Of a DNA stretch of 47,219 bases, positions 1 to 47,219 are shown one piece after another; position 1 is the stretch's first letter, and each line of letters opens with the position of its first letter. This DNA comes from a virus. The stretch is taken from positions 1 to 47,219 of the IMG/VR virus record IMGVR_UViG_3300033144_008054, one strand, 5' to 3'. The position numbers and the translations under genes are program-made. The notes under the pieces are model-generated. The model was not told where the DNA came from. It made no database searches and worked only from the letters and a program-made list of their open reading frames with translations.

Positions 1-114
1 TATCTTTTATCAAGGAAGTAAAGATAGATATATCACTACTCCACCATCTTTAGGTGATTTTGTTTTAATTATTTTTACAAAAGAAAGTAAAGAAATCTTT
101 AATACAAATGATAA
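1..114. repeat. Terminal direct repeat, left copy
   Basis: The first 114 bases are identical to the last 114 (47106-47219). The spike reading frame continues without a break across the joint. This is the overlap of a circular assembly, as expected from a circularly permuted or circular phage genome, and need not be a physical terminal repeat. Confidence 0.95.
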
Positions 115-436
115 AGAACAAATCAATCAAGAGGGAACATTTAGTATAAATAATTGTTTAGCTCTTTATGGATTTAGAAATAAAGATAATGCTATTGAGA
201 AAGTAGAATCGGATTATCTTGTTATCAACTCAGATAAAATTAAAATTAAAAATAATAAAAATGATGAGATAATAGATTTATTGACTAAAATAAATGATAA
301 TTTATTTAATGTAGTTAGAGAATTAAATACATCTTTTACTACTCAAGTTGGTAGTGTAATACAAGGGCGAACAACTTATAATCAAGCCCAAATTAATATT
401 GAAAAATTTAATAATCTTTTAAAGGGATTTAAATAA
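2..436 (+). CDS. Baseplate spike protein (gp138/Mu gp45-like), C-terminal part
   Basis: This is the second part of the gene that begins at 46903. Joined across the circular ends it encodes 212 residues. The first codons here include a PPSLGDFVLIIF stretch, typical of the OB-fold N-terminal domain of gp138/Mu gp45-type puncturing spikes, which form the membrane-piercing tip under the tail tube. The C-terminal half is polar, with Asn- and Lys-rich segments. The stop overlaps the next start by one base (TAATG), so the gene is translationally coupled to the wedge gene. The family call rests on that motif plus position between hub and wedge. Confidence 0.75.
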   Translation: MFYQGSKDRYITTPPSLGDFVLIIFTKESKEIFNTNDKEQINQEGTFSINNCLALYGFRNKDNAIEKVESDYLVINSDKIKIKNNKNDEIIDLLTKINDNLFNVVRELNTSFTTQVGSVIQGRTTYNQAQINIEKFNNLLKGFK

Positions 437-807
437 TGCCTGTTGATTTAAAATTAAAAACTATATCAAATGGAAGGTTTGATATAGATGATGAATTTAT
501 TATTATAGATGGATTAAAATCATTTCACCAAGCTGTATTTAATGTAGTTAATACAAAAATAGGTGAATATAAATACAATATTAACTCAGGGATGGATTAT
601 GATAAACTAATTAGTGTTTCGGAACAAGATATAAATATATTCTATTTAAATTCTTTTATATACAATGGATTAGATGAGATAGCAGAATTTTCAGACTTCA
701 AAGAATTAAAATATAATGTAAGTAATAAGACAATAACAATTAGTTTTAGTGTATTATCAACATTTGGAACTGTAGTTGAAGTTCCACCATTTTCAATTGA
801 GATATAA
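436..807 (+). CDS. Baseplate wedge protein (Mu gp46 / T4 gp25-like)
   Basis: A protein of 123 residues, the usual size of the gp46/gp25 family that anchors the sheath to the baseplate wedge. The middle segment (FHQAVFNVVNTKIGEYKY, then NSGMDYDKL) matches the family pattern in which a short helix is followed by a Gly-Asp or Gly-Met-Asp turn. Spike, gp46-like, J-like and gpI-like genes follow in the order seen in Mu and P2-type tails. Start and upstream stop overlap in TAATG. Confidence 0.75.
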   Translation: MPVDLKLKTISNGRFDIDDEFIIIDGLKSFHQAVFNVVNTKIGEYKYNINSGMDYDKLISVSEQDINIFYLNSFIYNGLDEIAEFSDFKELKYNVSNKTITISFSVLSTFGTVVEVPPFSIEI

Positions 808-808
808 A

Positions 809-2017
809 ATGACTAAAATAGATGGCAGAGGTATTAATACAGATTTTTTTAAAGATATATTTGATCAGATAGATAAAACTGTCCAAGATGCATTTGGAAG
901 ATTAAATAAAAACTCCAGCGGTGTACTAGATGAGTTAAATAAAATACAATCGGATATAATTTTACAATTTCAACAAATCCTATTAGATGTTGTTATTCAA
1001 AATACAATCTCTGGTGCTGTTGATATTAATTTAGACAATATATCCCTATTAAAAGGATTAATTAGAAAGATAGACCAACCATCTACTGTTATATTAACAT
1101 TTACAGGAGACACTGAGGGATTTTTAATACCAATGGGGACTCTGGTAGAAAATAAAGATACACAAGAACAATTCCAGACCAATTATGATGTATCATTAGA
1201 TGATGAATTTACAGCCCAAGTCCAAGCTTCAAGTGTTGATATAGGAGCAATAGAAGCATTGCCAAATACACTTATAATTATTGTAGACCCTCCTGCTGGT
1301 TGGGAGAGCATAATAGTTACCAATCATTCATCAGCTATTTTAGGTTTTTTAACAGAGAGTGATAATACTCTTAGAGTTAGAAGTGAGGCTATATCATCTG
1401 TAAGGAGTATCAATTTAGCTGTATCTCTAGAAGTAGTTTTAAGAACATTAAATGGTGTTAAAAATGCAAAAGTATATGAAAACAAAACAATGGAGATAGA
1501 TATACATGGGTTGCCCCCAAAAAGTTATTCTGCTGTCTTATATGGAGGAATAGCTCAAGACATAGCTTATGCTGTTTATGATGCGAAGCCACCAGGTATA
1601 CCTAACATAGGTGATGAGGAATTTACTATAATAGTCTTAGAAAATAATACTTCAAAAGCTGTATATTTTAATTATGCTGGTGAAACTTTAATTTTTATAA
1701 AAGTTACCATTATAAAAGGAGCTGAGTGGATTGATGATAACCAGCAGATAATACAAAATAGCATCTTAACATATTTTGATGGAGAACAAAATATAGGCAA
1801 TGATGTAATTACTGATAAAATAAATTTACCTATTTTTAATGATTATAATAATAATTTAAAGCCTATTAAAGGTATCACTAAAGCAGATATTTTGATAGGA
1901 TTATCTGACCCTCCTACTAGTAGCGATAATATCCCTATAAATTTTAAAAATATAGCTATTACAAATTTAACCTCAATAGAAGTAATACCTCAAGACCCTG
2001 CAGTGGAGGAAAGTTAA
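809..2017 (+). CDS. Baseplate J-like protein (Mu gp47 / T4 gp6-like)
   Basis: A protein of 402 residues from the ATG at 809, directly after the wedge stop. The in-frame ATG at 776 would overlap the wedge gene by 32 bases and adds residues unlike the family. The segment GFLTESDNTLRVRSEAI, followed by a stretch about naming and pairing (LNGVKNAKVYEN), is characteristic of Baseplate_J proteins, which build the wedge ring. Its neighbours (gp46-like before, gpI-like after) agree. Confidence 0.85.
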   Translation: MTKIDGRGINTDFFKDIFDQIDKTVQDAFGRLNKNSSGVLDELNKIQSDIILQFQQILLDVVIQNTISGAVDINLDNISLLKGLIRKIDQPSTVILTFTGDTEGFLIPMGTLVENKDTQEQFQTNYDVSLDDEFTAQVQASSVDIGAIEALPNTLIIIVDPPAGWESIIVTNHSSAILGFLTESDNTLRVRSEAISSVRSINLAVSLEVVLRTLNGVKNAKVYENKTMEIDIHGLPPKSYSAVLYGGIAQDIAYAVYDAKPPGIPNIGDEEFTIIVLENNTSKAVYFNYAGETLIFIKVTIIKGAEWIDDNQQIIQNSILTYFDGEQNIGNDVITDKINLPIFNDYNNNLKPIKGITKADILIGLSDPPTSSDNIPINFKNIAITNLTSIEVIPQDPAVEES

Positions 2018-2019
2018 TA

Positions 2020-2703
2020 ATGATATATGAAAATTTAGAGGAGTTGGCATATACTAAATTAAGTTATAAATTCCGAGAGGGAGATAATATCAAAAAAATA
2101 CTTAATCTTAGAGTTAAATTCTTTAATGATATTCAAACTGCTTTATATGTAATTGAAAAATTAAAATCAATAGCAGACTCATCTGGTGATGCCTTAGATG
2201 AAATAGGTATCTTTCTAGGATTTCCAAGACCTACTATAAAAGCTATTGAGGGTGATTTTATGGAATATAAGGTAGGTGCAGTAGAGGGAAAACCATATTA
2301 TGTTACTGGACAAGAAGATTATGCTCCATATTTATTTGATGAAGATATTAATGTTAGAAAATTAACAGATGTTGAATATAGGACTTTTTTATATGTATTT
2401 GCTATGTTAAATACATTTAAAGGAACTGAAGATAATTATTTAAAATTATTTAAGATTATTTTTGATTATCCAATAGTAATACAAGATAATCCAGCTGAAC
2501 TAGCAGCTGCTATTATAACTGTAGGTGGAAATCCCAACACAGTGCAGGATAATTTAATAAAAAGTTTATCAAATATAATAGAACCATTAGGCATAAGATT
2601 TACTTATGTATTTGAGAAAATAGTATTTACTTATTCATCAAATGAATTATTATTATTAGGATCTGCTTATGATAGAGATATTCCATATAGAAGTACAGAA
2701 TAA
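2020..2703 (+). CDS. Tail protein I-like baseplate protein (Mu gp48 / DUF2612 type)
   Basis: A protein of 227 residues, two bases after the J-like gene. Its N-terminal part (LDEIGIFLGFPRP, then DVEYRTFLYVFAMLNTFKGTEDNYLKL) resembles the DUF2612/DUF2313 proteins that link the baseplate wedge to the tail fibres. The FPRP and LTDVEYR elements are family-like. The fibre gene that follows fits this job. Confidence 0.7.
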   Translation: MIYENLEELAYTKLSYKFREGDNIKKILNLRVKFFNDIQTALYVIEKLKSIADSSGDALDEIGIFLGFPRPTIKAIEGDFMEYKVGAVEGKPYYVTGQEDYAPYLFDEDINVRKLTDVEYRTFLYVFAMLNTFKGTEDNYLKLFKIIFDYPIVIQDNPAELAAAIITVGGNPNTVQDNLIKSLSNIIEPLGIRFTYVFEKIVFTYSSNELLLLGSAYDRDIPYRSTE

Positions 2704-2712
2704 GGATATAAC

Positions 2713-3477
2713 ATGCCAAACCCACCATTGTTAGAGGGATTATCTATATCAGGAGAGAATGTAGCACCAGATCAATCACTCATTGATTTTGGATACACAT
2801 CTACAAATGCTATACCTCTTGCTAAAAATGTTAATTTTATGATGAACCAATTTTATTCTTACCTCAACTATTTAAAAAGAACTGGAAGATCAGTATGGGA
2901 AGATGATATATTATATTTTGAAAATGATAGAACTATAAGCCCTGTTGATTTTAGAGAATATAAAGCTTTCGCTGATAATCAAGATAAAGAGCCATCTGCT
3001 AATCCTAATTATTGGGAGGATGTACTTTTAAGTTTGATAAAAGATAATACAACTACTACTGATAGAGCTTGGAGCTCATATAAAATAAATAATAAAATAA
3101 CTGCATTAATAAATGATAGTGTAGTATCTACTACTTCAGGATGGAGCTCTCATAAAGTAGAAGATGAAGCATATAGATTTTCTTATAGTTGTATGGGTAT
3201 TTTTGAAAATGGTGGAATACTTAAAATTATAAATAACCCACATAGTGTTTTAAGGGTTACAAGTATTACTTCTCAAGGTAGAGCAACTAGATTACATGGG
3301 TCTGGATTTCAGGAGGGAAATACAGTAGTGACTTGGGCTAGTAGAGATATAGGTTCACAAAGAAATTATACCTATCATATAACTAGTTCCTATGTAGATT
3401 TAACAGCTTCAGATGATAGCATTAGAAATGGTTGCTATATGCTTACAGATATGAGAGACCTTGCTAAGATTTCATAA
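2713..3477 (+). CDS. Short tail fibre or fibre-anchor protein
   Basis: A protein of 254 residues. Its N-terminus (NPPLLEGL, later IPLAKNVNFMMNQFYSYL) is paralogous to the N-terminus of the large fibre at 4058 (NPPLTLFCL, PFSKNVNFIYYETG), so this part probably docks to the baseplate. The middle carries two WSSYK/WSSHK repeats often seen in fibre shafts; the C-terminal 85 residues are Ser/Thr- and Gly-rich and beta-like. Position after the gpI-like gene supports the call. The receptor, if any, is unknown. Confidence 0.6.
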   Translation: MPNPPLLEGLSISGENVAPDQSLIDFGYTSTNAIPLAKNVNFMMNQFYSYLNYLKRTGRSVWEDDILYFENDRTISPVDFREYKAFADNQDKEPSANPNYWEDVLLSLIKDNTTTTDRAWSSYKINNKITALINDSVVSTTSGWSSHKVEDEAYRFSYSCMGIFENGGILKIINNPHSVLRVTSITSQGRATRLHGSGFQEGNTVVTWASRDIGSQRNYTYHITSSYVDLTASDDSIRNGCYMLTDMRDLAKIS

Positions 3478-3486
3478 GGAGACAAA

Positions 3487-3720
3487 ATGCCAATAGAAAA
3501 AGTAAAAGGCGGATATAAATTCGGAGATCAAGGAAAAGTATATAAGAGTGAAAATAAAGCAAAAGAGCAGGGAATGGCGATTGCTTATAGTAAGTATCCA
3601 GAGTCTAAAGTAAAAAGAGAAGAATATATAAAAGAGCATGTAATGCAAGATTATAGTGGTAAAGATATTAAACAAAGATTACAAGATAATAAACAAAGAT
3701 TAAAAAAATGGAAAAATTAA
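3487..3720 (+). CDS. Small Lys-rich phage protein (GYKFGDQGKVYKS motif)
   Basis: A 77-residue, very basic protein preceded by AAGGAGA. Residues 8-34 (GGYKFGDQGKVYKSENKAKEQGMAIAYSK) follow a pattern common at the end of phage head and fibre operons, with Gly-Tyr-Lys, Gly-Lys-Val-Tyr and Lys-Ala-x-x-Gln-Gly. No enzyme motif is visible. It overlaps the thioredoxin-like gene by 13 bases, so the two are probably made together. Confidence 0.6.
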   Translation: MPIEKVKGGYKFGDQGKVYKSENKAKEQGMAIAYSKYPESKVKREEYIKEHVMQDYSGKDIKQRLQDNKQRLKKWKN

Positions 3721-4070
3721 ATAAAAATAATATTAAATTATTAAAAGAGGGAACAGTAGGAATATTAGCTTGGGCGAGATGGAATGAAAAAGCAAATACA
3801 GTACATTCCATAGCAAGTAGAATTTCAAAAGAGTCGCCAGAGAAGATAAGATTTTTTGAAATAGAGACTAAAAATAATCAAGACTTATATATGGAATTAA
3901 GAGTTAAAAGTATACCTACAATAATATTTTTATATAATGGAAAGGAATTTTTAAGACATAGAGGGATGATAGATTATAGAGGATTAAGAGATATTCTTAA
4001 TAGTTTAGATTTAAGGATAAGAGTATTTAAAAAATCTCTTAAGGAAAGGATAAAAGAATGGCAAGAATAA
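3708..4070 (+). CDS. Thioredoxin-fold protein without the CxxC site
   Basis: A 120-residue protein that follows the thioredoxin layout: a beta strand ending in AWARW (residues 21-25), an alpha helix, and a SIPTIIFLYNGKE segment (about 68-80) with the cis-proline at Pro70 and the RHRGM loop after it. At the place of the redox Cys-Gly-Pro-Cys it has Asn26-Glu-Lys-Ala29, so it cannot act as a dithiol oxidoreductase. It has no cysteine at all. It sits between fibre genes and overlaps both neighbours, which suggests a chaperone or structural role in fibre assembly (inference). Confidence 0.65.
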   Translation: MEKLNKNNIKLLKEGTVGILAWARWNEKANTVHSIASRISKESPEKIRFFEIETKNNQDLYMELRVKSIPTIIFLYNGKEFLRHRGMIDYRGLRDILNSLDLRIRVFKKSLKERIKEWQE

Positions 4071-7000
4071 ATCCTCCACTGACTTTATTTTGTTTAAATG
4101 CTGGTAATAGAGTAATTCCAATAGATGAGTTGTTATTAGATGGATACGAAGAGGGAGGTGTTAGCGATCAATATTTAAAGCCTTTTTCTAAAAATGTTAA
4201 CTTTATATATTATGAAACAGGGATAACCAATAAATTTGTTAAAGAAAATACCTATTATGAGTATAATGCAAGTATAACTTATGAAAAGTATGCCACCGTA
4301 GCAGAAGGTGATAATGTTTATATCTCTAAAGAAACAAACAACTCAGGCAATACTCCATCATCTACTCCTACAAAATGGTTCAAAACTCAACCATTCACTT
4401 ATTCTGTCAGGCCACTTGTAAATATCACATCAAGCACTCATACAATTACAGAAGATGAATTTAATAGCCAGACCATATTTGTAGTAAATGTTCCCACTCA
4501 TTGCACTATTAAAATGCCTCTTATTACAAATTTACTTACAAATAGAGAAGTTAGAATTATGAGACAAGGCACAAAGCCTTTTGATTGGATTAATATCGTA
4601 ACCGACAATAGTGGAACAACTATCAATAAGTATACCGATGTAGTAAATTTTTATTATAATGGCACTTTAATAATTGATGATAGAACACAAGATTTAGACA
4701 ATAAGCAAAGCGGAGATTTAATAAATAAAGCTAATTTAATAGCATATAAACACCAAAATTACGAAGTTACCACCGACACCACTATTACAACTAAACAATG
4801 GAATGACAACACCACTTTCAACTTTAAAAACAATGCTACTTTATCTCTTGGCTCTACAATAGATTTGGAGCGATATTCTTTAATCAACTCTATCTTAGAT
4901 TTACTAGATTGGGCTGCATCAAATATAGGCATAACAAGAGACTCCGATGATAATCTTATATTTATAATAAGCAATCCAACATTTACTCATCTAAATTTTG
5001 CCTTAGTGGTTAATAAAAAAGGTGTTGTTATAAATAAAAAATCATTTAATGATATTGCTGGAAATACCGACTATATAACAACAGATATGATTTATGATAA
5101 GGATGAGCAGTCTATTATTTTTACTTCATTTGATAAATCTGCTACACATACACCCAGCTCCATTATAACTAAATATAATATACCCTCAGAGATATTTGTA
5201 TATTCTAGAGCTACTAAATATACTAATGCTGTTGATTTTCCTGCTATTGGAAATGTTTTTAGTATATTAACACCTAATAAAATACTTCAAGCAGGAACAA
5301 TTGATGCTAATACAGGCTTATTCTACAATGTAATAGATAAGGATACCCAAGATATCATTACTTCTAAAAAAATTAATTATATCACCTCACCATATCCTGT
5401 TAATTTTGTAAGAGGAGTTGATTTTCTAGGAGACGGTTTATACATATATTCTCAAGTATCAGATACAACTTTTAGTATTTTAATAATAGATTATTCCACT
5501 AATACATTCTTTTCAGAAAAAATACTAACCTCTAGCAATAATGTTTTGCATTGGGGTTATTCTAAAACAGCTGATGGTACTTATATATGGGCTAATGATG
5601 AGGATAGTAATTGTAAAATATATAATATATCACGAAATGGTTCATCCATTTTAAAACAAATGAAAATAGAAGCAACCATTAATAATTTAGAAGTGCTTTC
5701 ATCAGGAGACATTATTGTATCTGGCTCTATTGCAGGAGATAGTTTCATAGCAAGAATATTGGAAACCTTTCCGACTATAGATTGGAGTTACAAAATTACT
5801 CACGATACTGAGGCAATGAGCTTTAGAAAGATGAGCATTAATAAAGATGATAATATAAACCTAATAGTGTCTATTGGTGCTGGTGATGTAGGAGTAATGA
5901 CTATCAGTCCGTCAGGTAATATAGTATTTGATAACACATACACAAAAACAACAGTACCTCTTACAGGAACTATTACTACTGATAATATCTCCAATGGCTC
6001 AAGTAAAGTCCTTGATGATACTGAGTATACTGATGTACAACCTACATTAGCTTTACACGACATTACTGATAGCACCACATATCAAACAGCACGACAGAGT
6101 GCGGTAGTGTCAGCAAACGATGGGGATAGTATAAAAATATCAGTAGATGATGGAGTTATAGCTTCCATTTATGGATATTACGACAATGAAGAATTTCCTA
6201 AAACAATAACTACCTCCAAACAAAGTGATATTAATTATTTAAATGGCAGGCACATTACCGATAATGTGTCAGGTACCGAAGACACTGATATAGCAATAAA
6301 ATCAGATACAGGTGCTGATGACACAGCTATTATAACATTCCCTTCTACAGAAACAAGAATATACGGCACTACGGGCATAATAGGTAATTGGATAGCAACA
6401 CAATCAGGAGGTGCTACTTTATATAGAGTAGATAGGCTTGTTAGAGGAATTACTAAAAGAATGTTTAAAATAGATGATAATGTTTCCAATGGTTTAGCTG
6501 GTCTCCATAGTCCCGTCACTAAGGAAGTAGTAGATAATATTTATTGGAATGGGGATGTTCTAAGCACAGTAGATTTATCTGTAATATTAAATTTGGGAGG
6601 AGTATTTTATTATTCTATAAACACCGTAGATAACCCGCTAGGTTGGGCTGGGCAATGGCGGTATTTAATCTTTTTCGGAATAGGTTCTAATGGAGAATTG
6701 ACTATAACACCTGAGGGAGAACCTACTGTTACTTTTGATGGGGTATCAGCTTTAAACTACAATGAAATAACAATAGATATTCCGAAAGGATTAGCTACTG
6801 CTGGTGTATTTGTAAATGGTAAAGATACTAATATCCCATTAGCTTTCAAACAAACTTCCACTATAACTGACAGCAGAGTAGTTATTTCATCAGGGACATC
6901 AAGTGGGACTAATAGAGTATTTGAATTCTTTTCAGCAGGTATGACCTCTTATAGTGGGTCATCTACTAAAGTTTTACCTCTTAACATAGGTGATAAAAAA

Positions 7001-7792
7001 GCATTAGAAATATTTATACCATCAGGCAAAAGAGATTACAGTATTATCTCACCTAAATCACCTATTCCTATTACTCAAACAATAGGGAAAACTATGAGGT
7101 TGGTAGCTTCCAACAAGTATGGGATCATAAAAATAAACGATATAGATATAGAAAACCCTAATGTGTTATATAACGGTTTGGCTTCTTTAAGTATTAAAAA
7201 CGATAAAGATGTGCTTGATGCAAAAGGCACACTTAATAGTTTAGAACCTATACCTAATATAGCTTTTAATGTAGTGGATGAAAATAGAACTACAGGAGAG
7301 GCAGGATCATTATTTGCTTCATTTACAGGTATAATAATCACAGGATTTACCGCAGGACAAACTTACGACTTTACTTTAACTCAGGGAGTTTTGGATTTAG
7401 AAAGGACGAAATATCCTTTTTCTGCTCCTAAAGAAAGTATAACTTCTTTAATAGATGTTGGTAATGATGTGCTTGTAGTTAATCCTGTGTTATTACAACC
7501 TCAATCATGGACAATAATATTCTCATATAGGAACAAAGCCTCCAATAATGCGGTAGGTTTGTTTTTTATATTACGAGATACATCGGCTGGTGTAGAACAA
7601 AGAGGACTTATAACTTTACCTCAAGGTTCTACCGATGAGGATAATGTTAAAATTTCCCTACCAACACAAACGACACAAAGTACGATTGATAATGGTCTGC
7701 GAGTGTTTATAATGTCTAGAACTACTGATGCTAACCTTGAGGTTGAGATTACGAACATTATCAGATTAACAGGGGCGGTGAGTCCGTTATAG
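4058..7792 (+). CDS. Large tail fibre / receptor-binding protein
   Basis: At 1244 residues this is the largest protein of the phage. The N-terminal ~60 residues resemble the 2713 fibre and probably attach it to the baseplate. Residues ~300-620 contain repeated blade-like units (GDGLYIYSQ, TADGTYIWAN, SSGDIIVSGS, NKDDNINLIVSIG) that look like a beta-propeller. The rest is Thr/Ser/Gly-rich and beta-like. The coding sequence uses more C-rich codons than its neighbours, as often seen in exchanged host-range regions. It overlaps the thioredoxin-like gene by 13 bases. Confidence 0.7.
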   Translation: MARINPPLTLFCLNAGNRVIPIDELLLDGYEEGGVSDQYLKPFSKNVNFIYYETGITNKFVKENTYYEYNASITYEKYATVAEGDNVYISKETNNSGNTPSSTPTKWFKTQPFTYSVRPLVNITSSTHTITEDEFNSQTIFVVNVPTHCTIKMPLITNLLTNREVRIMRQGTKPFDWINIVTDNSGTTINKYTDVVNFYYNGTLIIDDRTQDLDNKQSGDLINKANLIAYKHQNYEVTTDTTITTKQWNDNTTFNFKNNATLSLGSTIDLERYSLINSILDLLDWAASNIGITRDSDDNLIFIISNPTFTHLNFALVVNKKGVVINKKSFNDIAGNTDYITTDMIYDKDEQSIIFTSFDKSATHTPSSIITKYNIPSEIFVYSRATKYTNAVDFPAIGNVFSILTPNKILQAGTIDANTGLFYNVIDKDTQDIITSKKINYITSPYPVNFVRGVDFLGDGLYIYSQVSDTTFSILIIDYSTNTFFSEKILTSSNNVLHWGYSKTADGTYIWANDEDSNCKIYNISRNGSSILKQMKIEATINNLEVLSSGDIIVSGSIAGDSFIARILETFPTIDWSYKITHDTEAMSFRKMSINKDDNINLIVSIGAGDVGVMTISPSGNIVFDNTYTKTTVPLTGTITTDNISNGSSKVLDDTEYTDVQPTLALHDITDSTTYQTARQSAVVSANDGDSIKISVDDGVIASIYGYYDNEEFPKTITTSKQSDINYLNGRHITDNVSGTEDTDIAIKSDTGADDTAIITFPSTETRIYGTTGIIGNWIATQSGGATLYRVDRLVRGITKRMFKIDDNVSNGLAGLHSPVTKEVVDNIYWNGDVLSTVDLSVILNLGGVFYYSINTVDNPLGWAGQWRYLIFFGIGSNGELTITPEGEPTVTFDGVSALNYNEITIDIPKGLATAGVFVNGKDTNIPLAFKQTSTITDSRVVISSGTSSGTNRVFEFFSAGMTSYSGSSTKVLPLNIGDKKALEIFIPSGKRDYSIISPKSPIPITQTIGKTMRLVASNKYGIIKINDIDIENPNVLYNGLASLSIKNDKDVLDAKGTLNSLEPIPNIAFNVVDENRTTGEAGSLFASFTGIIITGFTAGQTYDFTLTQGVLDLERTKYPFSAPKESITSLIDVGNDVLVVNPVLLQPQSWTIIFSYRNKASNNAVGLFFILRDTSAGVEQRGLITLPQGSTDEDNVKISLPTQTTQSTIDNGLRVFIMSRTTDANLEVEITNIIRLTGAVSPL

Positions 7793-7800
7793 GAGATAAA

Positions 7801-8214
7801 ATGAATGATAAGAAAATAATAGATAGTATTAAAAAGCATGAGGGCTTTAGAGCAAAGATATATAAATGCACTGAGGGATATTGGACTATAGGATATGGTA
7901 CTAACCTTGATGCTGGTATAACTAAAAGCCAAGCCTCTACTTTATTAGAAGATGATTTATATGAGATGGTAGCAAACTTCAAAGGTTTCTATCCTAATTT
8001 TGATAACTTGGATATTAGATATCAAGAATTTTTATCAGAGATGATTTATCAATTAGGCGATGCTGGAGTACTGCATTTTAAGAAAATGTTAGCTGCAATG
8101 GAAAAAGGAGATGATAAAGAAGTTGTTAAACAAATTGATAATAGCAAATGGTATTCGCAAACACCAAACAGAATTGATGATATGATAAAGTTATATTTAG
8201 CAAAAGGTAAGTAA
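7801..8214 (+). CDS. Endolysin, T4-lysozyme-type muramidase (GH24)
   Basis: A 137-residue lysozyme that cuts the MurNAc-GlcNAc bond of peptidoglycan at lysis. The catalytic pattern E-8aa-C-5aa-T is present as Glu14, Cys23 and Thr29 in KHEGF...YKCTEGYWTIGYG. The Asp to Cys change at the second position is found in many GH24 phage lysins and does not by itself mean loss of activity. There is no signal or SAR segment at the N-terminus, so a holin should be needed; membrane proteins follow directly. SD AGGAGATAAA precedes the ATG. Confidence 0.93.
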   Translation: MNDKKIIDSIKKHEGFRAKIYKCTEGYWTIGYGTNLDAGITKSQASTLLEDDLYEMVANFKGFYPNFDNLDIRYQEFLSEMIYQLGDAGVLHFKKMLAAMEKGDDKEVVKQIDNSKWYSQTPNRIDDMIKLYLAKGK

Positions 8215-8325
8215 TAAAATGAGTAAAGGTAAGTAATGTTTTTTATAAATATGTTAGAATGCTCTATACATAATGCTTTTATTCTAAAAAAGGTAAGTAA
8301 TAAAAATTTAAAAGGTAAGTAATAA
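8203..8325 (+). repeat. Four copies of AAAGGTAAGTAAT after the endolysin
   Basis: The string AAAGGTAAGTAAT, or a close form of it, occurs around 8203, 8224, 8290 and 8311. Each copy contains both an SD-like AAAGG and a TAA stop and encodes Lys-Gly-Lys-stop in one frame, the same as the end of the endolysin. Between them are two mini-frames: 8219-8236 (MSKGK) and 8236-8322 (28 residues, also ending KGK). Confidence 0.7.
8236..8322 (+). CDS. Possible 28-residue mini-protein between lysin and holin genes
   Basis: ATG at 8236 overlaps the stop of a 5-codon frame (TAATG). The product (MFFINMLECS...NLKGK) is hydrophobic at the start. It ends with the same repeat that ends the endolysin. It may be only a by-product of the AAAGGTAAGTAAT repeats. 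Confidence 0.25.
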   Translation: MFFINMLECSIHNAFILKKVSNKNLKGK

Positions 8326-8326
8326 T

Positions 8327-8902
8327 ATGAACTTATTAAAGACTGCTGTTAATGTTGTTACCGATGTTGTAAAATCTGCTCTTGGAATAGGAAGTGTCAG
8401 TGATATATTTACAAATGCTATAAAAGATATATTGGGACAAAAAGATGTACCTATATCACAAAAGATAGAACAGGTTAAAAATGAAACTATTAAATTAGTT
8501 AAGACAGAGCAAATTACAGAAGATAAGACTATGATTGCTATACAGAATGTAAAAGGTGTTATACAACAAGCATTCTATAAAAGCGAAACTGATATGTATA
8601 AAGCAATGATGAATGCAGATACAGAGCAACACAAGACTACTACTAAACTCTATACTGATCTCGCAAGAATGTCAGCAGGACTTGGAATAAAGTTTATCTT
8701 TTATACTCGCTCTGGAGGTTTTTGGTGGGCTTGGATATCATCTTTTGCAGTGCTAATTTTATATAGCTATTTAAATCTAAATGATGGATTAACACATCTT
8801 TATATTTCGGGTTGTTTTGCTTATATAGCATTATATGGAGGTGCTAAAACTTGGGAACAACTTAAAGATAAAAGTATAACAATTAAAGATATAAAGAAAT
8901 GA
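8327..8902 (+). CDS. Holin-like membrane protein
   Basis: A 191-residue protein with an amphipathic N-terminal half and two clear membrane segments near the C-terminus (FWWAWISSFAVLILYSYL, then LYISGCFAYIALYGGAKTW), followed by a charged tail. This layout resembles phage and gene-transfer-agent '3TM' holins. Position just after the endolysin supports a part in making the lysis pore. The family assignment is an inference from layout only. The TGA stop overlaps the next ATG. Confidence 0.55.
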   Translation: MNLLKTAVNVVTDVVKSALGIGSVSDIFTNAIKDILGQKDVPISQKIEQVKNETIKLVKTEQITEDKTMIAIQNVKGVIQQAFYKSETDMYKAMMNADTEQHKTTTKLYTDLARMSAGLGIKFIFYTRSGGFWWAWISSFAVLILYSYLNLNDGLTHLYISGCFAYIALYGGAKTWEQLKDKSITIKDIKK

Positions 8903-9057
8903 AATATGAAGAATTTATAGATAAATATTTATCATCTATTAAATTTTGGAATTTCATATTTATAAAGATAAAGTTTGTTTATGATAAAATATGGACACTA
9001 TTATTAGGTGGATTAAGTGTCTATATAATAAATAAAATTATAGAACATTTGAAATAA
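8899..9057 (+). CDS. Small membrane protein, 52 residues
   Basis: ATG at 8899 overlaps the TGA of the holin-like gene (ATGA), and the frame runs to TAA at 9055-9057. The product has a charged start (MKYEEFIDKYL) and a hydrophobic stretch (IWTLLLGGLSVYIINKII) that can span the membrane once. It is likely a lysis accessory protein because of its place. The AAGG at its stop is also the start box of the next gene. Confidence 0.55.
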   Translation: MKYEEFIDKYLSSIKFWNFIFIKIKFVYDKIWTLLLGGLSVYIINKIIEHLK

Positions 9058-9070
9058 AGGATTAGACAAG

Positions 9071-9391
9071 ATGAATGATAAACAAATATTGATACATAGA
9101 TTGGCTATAAATAGTTGGGTATTTAAAATGATATCTACTTTAATATTTATAGCAAGTATGTTTATAATAAATAGTTATATAATTATAATTCCATTAGTAG
9201 CTCTATGGTATTTGGATAGTTTTATACTATCAGTGGAGAGGAAGGTAAGAGATTTAGACAATGCAAAATCACAAAATCAGCTTTCATCTATAAAAAGTAA
9301 AAGAAGTATTTTTATAATGTTTAATAAAACGATGTTGATATTTCATAGTAGTTTAATAGTAGCAATATTGTTATTTTATATTTTGAAATAA
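9071..9391 (+). CDS. Membrane protein of the lysis region
   Basis: A 106-residue protein with about three membrane segments: two close together near the start (FKMISTLIFIASMFIIN, SYIIIIPLVALWYL) and one at the C-terminus (MLIFHSSLIVAILLFYIL). A charged loop lies between them. It follows an AAGGATTAG start box at 9057-9065. A second holin or antiholin is possible, but no family is recognised. Confidence 0.55.
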   Translation: MNDKQILIHRLAINSWVFKMISTLIFIASMFIINSYIIIIPLVALWYLDSFILSVERKVRDLDNAKSQNQLSSIKSKRSIFIMFNKTMLIFHSSLIVAILLFYILK

Positions 9392-9402
9392 AAGGAAAAT
9401 AA

Positions 9403-9768
9403 TTGGATAAGTTTAAGATTATAATCAAAGGACTGGCTGGGGGTTTGTTTTTAATATTTGGTAGTATATATTTGCCTATATATGGAAATACTCCAGAAAT
9501 AGGAGGATTGCTATTTTTTATAGCAGTATTAGGGATTATAGTATCAAGACTATTTAAAAGGTTTGTTGGAGCAGTATCATTAGTAGCCTTTGCTCTTATC
9601 ATCTATGGGGGTACATTTATACCAAGTTATCCTATTAACACAATAACTGCATTCATACTTGCAACAGTTTTATGTGGCACAGGTGTATCACTATTGGGGT
9701 ATGGAGATTATATTAAAAAAGCTTGGGATTGGATTAAGAATTTGATAGGTAGAATAAAAAAAAGATAA
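9403..9768 (+). CDS. Four-segment membrane protein of the lysis region
   Basis: A 121-residue protein starting at TTG 9403, behind AAAGGAAAATAA. It contains about four hydrophobic segments with Gly-rich turns and ends in a basic tail (IKNLIGRIKKR). It is the last gene of the late plus-strand unit. No family is recognised; a role in lysis or superinfection exclusion would fit its place. Confidence 0.5.
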   Translation: MDKFKIIIKGLAGGLFLIFGSIYLPIYGNTPEIGGLLFFIAVLGIIVSRLFKRFVGAVSLVAFALIIYGGTFIPSYPINTITAFILATVLCGTGVSLLGYGDYIKKAWDWIKNLIGRIKKR

Positions 9769-10178
9769 TTATATCTAATTTTATGATATACTTTTAATGT
9801 TCCTAGGAGGGTGGTATATTGTCCTTAGTAATATACAAGTGCTAGCCCTTAGTAGATATATGTTATATTAACCTTTGTTATTTATAATATTATCTACTAG
9901 AGCTAGTCTTTATCTCTATAAGCAAGAGCTACTTTACTTTTTTTATGATATAATGTTTGTATGAAAATACATGGTTTTAGATATCATATTTTATATTATA
10001 TTATTAAATGTCAATTTTATAGATGTAATACTAAAGAATAATAAAGAATTACACTTTCCCTGCAAAGCTGAGAGAGTATTAATTAGACAAAAAACTAAAA
10101 GAACTATTAAAAAGCTTAAATATCATAATTTTATAAATGATAATACGAGGCAGATCAAACCTCTCATTTGCTTATAGC
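9769..10178. other. Intergenic region between convergent operons, hairpin-rich
   Basis: This 410-bp stretch separates the end of the plus late unit from the end of the minus early unit. It holds two strong hairpins (9814-9836 and 9842-9906), then an extended -10 element (TGATATAAT, 9946-9954) with no good -35. After that lie only weak short frames (from 9961 and 9971). Near 10150-10168, GAGG/CCTC arms could form a weak terminator for either strand. Confidence 0.6.
9814..9906. other. Two-hairpin structured element
   Basis: Hairpin 1 pairs 9814-9820 with 9830-9836 (GTATATT/AATATAC). Hairpin 2 pairs 9842-9846 with 9902-9906 (CTAGC/GCTAG) and 9850-9858 with 9891-9899 (TAGTAGATA/TATCTACTA), around an A/T-rich inner arm. 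The long stem with small internal loops looks like an RNA element or site; there is no T-run directly after it as in a plain terminator. Confidence 0.45.
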
Positions 10179-10469
10179 TTAATCCTTTTTGGCTATTATT
10201 TTCTTTACTTGCTCTTCTACTTCATCTAATGTTTTTTGAATTTTATCTGTAAAAATCCTGTTTTCAAAAGCTTTTTTTAGTAACTGTTCTACAATATCAT
10301 CTCCATTTTTATCAATAAGTCTTTTTTTGCTATCAATCCATATTACATCTACTAAAGCTTCCTCATCACTATAATTAACATAATTTGTTTCAATATAATA
10401 TTGTTTATTTTCATATTTACACCACAATTTAAAATCTAATTTTCTATAAAATCTAATTGGTTCCATCAT
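10179..10469 (-). CDS. Early protein of unknown function, 96 residues
   Basis: This is the last gene of the leftward early operon. It starts at the first ATG of the box AAAAGGATTAGATGATG (10469). The product is charged, with a beta-like first half and a helical C-terminal part (VEQLLKKAFENRIF...EQVKKIIAKKD). I recognise no family. It overlaps the upstream gene by 17 bases. Confidence 0.6.
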   Translation of the reverse strand: MMEPIRFYRKLDFKLWCKYENKQYYIETNYVNYSDEEALVDVIWIDSKKRLIDKNGDDIVEQLLKKAFENRIFTDKIQKTLDEVEEQVKKIIAKKD

Positions 10470-10809
10470 CTAATCCTTTTATTTTTGTCATAAGTTCTTT
10501 CCAAGCCTCATCATATGAGTTAAAATATCTATTCATATCATTCCATTCTATATTATAATCATCATCATCTACATTATATATAAAAGCTAAATCACCAATT
10601 ATTTCATTATCCTCATCAACTTTAGAATTTATCATATCAAACCATTCAATATAATAACTTCCTCCTTTTGTAAAAAATGCTCCTTTTAAAAATTTTGTAT
10701 TAAGATTTAAAACATCAGTAAATTCATTTTCTTTTTTTGTTTTATCTTGTAAATTTGGCTGGTTATCATTTCTAATATCTAGTAAGTGGTGTCTTTTTAG
10801 TAAGTCCAT
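10453..10809 (-). CDS. Early protein of unknown function, 118 residues
   Basis: The start is placed at the ATG at 10809, which has AAGGATAAAAGA before it; a frame open to 10839 overlaps the neighbour and lacks an SD. The product is acidic, with a run of Asp (NVDDDDYNIEW). Its last residues (GLDDGTN) are simply the readthrough of the next gene's start box. No family is recognised. Confidence 0.6.
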   Translation of the reverse strand: MDLLKRHHLLDIRNDNQPNLQDKTKKENEFTDVLNLNTKFLKGAFFTKGGSYYIEWFDMINSKVDEDNEIIGDLAFIYNVDDDDYNIEWNDMNRYFNSYDEAWKELMTKIKGLDDGTN

Positions 10810-10819
10810 TCTTTTATCC

Positions 10820-11143
10820 TTAAAATAAGCTTCCTGCATATTGAACTACCTTAATTTCTTCGGTAGTTGACTTTGACTTCTTTTTAGGAGAACCAATATA
10901 TTTACCTAATTGAGATATTAAATCATCAATATCAACTTCATCATTTAATATTAGATTAAAAGGTAATTTATATCTTATTATAATCTTATTTATACATTCT
11001 TTCATATCCATATAACTACCAGTGTGCTCCTGTACAATTCCATACATAGTTATTCTATCAATTAATAATTTAATAATTTCATTTTTACTAATAGGTTCAT
11101 TCTTTATCTTCATCATCTTATATGGTTCATTCTTTATCATCAT
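10820..11143 (-). CDS. Early protein of unknown function, 107 residues
   Basis: The start at 11143 is preceded by AGGAGC. The N-terminus holds a short tandem duplication (MMIKNEP, then MMKIKNEP), visible also in the DNA. The rest is helical with an acidic centre (NDEVDIDDLISQLG) and a Lys/Ser-rich linker. If the second copy were used, the protein would start 9-10 residues later. No function is visible. Confidence 0.55.
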   Translation of the reverse strand: MMIKNEPYKMMKIKNEPISKNEIIKLLIDRITMYGIVQEHTGSYMDMKECINKIIIRYKLPFNLILNDEVDIDDLISQLGKYIGSPKKKSKSTTEEIKVVQYAGSLF

Positions 11144-11147
11144 AGCT

Positions 11148-11321
11148 TTATGCTCCTATCATAGTAATAATTATCATTTGAGCTATTCTTATTGTAGCTA
11201 TAATTGATAGTATTGAAAGACATATTATAAATATAATACTTATTATATTTGTTAATGATATCCAAAGAGTAGTATTATCCATAGTTATAAACTTTCTTAA
11301 TGCTTTAAAAATTCTCATCAT
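11148..11321 (-). CDS. Small membrane protein, 57 residues
   Basis: ATG at 11321 directly follows the TAG stop of the HAD gene inside the box AAGGATTAGATGATG. The product begins with a basic stretch (MMRIFKALRKF) and is then almost wholly hydrophobic (ISLTNIISIIFIICLSILSI and on), so one or two membrane spans are expected. It is one of several tiny membrane proteins in this early operon. Confidence 0.6.
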   Translation of the reverse strand: MMRIFKALRKFITMDNTTLWISLTNIISIIFIICLSILSIIATIRIAQMIIITMIGA

Positions 11322-11966
11322 CTAATCCTTTGTTTTTATTTTACTTTCCAAGAATGCAGAATGTTTTTCTTTTTCACCACATACAAATCCCCACGGTGTG
11401 TCTTGCCACTCTGCTATCTCATCATAGGTAAGCTTTAGGTATGTCATTCCACAATTATCAGCAAATTCTTTATCTATTGACTTGTCCCCTATGTATATAC
11501 ATTCTTTTATAGTAAGAGTAGTAAATGTAAATAAGCAATAATTATCCATCAATCTTATATCTGGCTTTTTATAATCTCCATCATATATATAATCAATTAA
11601 ATCATAGCATTTAATGTTTCTTAAATATTCTTTTATCATTTCTTTGTTATTATTTGATATAATTGTCATTGGTTTATCTATTAATTTTAAGAATGGTCGT
11701 ATAATCCTTTTTTGTTCCTTGAGATTATCTTCTGTAAAGTATTTAAGATATTCATCTTTGAAGTGCTGTTCCAAGTTAGCAAAGTTACCAAATATATCAC
11801 CAAATGCCAGCCCTTGATTGTATCTGCTTTCTATTGCTTCAACATTGAGAGTTAATCCTCTGACCATCCTCATAAATTTGCCATTGTCTTTATACAGCAC
11901 TCCATCAAAGTCAAAGATGATGTGCTTGTATGGTTTTATCTTATTTTCAAAGTCTTTAAATGTCAT
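11322..11966 (-). CDS. HAD-superfamily hydrolase (phosphatase-like)
   Basis: A 214-residue protein with all four HAD motifs: DFDGV (19-23, nucleophile Asp19), TIISNNNK (101-108), a Lys in DYKKPD (133-134) and IYIGDKSID (158-166). The cap region between motif I and II is short and helical. HAD enzymes use Asp to remove phosphate from nucleotides, sugars or nucleic-acid ends; the substrate here is unknown. It lies in the early operon, so a part in nucleotide or DNA-end metabolism during takeover is likely. The stop is embedded in the next gene's start box. Confidence 0.85.
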   Translation of the reverse strand: MTFKDFENKIKPYKHIIFDFDGVLYKDNGKFMRMVRGLTLNVEAIESRYNQGLAFGDIFGNFANLEQHFKDEYLKYFTEDNLKEQKRIIRPFLKLIDKPMTIISNNNKEMIKEYLRNIKCYDLIDYIYDGDYKKPDIRLMDNYCLFTFTTLTIKECIYIGDKSIDKEFADNCGMTYLKLTYDEIAEWQDTPWGFVCGEKEKHSAFLESKIKTKD

Positions 11967-12099
11967 TCTTTAGCCTTTCATTTTCTAATATATCTATTAC
12001 AGCTCCTAACTGTCCTTTAAGATATTTTAGCTCTAATTTTAGATTAATAATCTCATTCTTAAGTTTAATAAGCTCTATATCTTTTTTACATTTCATCAT
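11956..12099 (-). CDS. Small coiled-coil protein, 47 residues
   Basis: ATG at 12099 sits in the box AAGGATTAGATGATG. The product is a regular heptad helix (IELIKLKNEIINLKLELKYL...) typical of a short coiled coil. It overlaps the HAD start by 11 bases, so the two are coupled. Function unknown. Confidence 0.55.
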   Translation of the reverse strand: MMKCKKDIELIKLKNEIINLKLELKYLKGQLGAVIDILENERLKNDI

Positions 12100-12250
12100 C
12101 TAATCCTTTTTTATAAAATGGTTTAAGTATAGATACTTCAATATATACTTTTTTATTATAGTTATCATAGTAATAATGTCTTTTATCAAAAAAAACTTTC
12201 TTGCTAGTATTATTCTTTAAATGAACTATTTTTATTTGCTGTCTCATCAT
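12086..12250 (-). CDS. Small basic protein, 54 residues
   Basis: ATG at 12250 follows GAATAGATGATG, a variant of the start box. The product is Lys/Tyr-rich (KKVFFDKRHYYYDNYNKKVYIEV) and ends GLDDEM, which is the readthrough of the next gene's start box. No family is recognised. Confidence 0.55.
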   Translation of the reverse strand: MMRQQIKIVHLKNNTSKKVFFDKRHYYYDNYNKKVYIEVSILKPFYKKGLDDEM

Positions 12251-12259
12251 CTATTCTTT

Positions 12260-12760
12260 TTAAAATAATTTGTTATCCTTAAAATAAGCTTTTATATTAA
12301 CCACAGGAGCTTTTAGAAACACTCCTACTTTTGATATATCTACAGTGTGTGTGCTATGAAAATAGTATTTGCAACTATCATTAATGATAAATTTAGATAA
12401 TTGCAACACATCAGGGAAGAACTTCTCAATCAAAGGCAAAACATTTGGCATATCTGTATTTATGTTAAATGGAACATATTCATAATGAACTGATAGTAAT
12501 TCCATTCCTATATATTTTCTATATTCCAATAAAAGTAGATAAAATAAGTTAGTATATCTTTTCTTTTGATTAGAATATTTCCAAAATGAAGCACCAAACA
12601 TTGTGTTCCAAGATATACAACTACTTAATTTCTTTTTTTCTTTAATAGATAAAGCATTAAATATTGCAATATTTTTAATATCATTCTCAGTAACACTTAC
12701 ACTTAGCTCCATAATATCTGTATAAGCTATATCAGTCCTAAGATATTTTAATTCTTTCAT
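12260..12760 (-). CDS. Early protein of unknown function, 166 residues
   Basis: A 166-residue, mostly helical protein with several aromatic residues (SCISWNTMFGASFWKYSNQKKRY) and a His/Ser stretch (YYFHSTHTVDISKVGVF). No domain is recognised. It lies in the leftward early operon between small unknown genes. A 38-bp gap separates it from the upstream gene. Confidence 0.6.
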   Translation of the reverse strand: MKELKYLRTDIAYTDIMELSVSVTENDIKNIAIFNALSIKEKKKLSSCISWNTMFGASFWKYSNQKKRYTNLFYLLLLEYRKYIGMELLSVHYEYVPFNINTDMPNVLPLIEKFFPDVLQLSKFIINDSCKYYFHSTHTVDISKVGVFLKAPVVNIKAYFKDNKLF

Positions 12761-12798
12761 TCTTTACCCCTATTTATATACATATCTATTTAAAAGCA

Positions 12799-13083
12799 TT
12801 ATTTGCCCCTATTGTGTGTCATAATATAGAAAATATTGTCTGACCATTTTAAATTATCACAAGTCATTTTTTGATTTCCATTCACTAAAATTATTTCTCT
12901 CTTATCTTTAATAATAACAATCATTAAAGACATTGAAGCATTTTGCCAACCTACAACATTATTACCTTCAAAAACAAAAGGCTCTATATCCTTATTGTCA
13001 AAAAAATCAAATAATGAAACTATCTTATCAATATCCCCTTTACAATCCTCATACTCTTGTTTAAATTGTTCCTTATTCATCAT
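12799..13083 (-). CDS. Early protein of unknown function, 94 residues
   Basis: It starts within GGGTAGATGATG at 13083 and overlaps the upstream Panacea gene by 4 bases. The N-terminal pattern MNKEQFKQEYED resembles that of the 26651 gene (MTKKQFKKEYEE) and, more loosely, other small proteins of this phage. The remainder is beta-like (SLMIVIIKDKREIILVNG). Function unknown. Confidence 0.55.
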   Translation of the reverse strand: MMNKEQFKQEYEDCKGDIDKIVSLFDFFDNKDIEPFVFEGNNVVGWQNASMSLMIVIIKDKREIILVNGNQKMTCDNLKWSDNIFYIMTHNRGK

Positions 13084-13478
13084 CTACCCTTTATCTTTTT
13101 ATTGATTTCATTATATTTTTGAGCCAATTCTATTAAATGCAATGGTGAATATCTTGAAGTCATCATAATAGGATATGTAGAAAGAACAATTGTTATCATT
13201 TGATCTGAATTATGTTTTTCTGCTATTTTTATTACATGGTCTATTGAATACTTTTCTATATCTAATAATTCTTCATAATAACATTCATTTTTAATAAATC
13301 CCTTTATCTCTGCTCCATAATTACCATTCATCCATTCAATATTAAATATTGGTATTCCATAAGTTATACTATGCTTCCAATCTGCTAAATAAAGTAAATA
13401 AATTAAATATCTCTTTTTATAATATTCACAAGAGGGTTTATTCTTAAATATATAACACATTGCTTCTATTATTTTCAT
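13080..13478 (-). CDS. Panacea-domain (DUF4065, SocA-like) protein
   Basis: A 132-residue protein. The segment YLIYLLYLADWKHSITYG, followed by IPIFNIEWMNGNYGAEIKGF (residues 24-61), follows the Panacea/DUF4065 pattern (leucine-rich helix, Tyr-Leu-Ala-Asp, a Gly-x-Pro-Ile turn, then a Gly before a helix). Panacea proteins are found as antitoxins for many unrelated toxins and in phages. No toxin gene is adjacent, so a defence-neutralising or regulatory role in early infection is an inference. The family call is from pattern only. Confidence 0.65.
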   Translation of the reverse strand: MKIIEAMCYIFKNKPSCEYYKKRYLIYLLYLADWKHSITYGIPIFNIEWMNGNYGAEIKGFIKNECYYEELLDIEKYSIDHVIKIAEKHNSDQMITIVLSTYPIMMTSRYSPLHLIELAQKYNEINKKIKGR

Positions 13479-13490
13479 TTGTTTATCCTT

Positions 13491-13577
13491 TTATCCTAAA
13501 ATTATTGAAGCAATTCCATACATAAATATTACATAAACAATACAATATACGATAGCCATAGGTAACTCTTCCATCAT
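13491..13577 (-). CDS. Tiny membrane protein, 28 residues
   Basis: It starts at 13577 in the box AAAAGGATAGATGATG and ends at a TAA that overlaps the next SD. The product (MMEELPMAIVYCIVYVIFMY...) is one hydrophobic segment. The perfect start box and its tight fit between neighbours argue that it is translated. Confidence 0.5.
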   Translation of the reverse strand: MMEELPMAIVYCIVYVIFMYGIASIILG

Positions 13578-13589
13578 CTATCCTTTTCT

Positions 13590-13913
13590 TTACCACCAAT
13601 CTAAAAATACATTTTTATTGCCTAATCCTAGATGAGTTAATATATCAACATCAGATGGCTTAAATTTAAAACCTACCTCTCTCCAACTACAAAGATAAAT
13701 TGCATAAAAATTATCTTTATAAAGATGACTATTTTTAAGTTTACATCTCTTGATAGCTTTTATTTTATATCCCTCCATAAAAGATACCCACCAATATAGT
13801 TTTTTAGAATTTATTAAAAATTCATTTTCATTTTCATTTGTCTTTCCCCACTTAAGAAGAGTTTGATAATCTTTTAATTCATTTTTTATTTCTACATTTT
13901 TATACTTCATCAT
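13590..13913 (-). CDS. Small paralogous protein (WG..W family of this phage)
   Basis: A 107-residue protein, the same length as the plus-strand gene at 24544. Both share a YWG or KWG segment, a Trp-Trp/Trp-Phe strand, an IKxIKR/ITRIDF strand, and a C-terminal DILTHLGLGNKNVFLDWW (in the other copy DILKHLELKSNNKILEWE). They are probably diverged duplicates. Function unknown. Confidence 0.6.
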   Translation of the reverse strand: MMKYKNVEIKNELKDYQTLLKWGKTNENENEFLINSKKLYWWVSFMEGYKIKAIKRCKLKNSHLYKDNFYAIYLCSWREVGFKFKPSDVDILTHLGLGNKNVFLDWW

Positions 13914-15290
13914 CTACCCTTTTGTTTTTAGAGATAGATTATCCCCAAATTTGATACAAAGAGAAGAAAATCCATCTTCAATGAAATTATTATATATCTC
14001 TTTTGAGTGTGTCATAATTATGATTTGTGAACACTTCTTTTTAATATTTTGCATTAATTTTCTAAATTTTACTATTGTGGTATCATCAAAAGAATTAGTA
14101 GCATCATCAAATATAAGGATATAGTCTTTTATGTCTTCTTTGAATATATTTTTTGTCATAAATATGCTAAAGCAGTAGATATCAATAGCAGACTCTGACA
14201 GTTGACTTTGGTAATTAGCTGGTTTTATATACTTGCCATCTTTAGTAATTTTAATGTTATAAGAGATGGTATTACCTCTTTTATCTTGGACTATGTCCAT
14301 TTTAGTCCTGCCATCTCCTAAGTAATTAAATATCTCAATTGTTTTTTTAGTAAAAGCATTAAGATGCTCAGATGAAGCTTCATCTATTTGTTTTTCTAAC
14401 TCTTTTATTTCTTTTTCAAAGTTAGATATCGTGTCATTATGAGCAATAAAATCTTTTAATCTCCATCTTTCTTTTACTCTACCTTTATCAGATTTTAAAT
14501 TATATATCTCATCTTTTAACACTATGATTTTATCGGTTACATCTTCACCTACTAGTTCGCAAAAGTAATCCTCCAAAGGAGGCAAAAGACTTACTTTAAT
14601 ATCGTTAATTTCTTTAACTAAAGCATCTATTTTTTCTTTTTTAATTACAATATTATTTATTTTTTGCTCTATTTTACTTTTAATATTATCATCATTTAGC
14701 AAAATAAAAGATGCAGATAGTATTGATTTTAAGTTATCCATATTATTTTCAAATACTGATTTATGAACCATTGATGATGTTAACTTATTGTATATATCTC
14801 TTATATCATTTGACTTTTCTTCAATAACTGATAAGCTGGATTGCTCTTTTTCTAAAGATGATATCTCTTCATCCATCTTTTCTACACTTTCATAGTGTTT
14901 AAGAGACTCATAATCAGATACCGCTTCATCATAATCTTTATATATCTCTAACTTCCCAATGTTTCTTTTAATCTCTAATTTCTTATCTTGTATAACTTTA
15001 ATTTTGTCATTAAGAAGCTTCACTACTGATATGTCAATCCATCTCCTTAAATTATCTTTTTGATCCTTCCCATATTCTTCACCAAATATAGCTCTTTTAA
15101 AATCTTTACCAAAAACTTCTACTTTGCTAATATTTTCACAGCTTAAATTAAATTTTCTATCTCCACCGTAATAATTATCACATAATTTAGAACCTATTGC
15201 AGTTTTGCCTGCCCCATTATCTCCATAAAATACAATCCCATTTGTTATTTTTACCCATTCTTCATCATTAATCTTAACTGCTTTTATCAT
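13914..15290 (-). CDS. SMC/Rad50-like AAA ATPase
   Basis: A 458-residue ATPase. Walker A is GDNGAGKT (23-30), a long coiled-coil region covers about 95-310, an ABC-type signature-like QLSESAID lies at 363-370, Walker B is YILIFDD (390-396), and a switch His is in MTHSKE (His428). This is the head-coil-head layout of SMC, RecN, SbcC and RloC/AAA_13 proteins, in a short form. It lies between RecT and early genes, so a job in phage recombination or end processing is likely. No nuclease partner of SbcD type is present, and no anticodon-nuclease part is seen. Confidence 0.75.
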   Translation of the reverse strand: MIKAVKINDEEWVKITNGIVFYGDNGAGKTAIGSKLCDNYYGGDRKFNLSCENISKVEVFGKDFKRAIFGEEYGKDQKDNLRRWIDISVVKLLNDKIKVIQDKKLEIKRNIGKLEIYKDYDEAVSDYESLKHYESVEKMDEEISSLEKEQSSLSVIEEKSNDIRDIYNKLTSSMVHKSVFENNMDNLKSILSASFILLNDDNIKSKIEQKINNIVIKKEKIDALVKEINDIKVSLLPPLEDYFCELVGEDVTDKIIVLKDEIYNLKSDKGRVKERWRLKDFIAHNDTISNFEKEIKELEKQIDEASSEHLNAFTKKTIEIFNYLGDGRTKMDIVQDKRGNTISYNIKITKDGKYIKPANYQSQLSESAIDIYCFSIFMTKNIFKEDIKDYILIFDDATNSFDDTTIVKFRKLMQNIKKKCSQIIIMTHSKEIYNNFIEDGFSSLCIKFGDNLSLKTKG

Positions 15291-15305
15291 TCTTTATCCT
15301 TTATT

Positions 15306-15386
15306 TTAAGTGAACATTTTAACAATTGCTACTATAAATATAGCAGCTAATATTATTACCATAATGTTTATAATTTTTATAAACAT
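15306..15386 (-). CDS. Tiny membrane protein, 26 residues
   Basis: ATG at 15386 overlaps the stop of RecT (TAATG). The product (MFIKIINIMVIILAAIFIV...) is a single hydrophobic helix. Its coupling to RecT suggests that it is translated, but the size makes this uncertain. Confidence 0.4.
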   Translation of the reverse strand: MFIKIINIMVIILAAIFIVAIVKMFT

Positions 15387-16468
15387 TAGAAAGGCATGTC
15401 TTGGATTTTATTTATCTCTACTATCTGTTCATCTTTATCCATTTGATGAATTTTTTTGATAGTAGATATATCGGCACCCTCTTTTAATTCTTTAATGATC
15501 TCATCATTTAAACCAGTTTTTGTTTGAATTTCCAAAATGTAGGGAATTTTTGACAACTGTATTTTAAAATTAAAGATATTGTCCTTAACACTTTCAAATT
15601 TAGCATCTTTCATTAATGCTATATAATCTTTTTTTATAGTATTTTTTGTAGGATAATATTCTTTTAAAAATTCAACAGCTTCTTTTTTGCTCATATCAGA
15701 CTCTGCCATCACTTTTTTTAAAAACTTCATAGCTACTTGAGTTTTATTAAGCTCTTTAGGAGGAATTATATCACCTGGAAATGGTTGGTCTTTAGGTGTT
15801 TCAATTTGTTTTTCTTTAGCAGGTACTTCTTCAATAGCAATTGCTTTTTCCTCATGTTTTTTAACAGAGGTTTTTTTAATTTCATCTACCTCCACAAATT
15901 GAGTATCTTTATCCTCTTTTTTGCTATTAACTTTATCATTATTTTTAATTATGCTTCCCTCAGGAATTCCTCCAAGACCAAAAGCTTCTTTTAATGCTTT
16001 ACAAAGTATAGATTTTGAAAGCATTATATGAGGATGGTCTCTCCAGTGATTACTCCAATCATCATAGTATTCACTTAGATACCCCTCAGCTTCCCATTTA
16101 GAACCATCTTTCTTAATAATAGTCCTTTTAATTTTAATATCACTTTTATCTGTATAAGGATTTTCACATTTTACTGGCTCATGCATTATACAACCAGCAT
16201 AATCACCTGTAGCAAGAGCAGCCTTTATATAAGAATTAGTACTTATAATAAGAGAGTATGTTATAACTGCTGTGGTTTTATTTTTATAAGGAACAAAATA
16301 ACAATCTTTTAAAAGTGGATTGAGGTTACCAGCTCGGGATTCTGCTATACAACTTTTAATACTAATTAAACAATCCTCATTGTCTTGTGCTTTTGGAAAG
16401 AACTTTTTTATGATCTCATCCTCAGTCAATCGTGATATCGGATTTTTAACTTCTATTTCATTACTCAT
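15386..16468 (-). CDS. recT: RecT-family single-strand annealing protein
   Basis: A 360-residue protein. Residues ~45-175 match RecT: NLNPLLKDCYFVPYKNKTTAVIT, then IKAALATGDYAGC, a central Trp-rich stretch, and HIMLSKSILCKALKEAF. RecT coats single strands and anneals them in phage recombination. It has a long charged linker (~180-250) and a helical C-terminal extension. It belongs with the YqaJ-like exonuclease downstream of the same promoter and SSB in the divergent operon. Confidence 0.8.
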   Translation of the reverse strand: MSNEIEVKNPISRLTEDEIIKKFFPKAQDNEDCLISIKSCIAESRAGNLNPLLKDCYFVPYKNKTTAVITYSLIISTNSYIKAALATGDYAGCIMHEPVKCENPYTDKSDIKIKRTIIKKDGSKWEAEGYLSEYYDDWSNHWRDHPHIMLSKSILCKALKEAFGLGGIPEGSIIKNNDKVNSKKEDKDTQFVEVDEIKKTSVKKHEEKAIAIEEVPAKEKQIETPKDQPFPGDIIPPKELNKTQVAMKFLKKVMAESDMSKKEAVEFLKEYYPTKNTIKKDYIALMKDAKFESVKDNIFNFKIQLSKIPYILEIQTKTGLNDEIIKELKEGADISTIKKIHQMDKDEQIVEINKIQDMPF

Positions 16469-16802
16469 TTTTCATTTCCTTTATATTTTCTCTTAATATA
16501 ATTTTTGTTTCATTATTTATAATTTTGTCTATTGTTTCTTGTAATTCAATGATAAAATTGTCTCTTTCTATAAGGCTTTCTTTTTTATATATATCACTTA
16601 ATGTATGTATTTCATTAAATAAAGTTTTAGTTTCAATAAGAGGATAAGTTATATGAGATATTATTGTTATATCCCCTAATCCCATTACACTATTCTTAAA
16701 ATCTTCTGCTTTATCATATATACTTTTATATATATATAATCTAATATTATATCTTCCTTGTTCGCTATTATCTAAATTAGTAAAAGTTATTTCTATATTC
16801 AC
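16461..16802 (-). CDS. Early protein of unknown function, 113 residues
   Basis: A 113-residue protein overlapping RecT by 8 bases. It has a beta-like first third (MNIEITFTNLDNSEQGRYNIRLYIY) and a helical C-terminal half with many Glu/Ile/Asn. No family is recognised. Tight coupling to RecT could mean a functional link. Confidence 0.6.
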   Translation of the reverse strand: MNIEITFTNLDNSEQGRYNIRLYIYKSIYDKAEDFKNSVMGLGDITIISHITYPLIETKTLFNEIHTLSDIYKKESLIERDNFIIELQETIDKIINNETKIILRENIKEMKNE

Positions 16803-17029
16803 TTCATTTCCTTTATATTAACTACAGGCTCCCAATTACCTGCTTTATTTCTTTTTAAATAATCTGCATTTGGGTTTATTTCTTTATAAATTACTTTTTT
16901 ATTAGGCTTATTCTTATACACAAAATGCCACTTTATATTTAAATATATACATTGTATTACCGCTACAGCGAATGCTATTACAATTCCTATAACCTCTACT
17001 GCTACTATATAAGATAATATATTACTCAT
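16799..17029 (-). CDS. Small membrane protein, 76 residues
   Basis: An N-terminal membrane segment (ILSYIVAVEVIGIVIAFAVAVIQCIYL) is followed by a basic cytoplasmic-type tail (KNKPNKKVIYKEINPNADYLKRNKAGNW). The start overlaps the stop of the small gene before it. Function unknown; one of the tiny membrane proteins of this operon. Confidence 0.6.
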   Translation of the reverse strand: MSNILSYIVAVEVIGIVIAFAVAVIQCIYLNIKWHFVYKNKPNKKVIYKEINPNADYLKRNKAGNWEPVVNIKEMK

Positions 17030-17166
17030 TCTTTATCCTTTATTTTATTTTTAAATTCTTTTTTTTGCCATATTATTAAATTAATTAGCTTATTTAAAAA
17101 CCAACCTAATCCTGCTATGACAGGTATCATTATCATTAACACTAATACTAAAGTTATATCACTCAT
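17026..17166 (-). CDS. Small membrane protein, 46 residues
   Basis: ATG at 17166 is preceded by AAAGGATAAATA. The product begins with a hydrophobic stretch (ITLVLVLMIMIPVIAGLGWFL) and ends with a Lys-rich tail. The TGA overlaps the next ATG (ATGA), as in coupled genes. Confidence 0.55.
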   Translation of the reverse strand: MSDITLVLVLMIMIPVIAGLGWFLNKLINLIIWQKKEFKNKIKDKE

Positions 17167-17169
17167 TAT

Positions 17170-17451
17170 TTATCCTTTTGTTTCTATTATTTTAAAACAT
17201 AATTCAGTTTTCATTTCTGTATTTTTTGTAAAAGCTTGTTTTTCAATTTCTTTAGGAGGAACTATATCAAATTGATTTTTTAACTCAAATATAATATACC
17301 TTTCTCTTGTAAAAAATATATTACTTCTTTTATGAGATAATACTACATCTTTAGCTATTTGATTTGCTGTAAATTTTGTTGTTATCATCTCCAATTTATC
17401 AGAAATTGTGTCCAATAATATAAACCTCTTTTTCTTTTTTTTAAACATCAT
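17170..17451 (-). CDS. Early protein of unknown function, 93 residues
   Basis: It starts at 17451 in the box AAAAGGATTAGATGATG, right after the exonuclease stop. It has a basic start (MFKKKKKRFILL), a helical middle and a beta-like end. No family is recognised. Confidence 0.6.
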   Translation of the reverse strand: MMFKKKKKRFILLDTISDKLEMITTKFTANQIAKDVVLSHKRSNIFFTRERYIIFELKNQFDIVPPKEIEKQAFTKNTEMKTELCFKIIETKG

Positions 17452-18267
17452 CTAATCCTTTTTCTTTAATTTTCTATAAGATATTCTCTCTATCCCATCG
17501 CTTATATACTCTTCTTTTTGTTCCCTAGTAATCTCTCCCATTATCTTTGCTATTGGTGGGTAATTAGTCATAGAAAATCTACCTTTACCTACACTATATG
17601 AAAGGCTATATGATTTTCCAGACCCTTTTCTTGGCTTTCCTTTGGAATTAATAAGTATTTTATCTCTCATATCAGATATTTTAATTTTTAAATCCTTTTC
17701 TTCTGCTTTTAAATCTCCATATTGATCTGCTAACTCTCCCCAATAAGGGTCTGAAGTGTATATATCCTTTATATCTATAATCTCATAGACAGCATATAAC
17801 TCCATAAGGTAAGCAAGAGAGAACCATTTAGATACATCTATTTTCTTAAAGTAAAATTCAAAAGACTCCGAATTTAAGACTAATAGATAATTATTTTTAC
17901 ACCCACTTAATAATGCTTGTTGTGATATTTGAGATACAAACTTCTCTAATATATAAGGCTCATAGCTTTTTTTAAATCTATAAGACACCATTGATTTTAG
18001 CTCTACATTTAATGACTTCTCTTTATTGTAAAAATCAAGTGTTGCTCTAAATGGCTCTTTTATAAATTGTTTTTGTTTTTCAAATTTACAACCGAACTTT
18101 TTTATTATTACAGGAGTTATTCTTTCTTCTAACTCCAGCCCTAGACGAGTATGATAAGTAGAAAACTCCACAGGGTTAGCTTTATCTAATTTTAAGCTAG
18201 TTGGTGTGTTTATAAACCTATCTATCTCCGATGCTCCTATAAGATGAGCTACTTTTTTATCTATCAT
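17452..18267 (-). CDS. YqaJ-like viral exonuclease (PD-(D/E)xK)
   Basis: A 271-residue nuclease. GASEIDRFI (11-19) is the helix seen near the start of YqaJ enzymes; GLELEE (43-48), TLDFY (76-80, Asp78) and NVELKS (87-92, Glu89 and Lys91) give the catalytic Glu, Asp and Glu-x-Lys of the fold. A Gln-rich helix (VSQISQQALLSG) follows as in the family. Such enzymes resect double-strand ends to give the tail bound by RecT, and RecT lies further along this operon. The last codons AAG GAT TAG are also the start box of the next gene. Confidence 0.8.
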   Translation of the reverse strand: MIDKKVAHLIGASEIDRFINTPTSLKLDKANPVEFSTYHTRLGLELEERITPVIIKKFGCKFEKQKQFIKEPFRATLDFYNKEKSLNVELKSMVSYRFKKSYEPYILEKFVSQISQQALLSGCKNNYLLVLNSESFEFYFKKIDVSKWFSLAYLMELYAVYEIIDIKDIYTSDPYWGELADQYGDLKAEEKDLKIKISDMRDKILINSKGKPRKGSGKSYSLSYSVGKGRFSMTNYPPIAKIMGEITREQKEEYISDGIERISYRKLKKKD

Positions 18268-18271
18268 TATT

Positions 18272-18718
18272 TTATCCTTTTGTTATATATTTTAATTCAT
18301 TTCTTAACAAATATATTAAATCTATTAAACCTTTACTTGTTATATCTATACGAGGCTTTGAAGCACACAAGTATGCTAAATTAGCAAACTCATCTATATT
18401 TTGATATCTATTATTATTTATATATTTAAATTTACTTAAAGATTTTAATATCTTCTCAGTTGCTCCGACATTCCAAGACTCAACTTCTATTTTATATTTA
18501 TTATACAAATTTATATTTAAATATAAATATTGATTATCTTTTAAATTTGATGTTATATTTAATGTTATATCAAATAAATCACATGAGCAAGTATGAACCC
18601 AAGTTGGCTGGTCTTCTTTTATATCGGTACATATTGCACTTTCATTATTCCAAGCTTTAATAGCTAATTTATATAATTTAAGTGTTTTTTGTCTTCTATT
18701 TATTAAATTATCTCTCAT
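18272..18718 (-). CDS. First gene of the leftward early operon, unknown, 148 residues
   Basis: The start is ATG 18718, seven bases after AAGGA; the TTG at 18724 is too near the SD. The product has a basic helical start, a stretch with two Cys (HTCSCDLFD) and Asn/Tyr-rich strands. No family is recognised. It lies next to the divergent promoters, so it is likely the earliest product of this operon. Confidence 0.6.
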   Translation of the reverse strand: MRDNLINRRQKTLKLYKLAIKAWNNESAICTDIKEDQPTWVHTCSCDLFDITLNITSNLKDNQYLYLNINLYNKYKIEVESWNVGATEKILKSLSKFKYINNNRYQNIDEFANLAYLCASKPRIDITSKGLIDLIYLLRNELKYITKG

Positions 18719-18750
18719 TTTCAAATCCTTTTCTTTTATATTTTAAGAAT

Positions 18751-18779
18751 ATTATAGAATAAATTTTGTTAGAAGTCAA
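18751..18779 (-). promoter_or_regulatory. Leftward early promoter (TTGACT-17-TATAAT)
   Basis: On the minus strand TTGACT is at 18779-18774 and TATAAT at 18756-18751, with 17 bases between. It points at the 18718 gene and the whole leftward early operon. The matching rightward promoter lies 34 bases away. Confidence 0.8.
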
Positions 18780-18811
18780 GTAAAAGTAATAGTAAAGTAA
18801 TAGTATATTAA
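18779..18811 (+). repeat. Three tandem 11-bp repeats between divergent early promoters
   Basis: Units are 18779-18789, TAGTAAAGTAA (18790-18800) and TAGTATATTAA (18801-18811), ending one base before the rightward -35. The same 11-bp family occurs at 26520-26574 and, reversed, near 28758 and 28850. An 11-bp period puts each unit on nearly the same face of the helix, as in operator arrays. Confidence 0.65.
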
Positions 18812-18812
18812 C

Positions 18813-18842
18813 TTGACTTTACTATTAAAGTAGTAGTATAAT
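18813..18842 (+). promoter_or_regulatory. Rightward early promoter (TTGACT-18-TATAAT)
   Basis: TTGACT at 18813-18818 and TATAAT at 18837-18842 lie 18 bases apart, upstream of the 18875 gene and its AAGGATTAG start box (18863-18871). More TAGTAG-type repeat units overlap the -10, so a bound repressor could block it. Confidence 0.8.
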
Positions 18843-18874
18843 AGTAGTAATTTAAAAAATGAAAGGATTAGGAA

Positions 18875-19213
18875 ATGATACCAAAAATAGTTTTAATTGA
18901 TAGTTATAGAGGATATAATTTCTTTATTAAAAAGAGAACTTTAGCTCATATAGGATCATATTTTTGTGGATATGTAAAAATATTAAAAGATAAATTCCCT
19001 GATGATACAGATTGGCGGAATAAAGAGTTATCAGTTCATGGAGGAATAACTTTTGCTCAGAATGATGATGAAGATAGCGATAAATTTGTGATAGGTTTTG
19101 ATTGTGCTCATTTCAGAGATACTATTCAAAAATGTAATTTAGAATATGTTATTAAAGAATGTAAAAGTTTGATAGACCAAATCATAATAGAGGAATGTAA
19201 AAATGAATTATAA
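18875..19213 (+). CDS. Conserved small phage protein (HGG...GFDCAH motif)
   Basis: A 112-residue protein with the pattern LSVHGGITFAQ followed by FVIGFDCAHFRD and a C-terminal helix ending LIDQI. This combination of His-Gly-Gly and Gly-Phe-Asp-Cys-Ala-His is seen in small phage proteins of unknown function. It is the first gene of the rightward early operon and overlaps the next by 11 bases. Confidence 0.65.
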   Translation: MIPKIVLIDSYRGYNFFIKKRTLAHIGSYFCGYVKILKDKFPDDTDWRNKELSVHGGITFAQNDDEDSDKFVIGFDCAHFRDTIQKCNLEYVIKECKSLIDQIIIEECKNEL

Positions 19214-19475
19214 AGAATATTTTCAAGAGTATACTGAATTTGTAAGTTTAGGAGAAGTTGATTACCATTCTTTTGGATCTATTGATAATGATAATGAGGG
19301 AAAAACAGTAGATTATGTAGTAGGTTATAAAAATAATAAACTAGTATCTCATATGAAATATACAAGATTATTGGGTTTTTGTTTAGTATTCAAAAATGGG
19401 GTTAGTCATTACGATAAAGAGTTTAGTAATTTTATTCATAATTTAAAAATTTGGCTAGGAACAAAGGCTAAATGA
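19203..19475 (+). CDS. Early protein of unknown function, 90 residues
   Basis: The N-terminus MNYKEYFQEYTEF resembles those of the 34288 and 27239 genes. The rest is beta-like (TVDYVVGYKNNKLVSHMKY, then GFCLVFKNG). It overlaps both neighbours. No family is recognised. Confidence 0.55.
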   Translation: MNYKEYFQEYTEFVSLGEVDYHSFGSIDNDNEGKTVDYVVGYKNNKLVSHMKYTRLLGFCLVFKNGVSHYDKEFSNFIHNLKIWLGTKAK

Positions 19476-19837
19476 TGACAAAAAATGAATTAACAAAAGC
19501 ATTTGAAAAAGGATATCCAGCATTAAGAAAGTATTTAATAGAATGGATAGAAGAATTCAATAAAGGAAAAAAGACAGGAGATAGCTATAAGATAGATGAG
19601 GGGATTTCATATGAAGACCATAAGGAATTTATAATTTATAGTCCATATAAAGATGAATATTTAGTTATACAACATATAGGAAATCAAATAGGAGGATATA
19701 CTATGGTAACCCCTTTACCTGTTATAGGATATAGAAAAAATGAGCCTGATAGTCTCTCTAAATGGTTAGATATAGATGATATAAAAAAATCAGTAAATGT
19801 TGTTTTGGATTTTTTTGATAAATCAAGGTGGGTATAA
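19472..19837 (+). CDS. Early protein of unknown function, 121 residues
   Basis: A 121-residue protein with a helical start and a beta-rich centre (HKEFIIYSPYKDEYLVIQHIG) that ends in helices. It starts in ATGATG and overlaps the previous stop (ATGATGA). No function is recognised. Confidence 0.6.
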   Translation: MMTKNELTKAFEKGYPALRKYLIEWIEEFNKGKKTGDSYKIDEGISYEDHKEFIIYSPYKDEYLVIQHIGNQIGGYTMVTPLPVIGYRKNEPDSLSKWLDIDDIKKSVNVVLDFFDKSRWV

Positions 19838-19859
19838 AGATGTTTAATAAGGATAAAAA

Positions 19860-20012
19860 ATGTGGTTTGATAAAAGAGAACTTATGAGTATGGAAGAGAT
19901 TGAGAAAACTATAAAAGACTGTGATAGACAACAGGCTATCTTAAATAAGTGTTGGATTGCTTTGGCAATCTTTATGGGTGGGTTATTTATTGCTGGTGCA
20001 ATAATTGGATAA
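19860..20012 (+). CDS. Small membrane protein, 50 residues
   Basis: ATG at 19860 behind TAAGGATAAAAA; TAA at 20010-20012. The first 30 residues are charged and helical (MEEIEKTIKDCDRQQ) and the last 20 hydrophobic (IALAIFMGGLFIAGAIIG), so it is a tail-anchored type. A 15-codon frame from 19840 overlaps its start and might couple it. Confidence 0.55.
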   Translation: MWFDKRELMSMEEIEKTIKDCDRQQAILNKCWIALAIFMGGLFIAGAIIG

Positions 20013-20023
20013 AAGGATAAAAG

Positions 20024-20368
20024 ATGACTAATAGTGAAATGAGAGAGATAAAGTTTGAAGCATTTATTGCTGATATTGTCGAAAGAATAGAGAAATTAGA
20101 AAAATTAGAAAATAAAGTAGCTTTTATGGATACAAAGATTGAATACTTAAGCGATAAATTGCACGAGAGAAAAATGCAAATGCAACAGTGGATTGATTTT
20201 AATCAAGTGTTATCAGAAAGATTAGCTAAAGTAGAGTCTAGAGTATCTAATTTTACCGATGCTATTGAATGTATGAAACCTGATGTTTTTGATGAAGATA
20301 AGTTAACGGAAAAGATAGCTAAAGAGATGGTAAGACAATTAAAAGAAAAGGATAAGAAAAATGAGTGA
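20024..20368 (+). CDS. Coiled-coil early protein, 114 residues
   Basis: Long heptad helices (IVERIEKLEKLENKVAFMDTK, then LSERLAKVESRVSN) predict a coiled coil. The C-terminus is Lys/Glu-rich. No family is recognised. It overlaps the next gene by 8 bases. Confidence 0.6.
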   Translation: MTNSEMREIKFEAFIADIVERIEKLEKLENKVAFMDTKIEYLSDKLHERKMQMQQWIDFNQVLSERLAKVESRVSNFTDAIECMKPDVFDEDKLTEKIAKEMVRQLKEKDKKNE

Positions 20369-20558
20369 TGATATGGACACAAGAATAAAAATTTTAGAGG
20401 TTAAGATAGAAACTATATTTGCAATGTTAAGTTTTCTAAAAGAGTTAAAAAATGGTTCTTTTATACAAGATGGTAAAAGATTTAAGACAATAGAGATTAT
20501 AAATGAAATGCAAGATGAAGATACGAGAAATTTAATATTATCACATGATAAAGGATAA
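20361..20558 (+). CDS. Small helical early protein, 65 residues
   Basis: A 65-residue helical protein (TRIKILEVKIETIFAMLSFLKEL). It may pair with the coiled-coil protein before it. Function unknown. Confidence 0.5.
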   Translation: MSDDMDTRIKILEVKIETIFAMLSFLKELKNGSFIQDGKRFKTIEIINEMQDEDTRNLILSHDKG

Positions 20559-20561
20559 AAG

Positions 20562-20837
20562 ATGATAGATAAAAGATTAACAAAAATTAGAGAGTGGTTA
20601 ATATCAGAGTTTGATTTAACAAAAAAAAATGTAGTAGTAAAAAAAGAGATGTTGGAGTTTATAGGCATAAAAGACTTAGTGTGTGATATAAGAATGAGAG
20701 GTGACCTCTTTATATATCTTTATAGCAGACCAGATAAAAAGAGATATGATAGACATATAGGAAACATAGATACTCTTAAAAATCAATTAAGAGATCTGCT
20801 TAAAGCTTATGGAGTAAAAAGGGTAACAAATGAATAG
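20562..20837 (+). CDS. Early protein of unknown function, 91 residues
   Basis: A basic 91-residue protein with alternating helices and short strands (IREWLISEFDL, then GDLFIYLYSRPDKKRYDRH). It overlaps the SSB start by 8 bases, which suggests a link with replication or recombination. No family is recognised. Confidence 0.55.
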   Translation: MIDKRLTKIREWLISEFDLTKKNVVVKKEMLEFIGIKDLVCDIRMRGDLFIYLYSRPDKKRYDRHIGNIDTLKNQLRDLLKAYGVKRVTNE

Positions 20838-21246
20838 AGTAATTTTAATGGGATACTTAACTAGAGATATAGATGTTAGATACACCGCTACTAATAAGGC
20901 TGTAGCTAATAGTGCTATTGCTATCAATAAGAAGTTTAAAAATCAAATGGGAGAGCTTATAGAAGAGGTTTGTTTTGTGGATATAACTTTTTTTGGTAAA
21001 AAAGCTGAGATTGCAAATCAGTACTTAGGCAAAGGAAAAAGACTATTGATAGAGGGTAATTTAAAGTTTAATCAATGGGTAGACAAAATGGGTAATAATA
21101 GAAGTAAACATTCTGTGATAGTAGAAAATATGGAGTTTATAGAAAATAAAGAACAGGGGCCAGAGATACAAAAGTATGTTCCAAAAGTTGATAATAAAAA
21201 ACCAGAGATTGAGAATATGGATGATGATGATGAGATATTATTTTAA
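20830..21246 (+). CDS. ssb: Single-stranded DNA-binding protein
   Basis: A 138-residue SSB. MNRVILMGYLTRDIDVRYT opens the OB fold, followed by FVDITFFGKKAEIANQYLGKG and LLIEGNLKFNQWVDKMGN. A short linker leads to an acidic tail ending DDDDEILF, the partner-binding tip of bacterial SSBs. It protects single strands during replication and RecT-driven recombination. Confidence 0.93.
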   Translation: MNRVILMGYLTRDIDVRYTATNKAVANSAIAINKKFKNQMGELIEEVCFVDITFFGKKAEIANQYLGKGKRLLIEGNLKFNQWVDKMGNNRSKHSVIVENMEFIENKEQGPEIQKYVPKVDNKKPEIENMDDDDEILF

Positions 21247-21256
21247 AGGATAAGGG

Positions 21257-21514
21257 ATGGATTTAAAGAAAGTATTAGAAGATTTAAGAAATGTAAATGA
21301 TGTGTTAATAGAGCATTATAAAGAGAGAAACAATTATATTAAAGTCGTTGAAAAATCAATGAGTGATGATTGGGATAAAAATATACAAGTTATACAAGCA
21401 TTAAAAGATAATATATTAAAAACGATGTCACAAGAAGAACAGTTAGAGATAACAAAAAAAATAGTAATGAAACAAATATTTTGTAAATTATATGAATTAA
21501 AGAAAGAGAAATGA
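21257..21514 (+). CDS. Helical early protein, 85 residues
   Basis: An 85-residue, all-helical acidic and basic protein (KKVLEDLRNVNDVLIEHYKER). It lies between SSB and another helical gene. Function unknown. Confidence 0.55.
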   Translation: MDLKKVLEDLRNVNDVLIEHYKERNNYIKVVEKSMSDDWDKNIQVIQALKDNILKTMSQEEQLEITKKIVMKQIFCKLYELKKEK

Positions 21515-21515
21515 T

Positions 21516-21803
21516 ATGAGTAGTAAAAATGAATTGGTGTTTCTTTTCAAAGAAACAGATAAAGCATTGATGGAACAAGTAAAATGCTTAAGACAGCTTA
21601 GAGTCTTGGTTAAAGATAATTCTGCTCTAATGAGTGGGATGAGTGATAAAGAGATGGTGGTGATAGCAGATAATTTATTATATCTTATGGCAAATACATA
21701 TAAAATTGTCAAAACAATAGACAAAGAATTACTAAGCAATTTTAAACAGATAGTAGAAGAGATAAAAAATATGAAAGGCAAAGAAAGAGTTAGTGATGAG
21801 TGA
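21516..21803 (+). CDS. Helical early protein, 95 residues
   Basis: It begins one base after the previous stop. Long helices (FLFKETDKALMEQVKCLRQLR, then ELLSNFKQIVEEIKNM) suggest a coiled coil. No family is recognised. The next ATG lies inside its last codons. Confidence 0.55.
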   Translation: MSSKNELVFLFKETDKALMEQVKCLRQLRVLVKDNSALMSGMSDKEMVVIADNLLYLMANTYKIVKTIDKELLSNFKQIVEEIKNMKGKERVSDE

Positions 21804-21972
21804 ATATATATCAAAAGAAGAAGTGGAAAAATTATTAAATGCTCTTGAAAAGATGGGAGATAAATCAATATTTAGAGGTTTTATAATAGACGATAATGAT
21901 GAGATTATAATTGATAAAGAACATGCAAAAGATATAAAAAAATATTTAAAAGAAAATAAAATAAAGGTTTAG
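21796..21972 (+). CDS. Small acidic early protein, 58 residues
   Basis: ATG at 21796 overlaps the previous gene by 8 bases and the frame ends with TAG at 21970-21972. The product (MSEYISKEEVEKLL...IIDDNDEIIIDKEH...) is acidic and helical with a central strand. Function unknown. Confidence 0.55.
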   Translation: MSEYISKEEVEKLLNALEKMGDKSIFRGFIIDDNDEIIIDKEHAKDIKKYLKENKIKV

Positions 21973-21974
21973 AT

Positions 21975-22166
21975 ATGAAAATTAAAAAAGAACATAGAGT
22001 GATAAATTTTCAAATTGAAGTTTCAGATGCTGAGGAATTTAAGCTTAGATGTGAGGGAGATTTGCTCTCTCAAGCCCAAATATTGAGACTTTTAGTAAAA
22101 GCATATTTAAATAATGAGATTGGAATTGCGGGTCCAATGCTTAGAAGAGAGGAGAACGATTTTTAA
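21975..22166 (+). CDS. Ribbon-helix-helix (Arc/MetJ-type) DNA-binding protein
   Basis: A 63-residue protein. A short strand (HRVINFQIEVS) is followed by two helices (DAEEFKLRCEG and SQAQILRLLVKAYLN), the layout of RHH repressors. RHH dimers bind tandem or phased repeats, so the 11-bp repeat arrays at the early promoters are possible targets (inference). Its stop is next to the terminator arm of the small RNA candidate on the other strand. Confidence 0.6.
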   Translation: MKIKKEHRVINFQIEVSDAEEFKLRCEGDLLSQAQILRLLVKAYLNNEIGIAGPMLRREENDF

Positions 22167-22261
22167 AAAGAGCTCTTGGTATAAAGAGTTAGTAAAAAAC
22201 AAGAGCTCTTTAAATAAAAAAAAAGAATTTGAGAACGATTAAGGATTAGAAGTAATCGCTC
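22163..22261 (-). ncRNA. Candidate small RNA with anti-start-box loop
   Basis: From the predicted start at 22261 the RNA begins GAGCGAUUA, then loop CUUCUAAUCCU, then UAAUCG-UU-CUC, forming a hairpin with a 6-bp perfect core stem and a 3-bp base. The 11-nt loop is the exact antisense of AGGATTAGAAG and so of the start box AAGGATTAG used by many phage genes. A U-rich linker follows, then a 12-bp stem (22211-22200 with 22178-22167) and a U5 run, a likely terminator. Length about 100 nt. No expression data. Confidence 0.5.
22167..22211 (-). terminator. 12-bp stem terminator (better in the minus direction)
   Basis: AAAGAGCTCTTG (22167-22178) pairs with CAAGAGCTCTTT (22200-22211) around a 21-nt loop. 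Read leftward the stem ends in five T; read rightward only three T follow. It can end the small RNA and may also stop the rightward early operon. Confidence 0.6.
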
Positions 22262-22267
22262 TTTATA

Positions 22268-22296
22268 ATTATATTTAAATATTACGATTATGTCAA
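22268..22296 (-). promoter_or_regulatory. Perfect consensus promoter TTGACA-17-TATAAT, leftward
   Basis: On the minus strand TTGACA is at 22296-22291 and TATAAT at 22273-22268, spacer 17 bases. No protein gene is in reach downstream; the start point falls at the first base of the hairpin at 22261. Confidence 0.7.
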
Positions 22297-22473
22297 GTAG
22301 AAAAGCTATTGCAAGAGACTAACCTATCAGATTAGCAAATTCCTATTTAGCACTCTTGCAAAAGCATATAACAATGTGTTTAAACTCTTGTTATAGGGTA
22401 TTATATCATAAATAGAAGTTAATTATCAAGTATTTATTTGGTAGTGTATTTTAGTCATCATTTTTTTTAATTA
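22297..22473. other. Intergenic region with two inverted repeats
   Basis: TTGCAAGAG (22309-22317) pairs with CTCTTGCAA (22353-22361), and TATAACAA (22367-22374) with TTGTTATA (22388-22395, 13-nt loop). There is no long T-run after either. This may be transcript ends of the minus gene at 22474 or a protein-binding region. Confidence 0.4.
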
Positions 22474-22791
22474 TTATTTATTATATAGTGATATAAATCT
22501 TTTTGAATCGGATTCTTTTTTTTCTATATCTAATTCAGCTCTTCTTTTATCCCATATTTTTTGATTTTCTTTTAATGTTAGTTGTATTTCAGGTGTCATT
22601 TTAAATTTTTTCATAATATCTTGCCATACATCTTCTTTTATATCTTCACTTTTTTCCATCTCTTTTTTTAAAATATCTATTTTTTGATAATATTCAAATG
22701 TAGCTTTTTCAGGTTCACCTTTCAATGTCAAATCAATATTTTCTTGAGCTAATATTTCTAATCTTTCCCCATAACTTTTTTCTTTACTCAT
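22474..22791 (-). CDS. Helical protein of unknown function, 105 residues
   Basis: A 105-residue, strongly charged helical protein (SYGERLEILAQENIDLTL...KIWDKRRAELDIEKKES). It overlaps the end of the replication-initiator-like gene by 4 bases, so the two form one operon. It might be a loader or partner of that protein; no family is recognised. Confidence 0.6.
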   Translation of the reverse strand: MSKEKSYGERLEILAQENIDLTLKGEPEKATFEYYQKIDILKKEMEKSEDIKEDVWQDIMKKFKMTPEIQLTLKENQKIWDKRRAELDIEKKESDSKRFISLYNK

Positions 22792-23963
22792 TTTATAAAA
22801 CCTTCTTTTAATATATATTTCATTTTATTTATAGATAAATTTAAATTTTTTATTGCACTAAAATTTTTAGGTATATCTGTTATTTTACATTCAAGTTTTT
22901 TGCCATAAGATTGAGATACAATCTCTCCTGTTATTTGAATTAAAGCGGTAGATTTACCAAATATTATTCTACACTTTTCATTTAATTTTTCTTTGTTTGC
23001 TAATCTTTTAAAAACTTGTTTTGCTAAATTTTTAAATAATTTAGATTTATTATGGACTAAATCATTTTTTTTCTCTTGAGACAAAAAATTAAATGGATCA
23101 TTAGAATTAGTAGAAAGTAATTGTTTTTTACCACATTTAGAGAATAGCTTAGCTTGTATTTTTTCTCCTTGAGAAGAATTTTTATGAAATTCAACACCGT
23201 ATCTATCATAACACTCCTCATCTTGAGATGGAGGTGCTGTTTTTTGAGGCAAAGAATGCTCTGGGTTAGGGCAAATTATGCTTGTAGATGGTTTAGAGAC
23301 TAGTTTATTGAAGACATCTTTAACTTTGCTAAATAGGTTGCAAAGAATGGCAGTGATGGAGGTTAGAATGCTTTCTTTTTTGATTTTATTATTGAAATGT
23401 AATCTATTTCTTTTTGATTTATAGCTTTTAAGGTTGGTATTGGTTATAAATGTATATATTTGGCGGTTATCTCCAGTATATACAACTTTAATTAATCCCA
23501 TTATTATGAGCTTTCTTATGATTTGAGACACTCTACCTCTTGATACTTTCAATAGATTAGCAAAATATGTATTACTTGCATAACATTTCTTATTATTAGA
23601 GACATTTAGGGAATAGATTGATAGAAGAACAACCTTCTCAGATGAACATAATTTCTTACTTGATAGAAATGATGGGTACTTCTTATGATTATATGTTAAT
23701 GAAGTGGATAAGAATTTACTATAAAAGAAACTTCCATCACGGATAGTATTTGTATTTATTTGCAGGTATCTTTTCAATTTTTCAAATGATTTTATGAGTA
23801 ATTTTTCTTTAATAAGTTGAGTAATTGTATCAGAGATGGTATTTATGGGTATATTTAAAGATTTTGATATTTTAGAATTAGTAATTTGAAGCTTTTTATC
23901 TTTTTGTTTACCTGCTAAGTTAAAAAGGTGGTTGTAGATAAGAATTTTATGAGATTTTGTCAT
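22788..23963 (-). CDS. Replication-initiator-like protein with two winged-helix domains
   Basis: A 391-residue protein. The first HTH (QITNSKISKSLNIPINTISDTI, ~26-47) and a second (SNTYFANLLKVSRGRVSQII, ~129-148) each end with a Gly or Leu-rich wing (KLIIMGLIKVVY). This tandem layout is that of HTH_36-type plasmid and phage replication initiators. The C-terminal 200 residues are basic and unlike known enzymes. With no polymerase or helicase in the genome, this is the best candidate for starting DNA replication with host enzymes. It could also be a transcription regulator. Confidence 0.55.
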   Translation of the reverse strand: MTKSHKILIYNHLFNLAGKQKDKKLQITNSKISKSLNIPINTISDTITQLIKEKLLIKSFEKLKRYLQINTNTIRDGSFFYSKFLSTSLTYNHKKYPSFLSSKKLCSSEKVVLLSIYSLNVSNNKKCYASNTYFANLLKVSRGRVSQIIRKLIIMGLIKVVYTGDNRQIYTFITNTNLKSYKSKRNRLHFNNKIKKESILTSITAILCNLFSKVKDVFNKLVSKPSTSIICPNPEHSLPQKTAPPSQDEECYDRYGVEFHKNSSQGEKIQAKLFSKCGKKQLLSTNSNDPFNFLSQEKKNDLVHNKSKLFKNLAKQVFKRLANKEKLNEKCRIIFGKSTALIQITGEIVSQSYGKKLECKITDIPKNFSAIKNLNLSINKMKYILKEGFIK

Positions 23964-23984
23964 ATTTTCCTTTCATTAAGTTTA

Positions 23985-24013
23985 ATAATACAAAATTTTT
24001 ATTAATAAAGCAA
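23985..24013 (-). promoter_or_regulatory. Promoter for the replication-initiator-like gene
   Basis: On the minus strand TTGCTT (24013-24008) and TATTAT (23990-23985) are 17 bases apart, about 20 bases upstream of the ATG and its AAAGGAAA SD. Confidence 0.6.
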
Positions 24014-24442
24014 GTTTATTTGAAATATAGATATTTTGTTAAATTGTGGGATGCATTATATTAACATGGGGGGTATATTGCTAATTACTACGATATAATG
24101 GAACTTATAGAGGAAATAATGCTATTATCCGCATATTTAAGATAAAATAAGATAAATACAAGAGGAAAGATGCAATTGGTGGGGGATACATAGTAATACA
24201 AAGGAAATAATAGAATGAACTATGGTAACACCCCTATATATTATACTAATAACCCCATTTAACTATTCTAGAACATATATTAGTATTAATATTAGTATTC
24301 ATAAAAGGTAATAAAAGGAAGTTTTTCCTTTTCTTAATATTATTGCTCCTAAAAAAAGCTCTTTAAGAGCTTTTTAGGCATAATATTCTAGTGGAGTTGG
24401 GATTAAGATTAGATATTTGTTAAAGGAAAGGTATAATAGTTA
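24014..24442. other. Intergenic region with hairpins
   Basis: No convincing gene. It contains a hairpin AAAAGGAA/TTCCTTTT (24313-24320 with 24325-24332) and a larger one (24348-24363 with 24365-24378) of terminator type. A TATAAT at 24432-24437 precedes the tRNA-like element; its -35 is weak. Confidence 0.5.
24348..24378. terminator. Bidirectional terminator-type hairpin
   Basis: CCTAAAAA and AAGCTCTT (24348-24363) pair with AAGAGCTT and TTTAGG (24365-24378), with a small bulge of two A. A-rich on one side and T-rich on the other, it can work both ways. It shares the AGAGCTCTT core with the element at 22167. Confidence 0.55.
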
Positions 24443-24507
24443 TGCATGGATATTGAAATAAATTTAAAATGGATTTGGTTTATGCAAGTTAGACTCTTGC
24501 CCATGCA
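24443..24507 (+). ncRNA. tRNA-like element without a D arm
   Basis: A 7-bp acceptor-type stem TGCATGG/CCATGCA (24443-24449, 24501-24507) directly adjoins a perfect T-arm: GCAAG (24484-24488), 7-nt loop TTAGACT, CTTGC (24496-24500). The part between has only 34 bases, too short for D and anticodon arms; one hairpin fits. Loop position 56 is A instead of C, as expected if there is no D-loop partner. TATAAT ends six bases before it. No CCA is encoded. Confidence 0.4.
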
Positions 24508-24543
24508 CTTTGTTTATTATATTAAAAGAAAGGATTTAAAATA

Positions 24544-24867
24544 ATGAGTACTATGGAAGATAGAGGATTAGATTGGGAAATAGAACGATTAAATGATTTT
24601 CATATGCTACAATATTGGGGATTATGTAATTTAAGTAATTTTGAAATAAAGAAAAATAGAGACACTTCTTGGTTTATAACATATGAAAAAAAATATGAAA
24701 TAACAAGAATTGATTTTACTGGGTGTTGTGGTAATGAACCAGATAATGGTTATAATGTTCATTACTGTAATGGTAAGATTAAATCATATGGCTATAAAAA
24801 AATTGGATTTGATATTTTAAAACATTTAGAGTTAAAGAGTAATAATAAAATATTAGAATGGGAATAA
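24544..24867 (+). CDS. Small paralogous protein (WG..W family of this phage)
   Basis: A 107-residue protein, a diverged paralogue of the minus-strand gene at 13590: both have YWG/KWG, a Trp-containing strand, and a nearly matching C-terminus (DILKHLELKSNN.ILEWE against DILTHLGLGNKNVFLDWW). Two adjacent Cys (TGCCGNE) are found only in this copy. Function unknown. Confidence 0.6.
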   Translation: MSTMEDRGLDWEIERLNDFHMLQYWGLCNLSNFEIKKNRDTSWFITYEKKYEITRIDFTGCCGNEPDNGYNVHYCNGKIKSYGYKKIGFDILKHLELKSNNKILEWE

Positions 24868-24877
24868 AGGACAACAA

Positions 24878-25303
24878 ATGATGGTGATGTGTAGATATGA
24901 TGTTAAATATAAAAAATATTATTTTGATTTTTATAATAAAGATAATGATAATGTTTATAGTAATTCAATATATGCGAATGGAGCTATTCTATATGAGAAT
25001 GGTGAGGATGAGGTAATTGATAGAGCAGAGAATACGGAATTTAATTCTATAAAAGATATAGAAATATTTATTAATAGAACTATTATTTTTATTGAGGATA
25101 GATATGAGAGAGTGAGGATAAAAAGAGAAGAGGATAAAGATTTTTTAGAACGAAGGAAGATATTTAGAGCAGATCTAAAAGATACTCCTCCTCCATTACA
25201 AAGAGATAGATTGATACTTGAGAATGCTGTTATGATGAAGACTATTGTCTATTCAAATGATTATATTATTAAATACTTAGCAAAGCACGGGTTTGATAAA
25301 TAA
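24878..25303 (+). CDS. Protein of unknown function, 141 residues
   Basis: It follows AAGGACAACAA. The first half is beta-like and Tyr/Asp/Asn-rich (YDVKYKKYYFDFYNKDNDN), the second half helical and charged (IEDRYERVRIKREEDKDFLERRK). No family is recognised. Confidence 0.55.
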   Translation: MMVMCRYDVKYKKYYFDFYNKDNDNVYSNSIYANGAILYENGEDEVIDRAENTEFNSIKDIEIFINRTIIFIEDRYERVRIKREEDKDFLERRKIFRADLKDTPPPLQRDRLILENAVMMKTIVYSNDYIIKYLAKHGFDK

Positions 25304-25343
25304 AAGTGATTATATTTACTTTTTTTAGATATAGTTGTAGTAT

Positions 25344-25420
25344 ATAAGGGAATGGAAAACTACTAATTATAAGCTACCTGCTTATCCTTTTTGTTTTATT
25401 TTTAACTACCATTCCCTTAT
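25344..25420 (+). terminator. Nested inverted repeats, terminator-like
   Basis: ATAAGGGAATGG (25344-25355) is the exact complement of 25409-25420. Inside lies the hairpin ATAAGC-tacct-GCTTAT (25369-25385), followed by a T-rich run, a good intrinsic terminator for the gene before it. The outer pair encloses the T-run, so pairing of the outer arms could compete with or support termination. Confidence 0.5.
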
Positions 25421-25433
25421 TTTTAGGACTAAT

Positions 25434-26018
25434 ATGAAATTTATAACATACGACCCTGGAAGTAGAATTCAAACTAATTTAAAAGCATATCAACCTCTAA
25501 CGGAAGGGTTTTTAGATAAACTAAATAGCAATCCTATACAAAGACCCGCTGTTATACCTAATAAGATATTTGGAAGACCGATAATGCCTTTGATGAGTGG
25601 TAAAGAGGATATTAGTAAGCAAGAATTATTTGTTGTAGGAACTAAAAACTTTCTTGCTAGAAAGGATGTACCACCAGCGACATGGGGATTTTTACCACCC
25701 TTATTTGATAAAACACCTATTAAGATAAAATCATATAATGAAAGGGATAGAGAGAACTTTAGAACAGGGAGAGGCACTGATGCGGTATCTATCTTAAAAG
25801 AGAGATGTAGAGATAGAAAAGAGCTAAGAAAAATGGCACGACAAGAGATAAGATGTGATGAGGATAGGAATAGTAAAGAGAAGGTACAATCAAGAGTGAG
25901 TGAATTATTTAATAGCCCTCTTGCTTGTGTAATGCCTAGTGATTTAATTTATCATAGTAATGGAAGAATAGAAAAGAGAGATGAATTAGATGGGCAGAAA
26001 AATGGCAGTACAGATTGA
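25434..26018 (+). CDS. Protein of unknown function, 194 residues
   Basis: A 194-residue protein with Pro-rich N-terminal half (KAYQPLTEGF, RPAVIPNKIFGRPIMPLM, DVPPATWGFLPPLF) and a basic, helical second half (ERCRDRKELRKMARQEIRCDED). Its composition is less AT-rich than that of its neighbours. It stands alone behind the nested inverted repeat. No family is recognised. Confidence 0.5.
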   Translation: MKFITYDPGSRIQTNLKAYQPLTEGFLDKLNSNPIQRPAVIPNKIFGRPIMPLMSGKEDISKQELFVVGTKNFLARKDVPPATWGFLPPLFDKTPIKIKSYNERDRENFRTGRGTDAVSILKERCRDRKELRKMARQEIRCDEDRNSKEKVQSRVSELFNSPLACVMPSDLIYHSNGRIEKRDELDGQKNGSTD

Positions 26019-26056
26019 GCGATGGAAAATGGTCTCAGAAGAATGGCAGTACAGAT
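26001..26056 (+). repeat. 15-bp direct repeat AATGGCAGTACAGAT, two copies
   Basis: Copies at 26001-26015 and 26042-26056, 41 bases apart; the first lies in the end of the 25434 gene. The spacing is not a multiple of three, so it may mark a small duplication that cut off the frame. Confidence 0.55.
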
Positions 26057-26284
26057 GGGATACCATATACAATAATATTAGATGATAGCCATCTTTAATT
26101 TATTGTAAAAAGATATCAAATAAACAATTTATAAATTATAAATCCTATTCATTATATAATATTTAATTAGTATAAATATTTTATTTTATGAGTTAATATA
26201 AGATTATAATCTCAATATAAATAGATTTTAAACTTCAGATATAAAAACTAAATTATATATAATATAAGAATTTTGCAGTATTAT
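26019..26284. other. AT-rich intergenic stretch
   Basis: No gene seen. A weak hairpin AGATG-atagc-CATCT is at 26080-26094; the rest is very AT-rich and leads into the iteron-like array. Confidence 0.5.
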
Positions 26285-26382
26285 TTCACATTATTTTCAC
26301 ATTGTAATTTTGTAATGTGAATATAAGTGTGCACTAATGTGAAAGTGTGAACTTTAAACTTTAGTCAATGTGAATATGTGAA
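26285..26382. repeat. Iteron-like array of TTCACATT/AATGTGAA
   Basis: Seven copies in 98 bp: TTCACATT at 26285 and 26296; AATGTGAA at 26314, 26336 and 26367; one-base variants at 26344 (AGTGTGAA) and 26375 (TATGTGAA). Two pairs abut with no gap (26336/26344 and 26367/26375); the first two point the other way. In an AT-rich non-coding stretch this resembles an initiator-binding origin array. Confidence 0.6.
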
Positions 26383-26519
26383 TATAATATACCTCCTATA
26401 ACTTAAACCAATCTTAAAGTTTTAATCTAATATATATCCTCTAAAATTTAGATATTATGCCTCATAATCCAATATATCATAAAATAGTAAATATTTTACT
26501 CTTTTTTAGCTCTTTTTAA

Positions 26520-26574
26520 TAGTAATCTAATAGTATCTTAGTAGTATCTTAATAGTAATATAATAGTAAAGTAC
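26520..26574 (+). repeat. Five tandem 11-bp repeats (TAGTAnnnTAA)
   Basis: TAGTAATCTAA, TAGTATCTTAG, TAGTATCTTAA, TAGTAATATAA and TAGTAAAGTAC follow each other without gaps. One further 11-bp step leads to the -35 at 26586. The same family lies at the divergent early promoters. Confidence 0.75.
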
Positions 26575-26585
26575 TATAAAATTAC

Positions 26586-26614
26586 TTGACTCGTTGTTTT
26601 TGTTTAGCTAAGAT
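26586..26614 (+). promoter_or_regulatory. Promoter (TTGACT-17-TAAGAT)
   Basis: TTGACT at 26586-26591 and TAAGAT at 26609-26614. The leader then carries an 18-base string (26619-26636) found again at 27927-27944 at the same distance from the second promoter. Confidence 0.7.
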
Positions 26615-26650
26615 ATAAGTAGTTAAAAATAGAAAATAAAGGATTAGGAA

Positions 26651-26911
26651 ATGACAAAAAAACAATTTAAGAAAGAGTATGAAGAAGCACAGGTAAAAGG
26701 TTTTGAGGATCTAAAATCTTTTATAAAAGAAAATATATCAGTCTATAATTCAGTCTATAATAATGTTATAGTAAGATGTGATACTGATACAGATATGTTT
26801 ATATCTAATAATAAAGATATATTAGTTATAAGAATTAATACTGCTAAACTAGTAAAAATACATAAACAACTTACAATAGATGAAGTATATGACTTCATAT
26901 GTAATGAGTAA
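26651..26911 (+). CDS. Protein of unknown function, 86 residues
   Basis: It follows the box AAGGATTAG (26639-26647). The N-terminus MTKKQFKKEYEEA resembles the 12799 gene (MNKEQFKQEYED). The rest is beta-like with a helical end. No function is recognised. Confidence 0.6.
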   Translation: MTKKQFKKEYEEAQVKGFEDLKSFIKENISVYNSVYNNVIVRCDTDTDMFISNNKDILVIRINTAKLVKIHKQLTIDEVYDFICNE

Positions 26912-26927
26912 AAACAAAGGATTAGTT

Positions 26928-27236
26928 ATGACTTCTAAAGAGTTAGAAAAGGTAGTTAATGATGTTATCAATGAGGATTCTTTAGCCGCTCTTAATAAAG
27001 AGTTAGATTATCAAAACAAAAGAGTTATTAAGATTAACAAAATGCTAGGGGATATCAAAAGAGTAATTTTTTTAATTAATAATAAAGCTATTTATACTAA
27101 AGTCATTATGAGTAAAAATAAGGTAGCTATTGATACCTTTAAGAATTTAAAAGCTACCCGTGATAGATATATTAAAGAGTTAGAAATAGCTAAAGTTAAG
27201 ATTAAAGAGTTAAACAAAATATTAAGAAAGGGTTAG
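26928..27236 (+). CDS. Helical protein of unknown function, 102 residues
   Basis: The start is the ATG at 26928, three bases after AAGGATTAG (26917-26925); a frame open from 26880 would overlap the gene before. Long helices with many Lys (LNKELDYQNKRVIKINKMLGD, then RDRYIKELEIAKVKIKELN) suggest a coiled coil. Confidence 0.6.
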   Translation: MTSKELEKVVNDVINEDSLAALNKELDYQNKRVIKINKMLGDIKRVIFLINNKAIYTKVIMSKNKVAIDTFKNLKATRDRYIKELEIAKVKIKELNKILRKG

Positions 27237-27238
27237 AA

Positions 27239-27610
27239 ATGGAATATAAAGACTTTGAAAATTATCATTCAGATACTATTAAAAGTATAAATATTAATAC
27301 TAAAAAACTAAGGGATACTGATTTCCAATCAGAATATGATAAGCTATATAAAGTAATAGTTAAAGAGTGTAGCAAGATAGCTATTTGGTTTGCAAATAAA
27401 AAAAGTGTTAAGGTTATATCAAAAACTGAAAATACTCTTAAGCTAACTATTCATAAAGCCTATGATAAAGATAAGTTTTGGTTTGATAAAATGTTAATAA
27501 TAGGACTAAAGAAGTGGAAGTTTAAAGTTACGACCAGTGTATTTACATATGAAATAGGAACTTCATCTATGAAATCTTATATTAAAAATTTTGTAGATTG
27601 TATAAAATAG
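27239..27610 (+). CDS. Protein of unknown function, 123 residues
   Basis: It begins two bases after the previous stop, behind AAAGGGTTAGAA. The N-terminus MEYKDFENYHS belongs to the loose Lys-Asp/Glu-aromatic group of small proteins here. The centre is beta-rich (KVISKTENTLKLTIHKAYD). Function unknown. Confidence 0.55.
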   Translation: MEYKDFENYHSDTIKSININTKKLRDTDFQSEYDKLYKVIVKECSKIAIWFANKKSVKVISKTENTLKLTIHKAYDKDKFWFDKMLIIGLKKWKFKVTTSVFTYEIGTSSMKSYIKNFVDCIK

Positions 27611-27893
27611 GGTATTCTTTAGATAATACAGGGGGCATGATCCCCCTGCTTATATTAGTTTATATTCTTAAGTTTAAAAGTTTGATTTTGTACTTCATTA
27701 TCAAAATTGATATATCTATTTATTGGTGGGGCATACAGAGATATCTATCAGTTAACATAATGTATATTCTCAAGAAAGTAGTTATTCTATATATTGCCCT
27801 ACTGCTGGGGCATACAGGCTAAAAATAGCCTTTAAAAATTAGCTATATATTAGCTAAAATATCTATTTTATAAGCTCTTATCTTAAAATAAGC
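27611..27893. other. Intergenic region with terminators and TGGGGCATACAG repeats
   Basis: No supported gene. It holds a GC hairpin CAGGGGG/CCCCCTG (27629-27635, 27642-27648), two copies of TGGGGCATACAG (27727-27738, 27806-27817; a third at 28616), and the hairpin GGCTA/TAGCC with T-run at about 27816-27833. Confidence 0.6.
27629..27648 (+). terminator. GC-rich hairpin terminator
   Basis: CAGGGGG and CCCCCTG form a perfect 7-bp stem with a 6-nt loop (CATGAT), 19 bases after the 27239 gene. The T-run after it is weak. Confidence 0.6.
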
Positions 27894-27922
27894 TTGACTT
27901 GTTAACTTAAATTTGTTAATAT
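27894..27922 (+). promoter_or_regulatory. Promoter (TTGACT-17-TAATAT)
   Basis: TTGACT at 27894-27899 and TAATAT at 27917-27922. The leader string GTAGTTAAAAATAGAAAA (27927-27944) is the same as at 26619-26636. It lacks the upstream 11-bp array. Confidence 0.7.
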
Positions 27923-27957
27923 ATAGGTAGTTAAAAATAGAAAAGAAAGGATTTAGA

Positions 27958-28257
27958 ATGATGAATTTAAAAGAATTTATAGATTATTTAAAAGCAGCTG
28001 CTAAAATAGAAAAGTTAGATTTGTATTTATCTAAAATACTATTAGATAAAGAGTGGGATGGATCTGGAGACACTACTGGGGACTTTGTTAAGGGGTGTGA
28101 TACTATAACATTAACAAAGACTAGACACTTAAGTGACGCAGGGTATTTCTATTTTGGAACCAAAATAGAGCTAAAAACAAAATATAAAGATATAGAGATT
28201 GTAGGTAGGGATGATGTCCAGACTCTTTATGATACTATCTATATAAATAAGGATTAG
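27958..28257 (+). CDS. Protein of unknown function, 99 residues
   Basis: A 99-residue protein, with ATGATG start behind GAAAGGATTTAGA. The middle has GDTTGDFVKGCDTITLTKT and is beta-like. Its last codons AAG GAT TAG are also the start box of the next gene, an exact stop-start coupling. No family is recognised. Confidence 0.6.
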   Translation: MMNLKEFIDYLKAAAKIEKLDLYLSKILLDKEWDGSGDTTGDFVKGCDTITLTKTRHLSDAGYFYFGTKIELKTKYKDIEIVGRDDVQTLYDTIYINKD

Positions 28258-28259
28258 GA

Positions 28260-28592
28260 ATGAATGATTATACAAAAACTATTAAAAATATATATAATAG
28301 TTTAAAAGTAGATTATCAAAAAGCTTATAAAGAAGGTACTCTTAAAAACTTCTTTTTAGATAATACTAAAGATTATCATATAGTGTTTCATAAAACTAAT
28401 GAAATGTTAGATATTATAAGAGTAGACGGATCTAGGTTTACTTATCTTATAAAACAAAATATTATTATCATAGATAATGATTTTAGCTACCCAGTAGGTA
28501 AAGATACTATTAAAGAACGGGTTATTATAGAATTTTTTAATAAAGAGCTAGACTGCATACATAGATTTAATAGCCTTAGCAAACTTAAGTAG
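28260..28592 (+). CDS. Protein of unknown function, 110 residues
   Basis: It starts two bases after the previous stop, using the AAGGATTAG box at 28249-28257. It has helical ends and a beta-like middle (DYHIVFHKTNEMLDIIRVDG). Function unknown. It is the last gene before the convergent boundary. Confidence 0.55.
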   Translation: MNDYTKTIKNIYNSLKVDYQKAYKEGTLKNFFLDNTKDYHIVFHKTNEMLDIIRVDGSRFTYLIKQNIIIIDNDFSYPVGKDTIKERVIIEFFNKELDCIHRFNSLSKLK

Positions 28593-28613
28593 TAGCTAAA
28601 TAAACACCGCAAC

Positions 28614-28646
28614 GGTGGGGCATACAGGAGGGTTGAAAAGCCCACC
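28614..28646 (+). terminator. Hairpin GGTGGG/CCCACC at the convergent boundary
   Basis: GGTGGG (28614-28619) pairs with CCCACC (28641-28646), and a T5 run comes about ten bases later. It overlaps the third TGGGGCATACAG copy and lies after the last gene of the rightward group. Confidence 0.5.
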
Positions 28647-28757
28647 TGCCCGCTGTTTTTGGGATGGAATGATTTCTATATATGGGGGTGGGAAAATAAA
28701 GCATACACCTACACAATTTTTTTAAAATACACCATACCAAACCTAAGCAAAGTCCTA

Positions 28758-28882
28758 CTACTTTACTACTACTTTACTATATATATCAATATAGAAAATC
28801 AATTAAATTTTTGCCAATATTTTTTTAAAAATCATTAAATATAAATAATGTACTTTACTACCACTTTACTACCACTATTTAT
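28758..28882 (-). repeat. 11-bp repeats in reverse orientation (two clusters)
   Basis: CTACTTTACTA at 28758-28768 and 28769-28779 (on the minus strand TAGTAAAGTAG twice), then GTACTTTACTA (28850-28860), CCACTTTACTA (28861-28871) and CCACTATTTAT (28872-28882). They belong to the 11-bp family of the early promoters. The second cluster overlaps the end of the MuF-like gene. Confidence 0.7.
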
Positions 28883-29663
28883 TTTTAGGAACAATGCCAT
28901 TATTCCAGCATCTACAACCATAAGGGAAGCCAGGTTCCTCATAAGTTTTAGTATCGCTATTATATAGTCCTAAACCTATTTTATACTTTTTATTATTAAA
29001 TCTTAAATGAGCCGGCCTTGTCTTGCTATCTATATGTGATTTCCACACAGCATATTTTATACCAGCTCCTATAAGTCTCTCTTTATTAAAGAATGCATAA
29101 GTATTCTCTATCTCATTATTTACTATAAATTTAGCTCTTCGGGAGGTTTTGCCTGTCAATTTTGCAACTTCTTTAACTAATTGACTTCTATTATATCCTT
29201 TAGTAATAGAATCGGTAAATAGTTTTTTTAATCTATTAGCATTATCCTCATTAATATTTGTAACCAAATCAATATTCTCAGATATTTTAAGCTTAATAGC
29301 CTGTTGGCTATCTATAAAATCATATTTTCTTGTCTCTCCTGTTGCATTTGTATATCTTTTTTTAAATATTCTTAAATGAGAACTGCTTATTTTATTAAAT
29401 AAAGATTTTAGATAATTATTAACAAATCGGGAAGAATATCTATTATCAGTCTTATTTCTTAATTTATCAAAATATTTACCCAACATCTCGTCTAACATTC
29501 CATAATTTTTCTTACCCTCTTTAAATATACCAGCTTTTAAGAATGCTGGAATTAAAACTGTCTTTATATAATCTTCTGTAAGTTTATTATTAAAGTTTAA
29601 AAAGTTAAAATATGAAACTTTATCACTATCGGGAGGATTTTGCCCTTTAATCTCTTGAGCCAT
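28875..29663 (-). CDS. MuF-like head morphogenesis / minor head protein
   Basis: A protein of 262 residues from the ATG at 29663 (a frame open to 29702 overlaps the portal more and has no SD). The C-terminal part holds the Phage_Mu_F signature: RAKFIVNNEIENTYAFFNKER, later YAVWKSHIDSKTRPAH, then GFPYGCRCW. Mu F/SPP1 gp7-type proteins enter the prohead with the portal and take part in DNA packaging or ejection. It lies right after the portal gene, as in most phages. Last gene of the leftward packaging operon. Confidence 0.85.
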   Translation of the reverse strand: MAQEIKGQNPPDSDKVSYFNFLNFNNKLTEDYIKTVLIPAFLKAGIFKEGKKNYGMLDEMLGKYFDKLRNKTDNRYSSRFVNNYLKSLFNKISSSHLRIFKKRYTNATGETRKYDFIDSQQAIKLKISENIDLVTNINEDNANRLKKLFTDSITKGYNRSQLVKEVAKLTGKTSRRAKFIVNNEIENTYAFFNKERLIGAGIKYAVWKSHIDSKTRPAHLRFNNKKYKIGLGLYNSDTKTYEEPGFPYGCRCWNNGIVPKNK

Positions 29664-30909
29664 CGTCTTCTTCTGTTTCATTATAATCTTGCATATTACC
29701 AATATATTTTTTCATATTTTGCGAAGATATGATTTCATTTTTTACCAAATAATCGGCAATTGCTTCTTCAGGGAATCCCAAATCTCTCATTGATAGTGCA
29801 TTATTTAAAAATCCAGAGTCTATACCACTCTGTGAGGCCTGCTTAAAAGTAAAAGCTGGTTTAACTTTTATTTCATATTTAAAATTATTTTTAGGAAAAT
29901 AATATTCGCATAGTAGAGGAAGTAGTATTTCCAGAGCAGGTAAGTAGTTATGTTTTTGATATCTCTCAACCAGATCTGCGAACATTTCTAAATCATTTGA
30001 TCCCTCGTTCATAGCATTATTTACAGTTCCTAAAAATATACTCTGCGGGATACCTGTAGCTCCTGCAACTCTTTTAAGCATATCACTCATAAGTTGGCTT
30101 AGACCGCTAAATGTAGCACTAAGATTAGATACATCATCCTCTAAATCCATAACATAAGCTCTAAACAAACTTTTAAAATCTTGTGCTACTGCAACTTGAT
30201 TAGCAATCTGGTCTTCTTGGTCACTATTTACAAGATTTTTATAATCTTTGAATTTAAAGACATCAATACTTCCTTTATATACAAGATTGACAACAGCTTC
30301 TAATAAAACGCTGTCTTCAACGATAGCATTTATAATTTGCTGGAATATGCTCATTCCAACATATTTAAATGTAGCTGATAATCTTTTAGGAAGCTCAACC
30401 CCTTTAAATATAAGACATCTCGTTGGATTGATTGTATTACCAAGCAAGGAATAAAATAGTGGTTCATAATAAGTAGATGAAGTTGGAATTGTGTCTGGAA
30501 TTGCATTCCAAAATGTCCAATCATAGTAGTTAAAACTTAATTTACCAACTATCCTATCAAATCTTGTTATTTGATTTATATTTTGGTCGGACATCCATAG
30601 CATGGACCCTCCATATATAGCACTATCCCTCATACAGCTTTTAATCTTATAATCTAATCTATGCTCTTTAAATTTTTCAAGTATGAACTCACTCTTTTGG
30701 TCTTCATTTATTATTTTAAAATCAAAACCATTCTTTAAACAACTAAATATAGGTTTGTTCACAACATTTTTAGCCACCCAATTGTGCATGTATAAAATCT
30801 CATTTTGGTGGTCTGTAAGTATAGGAACATCACTATCATTTATATCTACTTGAGTTAATATATTTCGCTGGTTATTCTCTATTCCGCCTATTTTAACAAT
30901 ATTACCCAT
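29647..30909 (-). CDS. Portal protein (DUF1073 type)
   Basis: A 420-residue protein. It shows the portal pattern of the DUF1073/phage Gp6-like group: NWVAKNVVNKPIF near the start, a CMRDSAIYGGSMLW element (~92-105), and AGATGIPQSIFLG followed by NAMNEGSNDLEMF (~288-315). Portals form the 12-fold ring through which terminase pumps DNA. It sits between TerL and the MuF-like gene. Confidence 0.85.
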   Translation of the reverse strand: MGNIVKIGGIENNQRNILTQVDINDSDVPILTDHQNEILYMHNWVAKNVVNKPIFSCLKNGFDFKIINEDQKSEFILEKFKEHRLDYKIKSCMRDSAIYGGSMLWMSDQNINQITRFDRIVGKLSFNYYDWTFWNAIPDTIPTSSTYYEPLFYSLLGNTINPTRCLIFKGVELPKRLSATFKYVGMSIFQQIINAIVEDSVLLEAVVNLVYKGSIDVFKFKDYKNLVNSDQEDQIANQVAVAQDFKSLFRAYVMDLEDDVSNLSATFSGLSQLMSDMLKRVAGATGIPQSIFLGTVNNAMNEGSNDLEMFADLVERYQKHNYLPALEILLPLLCEYYFPKNNFKYEIKVKPAFTFKQASQSGIDSGFLNNALSMRDLGFPEEAIADYLVKNEIISSQNMKKYIGNMQDYNETEEDDGSRD

Positions 30910-30911
30910 TT

Positions 30912-32402
30912 TTATAGCTCCATAATATAATTATCAATTCTCATTCTTCTACCAGCAACTTCTTTTAACCTTTTTCTAATTCTTCCCAAATTTCTTTTTG
31001 AAACATAAAAATTCTTAAATATTAACATATAAGCATAAACTATTGTATCAACTATATCATCATTCTCCCCATCTGCAGAAAATGATGTCATCTCATCCAA
31101 CACATCTTTAATCATATCATCATCTTTTAATCCTATATGAAGAGGATATTTTTTGAAATATGGTAACATTGTAAGTGCTCTCGACCATTTGTCAACAGAC
31201 AAATATTGACTTTGGTCTTTAATATTCTTATCTAACTCTATTTTATTAACCATTAACCCATCAGATGATAGACTCTGTATCAAAGATATACCTGAGGCTT
31301 TATTTTCTATAAACATACCCTTAAAAGGGAATATAGCATTTTTAGCATAAAATCCTCTCGCTCTATCCTCAAGTGCATCCCATTCTTCTTTAAATTTTAT
31401 CATATCTATTAAATAAATATCATCCCCAATGACTCCAAAACTACCAAACACACTAAATGAACTTGTATTTTTTTTAGTAAAAGCAGTGTCGGCTGATATA
31501 AATGTATAATCATATTGCAATGGCATTTTATTATAATTAACCTTTTTAAACATATAATCTTTAAAAGTATTACCACCTTGAATTAAAGGTTCCTGTTGAT
31601 ATTGAGAATAGAATTTATATTTATCAATCTTTTTCATATTCTCTAACTCTTCAGTAGTTATTATCTCTTCAAAAAAACTTTTGCCATTCACAAGAGATTT
31701 AACCTCATATTTAACCCACCCCTCTTTCTTTCTACTCATTAAAAAATCAGTGAAGTCATTTTTTGTTAATCTTTGCATAATCAAAATAATTGGAACATGA
31801 TGTCCATCTTTTCTTGTTAATAAACTCTCAACATACCAATCCTCTAAATTCTGTCTTACAATAGGAGAATTCCTCTCCGAAACCTTTACAGGATCATCTA
31901 TTATAATAGCTCCACTAAACCTGCGACTACTTTTATTACCAGCTTGGAAACCTGTCACAGCTCCTCCTACTGATGTTGCATACAATTTTCCTCCATCTTT
32001 TATAGAAAATAACCCTTTTGATTTTTCAAGAGGATTAAGTTCCAGACCATATTCTGCTCCATATTCTTTAACATTTTCCATAATTGCAAGAGAATGGGAC
32101 TTTATAAGATGTGATGAATATGAGGTTAATATAAAATTTGATAATGGATTTCTTATAAACCCTCCAAATACAAAATTCTTAACTAATGAGCTTTTAGCAG
32201 ATCTAGGACTTGCATTTATAATTAAATTTTTTATCTCACCGTTATAAACTTTTTGAAATAAATTACATATTTCTATCTGGTAAGACTTAGCAAAAGGCTC
32301 ACACTTAATATCTAGCATAGTCATTTGATAAAATAGAAAATAGAAATTATTTATTATTTCTTTATAAAATAATTTTAGCTCATCATTTATCTTTTGGGAC
32401 AT
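30912..32402 (-). CDS. terL: Terminase large subunit
   Basis: A 496-residue protein. The N-terminal ATPase has a Walker A-like loop SPRSAKSS (65-72), Walker B GAIIIDDP (164-171) and a coupling stretch. The C-terminal nuclease shows Asp305 (FISADTAF), Glu366 (MFIENKAS) and Asp449/Asp452 (DDIVDTIVYA). It cuts and packs the genome into the prohead with TerS and portal. The Walker A lacks the usual Gly before Lys, as in many TerL. Confidence 0.92.
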   Translation of the reverse strand: MSQKINDELKLFYKEIINNFYFLFYQMTMLDIKCEPFAKSYQIEICNLFQKVYNGEIKNLIINASPRSAKSSLVKNFVFGGFIRNPLSNFILTSYSSHLIKSHSLAIMENVKEYGAEYGLELNPLEKSKGLFSIKDGGKLYATSVGGAVTGFQAGNKSSRRFSGAIIIDDPVKVSERNSPIVRQNLEDWYVESLLTRKDGHHVPIILIMQRLTKNDFTDFLMSRKKEGWVKYEVKSLVNGKSFFEEIITTEELENMKKIDKYKFYSQYQQEPLIQGGNTFKDYMFKKVNYNKMPLQYDYTFISADTAFTKKNTSSFSVFGSFGVIGDDIYLIDMIKFKEEWDALEDRARGFYAKNAIFPFKGMFIENKASGISLIQSLSSDGLMVNKIELDKNIKDQSQYLSVDKWSRALTMLPYFKKYPLHIGLKDDDMIKDVLDEMTSFSADGENDDIVDTIVYAYMLIFKNFYVSKRNLGRIRKRLKEVAGRRMRIDNYIMEL

Positions 32403-32979
32403 TTGTTTTCAATTCTATTTTATGAGTAGTCTGTATTTGTCTTGTTACAGATACCATATTTTTAATCATATTTGAAACTCCATCCTCCTCTTTTTTGCTT
32501 TCATCATCTTTTTTAATTTCATTAAAGTATGGCATCAATGTAAAGTATGGGACAAGCAGCTCTAATGCTTTAGCTTGTCTTAAATAATCAGAAGGCTCAG
32601 CACTTGCTATATTTTCTAAAACCTTTTCTAAAGCTTTATTTATAGATTTAGGCAAATCTTTAAAAGAAGTCCTTAAATTAAATAAAAATAAATGTGATAA
32701 TTTATCAGATTTATTCAAGACACTCTTATAGATAGATTTAACAGTTTGAAAGCTAACATTAAGCTCTCTAGCAATTGCAATAGTTGAAATATTTCTTATT
32801 TTCATATTTACTATTTTTGCAATTTGCTCACCTGTTATATTCTTTTTTTCAGTTAAATGTTTATTATATTCTTCGCTAGTAATACCGCCTTTACTCTTTC
32901 TATAACTTCTATTATTATCCATTCTTTTTACTTGATTTGCATATTTTATAGCAGGTGTTTCTTTCTTTTTTTGTTCCAT
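32383..32979 (-). CDS. terS: Terminase small subunit (putative)
   Basis: A 198-residue protein overlapping TerL by 20 bases. A HTH (ISTIAIARELNVSFQTVKSIYKSVL, ~63-87) is followed by a helical oligomerisation part (LPKSINKALEKVLENIA) and a Lys-rich tail. Size, HTH and place before TerL support the call. It starts behind AAGGATTAAT. Confidence 0.7.
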   Translation of the reverse strand: MEQKKKETPAIKYANQVKRMDNNRSYRKSKGGITSEEYNKHLTEKKNITGEQIAKIVNMKIRNISTIAIARELNVSFQTVKSIYKSVLNKSDKLSHLFLFNLRTSFKDLPKSINKALEKVLENIASAEPSDYLRQAKALELLVPYFTLMPYFNEIKKDDESKKEEDGVSNMIKNMVSVTRQIQTTHKIELKTNVPKDK

Positions 32980-33012
32980 ATTAATCCTTATATTATGCTA
33001 CAATATCATATT

Positions 33013-33501
33013 ATGAATATTTATCAAAATTCCCTTAGAAATATACTTGTCAATAATGTATTATCTTTATACAAAGATTGCTATACTTATTCACAAATTG
33101 CAAAAATGGTTAATGAACCATTACGGAAAATAAAACATATTCTATCTAAAAATTTAACCCAAGAGAATAAAAACATATATACTAAAATTTGTGGGGTATG
33201 CAATATTGAGTTTAAAACAATATATCACTATCAACTATATCACAAAAAGTGTGGATATATAAAAGCATCACAAAGAGATGGAGTGTGGAAAATAAACAAT
33301 AGAGCTAGATATAATGCTACTAATTTAAAATCCTACCATAAATTAAAAAATACTCCCAAATTTAGAGAAAAGCAGGAAAAAGTAAACAAGGTTAAAAGAA
33401 TTGCAAATAAAATAAATAATCACTGGATGACGATATATGGCAAGAAAAGATTAGAAAAGGAAGATTATATAATAAATAAACAAGATTATATGATACAATA
33501 G
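33013..33501 (+). CDS. HTH and zinc-finger-like protein, 162 residues
   Basis: The start is placed at ATG 33013; an open frame from 32857 lies opposite TerS. Residues ~20-42 look like a HTH (YTYSQIAKMVNEPLRKIKHIL). Then CGVCNIEF with HxxxxHKKC forms a Cys2-His/Cys zinc-finger pattern. The C-terminal part is very basic. There is no SD, and a TACAAT ends 8 bases before the ATG. It could be a late regulator or a homing-type DNA-binding protein; no nuclease motif is seen. Confidence 0.5.
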   Translation: MNIYQNSLRNILVNNVLSLYKDCYTYSQIAKMVNEPLRKIKHILSKNLTQENKNIYTKICGVCNIEFKTIYHYQLYHKKCGYIKASQRDGVWKINNRARYNATNLKSYHKLKNTPKFREKQEKVNKVKRIANKINNHWMTIYGKKRLEKEDYIINKQDYMIQ

Positions 33502-33533
33502 CCATATAATCAAAAGCAAAATATAAGGATTAG

Positions 33534-34010
33534 ATGATGGATAAGATTACAACATACATAACTAACTTGAAAGAAATGTCAGAGGACAAACTATTAAAAA
33601 AAATACAATCAATACCTGTTGATATGAGATTAAAAAGAGCAAAAATTATGAATGATGATAAAACTAAAATTAGAAAAAAATCTTTTAGTTTTGAAAGATT
33701 TAAAAGAAATAAAACATTTCTTTTACTTTATGAAGATTATTTTAATCTTAAATATATAATCATAAACATTTATTGGGGCAAGACAGCTGATGAAATATTT
33801 AATAAAAATTTTGAAAGTATAAATAGGATAAAAATAAAAATAAATGATGAACCTAATATATTTCACAAAACTTTTGTTTTATTATGTGTATATGATTGGC
33901 ATTATATGAACTCAGTAGATAAATGGTCATTTAAAATTATGTCTCAATATATAAAAAAAGGTTATATAAATATTAAAAAATCACAGGCATATATAATAAA
34001 TCAAAATTAA
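33534..34010 (+). CDS. Protein of unknown function, 158 residues
   Basis: It starts in the box AAGGATTAGATGATG (33525-33539). The product is basic, helical and aromatic (FKRNKTFLLLYEDYFNLKYIIINIYWGKTADEIF). It contains a CVYDWHYM segment. No family is recognised. Confidence 0.6.
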   Translation: MMDKITTYITNLKEMSEDKLLKKIQSIPVDMRLKRAKIMNDDKTKIRKKSFSFERFKRNKTFLLLYEDYFNLKYIIINIYWGKTADEIFNKNFESINRIKIKINDEPNIFHKTFVLLCVYDWHYMNSVDKWSFKIMSQYIKKGYINIKKSQAYIINQN

Positions 34011-34022
34011 GGATTAGATGAT

Positions 34023-34301
34023 ATGAATTTTACAGATGAAATAAATAAAATAAAAAAAAGTATTAGTGATTTAGAAAATAAATATTCTAAAAAATATACT
34101 ATTAATCAGATAAGTGAAGTTATAAATAAAAAAATATCATTTTTGGAACAATATAATAGAAATATATATAGAGGTGCTTTTCCAGATGGTATAGAAAATG
34201 ATCCACTTATGACAAAAATAATAGAAAACTTTACAGCCCAAATATTTATTTTGAACGAACTAAAAGATAAATTTAATAAAGGATTAGATGATGAACTATA
34301 A
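34023..34301 (+). CDS. Helical protein of unknown function, 92 residues
   Basis: The box AAGGATTAG (34009-34017) is followed first by an ATG that ends after two codons (ATG ATA TGA, 34018-34026) and then by the true ATG at 34023. The product is helical. Its last residues (GLDDEL) are readthrough of the next gene's start box. Confidence 0.6.
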   Translation: MNFTDEINKIKKSISDLENKYSKKYTINQISEVINKKISFLEQYNRNIYRGAFPDGIENDPLMTKIIENFTAQIFILNELKDKFNKGLDDEL

Positions 34302-34515
34302 AGATTATACAGAATATTTAGAAGAATACCAACTAATTTTCTTAGAAGAATTTAAAACAGACGATATTAGATTTGTAAGAACAACAGAAGATTTTTATAT
34401 ATATAAAAATAATAGAGGTGAGTATTTAAAAGCCAGTATTGATACTACTGAATTTTATATATTTAATGACGAAGAAGATCTACAAAATAATAATCCAAAC
34501 TATAGTTTGGATTAA
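34288..34515 (+). CDS. Small acidic protein, 75 residues
   Basis: It starts at the ATGATG of the box at 34279-34293. The product (MMNYKDYTEYLEEYQ...) is acidic and Tyr-rich; the N-terminus resembles that of the 19203 gene. Function unknown. Confidence 0.55.
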   Translation: MMNYKDYTEYLEEYQLIFLEEFKTDDIRFVRTTEDFYIYKNNRGEYLKASIDTTEFYIFNDEEDLQNNNPNYSLD

Positions 34516-34523
34516 AGGAATAG

Positions 34524-34856
34524 ATGATGGGTAATTTCAATGAACATATAAAAACCCAAGAAGATATAAAAAGAGCAATAAATAAACAAATTGCTCTTAA
34601 ATGGAATAGACCAATAGGATTTAAAATAACAAAAAGCTTAAAAGAAAATAAGAATAAAAGAAAATTTAAAACACAGATAATTGATTTAAAAGAATATTTA
34701 AAACCAAATAAAGATAGAGAAGATAAAAATCTGGAAGACTTTAAAACACATATTATAGTAGATGATACTGATATAGTTTTTAAATTAAATATATGGCAAA
34801 GATTTAAACGAATGTTTAAAAGTAAACCATATATATTTGTAATAGAGGATAGATGA
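34524..34856 (+). CDS. Basic protein of unknown function, 110 residues
   Basis: It starts behind AAAGGAATAGATGATG. The product is basic and helical (ITKSLKENKNKRKFKTQ, WQRFKRMFKSKPYIF). It overlaps the methyltransferase start by 4 bases. No family is recognised. Confidence 0.55.
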   Translation: MMGNFNEHIKTQEDIKRAINKQIALKWNRPIGFKITKSLKENKNKRKFKTQIIDLKEYLKPNKDREDKNLEDFKTHIIVDDTDIVFKLNIWQRFKRMFKSKPYIFVIEDR

Positions 34857-36013
34857 TAGAAGCAACCAAGTACAGTATTAAAAATAATAAAATTCATGCA
34901 CAAGATATAAATTGTGATTTTGATATAGATGATAATTATATTATAAAATGCGACTCTTTAAGAGCATTAGAGCAATTAAAACCATCTTATAAACAAAAAA
35001 TTAAATTTATATACTGTGATGTTCCCTATAATACTAAAAATTCAAAATTAACTTATGATGATACAAGGTCGGATTGGAGCGACTGGATGGGGGATATCTT
35101 TAAGAAAGCTTCTACATTATTAAGACAAGATGGGATATTAGCTGTTCATATTGGACACAATGAATATATAAGATTAAAAATAGTATTAGACCATATATTT
35201 AAAATAGATAATTATATAGGAACAATTTACAGAAAGACAGGAGCAACTCTAAATAGTGCTGTATTTTTATCTAATGAATTAGATTTTATACTTTTATATG
35301 CTAAAGATAAAAAAACTGCCACAGTTAATAAAATACCTCAGACTAACTTTAAAAGTTATTATCATAAAGATAAATATTTTCAAAAGAGAGGACACTATGC
35401 AATTCGCTCTTTTTTATTGAAAACAGATGGATATGACAAAGGTAGATATTATCCTATCTCTTATAATGGTAAAACTATGTATCCAGATTGGAAAGGCAAA
35501 AAATATCACTGGAGATGGGTAGAGCATAAGTTTAAAAAAGGGGTTGAAAATGGTTTTATTATTTTTAGAGATGATTTAGTAAGCTTTAAAGTAATGATGA
35601 AAAATTATGAAAAAGTAGATAATGAGGGTAAAGATATTAGTAGATTAGATAATATTTACAATCTATGGGATAATCCAAGATATGCAAATCCAATAGGGAG
35701 TGCAGAGATAGAAAAACTATTCGGAAATAAAGATTTTACCTATCCTAAACCTGAGGCATTATTAAAAGATTTAATATATCATTTTACAAATGAAAATGAT
35801 ATTGTTTTAGATGCATTTGCAGGAAGTGGAACTACAGGTTCAGTAGCACATAAAATGAAAAGAAAGTTTGTAATGATAGAAAAAGAAGAATATGTGAAAA
35901 TTCTTATACAAAAAAGATTATTAAAAGTATTACAAAAAGAACAAGGTGGTATAAGCCAAGATGACGATATATCGTGGAATGGAGGAGAATTTATATATAT
36001 TGAAATAGAATGA
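34853..36013 (+). CDS. DNA methyltransferase (type III Mod-like, beta class)
   Basis: A 386-residue enzyme. Motif IV is IYCDVPYNT (54-61), motif I is VLDAFAGSGTTG (318-329), so the order is that of beta-class amino-methyltransferases (N6-adenine or N4-cytosine). The C-terminus (QGGISQDDDISWNGGEFIYIEI) is of the type III Mod kind. Motif IV has Val for the first Pro of DPPY. No restriction partner is near, so it probably marks phage DNA against host restriction. The late promoter follows its stop. Confidence 0.85.
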   Translation: MIEATKYSIKNNKIHAQDINCDFDIDDNYIIKCDSLRALEQLKPSYKQKIKFIYCDVPYNTKNSKLTYDDTRSDWSDWMGDIFKKASTLLRQDGILAVHIGHNEYIRLKIVLDHIFKIDNYIGTIYRKTGATLNSAVFLSNELDFILLYAKDKKTATVNKIPQTNFKSYYHKDKYFQKRGHYAIRSFLLKTDGYDKGRYYPISYNGKTMYPDWKGKKYHWRWVEHKFKKGVENGFIIFRDDLVSFKVMMKNYEKVDNEGKDISRLDNIYNLWDNPRYANPIGSAEIEKLFGNKDFTYPKPEALLKDLIYHFTNENDIVLDAFAGSGTTGSVAHKMKRKFVMIEKEEYVKILIQKRLLKVLQKEQGGISQDDDISWNGGEFIYIEIE

Positions 36014-36015
36014 AT

Positions 36016-36044
36016 TTGACTATTTAATAAAAACTCTCTATAAT
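36016..36044 (+). promoter_or_regulatory. Late promoter TTGACT-17-TATAAT before the structural genes
   Basis: TTGACT at 36016-36021 and TATAAT at 36039-36044, 17 bases apart. The transcript would start at about 36051, so the ATG at 36052 is at or next to its first base. No SD precedes that ATG. Confidence 0.75.
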
Positions 36045-36051
36045 AATTCAC

Positions 36052-37428
36052 ATGGTCTACTCAGATAACACTCTACCATGTGAAAGTTTATGTGAAAATA
36101 TATTTAATAATAACTCTATTGATTTTAATAATAAAAAACATTGCATTATTATTAGGAGTGGTGTTTATGAGTATCCCGGTAGAGAAATACAAAAAAGTCC
36201 CTCAGATAAACTATTCAAAGTTATTAGAACAAGAGATAACATACGAGACCTATACAACAAATATAAAAATAAAGAATTATTGGTCAGCGATGAACACATT
36301 GATACCTCCGTTCCTACAAAAAATCAAACAATAGCTAAAATCAACAGTCTTATACTTGTAGAGGATGATGAGCTAGATCATACTTACATTGGTGGACGAT
36401 TTTATATGAGAGATGATTTCCAAACAAGTAAAAGAGAATTATCTCCAGACACTTATTTTAAAATAAGAAAACAAAAAGATGATTTAATCCAAGATATAAA
36501 TACAATAAACTCAATAGCTCTTGTTAAAGAAGGAAGGTCTGGAGCTAATATTAGAGTTTTTGATAAAAAAAGGGTAATTATGAAAGATAAAAAAAGCTGT
36601 GATGCAAATAATGAAGTTGATGTTGAAAAAGAAAATGGACAAAAAGCTGTAAAAAAAGAACAAACAGTAGAGACAAGTAAAAAATTTTACAATGACACCG
36701 ATAATGGTAGCAAGAATACAAGAAAAGAAAGCAAAGACTTAAAATCACAAGACAAGGAAGGAGATGATATGCAAAAAGAAGAAATAATAGCTTTAGTCAA
36801 TAGTGCTGTAAAAGCCGCACTATCAAATAAAAGTGGCGAAAAAAAAGAAGATAAAAAAGAAACAGAAAGTGCTAAAGATAATTATAAAAAAGTACAAGAT
36901 GGAGAAAATGGTAAAGAAGTAAGAGCAGAAACTAAAGAAGGTGTTAAAAAGAAAGAGTATGAAGAAGAAAATGATGAGGAGAAAAAGAAAAAAGATGAAA
37001 TGAAAGCAAAAGATGAAATGAAAGCAAAAGATGAAGCTATGACAGCTAAATTTAAAAAACTAGATAGTTTGATTGCGAGTGCTCAGACAATTAATGCAAG
37101 AGCTGAAGCTAAAGAGGAAACACAAGATTTAATATCTGTTATGAGAGGCTTTGACTCATCTTATATGTCAATAAATAAGTCAATATCACAAATTAAAAAG
37201 GATATTATAGATGCAAACTTTCCTAATGCACCCAAAATAACACCCGAGATAGAAAATGCATTAATTGAATTTGTAAAATTAGGATATAAGCCAGATAATC
37301 AAATAGCAGAAATTCAAGCTGGATATGATAAATATTTTGCAAATGAAGATAAAAACGATTCAAATAAAAATATAGGTGGATTAGCTGCGATAGTTCAAAA
37401 AAGAAAGGAGATAGCAAATGGCACATAG
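36052..37428 (+). CDS. Head maturation protease with scaffold domain (DUF2213 type)
   Basis: A 458-residue protein. Residues 33-45 (IIRSGVYEYPGRE) and 56-82 (KVIRTRDN...LLVSDEH) follow the DUF2213 pattern of phage prohead proteases. After about 180 the chain is Lys/Glu-rich and helical to ~345, like a scaffold. An internal start at 36769 can give the scaffold alone. Head proteases cut scaffold and capsid during maturation. The first 31 residues are not typical of the family, and the start lacks an SD. Confidence 0.7.
   Translation: MVYSDNTLPCESLCENIFNNNSIDFNNKKHCIIIRSGVYEYPGREIQKSPSDKLFKVIRTRDNIRDLYNKYKNKELLVSDEHIDTSVPTKNQTIAKINSLILVEDDELDHTYIGGRFYMRDDFQTSKRELSPDTYFKIRKQKDDLIQDINTINSIALVKEGRSGANIRVFDKKRVIMKDKKSCDANNEVDVEKENGQKAVKKEQTVETSKKFYNDTDNGSKNTRKESKDLKSQDKEGDDMQKEEIIALVNSAVKAALSNKSGEKKEDKKETESAKDNYKKVQDGENGKEVRAETKEGVKKKEYEEENDEEKKKKDEMKAKDEMKAKDEAMTAKFKKLDSLIASAQTINARAEAKEETQDLISVMRGFDSSYMSINKSISQIKKDIIDANFPNAPKITPEIENALIEFVKLGYKPDNQIAEIQAGYDKYFANEDKNDSNKNIGGLAAIVQKRKEIANGT
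36769..37428 (+). CDS. Internal start: scaffold protein, 219 residues
   Basis: In the protease frame, ATG 36769 (Met240) is preceded by AAGGAAGGAG with the SD core AAGGAG at 36758-36763, five bases from the ATG. This is among the best SDs in the genome. The product begins MQKEEIIALVNSAVKAAL and covers the charged coiled scaffold region. Protease/scaffold pairs made from nested genes are known in lambda (C/Nu3) and Mu (I/Z). Confidence 0.65.
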   Translation: MQKEEIIALVNSAVKAALSNKSGEKKEDKKETESAKDNYKKVQDGENGKEVRAETKEGVKKKEYEEENDEEKKKKDEMKAKDEMKAKDEAMTAKFKKLDSLIASAQTINARAEAKEETQDLISVMRGFDSSYMSINKSISQIKKDIIDANFPNAPKITPEIENALIEFVKLGYKPDNQIAEIQAGYDKYFANEDKNDSNKNIGGLAAIVQKRKEIANGT

Positions 37429-38308
37429 AACAACACCACCAAGTCAATCATTTGTTCCTACCGTTTACAAGAATACAGTTGGAAGTGTAGGACAAGGTTT
37501 TCCTTTTGAAGCTCAAGGATTTTTAAGAGAAGATGGTACTGCTTTAGAGGTAGGATTAATAGCCGCAATAGATAGAACAGTTGCCAATCCAAATAGTGAT
37601 AAAAGGTATGTAATACCAGTAGATGAAACTACTTTAGCAAACGATTTAGTAGGAATGGTAATTAATACTATTCAAGGAACATCAATAAATAGAGAAGCTT
37701 ATATTGATAGAGGAATGGTACCAATTGCCACTGGAGGAATATGTGTATGCCCAAAATTTGAGGATTTTGATATACAACAATACATAGGACACCCTGTATA
37801 TGTAAGCTCACACCCTGCAGCTGGTAGTTCCATAACACTTGGAGGGTTTATATCACCCGATGCGGGAGGAAGTGCAGGACATTATACTACTCCAACTATA
37901 ACCATAGGTGATTTTCCAGCAATAAGTAATGGAACTTTTAGAGTTGATATTGACGGAGTAGGACAAAATGTAACAGGACTTGATTTTACAGCACCTGTCA
38001 CTACCATAGCCGCAATTGCAGCTGTTATTGATACTGCTTTAACAGGAGCAACAGCTTCAGCTTCATCTGGAAAAATAAAAATCACTTCTTCAACAACAGG
38101 GGAAGACTCAGCAGTAACTAATATTACAACAGAAGGAACTGGTACTGATATATCAGAATTCTTAATAGGAGGAGTATCAAAAGCGGGTGAGGGAGACAAT
38201 TTACTCACAGACTGGAAATTTACAGGACAAAACAAGAATATATATAATGATACAGAGTTATACCCATTTGGGACTGTATTAATTAAAATTAGTCCACAAT
38301 CTGTATAG
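37418..38308 (+). CDS. Head decoration / structural protein with a sheath-type domain
   Basis: A 296-residue protein between scaffold and major capsid. The N-terminal ~140 residues (TVYKNTVGSVGQGFPFEAQGF...) are of a capsid decoration kind. Residues 169-252 form a separate Gly/Thr-rich beta domain that matches residues 106-189 of the tail sheath, with GLDFTAPVT and GTDIS in both. 27 bases are identical in the two genes (37975-38001 and 41859-41885). The gene overlaps the scaffold by 11 bases. Confidence 0.65.
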   Translation: MAHRTTPPSQSFVPTVYKNTVGSVGQGFPFEAQGFLREDGTALEVGLIAAIDRTVANPNSDKRYVIPVDETTLANDLVGMVINTIQGTSINREAYIDRGMVPIATGGICVCPKFEDFDIQQYIGHPVYVSSHPAAGSSITLGGFISPDAGGSAGHYTTPTITIGDFPAISNGTFRVDIDGVGQNVTGLDFTAPVTTIAAIAAVIDTALTGATASASSGKIKITSSTTGEDSAVTNITTEGTGTDISEFLIGGVSKAGEGDNLLTDWKFTGQNKNIYNDTELYPFGTVLIKISPQSV

Positions 38309-38318
38309 GAGGAGATAA

Positions 38319-39434
38319 ATGAATTATTATACCGAAAAAGTTTCAAAAGATAACACATTTACAAATTCAGAAGCTTGGCATTCTGTCCTTTTAGAAGCTT
38401 CCAAAAGACAAAATAACATAATGGCTAAAAGCCAAGATGAATTTAAAGATAGTATAGAAGTAGTAGCTAAACACCATTTTCAACAAGCTAAAGATACATT
38501 AATGAGAGGAAAAGACTCAGAAGCTACTGGTCAGCTATATTTCTTTTTGAAAAGAGAGCAACAGGCAATAATTCCAGAGTACCAAGAGATATTGCCTTAT
38601 GGAACTGTCCTTTTACAACTTTTATCCGTGAACAATTTTGGCAGTGGCCTACCAGAGATGATTAAGAAAAATGTTAACTGGGAAGGTCAACATAGTCAAG
38701 TAGATTTAAGTTTAAGAGGTAGAGACCCTATTGCTAATATTAAACCAGTCGCGGGTAGCAATACTCTTTATAATACTAGCTTTTTAGCTACATCTAGAAT
38801 AACTTCTGCAGATTTTAGATTAGCGGCTCGTAATAATGTAAATTATGCTGATTATTTAACAAGGGGACATTATAGGTCAGCATCTCAGACTCAAGAGCTT
38901 ATCAATACACTAGGCATTGATGAGGGACAAGCTGGTATAGCCAATAACCCATTTGTTAATATTAATTTAACAAGTGTAATTGATTGGAAAACGGAAGATG
39001 GAAGAAAAATATATAATGATATATTAGCATTATGGGCAACTATAGTTGGAAAATTGAGAGCTAGAGAGGATATGAAACCTACCTTACTTTTAATTCCATC
39101 AGAATGGTTTCCTTATGTAGATAAAACATACTCAGAATTAGGAGATCCAGCTAATGTATCTTTAACTCCATTCACTGTTAGAAGTGCTTTAGAGTTAAAC
39201 TTGAAGATACTTGTAGCTCCTAGTGCATTTTTAAATACTGCATCACAGACAGGCGGACCTAGAGCTGTAATGTTTAATAATAATCCATCATTTGTAGAAT
39301 TCTTTTTATCAGATCCTCTTGAGTTTAGCCCAATTTTTATTCAAAAATTTGTGCAGGAGTACGATACTAAATTCACAACTGCAGGTGCTTGGGTAAGTAA
39401 TACCGTTCCTATCGGTTACATCAGCGATTTTTAG
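38319..39434 (+). CDS. Major capsid protein (DUF2184 type)
   Basis: A 371-residue protein with SD AGGAGGAG, the best ribosome site of the genome, as expected for the most abundant virion protein. The chain follows the DUF2184 capsid pattern: a helical N-arm, then LPYGTVLLQLLSVNNFG and a beta-rich C-terminal half (LLLIPSEWFPYVDKTYSE, KILVAPSAFLNTA). Place after scaffold and decoration protein agrees. Confidence 0.85.
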   Translation: MNYYTEKVSKDNTFTNSEAWHSVLLEASKRQNNIMAKSQDEFKDSIEVVAKHHFQQAKDTLMRGKDSEATGQLYFFLKREQQAIIPEYQEILPYGTVLLQLLSVNNFGSGLPEMIKKNVNWEGQHSQVDLSLRGRDPIANIKPVAGSNTLYNTSFLATSRITSADFRLAARNNVNYADYLTRGHYRSASQTQELINTLGIDEGQAGIANNPFVNINLTSVIDWKTEDGRKIYNDILALWATIVGKLRAREDMKPTLLLIPSEWFPYVDKTYSELGDPANVSLTPFTVRSALELNLKILVAPSAFLNTASQTGGPRAVMFNNNPSFVEFFLSDPLEFSPIFIQKFVQEYDTKFTTAGAWVSNTVPIGYISDF

Positions 39435-39446
39435 AAAGGAAATAAA

Positions 39447-39830
39447 ATGATATTAAAAAATTTAGGTATTGAACCTATAACTTTTACAATTCTTCCAAAT
39501 TTAGTTTTAAAACCAAATTTTCCTAGAAAATTAAACCCCACACAAGAAGATCTTTTTAAAAAAATTATGAAGGCAAAAAGTGTTGTTAGATTGTTTGATT
39601 TGGGCTATTTGGAAATAGTGGACATAGCAGTAAGGAATACAAAAAAGAAAGGTCACAATGCTCTTGATAGAATTAAAAGAACAAGAAAACAAACTTTAAA
39701 AGATGCAAAAAATAAAGATATTGATTTAACAAATACTTTTATAGATACACCATCCGAGAGTGACAAAAATAGTAAAGATGTTATGTTGCAAGCCACTCAT
39801 AAAATAACTGGGACAAAGAAATTTAAATAA
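39447..39830 (+). CDS. Small protein after the capsid gene, 127 residues
   Basis: A 127-residue protein with a beta-like start (LGIEPITFTILPNLVLKPNFPR) and a Lys/Arg-rich second half. It may be a head-completion or capsid-binding protein because of its place. Its stop and the next ATG share a base (TAATG). Confidence 0.5.
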   Translation: MILKNLGIEPITFTILPNLVLKPNFPRKLNPTQEDLFKKIMKAKSVVRLFDLGYLEIVDIAVRNTKKKGHNALDRIKRTRKQTLKDAKNKDIDLTNTFIDTPSESDKNSKDVMLQATHKITGTKKFK

Positions 39831-40171
39831 TGGATATAAGAGATGATTTTCTTGCAAAATTTCCAGAGTTTACTGGGGAGCAACTAGATAGACTAGATGA
39901 TACAATAGCTAATTATAAATATTATTATAATTATAAATATGATATAAAAAATAAAGAAGCTATTTTATATGCAATCGCTCATTTACTTTATCTATCAAAT
40001 ACTACAGGAGAGGGAACATCGGGTGTTATGACTAGTGGAAGTGTAGATGGTGTTGCTGTAAGTTTTCCTGTATCAGAAATGACAAATTTGTCTTTGATCT
40101 GGAATTCATCAGATTACGGTAGAAGATTTAATCTTATCAGAAATAGAAGTGGAAGGTTAAAATTGGCATGA
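39830..40171 (+). CDS. Head-tail adaptor (DUF4054 type)
   Basis: A 113-residue protein. FLAKFPEFTGEQLDRLDDTIA, then KEAILYAIAHLLYLS and SGSVDGVAVSFPV match the DUF4054/gp15-like connector layout. It sits under the portal and joins head to tail. It overlaps the next gene by 4 bases. Confidence 0.75.
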   Translation: MDIRDDFLAKFPEFTGEQLDRLDDTIANYKYYYNYKYDIKNKEAILYAIAHLLYLSNTTGEGTSGVMTSGSVDGVAVSFPVSEMTNLSLIWNSSDYGRRFNLIRNRSGRLKLA

Positions 40172-40650
40172 TTGACATTGATAATTTTTTATTAGAGCTT
40201 GATAGATTATCAAAAATGAAAATGGAAGTCGGTTTCATAGATGGTGAAGAAAAAATATATGAGAATGATAAAAAACAAATTGATACTACTACAGTTGCTA
40301 TAAGAATGGAATTTGGCTATATAAATGAAAATGGAAAGTTAGTACCTCCTAGACCATTTATGCAATTTGCTTTTAATGCAAATAAAGAAAAATGGGAGAA
40401 ATCATTAGAGGAGTATGTTAAAGTAAGTGCTGGTACATTCTCAACAACAGCATTTACTAATTATATAGGAAATTTAATAGTAAATGATATTAAACGAAGT
40501 ATGGATGGACAATTTGGAGAGTTTATACCTCTAAAACCATTCACTATATTATTAAAAACTAAAAAAGGCTCACAATATCCCGATAAACCTTTGTTTGATA
40601 CATTAAAAATGCATGATGCAATTACATTTAAGGTTGAAAATGCAGGTTAA
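40168..40650 (+). CDS. Neck / tail-completion protein (gp10-like)
   Basis: A 160-residue protein with EFGYINENGKLVPPRPFMQF, the Phe-Gly...Pro-Pro-Arg-Pro-Phe motif of HK97 gp10-like and Mu G-like morphogenesis proteins. Then come a helical part and a C-terminal strand region. It acts at head-tail joining. Confidence 0.75.
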   Translation: MIDIDNFLLELDRLSKMKMEVGFIDGEEKIYENDKKQIDTTTVAIRMEFGYINENGKLVPPRPFMQFAFNANKEKWEKSLEEYVKVSAGTFSTTAFTNYIGNLIVNDIKRSMDGQFGEFIPLKPFTILLKTKKGSQYPDKPLFDTLKMHDAITFKVENAG

Positions 40651-40987
40651 TGTATCACAAGCCTTTTCACGATATATGAAAGATTATGAGTTTAAAGTCA
40701 CTACAACTATTATAAATGATAGACAAGAGCAAGAGCGAGAAATAGAAAGCTCTTTTATGCATAAAGCTTATATCCATCAATCAGAGGTTCACGATATAAT
40801 AAAAACAAGTGATGGAGAATATACGATAAACCCTATTGTAATATTTGCAAAAAAGGATATATTAAAAATAGGAGATATAGTTGTATATCTTCTTAAAAAT
40901 TGGGTTGTATATAGAAAATCTAATAAATTAGATACAGGTGCCTATGTTAGATACAAGGCACAAGAGGTTATAACCTCTTATGATTAA
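40640..40987 (+). CDS. Head-tail joining protein, 115 residues
   Basis: The start is ATG 40640 with AAGG six bases before it; a frame open from 40613 lies inside the gp10-like gene. The product is beta-rich (EFKVTTTIINDR, INPIVIFAKKDILKIGDIVVYLLKNWVVYRKS), fitting a small connector. The family is not certain. Confidence 0.55.
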   Translation: MQVNVSQAFSRYMKDYEFKVTTTIINDRQEQEREIESSFMHKAYIHQSEVHDIIKTSDGEYTINPIVIFAKKDILKIGDIVVYLLKNWVVYRKSNKLDTGAYVRYKAQEVITSYD

Positions 40988-41489
40988 CTTTAAAGCAATA
41001 GGTGACAGTATAAGGTTGGCGACAGATATGCCTACATTAAAGACATTTAGCATTAATGCAAGTCCAACTGTTCCATTAGGAAATGAAGAGTATTTTACAA
41101 TTAGAACAATTGCAGATAGAGCAACACCTTATCCATCCAAGATTAAAAAAGTTTTTGATGATGATTATGTAGAATATATACATAATGAATTACATTGGGC
41201 AACTATTGAAATAGGAGCTAGAGGAAGCGAGAATAATAATGCACAAGATTTAATAGAAAAATATTATGCCTCCTTGCTCTTTGAGAGTGTAAAAGATTTT
41301 TTAGGTGAACAAAATATAACAATATTTGATAGATTGACAATTCAGAATATGAGTTCATATCAAGCAGATTATATCTATAAAAGAGTGGCTTATGTTTTTA
41401 ATATTGTTTTCAAATATGAAAGTATCAATATAGAAAAAGTGCTAATTAGCAAAGAATATGATATTAATATAACCCACGAGGAGAATTAA
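40980..41489 (+). CDS. Neck terminator / tail-completion protein (gp12-like)
   Basis: A 169-residue protein. The pattern (beta start, YIHNELHWATIEIGARG, then NAQDLIEKYYASL) resembles the phage neck terminator of the gp12/LIC_12616 group. It caps the tail tube to join it to the head. Next gene is the sheath, in the expected order. Confidence 0.65.
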   Translation: MINFKAIGDSIRLATDMPTLKTFSINASPTVPLGNEEYFTIRTIADRATPYPSKIKKVFDDDYVEYIHNELHWATIEIGARGSENNNAQDLIEKYYASLLFESVKDFLGEQNITIFDRLTIQNMSSYQADYIYKRVAYVFNIVFKYESINIEKVLISKEYDINITHEEN

Positions 41490-41490
41490 A

Positions 41491-42936
41491 ATGGCTGTAA
41501 TTGATAGAAATATAATTAAAACAAATGAAATTTTTACTAGAGAAACTTCAATCAGAACATATGATACTGCTATGATTGTAATTACTAATGCATTTGACCC
41601 TCCAACTATCTATAAAGTTTATGCCTCATTAGATGAGATAGCAGAAGATTTTGAGGTAGGAACATCTGGATATGATGCTGGAGTAGCTTTTTTTAATCAG
41701 GAAGCTGGAGGTAATTTTTTAATAATAACAAGCTATATTCCATTAGTACCAGCAACTGCTGGAAAGTATACAAGTTTAACCCAGACTCTTAGCAACTATA
41801 CTCCTATAAGTGATGGTTCATTTAATGTAACAATAGATGGGACTGCTCTTGATATATTAGGACTTGATTTTACAGCACCTGTCACAGATATTGATGGTGT
41901 AGCAGCTGTTATAGATGATGTAATTACAGGAGCAACAGTAACCGCAGATACAGATATAATTACAATTACTTCAGATAATACAGGAGCAACTTCATCTATT
42001 TTAAATATAACAACAGCCGCAAGTGGTACTGATATTTCTACATATCTAGTAGGAGGAACTTCAATAGATGGAACAGACCAAGAAGGTAGCACATTGGCTG
42101 ATTTTTATAAAGATATACTTGACAATAAAAATATACCTTATTTCTTATATTCAACTGTAGATTATGGATATAATGACCAAGAAGTTATAGATTTATTAAC
42201 ATTTAATGATGCGATAGAAATTGATAAAAGGTTTGTGCTTGTAGCATCAAGTGACCCTGCTATCCATGATGAAACAAGTATAGATGATTTAGCATATTTA
42301 ATGAAATTGAAAGAGTATAACTACTCATCTTTGATTTATAATAATAATAATAACGATTCAGAATACATATCTCTTGCTTTGTTAAGTAGATATGCATCAC
42401 AAAATCCAGGTACTTTAAGCTTATATGGTAAAAGTTTAAAAGGTATAACAACATCTAAACTTGGCACAACATTAAATTCTAACATATTAAGCAAAAATGC
42501 AAATATTTATGATATAGATAGAGATTTTAATATCTTTAAAAGAGAAACAACAGCATCTAGTCTTGATATCATAACAGTCACTGGCTTTATCTATGTAGAA
42601 GACAGGACTACCAGAGTCATAATGGAGTTATATAATACAGAAGCAAAAATAACACTAGACGATCAAGGAGAGGCTATTATAGACCAAGTCCTTAGAGTTG
42701 AATTGAATTATTTTGCAAATCAGAGAATAATAGAAACAATATCCAGTGTACCACAATATACAATTGAATATATAAAAAGTGTTCCAAATAGAAAATGGAC
42801 AATAAATATAAATTACTTAGACCCAATTGTGGCAGAATTTATAGATATGAATTATTTTGTATCACCAGCAGATAAACCTTTAGTTAATGATAATGGAAAT
42901 GTATTTGCTAATTTACTAAAAAGGATAGATAGATGA
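41491..42936 (+). CDS. Tail sheath protein (DUF3383 type)
   Basis: A 481-residue protein. The N-terminal region (FDPPTIYKVYASLDEIAEDF, YDAGVAFFNQ) and the C-terminal third (IKSVPNRKWTININYLDPI) match DUF3383 sheath proteins. The contractile sheath drives the tube through the envelope. Residues 106-189 are a separate beta domain shared with the 37418 head protein. Its presence shows that the phage has a contractile tail. Confidence 0.8.
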   Translation: MAVIDRNIIKTNEIFTRETSIRTYDTAMIVITNAFDPPTIYKVYASLDEIAEDFEVGTSGYDAGVAFFNQEAGGNFLIITSYIPLVPATAGKYTSLTQTLSNYTPISDGSFNVTIDGTALDILGLDFTAPVTDIDGVAAVIDDVITGATVTADTDIITITSDNTGATSSILNITTAASGTDISTYLVGGTSIDGTDQEGSTLADFYKDILDNKNIPYFLYSTVDYGYNDQEVIDLLTFNDAIEIDKRFVLVASSDPAIHDETSIDDLAYLMKLKEYNYSSLIYNNNNNDSEYISLALLSRYASQNPGTLSLYGKSLKGITTSKLGTTLNSNILSKNANIYDIDRDFNIFKRETTASSLDIITVTGFIYVEDRTTRVIMELYNTEAKITLDDQGEAIIDQVLRVELNYFANQRIIETISSVPQYTIEYIKSVPNRKWTININYLDPIVAEFIDMNYFVSPADKPLVNDNGNVFANLLKRIDR

Positions 42937-43328
42937 TTGTCAATGAAGCCCAAATAATCATAAATTCAACAGCAATAAGTGGATTTTTAAAACCAGTTGT
43001 TATTACCCAAGATGATAAATATTCGGAAACTGTAATAGGAGAGGATACTAGTGTTACGGTACAAAAAAATTTAAAATCTATTCCATATTTAATAACATTA
43101 CCTTTTGAATACGAGAGTCCATTTATTGCATATGTTACTAATTTAAGATTTTTAAATATTACTTTTGTGGTACTTGTAAAAAGTAAAACAAGAGGATATT
43201 TATTTGAATCGGACTCTTGTAATGTTGAAAATATACAAGATAGAAATCCACTTAATAAAGACCCTTCTGTACCAGTTATTGTAGAAGTTAGGGCTAATTA
43301 TGGAAATGAAACATATGGAGTTATTTAA
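42933..43328 (+). CDS. Tail tube protein (putative)
   Basis: A 131-residue, beta-rich protein directly after the sheath with ATGA overlap, the normal position for the tube. Segments such as TVQKNLKSIPYLITLPFEYES and PVIVEVRANYGNE fit a tube subunit. The call depends on position and size. Confidence 0.65.
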   Translation: MIVNEAQIIINSTAISGFLKPVVITQDDKYSETVIGEDTSVTVQKNLKSIPYLITLPFEYESPFIAYVTNLRFLNITFVVLVKSKTRGYLFESDSCNVENIQDRNPLNKDPSVPVIVEVRANYGNETYGVI

Positions 43329-43703
43329 ATGTTAAATATAGAATTACCAGATTTTGCAAAAAATTTAAGTTTAATTAACCTTGAGACTTTTATTTTTAAT
43401 TTAAATAGACAGAGGAAATGTATAGCTTATGTCAATTTGATAAAAGATGATGCAATTAAAGCATTTGATTTTATAGAAGTAGAGGAATTATTATCTTTTT
43501 TACGAGATAACTTTCTTTATGATAACAAAGGTATTACTAACGAGAGACTTGAAGTTATATCAAAAAAAGATTATGTAAATATAATATATCTTGTTATATA
43601 TGGAATTGAATTAGTCTTAACAGATGGGAGAGTAAAAAAAAATATACTACTATCTACAGAGAAGAAAAGTTCGGAGAATTTGAAAATAACGACCAAGAGA
43701 TAG
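43329..43703 (+). CDS. Tail assembly chaperone (gpG-like), upstream frame
   Basis: A 124-residue helical protein between tube and tape measure, the place of the chaperone G. The run of nine A (43634-43642) in GTA AAA AAA AAT is a -1 slip site. After it the -1 frame stays open to 43912. Confidence 0.7.
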   Translation: MLNIELPDFAKNLSLINLETFIFNLNRQRKCIAYVNLIKDDAIKAFDFIEVEELLSFLRDNFLYDNKGITNERLEVISKKDYVNIIYLVIYGIELVLTDGRVKKNILLSTEKKSSENLKITTKR

Positions 43704-43912
43704 CTGTAGCAAAATTTAGAGAGGGTATAGGAAGAATACCTGACTTGGAGCTAAGAATGAATTTAATGGTTTTAAATAAAATATCACTAAATGATATTAA
43801 AAATATGAGCATTAATGAATTTTTAAATCTAGAAGCTCTGATTGATTATAGAAACGACTCATCTAGAATATCCCAATATTATATAATGCAAGGTGTTAAA
43901 AATGGCATTTAG
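43631..43912 (+). CDS. Tail assembly chaperone, -1 frameshift extension (gpGT-like)
   Basis: A -1 slip on the A9 run at 43634-43642 leads into an open frame of about 90 codons (FGEFENNDQEIAVAKFREG... to LEALIDYRNDSSRISQYYI) with no start of its own near its head, ending TAG at 43910-43912. G and GT-type chaperones made by frameshift, encoded just before the tape measure, are known in most long-tailed phages. The end overlaps the tape measure start by 11 bases. A sequencing error in the A-run is the alternative. Confidence 0.7.
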   Translation, partial: SKKKYTTIYREEKFGEFENNDQEIAVAKFREGIGRIPDLELRMNLMVLNKISLNDIKNMSINEFLNLEALIDYRNDSSRISQYYIMQGVKNGI

Positions 43913-45089
43913 TATATCTGTAACCTTTGAAAATATAAAAAAATCATTATCAGATTTAAATGTTGCTTTTGAAAATTTAGGCAAAAATGTCAATAGCACC
44001 CAAGAAACAACTATTAATACAAATAAACAAATCAATGAGTCTGGAAAAAAAAGAATAACTATCCCTGTTAAAAAAGATATAGATGGGGAAAACTTGCTAT
44101 CTGGTGTTAAAAATGAATTTACTAAATTATCAAAATTAATCCCAGTAGCTTTAATTGCTGGAATTACTGCTATGATGATTTTTATTAAAAAACAAGTTCC
44201 TACAATGGCATTAGCAAAAGGACTACAACTACCTTTTAAAGACATTAAAGCTTGGCAGTTAACAATGGAAGGTTTAGGAGTTAGTGCTGACCAAACGACG
44301 GGTGTATTAGATAAGCTAGATGATGCTCTTGTTAGATTAAAAGCCGCAAGAGGACTTGGAGTTTATGAGCGATTCTTTAATGATTTAATTCTATATTCAA
44401 AAGTTCCATTAAATACATTTAGGAATACAAAAAATGCTGGAGAGTTATTAAAGGTTATATTAGAAAGCATAGCAAAAGTATCAGATATTGGTCAGAGAAA
44501 AATATTATTCAGAGAATTGGGGCTTAATATTATTTTAGCTACTATTCCTATGAAAAGAATTAATGCATTATTTGGTAAAATGGCTATTCTTATAAATACA
44601 AATGCAAATTCTATGTCAATTTTTATAGAAAAATTTGCCATATTAAAAGCCACTGTGGAGGGCTTTTTATTACAACAAGTAGAACCTCTTACTAAAGCAT
44701 TTGAAAGGTTATCCCCAGTCCTTAGTAATATAGCTATTATTGTAGAAAGTATAGTAAATATTATTTCAAATTTAATGGATAAACTAGGTATATTTAAATT
44801 AATAGGATGGATTTTAAAGAAGTCTGCTTTAGGGTATAAAGAGATAGCAGGATGGATTGATGTTGAAAATTATAACATTGCAAAACCAAAACCAAGACTT
44901 GGTGCATATACAAATAATTTTATGAATAAAGATATAGCTGGAACTATACCAGCTCCAGTTCCAACTACTAATAATATAGATAATAGTATTACAATAAATG
45001 GAAATGTCGGGACAGATGAAATAGTAAATACTATTAAAAATCATAGACAGATATTAGATGGAATGCTAAATGGGAGCGGGGGATATTAA
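43902..45089 (+). CDS. Tape measure protein
   Basis: A protein of 395 residues from ATG 43902, with AAGG before it (an open GTG at 43893 has none). It has a helical N-terminus, a membrane-like segment (LIPVALIAGITAMMIFI, ~80-96) and a helical centre. The C-terminus ends in NGNVGTDEIVNTIK. It sets tail length; at about 0.15 nm per residue the tail would be about 60 nm, short for a myovirus. The place after the chaperones supports the call. Confidence 0.75.
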   Translation: MAFSISVTFENIKKSLSDLNVAFENLGKNVNSTQETTINTNKQINESGKKRITIPVKKDIDGENLLSGVKNEFTKLSKLIPVALIAGITAMMIFIKKQVPTMALAKGLQLPFKDIKAWQLTMEGLGVSADQTTGVLDKLDDALVRLKAARGLGVYERFFNDLILYSKVPLNTFRNTKNAGELLKVILESIAKVSDIGQRKILFRELGLNIILATIPMKRINALFGKMAILINTNANSMSIFIEKFAILKATVEGFLLQQVEPLTKAFERLSPVLSNIAIIVESIVNIISNLMDKLGIFKLIGWILKKSALGYKEIAGWIDVENYNIAKPKPRLGAYTNNFMNKDIAGTIPAPVPTTNNIDNSITINGNVGTDEIVNTIKNHRQILDGMLNGSGGY

Positions 45090-45679
45090 TGATAATAGCA
45101 TATCCAACACCTAATAAAAGAATTGATTTTAATATTAAAAATAGAGTATCAAAAGACAAAGATGTCAATATTGCACCAGCTTATATATTAATGAGTGCTT
45201 TTCAAGAGGTAACTCATAATTTATCAAATAATATAACAGGCATGATAGTTGCTTCTGGTAACGAGGTAAATGATTTTATAATAAATAGACCAAGAAAAGT
45301 TATGTTAAGAAGTGTAGTTACAGATACAGTTAGCCTATCAGATGTAATAGATTTAATAAGTGGCAATATAGATATAGCTAATTTAACTCAATATGAATTA
45401 GCAAATCTATTTGGTGACTTTGGAATTGGAACATCAAAGTCCACAGACCAATATACAAGACTTATTAAAATATGGAGATCCAAAGGAATAGTGGCTAGAT
45501 TAGTTACAAGAGCTGACACCTATAAAAATTTAAGTATTGAGGATATTAGAATTAAAGAGAGTGGTGTAAATGCATTATTTTTTGAAATAAGTTTTAAAGA
45601 AATATTCACCAGCGAGTCTATTAGGGAAAATAGTGTTGATAATATAGATGATAATCTAAATATCCCGAGTGAGTTATGA
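45089..45679 (+). CDS. Baseplate protein (Dit-like / DUF6046)
   Basis: A 196-residue protein after the tape measure. AFQEVTHNLSNNITGMIVASGNEVNDFIINRPRKVMLR follows the pattern of the Dit-like N-terminal domain that starts the tail tip. The start overlaps the previous stop (TAATG) and its own end is coupled to the next gene. Confidence 0.6.
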   Translation: MIIAYPTPNKRIDFNIKNRVSKDKDVNIAPAYILMSAFQEVTHNLSNNITGMIVASGNEVNDFIINRPRKVMLRSVVTDTVSLSDVIDLISGNIDIANLTQYELANLFGDFGIGTSKSTDQYTRLIKIWRSKGIVARLVTRADTYKNLSIEDIRIKESGVNALFFEISFKEIFTSESIRENSVDNIDDNLNIPSEL

Positions 45680-45951
45680 TTAGTATTAATTTAAGTAATG
45701 AAATTCAACAAAAAATAGATTTAGAAATTGTTAGCATAAGAATTTATTATAATCGTTATGCTGATAATTTTTACTTCAAAACTTTTTTACTAGATGGTGA
45801 ATTGCAAATAGGAGACAGAGGTGTAGTAGCAAACTATGATTTTGGTGACTTTGTTTTTAGAAGCACAGACCCAAATGATGATATAGCTACAGGCTCTAAT
45901 ATACTCAATTTTAGGCTTGACAGCTTGTTTGAGGGAGAATTGATTGTATGA
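45676..45951 (+). CDS. Small baseplate protein, 91 residues
   Basis: A 91-residue beta-rich protein (IVSIRIYYNRYADNFYFKTFLLDGEL, then IGDRGVVANYDFGDFVF). Small proteins of this kind lie between Dit-like and hub genes in related phages (DUF6983/gp32-like). The family name is uncertain. It overlaps the hub by 4 bases. Confidence 0.55.
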   Translation: MISINLSNEIQQKIDLEIVSIRIYYNRYADNFYFKTFLLDGELQIGDRGVVANYDFGDFVFRSTDPNDDIATGSNILNFRLDSLFEGELIV

Positions 45952-46916
45952 TTGAATTAAGAGCAGATTATGGACTAAAGATTGTAAGCAAAGGGCCGGA
46001 TGCAGTCACATTGTTAGATACTTCCATAAATCCTATTACTTATGAATTAGAAATTATAAAAGGACTTGGGGAATTCGTAGGAAAGGCTTTCGTTACAATT
46101 TATAATTTAGATGCTATTATAAGAAACAAATTGCAAAATGTGTATAATAAATTTAATTTAATATATCAAAACCATATTGATAATATGTACAAAAGCAATA
46201 AATTAAGTACCTTATATATTATAATCACTAATTTAGAGACTAATTCCATACTGTATAGAGGAAATATTATTAATACTAATTCTTTCTATACTCCAGCAGC
46301 TACTTATCAAACAACTATTACCTCTATAATCGGCGAAGAGCTTTTAATTAGACCTGGTTTAGATTTTGAGGAAGGCTCTATTACATATGAGAATATGTTA
46401 AAAGAAGTTATAAAGCAAAGTGGATATCCCACTCAAATTATAGAACCATTTAAAACTTGCTCTTTTAAGAAAAATAATAAAATAGCACAATCTTTTCACA
46501 TGGGAAATAGGACTGTTATAGAATTTCTAAAAGAAATTTTTGCAGGATGTAACCCATCCCCATCTGTTTTTATATCCATTAGCAATAAACTATTTATAAT
46601 TGGAGGAGGTATAAATCCTAAGTCTCCAGTTTTTAAATATGATGAGTTTGATATAATAGATAATGCAGAATATAATATACTAGGAGCTTCAGTCTCTGTT
46701 AAATTAAACCCAGCTGTAGATTTATTTAATGGATTTATTATAACAACTAATGAATTGGGTATCAAAAATCGTTCCTATTTTAATAGAATACCCGAGATAT
46801 TAAAAAATACAAATATATTTATAACAGAAATAAAGCATACAGTTCATAATAATCCAGATAAAAAGAATTTAGGAAAAACTTATTTAAAAGGGAGTTTTTA
46901 TTATGGGCAAAGTTAA
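45948..46916 (+). CDS. Baseplate hub protein (Mu gp44 / P2 gpD-like)
   Basis: A 322-residue protein. A beta-like start (ELRADYGLKIVSKGPDAVTL, ELEIIKGLGEFVGKAFVTIYNLD) and later TSIIGEELLIRPGL and ITEIKHTVHNNP fit the hub family that forms the ring below the tube. It overlaps the spike gene by 14 bases. Confidence 0.65.
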   Translation: MIELRADYGLKIVSKGPDAVTLLDTSINPITYELEIIKGLGEFVGKAFVTIYNLDAIIRNKLQNVYNKFNLIYQNHIDNMYKSNKLSTLYIIITNLETNSILYRGNIINTNSFYTPAATYQTTITSIIGEELLIRPGLDFEEGSITYENMLKEVIKQSGYPTQIIEPFKTCSFKKNNKIAQSFHMGNRTVIEFLKEIFAGCNPSPSVFISISNKLFIIGGGINPKSPVFKYDEFDIIDNAEYNILGASVSVKLNPAVDLFNGFIITTNELGIKNRSYFNRIPEILKNTNIFITEIKHTVHNNPDKKNLGKTYLKGSFYYGQS

Positions 46917-47219
46917 AATAAAGATAATAGACCCAAATTCCAATTATGCTAATTTAACATATGTTAAATCATTTATAGATAATTTTGGAAATAAGTTAAA
47001 TACTAACTCTTTTGGAATTATAAAGAAAATTAATAATGGTTTTGTAGATGTTGAATTGCCATTGCTAAGAGAAAAAGATACTAAAATTATTATAAAAAAT
47101 GTTCCTATCTTTTATCAAGGAAGTAAAGATAGATATATCACTACTCCACCATCTTTAGGTGATTTTGTTTTAATTATTTTTACAAAAGAAAGTAAAGAAA
47201 TCTTTAATACAAATGATAA
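46903..47219 (+). CDS. Baseplate spike protein (gp138/Mu gp45-like), N-terminal part
   Basis: ATG at 46903 with AAAGGGAG eight bases before it. The frame runs off the end of the window and continues at 2-436 because the ends overlap. The N-terminus (MGKVKIKIIDPNSNYANLTY, later INNGFVDVELPLL and IIIKNVPIF) leads into the OB-fold spike domain. See the entry at 2-436. Confidence 0.75.
   Translation, partial: MGKVKIKIIDPNSNYANLTYVKSFIDNFGNKLNTNSFGIIKKINNGFVDVELPLLREKDTKIIIKNVPIFYQGSKDRYITTPPSLGDFVLIIFTKESKEIFNTND
47106..47219. repeat. Terminal direct repeat, right copy
   Basis: Identical to positions 1-114; shows that the sequence closes into a circle. Confidence 0.95.

Follow-up and report, generated by a model that had tools for sequence, protein, structure and literature searches.

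A candidate phage small RNA with a hairpin loop complementary to a start box repeated in the same genome

What does a perfect promoter serve when no gene lies in front of it? The question is raised by positions 22296 to 22163 of the window, by which we mean the whole 47,219-nucleotide stretch of viral DNA analysed here. Promoter P2 (TTGACA-17-TATAAT; minus strand, 22268-22296, with the -35 box at 22296-22291, the -10 box at 22273-22268 and a predicted +1 at 22262-22261) is the sole 12/12 sigma-70-type promoter in the window, where a first-order Markov model gives an expectation of 0.15. As the preliminary description had claimed, it fires leftward with no gene downstream. It sits in a gene-free gap, the closest leftward gene stopping upstream at 22474 and the plus-strand genes at 22166. 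The phage is myovirus-like, with genes for TerL, portal (PF06381), DUF3383/sheath, baseplate J, RecT, RusA, SSB and an adenine methylase, and a DnaD/O-like replication gene (22788-23963) adjoins the unit considered here. Its SSB is 51-54% identical to Nitratiruptor phage SSBs, followed by those of Helicobacter prophages, which suggests a host among the Campylobacterota; the other genes do not settle the host. Campylobacterota often dispense with a -35 box, so the perfect -35 of P2 is weaker evidence in that group.

The sequence downstream of P2 has the parts of a small RNA, all on the minus strand. A 5' hairpin (22232-22262), present in both the MFE and centroid folds, starts exactly at the predicted +1; its 10-bp stem (AGAGCGAUUA/UAAUCGUUCU) includes one imperfect pair, a G-U on the minus strand and an A-C on the plus strand. 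The 11-nt loop CUUCUAAUCCU (22242-22252; complement AGGATTAGAAG) has an unpaired probability of about 1.0 and is the candidate pairing site. Sequence and fold then give a U-rich single-stranded linker (22212-22231) and a terminator-like stem-loop (22163-22211) with a 12-bp stem (22211-22167) and a 21-nt loop, which a simple terminator scan missed because that loop is too large. Hairpin, loop, linker and terminator stem were thus all recovered where they had been proposed. The U run after the terminator stem is found on the minus strand only, at 22163; a U5 run lies partly within the stem, and the tract past it is short, a tail weaker than ideal. The candidate RNA of about 100 nt folds with z = -5.5 against shuffles and contains no ATG, and is therefore not an evident mRNA. 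Own promoter, no ORF, intrinsic terminator and stable fold are what a stand-alone small RNA gene has in sequence, and the anatomy of 22296-22163 supports an independently transcribed and terminated small RNA, the transcript itself being predicted. Rfam 15 covariance models matched nothing in the window at the gathering score and gave only sub-threshold hits (E up to 5).

The same region could be read as the place where the leftward replication operon (23963-22474) terminates, structured at its 3' end but without a separate small RNA. Between 22474 and 22163 there is no other obvious terminator, and the minus-strand U run at 22163 is what such an operon end would show. Beyond the last gene, however, come two good leftward promoters (22429, 22296), and transcription from each would begin at +1 with a hairpin; the end of an operon calls for neither of them, and we regard this reading as very unlikely.

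The promoter at 22429 belongs to a second leftward unit (22297-22429, minus strand; TTGATA-18-TATAAT at 22429-22400, 11/12, with TG before the -10) that the first description did not include. It has a hairpin at its own +1, then a large stem (GCUUUUGCAAGAG/CUCUUGCAAUAGC) with UUUU after it, and a fold z of -2.5; 22429-22163 may therefore hold two tandem RNA genes. The upstream RNA (22429-22297) was considered as a sponge for the CUUCUAAUCCU loop and rejected, the duplex reaching only -4.8 kcal/mol. Several other elements were seen nearby. A 10-nt direct repeat, GAGAACGATT (plus strand), occurs at 22231-22240, within the 5' hairpin on its 3' arm, and at 22152-22161, just beyond the terminator; transcription past the terminator could give an RNA with another fold. 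A strong terminator-like palindrome (AAAAAGCTCTT/AAGAGCTTTTT, 24345-24375) lies in the 580-bp gap upstream of the replication gene. At 24441-24510 (plus strand) a tRNA-like fold joins a 7-bp stem (TGCATGG/CCATGCA) to an adjacent 5-bp arm with a 7-nt loop (GCAAG-TTAGACT-CTTGC); ARAGORN calls no tRNA there, and the plus-strand fold is no better than shuffles. Its motif GCAAGAG[AT]CTAAC is found again at 22311.

If the RNA is made, what would its loop address? The 9-mer AAGGATTAG, which faces the loop, occurs 14 times in the window against 0.98 expected: 12 times at gene starts, once within a coding sequence (6786) and once at the hairpin itself (22241). It is the top 9-mer among the 79 gene starts, and the 12 starts, found on both strands, bear out the earlier count of at least twelve. 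All 12 copies directly precede start codons, and seven of them read AAGGATTAGATGAT. On the plus strand the boxes lie at 9057-9065 (before gene 9071-9391), 18863-18871 (gene 18875-19213, leading the SSB-containing operon), 26639-26647 (gene 26651-26911, leading another plus-strand operon), 26917-26925 (a 102-aa ORF from 26928), 28249-28257 (gene 28260-28592), 33525-33533 (gene 33534-34010), 34009-34017 (gene 34023-34301) and 34279-34287 (gene 34288-34515), with ATGATG starts at 33534 and 34288. Those on the minus strand, at 10470-10478 (gene 10179-10469), 11322-11330 (gene 11148-11321), 12100-12108 (a 47-aa ORF from 12099) and 17452-17460 (gene 17170-17451), all precede ATGATG starts.

The twelve boxed proteins are small, mutually unrelated and of no assigned function, and their upstream flanks are dissimilar; duplication of a single cassette therefore does not explain the start box. 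The box is absent from all 28 structural genes (Fisher p = 0.006). The targets had been called early genes, a timing that is presumed; the sequence shows them to be non-structural. The other common start type among the 79 start regions is AAAGGATAA, and AAGGATAAA starts occur at 20024 and at 13914-15290. As a separate observation, TAGATGAT(G), with a doubled ATG after TAG, is found at 13 gene starts (for example 33534, 34288 and 12799-13083), and the doubled ATG after TAG occurs also with the Shine-Dalgarno forms AAAGGGTAG and AAAGAATAG. Repeats of the TAATAGTA type at 18787-18855 and 26517-26586 precede two plus-strand operons whose first genes both start with AAGGATTAGGAAATGA; operators or origin repeats are possible roles for them.

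For all twelve boxes a duplex of 9-11 bp with the open loop is predicted, at about -10.5 to -13.1 kcal/mol, an energy range that takes in 12-13 start regions. When pairing was predicted against all start regions, as the preliminary description had proposed, the 12 best partners (-12.4 to -13.1 kcal/mol) included 11 of the 12 boxes, with the twelfth at -10.5 kcal/mol. The loop had also been called the exact complement of the box; pairing extends over 9-11 bp at all twelve sites, but the full 11-nt complement AGGATTAGAAG occurs nowhere except where the RNA itself is encoded. Real boxes run on as AGGATTAGATG or AGGATTAGGAA, and the end pair is a mismatch or a G-U: a box followed by ATG gives a U-U mismatch and then a G-C, one followed by GAA gives a G-U, and 10-11 pairs still form. 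The first A of AAGGATTAG faces the first stem base, outside the loop.

We evaluated this match against chance in several ways. Shuffled loops matched at least 12 starts by an 8-mer in 0.4% of cases, and a whole-RNA Markov model did so in 1.5%. Among 71 comparable hairpins in the window (stem of at least 8, loop of 7-15), a single loop matches an 8-mer common to at least 4 starts; it is CUUCUAAUCCU, and its word is the most shared (13). With the U-rich parts included, 10% of shuffles reach at least 12 starts with a 9-nt match, the U-rich rest of the candidate RNA matching A-rich starts trivially, and a laxer energy cut-off for duplexes gives only p = 0.04. The loop-box test was itself picked after the match had been seen. 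The two copies of AAGGATTAG away from starts, against about one expected, are no excess; what carries the argument is the exact placement of one of them in the loop. By predicted pairing, an unpaired part of the RNA is complementary to several ribosome-binding sites, more than chance would give, and we take the loop-box match to be probably, though not certainly, meaningful.

The RNA might be real and its loop match due to chance or to a generic anti-Shine-Dalgarno UCCU, the RNA acting on host mRNAs, as an antisense RNA or in an OOP-like role linked to replication. One random copy of AAGGATTAG per window is roughly what is expected, and the unit both adjoins the DnaD/O-like replication gene and has its 3' end at the opposing operon's stop codon. 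Yet the match passes the Shine-Dalgarno core and continues through UUAG, a stretch outside what the ribosome reads, and it sits exactly in the open loop; an overlap of only about 4 nt with the opposing gene would leave an OOP-like RNA almost no target. We consider this explanation unlikely.

The symmetry of the hairpin also allows a reading at the level of DNA, in which the inverted repeat GAGCGATTA-N11-TAATCGTTC, at +1 to +30 of P2, is an operator bound by a phage repressor and the RNA is incidental. The half-sites, separated by about 20 bp, directly follow the promoter, their symmetry is near-perfect, and CGATTA is present in the P2 spacer too (22285). There is no second copy of the repeat, however, GA[AG]CGATTA being limited to the two arms and one intragenic site, and other control regions carry different repeats. 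An operator would still leave P2 with no gene to control and would make the box match a coincidence, and we find this quite improbable. The chance is slighter still that the plus-strand AAGGATTAG at 22241 is left over from a gene start since lost, with a fortuitous hairpin around it. The 9-mer is identical to that of real starts, and AAG, one change away, stands at the ATG position, but no start codon lies at a usable distance, a stop follows directly, and the surrounding 10-bp stem and abutting promoter would both have to be coincidences.

We also took comparative approaches to ask how far the box and the RNA extend beyond this phage. In the window, 12 of the 44 AAGGA starts have TTAG next to the AAGGA. 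In 84 phage loci picked out by related SSB genes (from Nitratiruptor, Helicobacter and metagenome phages), the proportion is 13 of 1061 AAGGA-ATG pairs, a total that pools real and chance starts; the box is thus a habit of this phage and not of the wider group. None of the 80 loci reached by aligning SSB carries the candidate RNA or shares the box habit. A comparison at the DNA level with phages and plasmids gave no match, a search of IMG/VR turned up no copy of the exact hairpin loop, and the replication protein and portal used as queries gave no relatives. Alignment of TerL to IMG/VR and GTDB genomes found nothing near among the matches listed, where identity was at most about 36% over most of the protein and 38% over a part, and a peptide pattern specific to TerL led to no close relative.

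A perfect promoter followed by CTAATCCT was found in 73 IMG/VR contigs, none of them with the promoter-loop-terminator layout plus start boxes. The nearest look-alikes were L317, where CUAAUCCUU stands unpaired in a unit that has promoter, hairpin and terminator, and L339, whose leader hairpin has a UAAUCCUU loop; neither shows a box set. Many phages have isolated copies of the pattern AAGGATTAGATGATG, with at most three boxes at starts per locus. The SSB, TerL, loop and promoter searches therefore gave no relative carrying hairpin and box in which covariation of the two could be followed. As an observation in its own right, L317:76-150, on an isolate-derived phage contig, has a strong terminator and is another possible phage small RNA; no box set occurs in the part of that contig examined.

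Several known RNAs resemble the candidate in part. The CiaR-controlled csRNAs of Streptococcus, for which a block of initiation by anti-Shine-Dalgarno pairing has been proposed, are likewise short, with two stem-loops and an unpaired anti-Shine-Dalgarno/anti-start stretch able to pair with many starts (PMC3091779). They are bacterial, exist in several copies and pair between their stems, where an anti-AUG CAU lies beside the anti-Shine-Dalgarno; the phage candidate is single, pairs through a hairpin loop, has CUU in place of CAU and so falls outside the csRNA family. Listeria LhrC blocks initiation at lapB by binding the Shine-Dalgarno sequence, and, like LhrC, RNAIII, RsaE, SprD and FsrA (PMC4132741), the candidate has a C/U-rich loop for the Shine-Dalgarno sequence and a predicted block of initiation. 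The LhrC-type RNAs have a UCCC core, whereas the match described here also takes in UUAG, part of a phage-specific box. Helicobacter pylori RepG (PMC8295292), probably from the same phylum as the host, similarly directs a C/U-rich hairpin loop at purine-rich sites; in RepG the terminator loop meets G-repeats in a leader, and in the candidate the 5' loop would meet the repeated start box AAGGAUUAG, so that it does not belong to a RepG family so defined.

Among phage RNAs, VpdS (phage VP882) and PreS (lambda) are phage-encoded small RNAs that base-pair with their targets in the course of infection, and VpdS affects phage and host mRNAs (PMC12197685). Both are Hfq-dependent, and, as far as that review tells, their targets are not set by a start box repeated in the phage. 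The candidate shares with lambda OOP (PMC5869508) the form of a short terminated phage RNA beside a replication gene. OOP overlaps the cII mRNA and is antisense to it, whereas the candidate lacks extensive overlap with an opposing phage mRNA: its terminator-like stem-loop abuts the plus-strand operon and the RNA reaches only the stop codon at 22164-22166. The novelty claimed in the preliminary description has therefore to be narrowed, since phage small RNAs acting on phage and host mRNAs are known (VpdS, PreS, OOP). What would be new is a phage small RNA matched to a start word that is repeated in, and specific to, the phage that encodes it, for which no precedent was found.

To the reading that unit 22296-22163 is a stand-alone noncoding RNA gene, whose loop represses some twelve boxed small non-structural genes together, we give about even chances. 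Transcription, termination, pairing in the cell, repression and timing would then run as follows. The RNA of about 100 nt would be transcribed from P2 and end at its own terminator, and the open CUUCUAAUCCU loop would make first contact with the AAGGAUUAG start box. A 9-11 bp duplex would span the Shine-Dalgarno core, the spacer and sometimes up to the A of AUG, bar the 30S subunit and so block initiation, reducing translation of the whole gene set at once. Such repression would probably turn the boxed genes down at one infection stage. More tentatively, and with chances somewhat short of even, the private box AAGGATTAG and its cognate master RNA form a post-transcriptional regulon within one phage, in which an extended Shine-Dalgarno sequence is the address.

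The same logic suggests a search in other phages for hairpin loops antisense to an over-represented start word. If the proposal is true, a dozen genes on the two strands would answer to one short RNA with no transcription factor involved, with a word at the ribosome site serving as the address, and the phage would time expression post-transcriptionally, probably in a group where RNA regulation is little explored.
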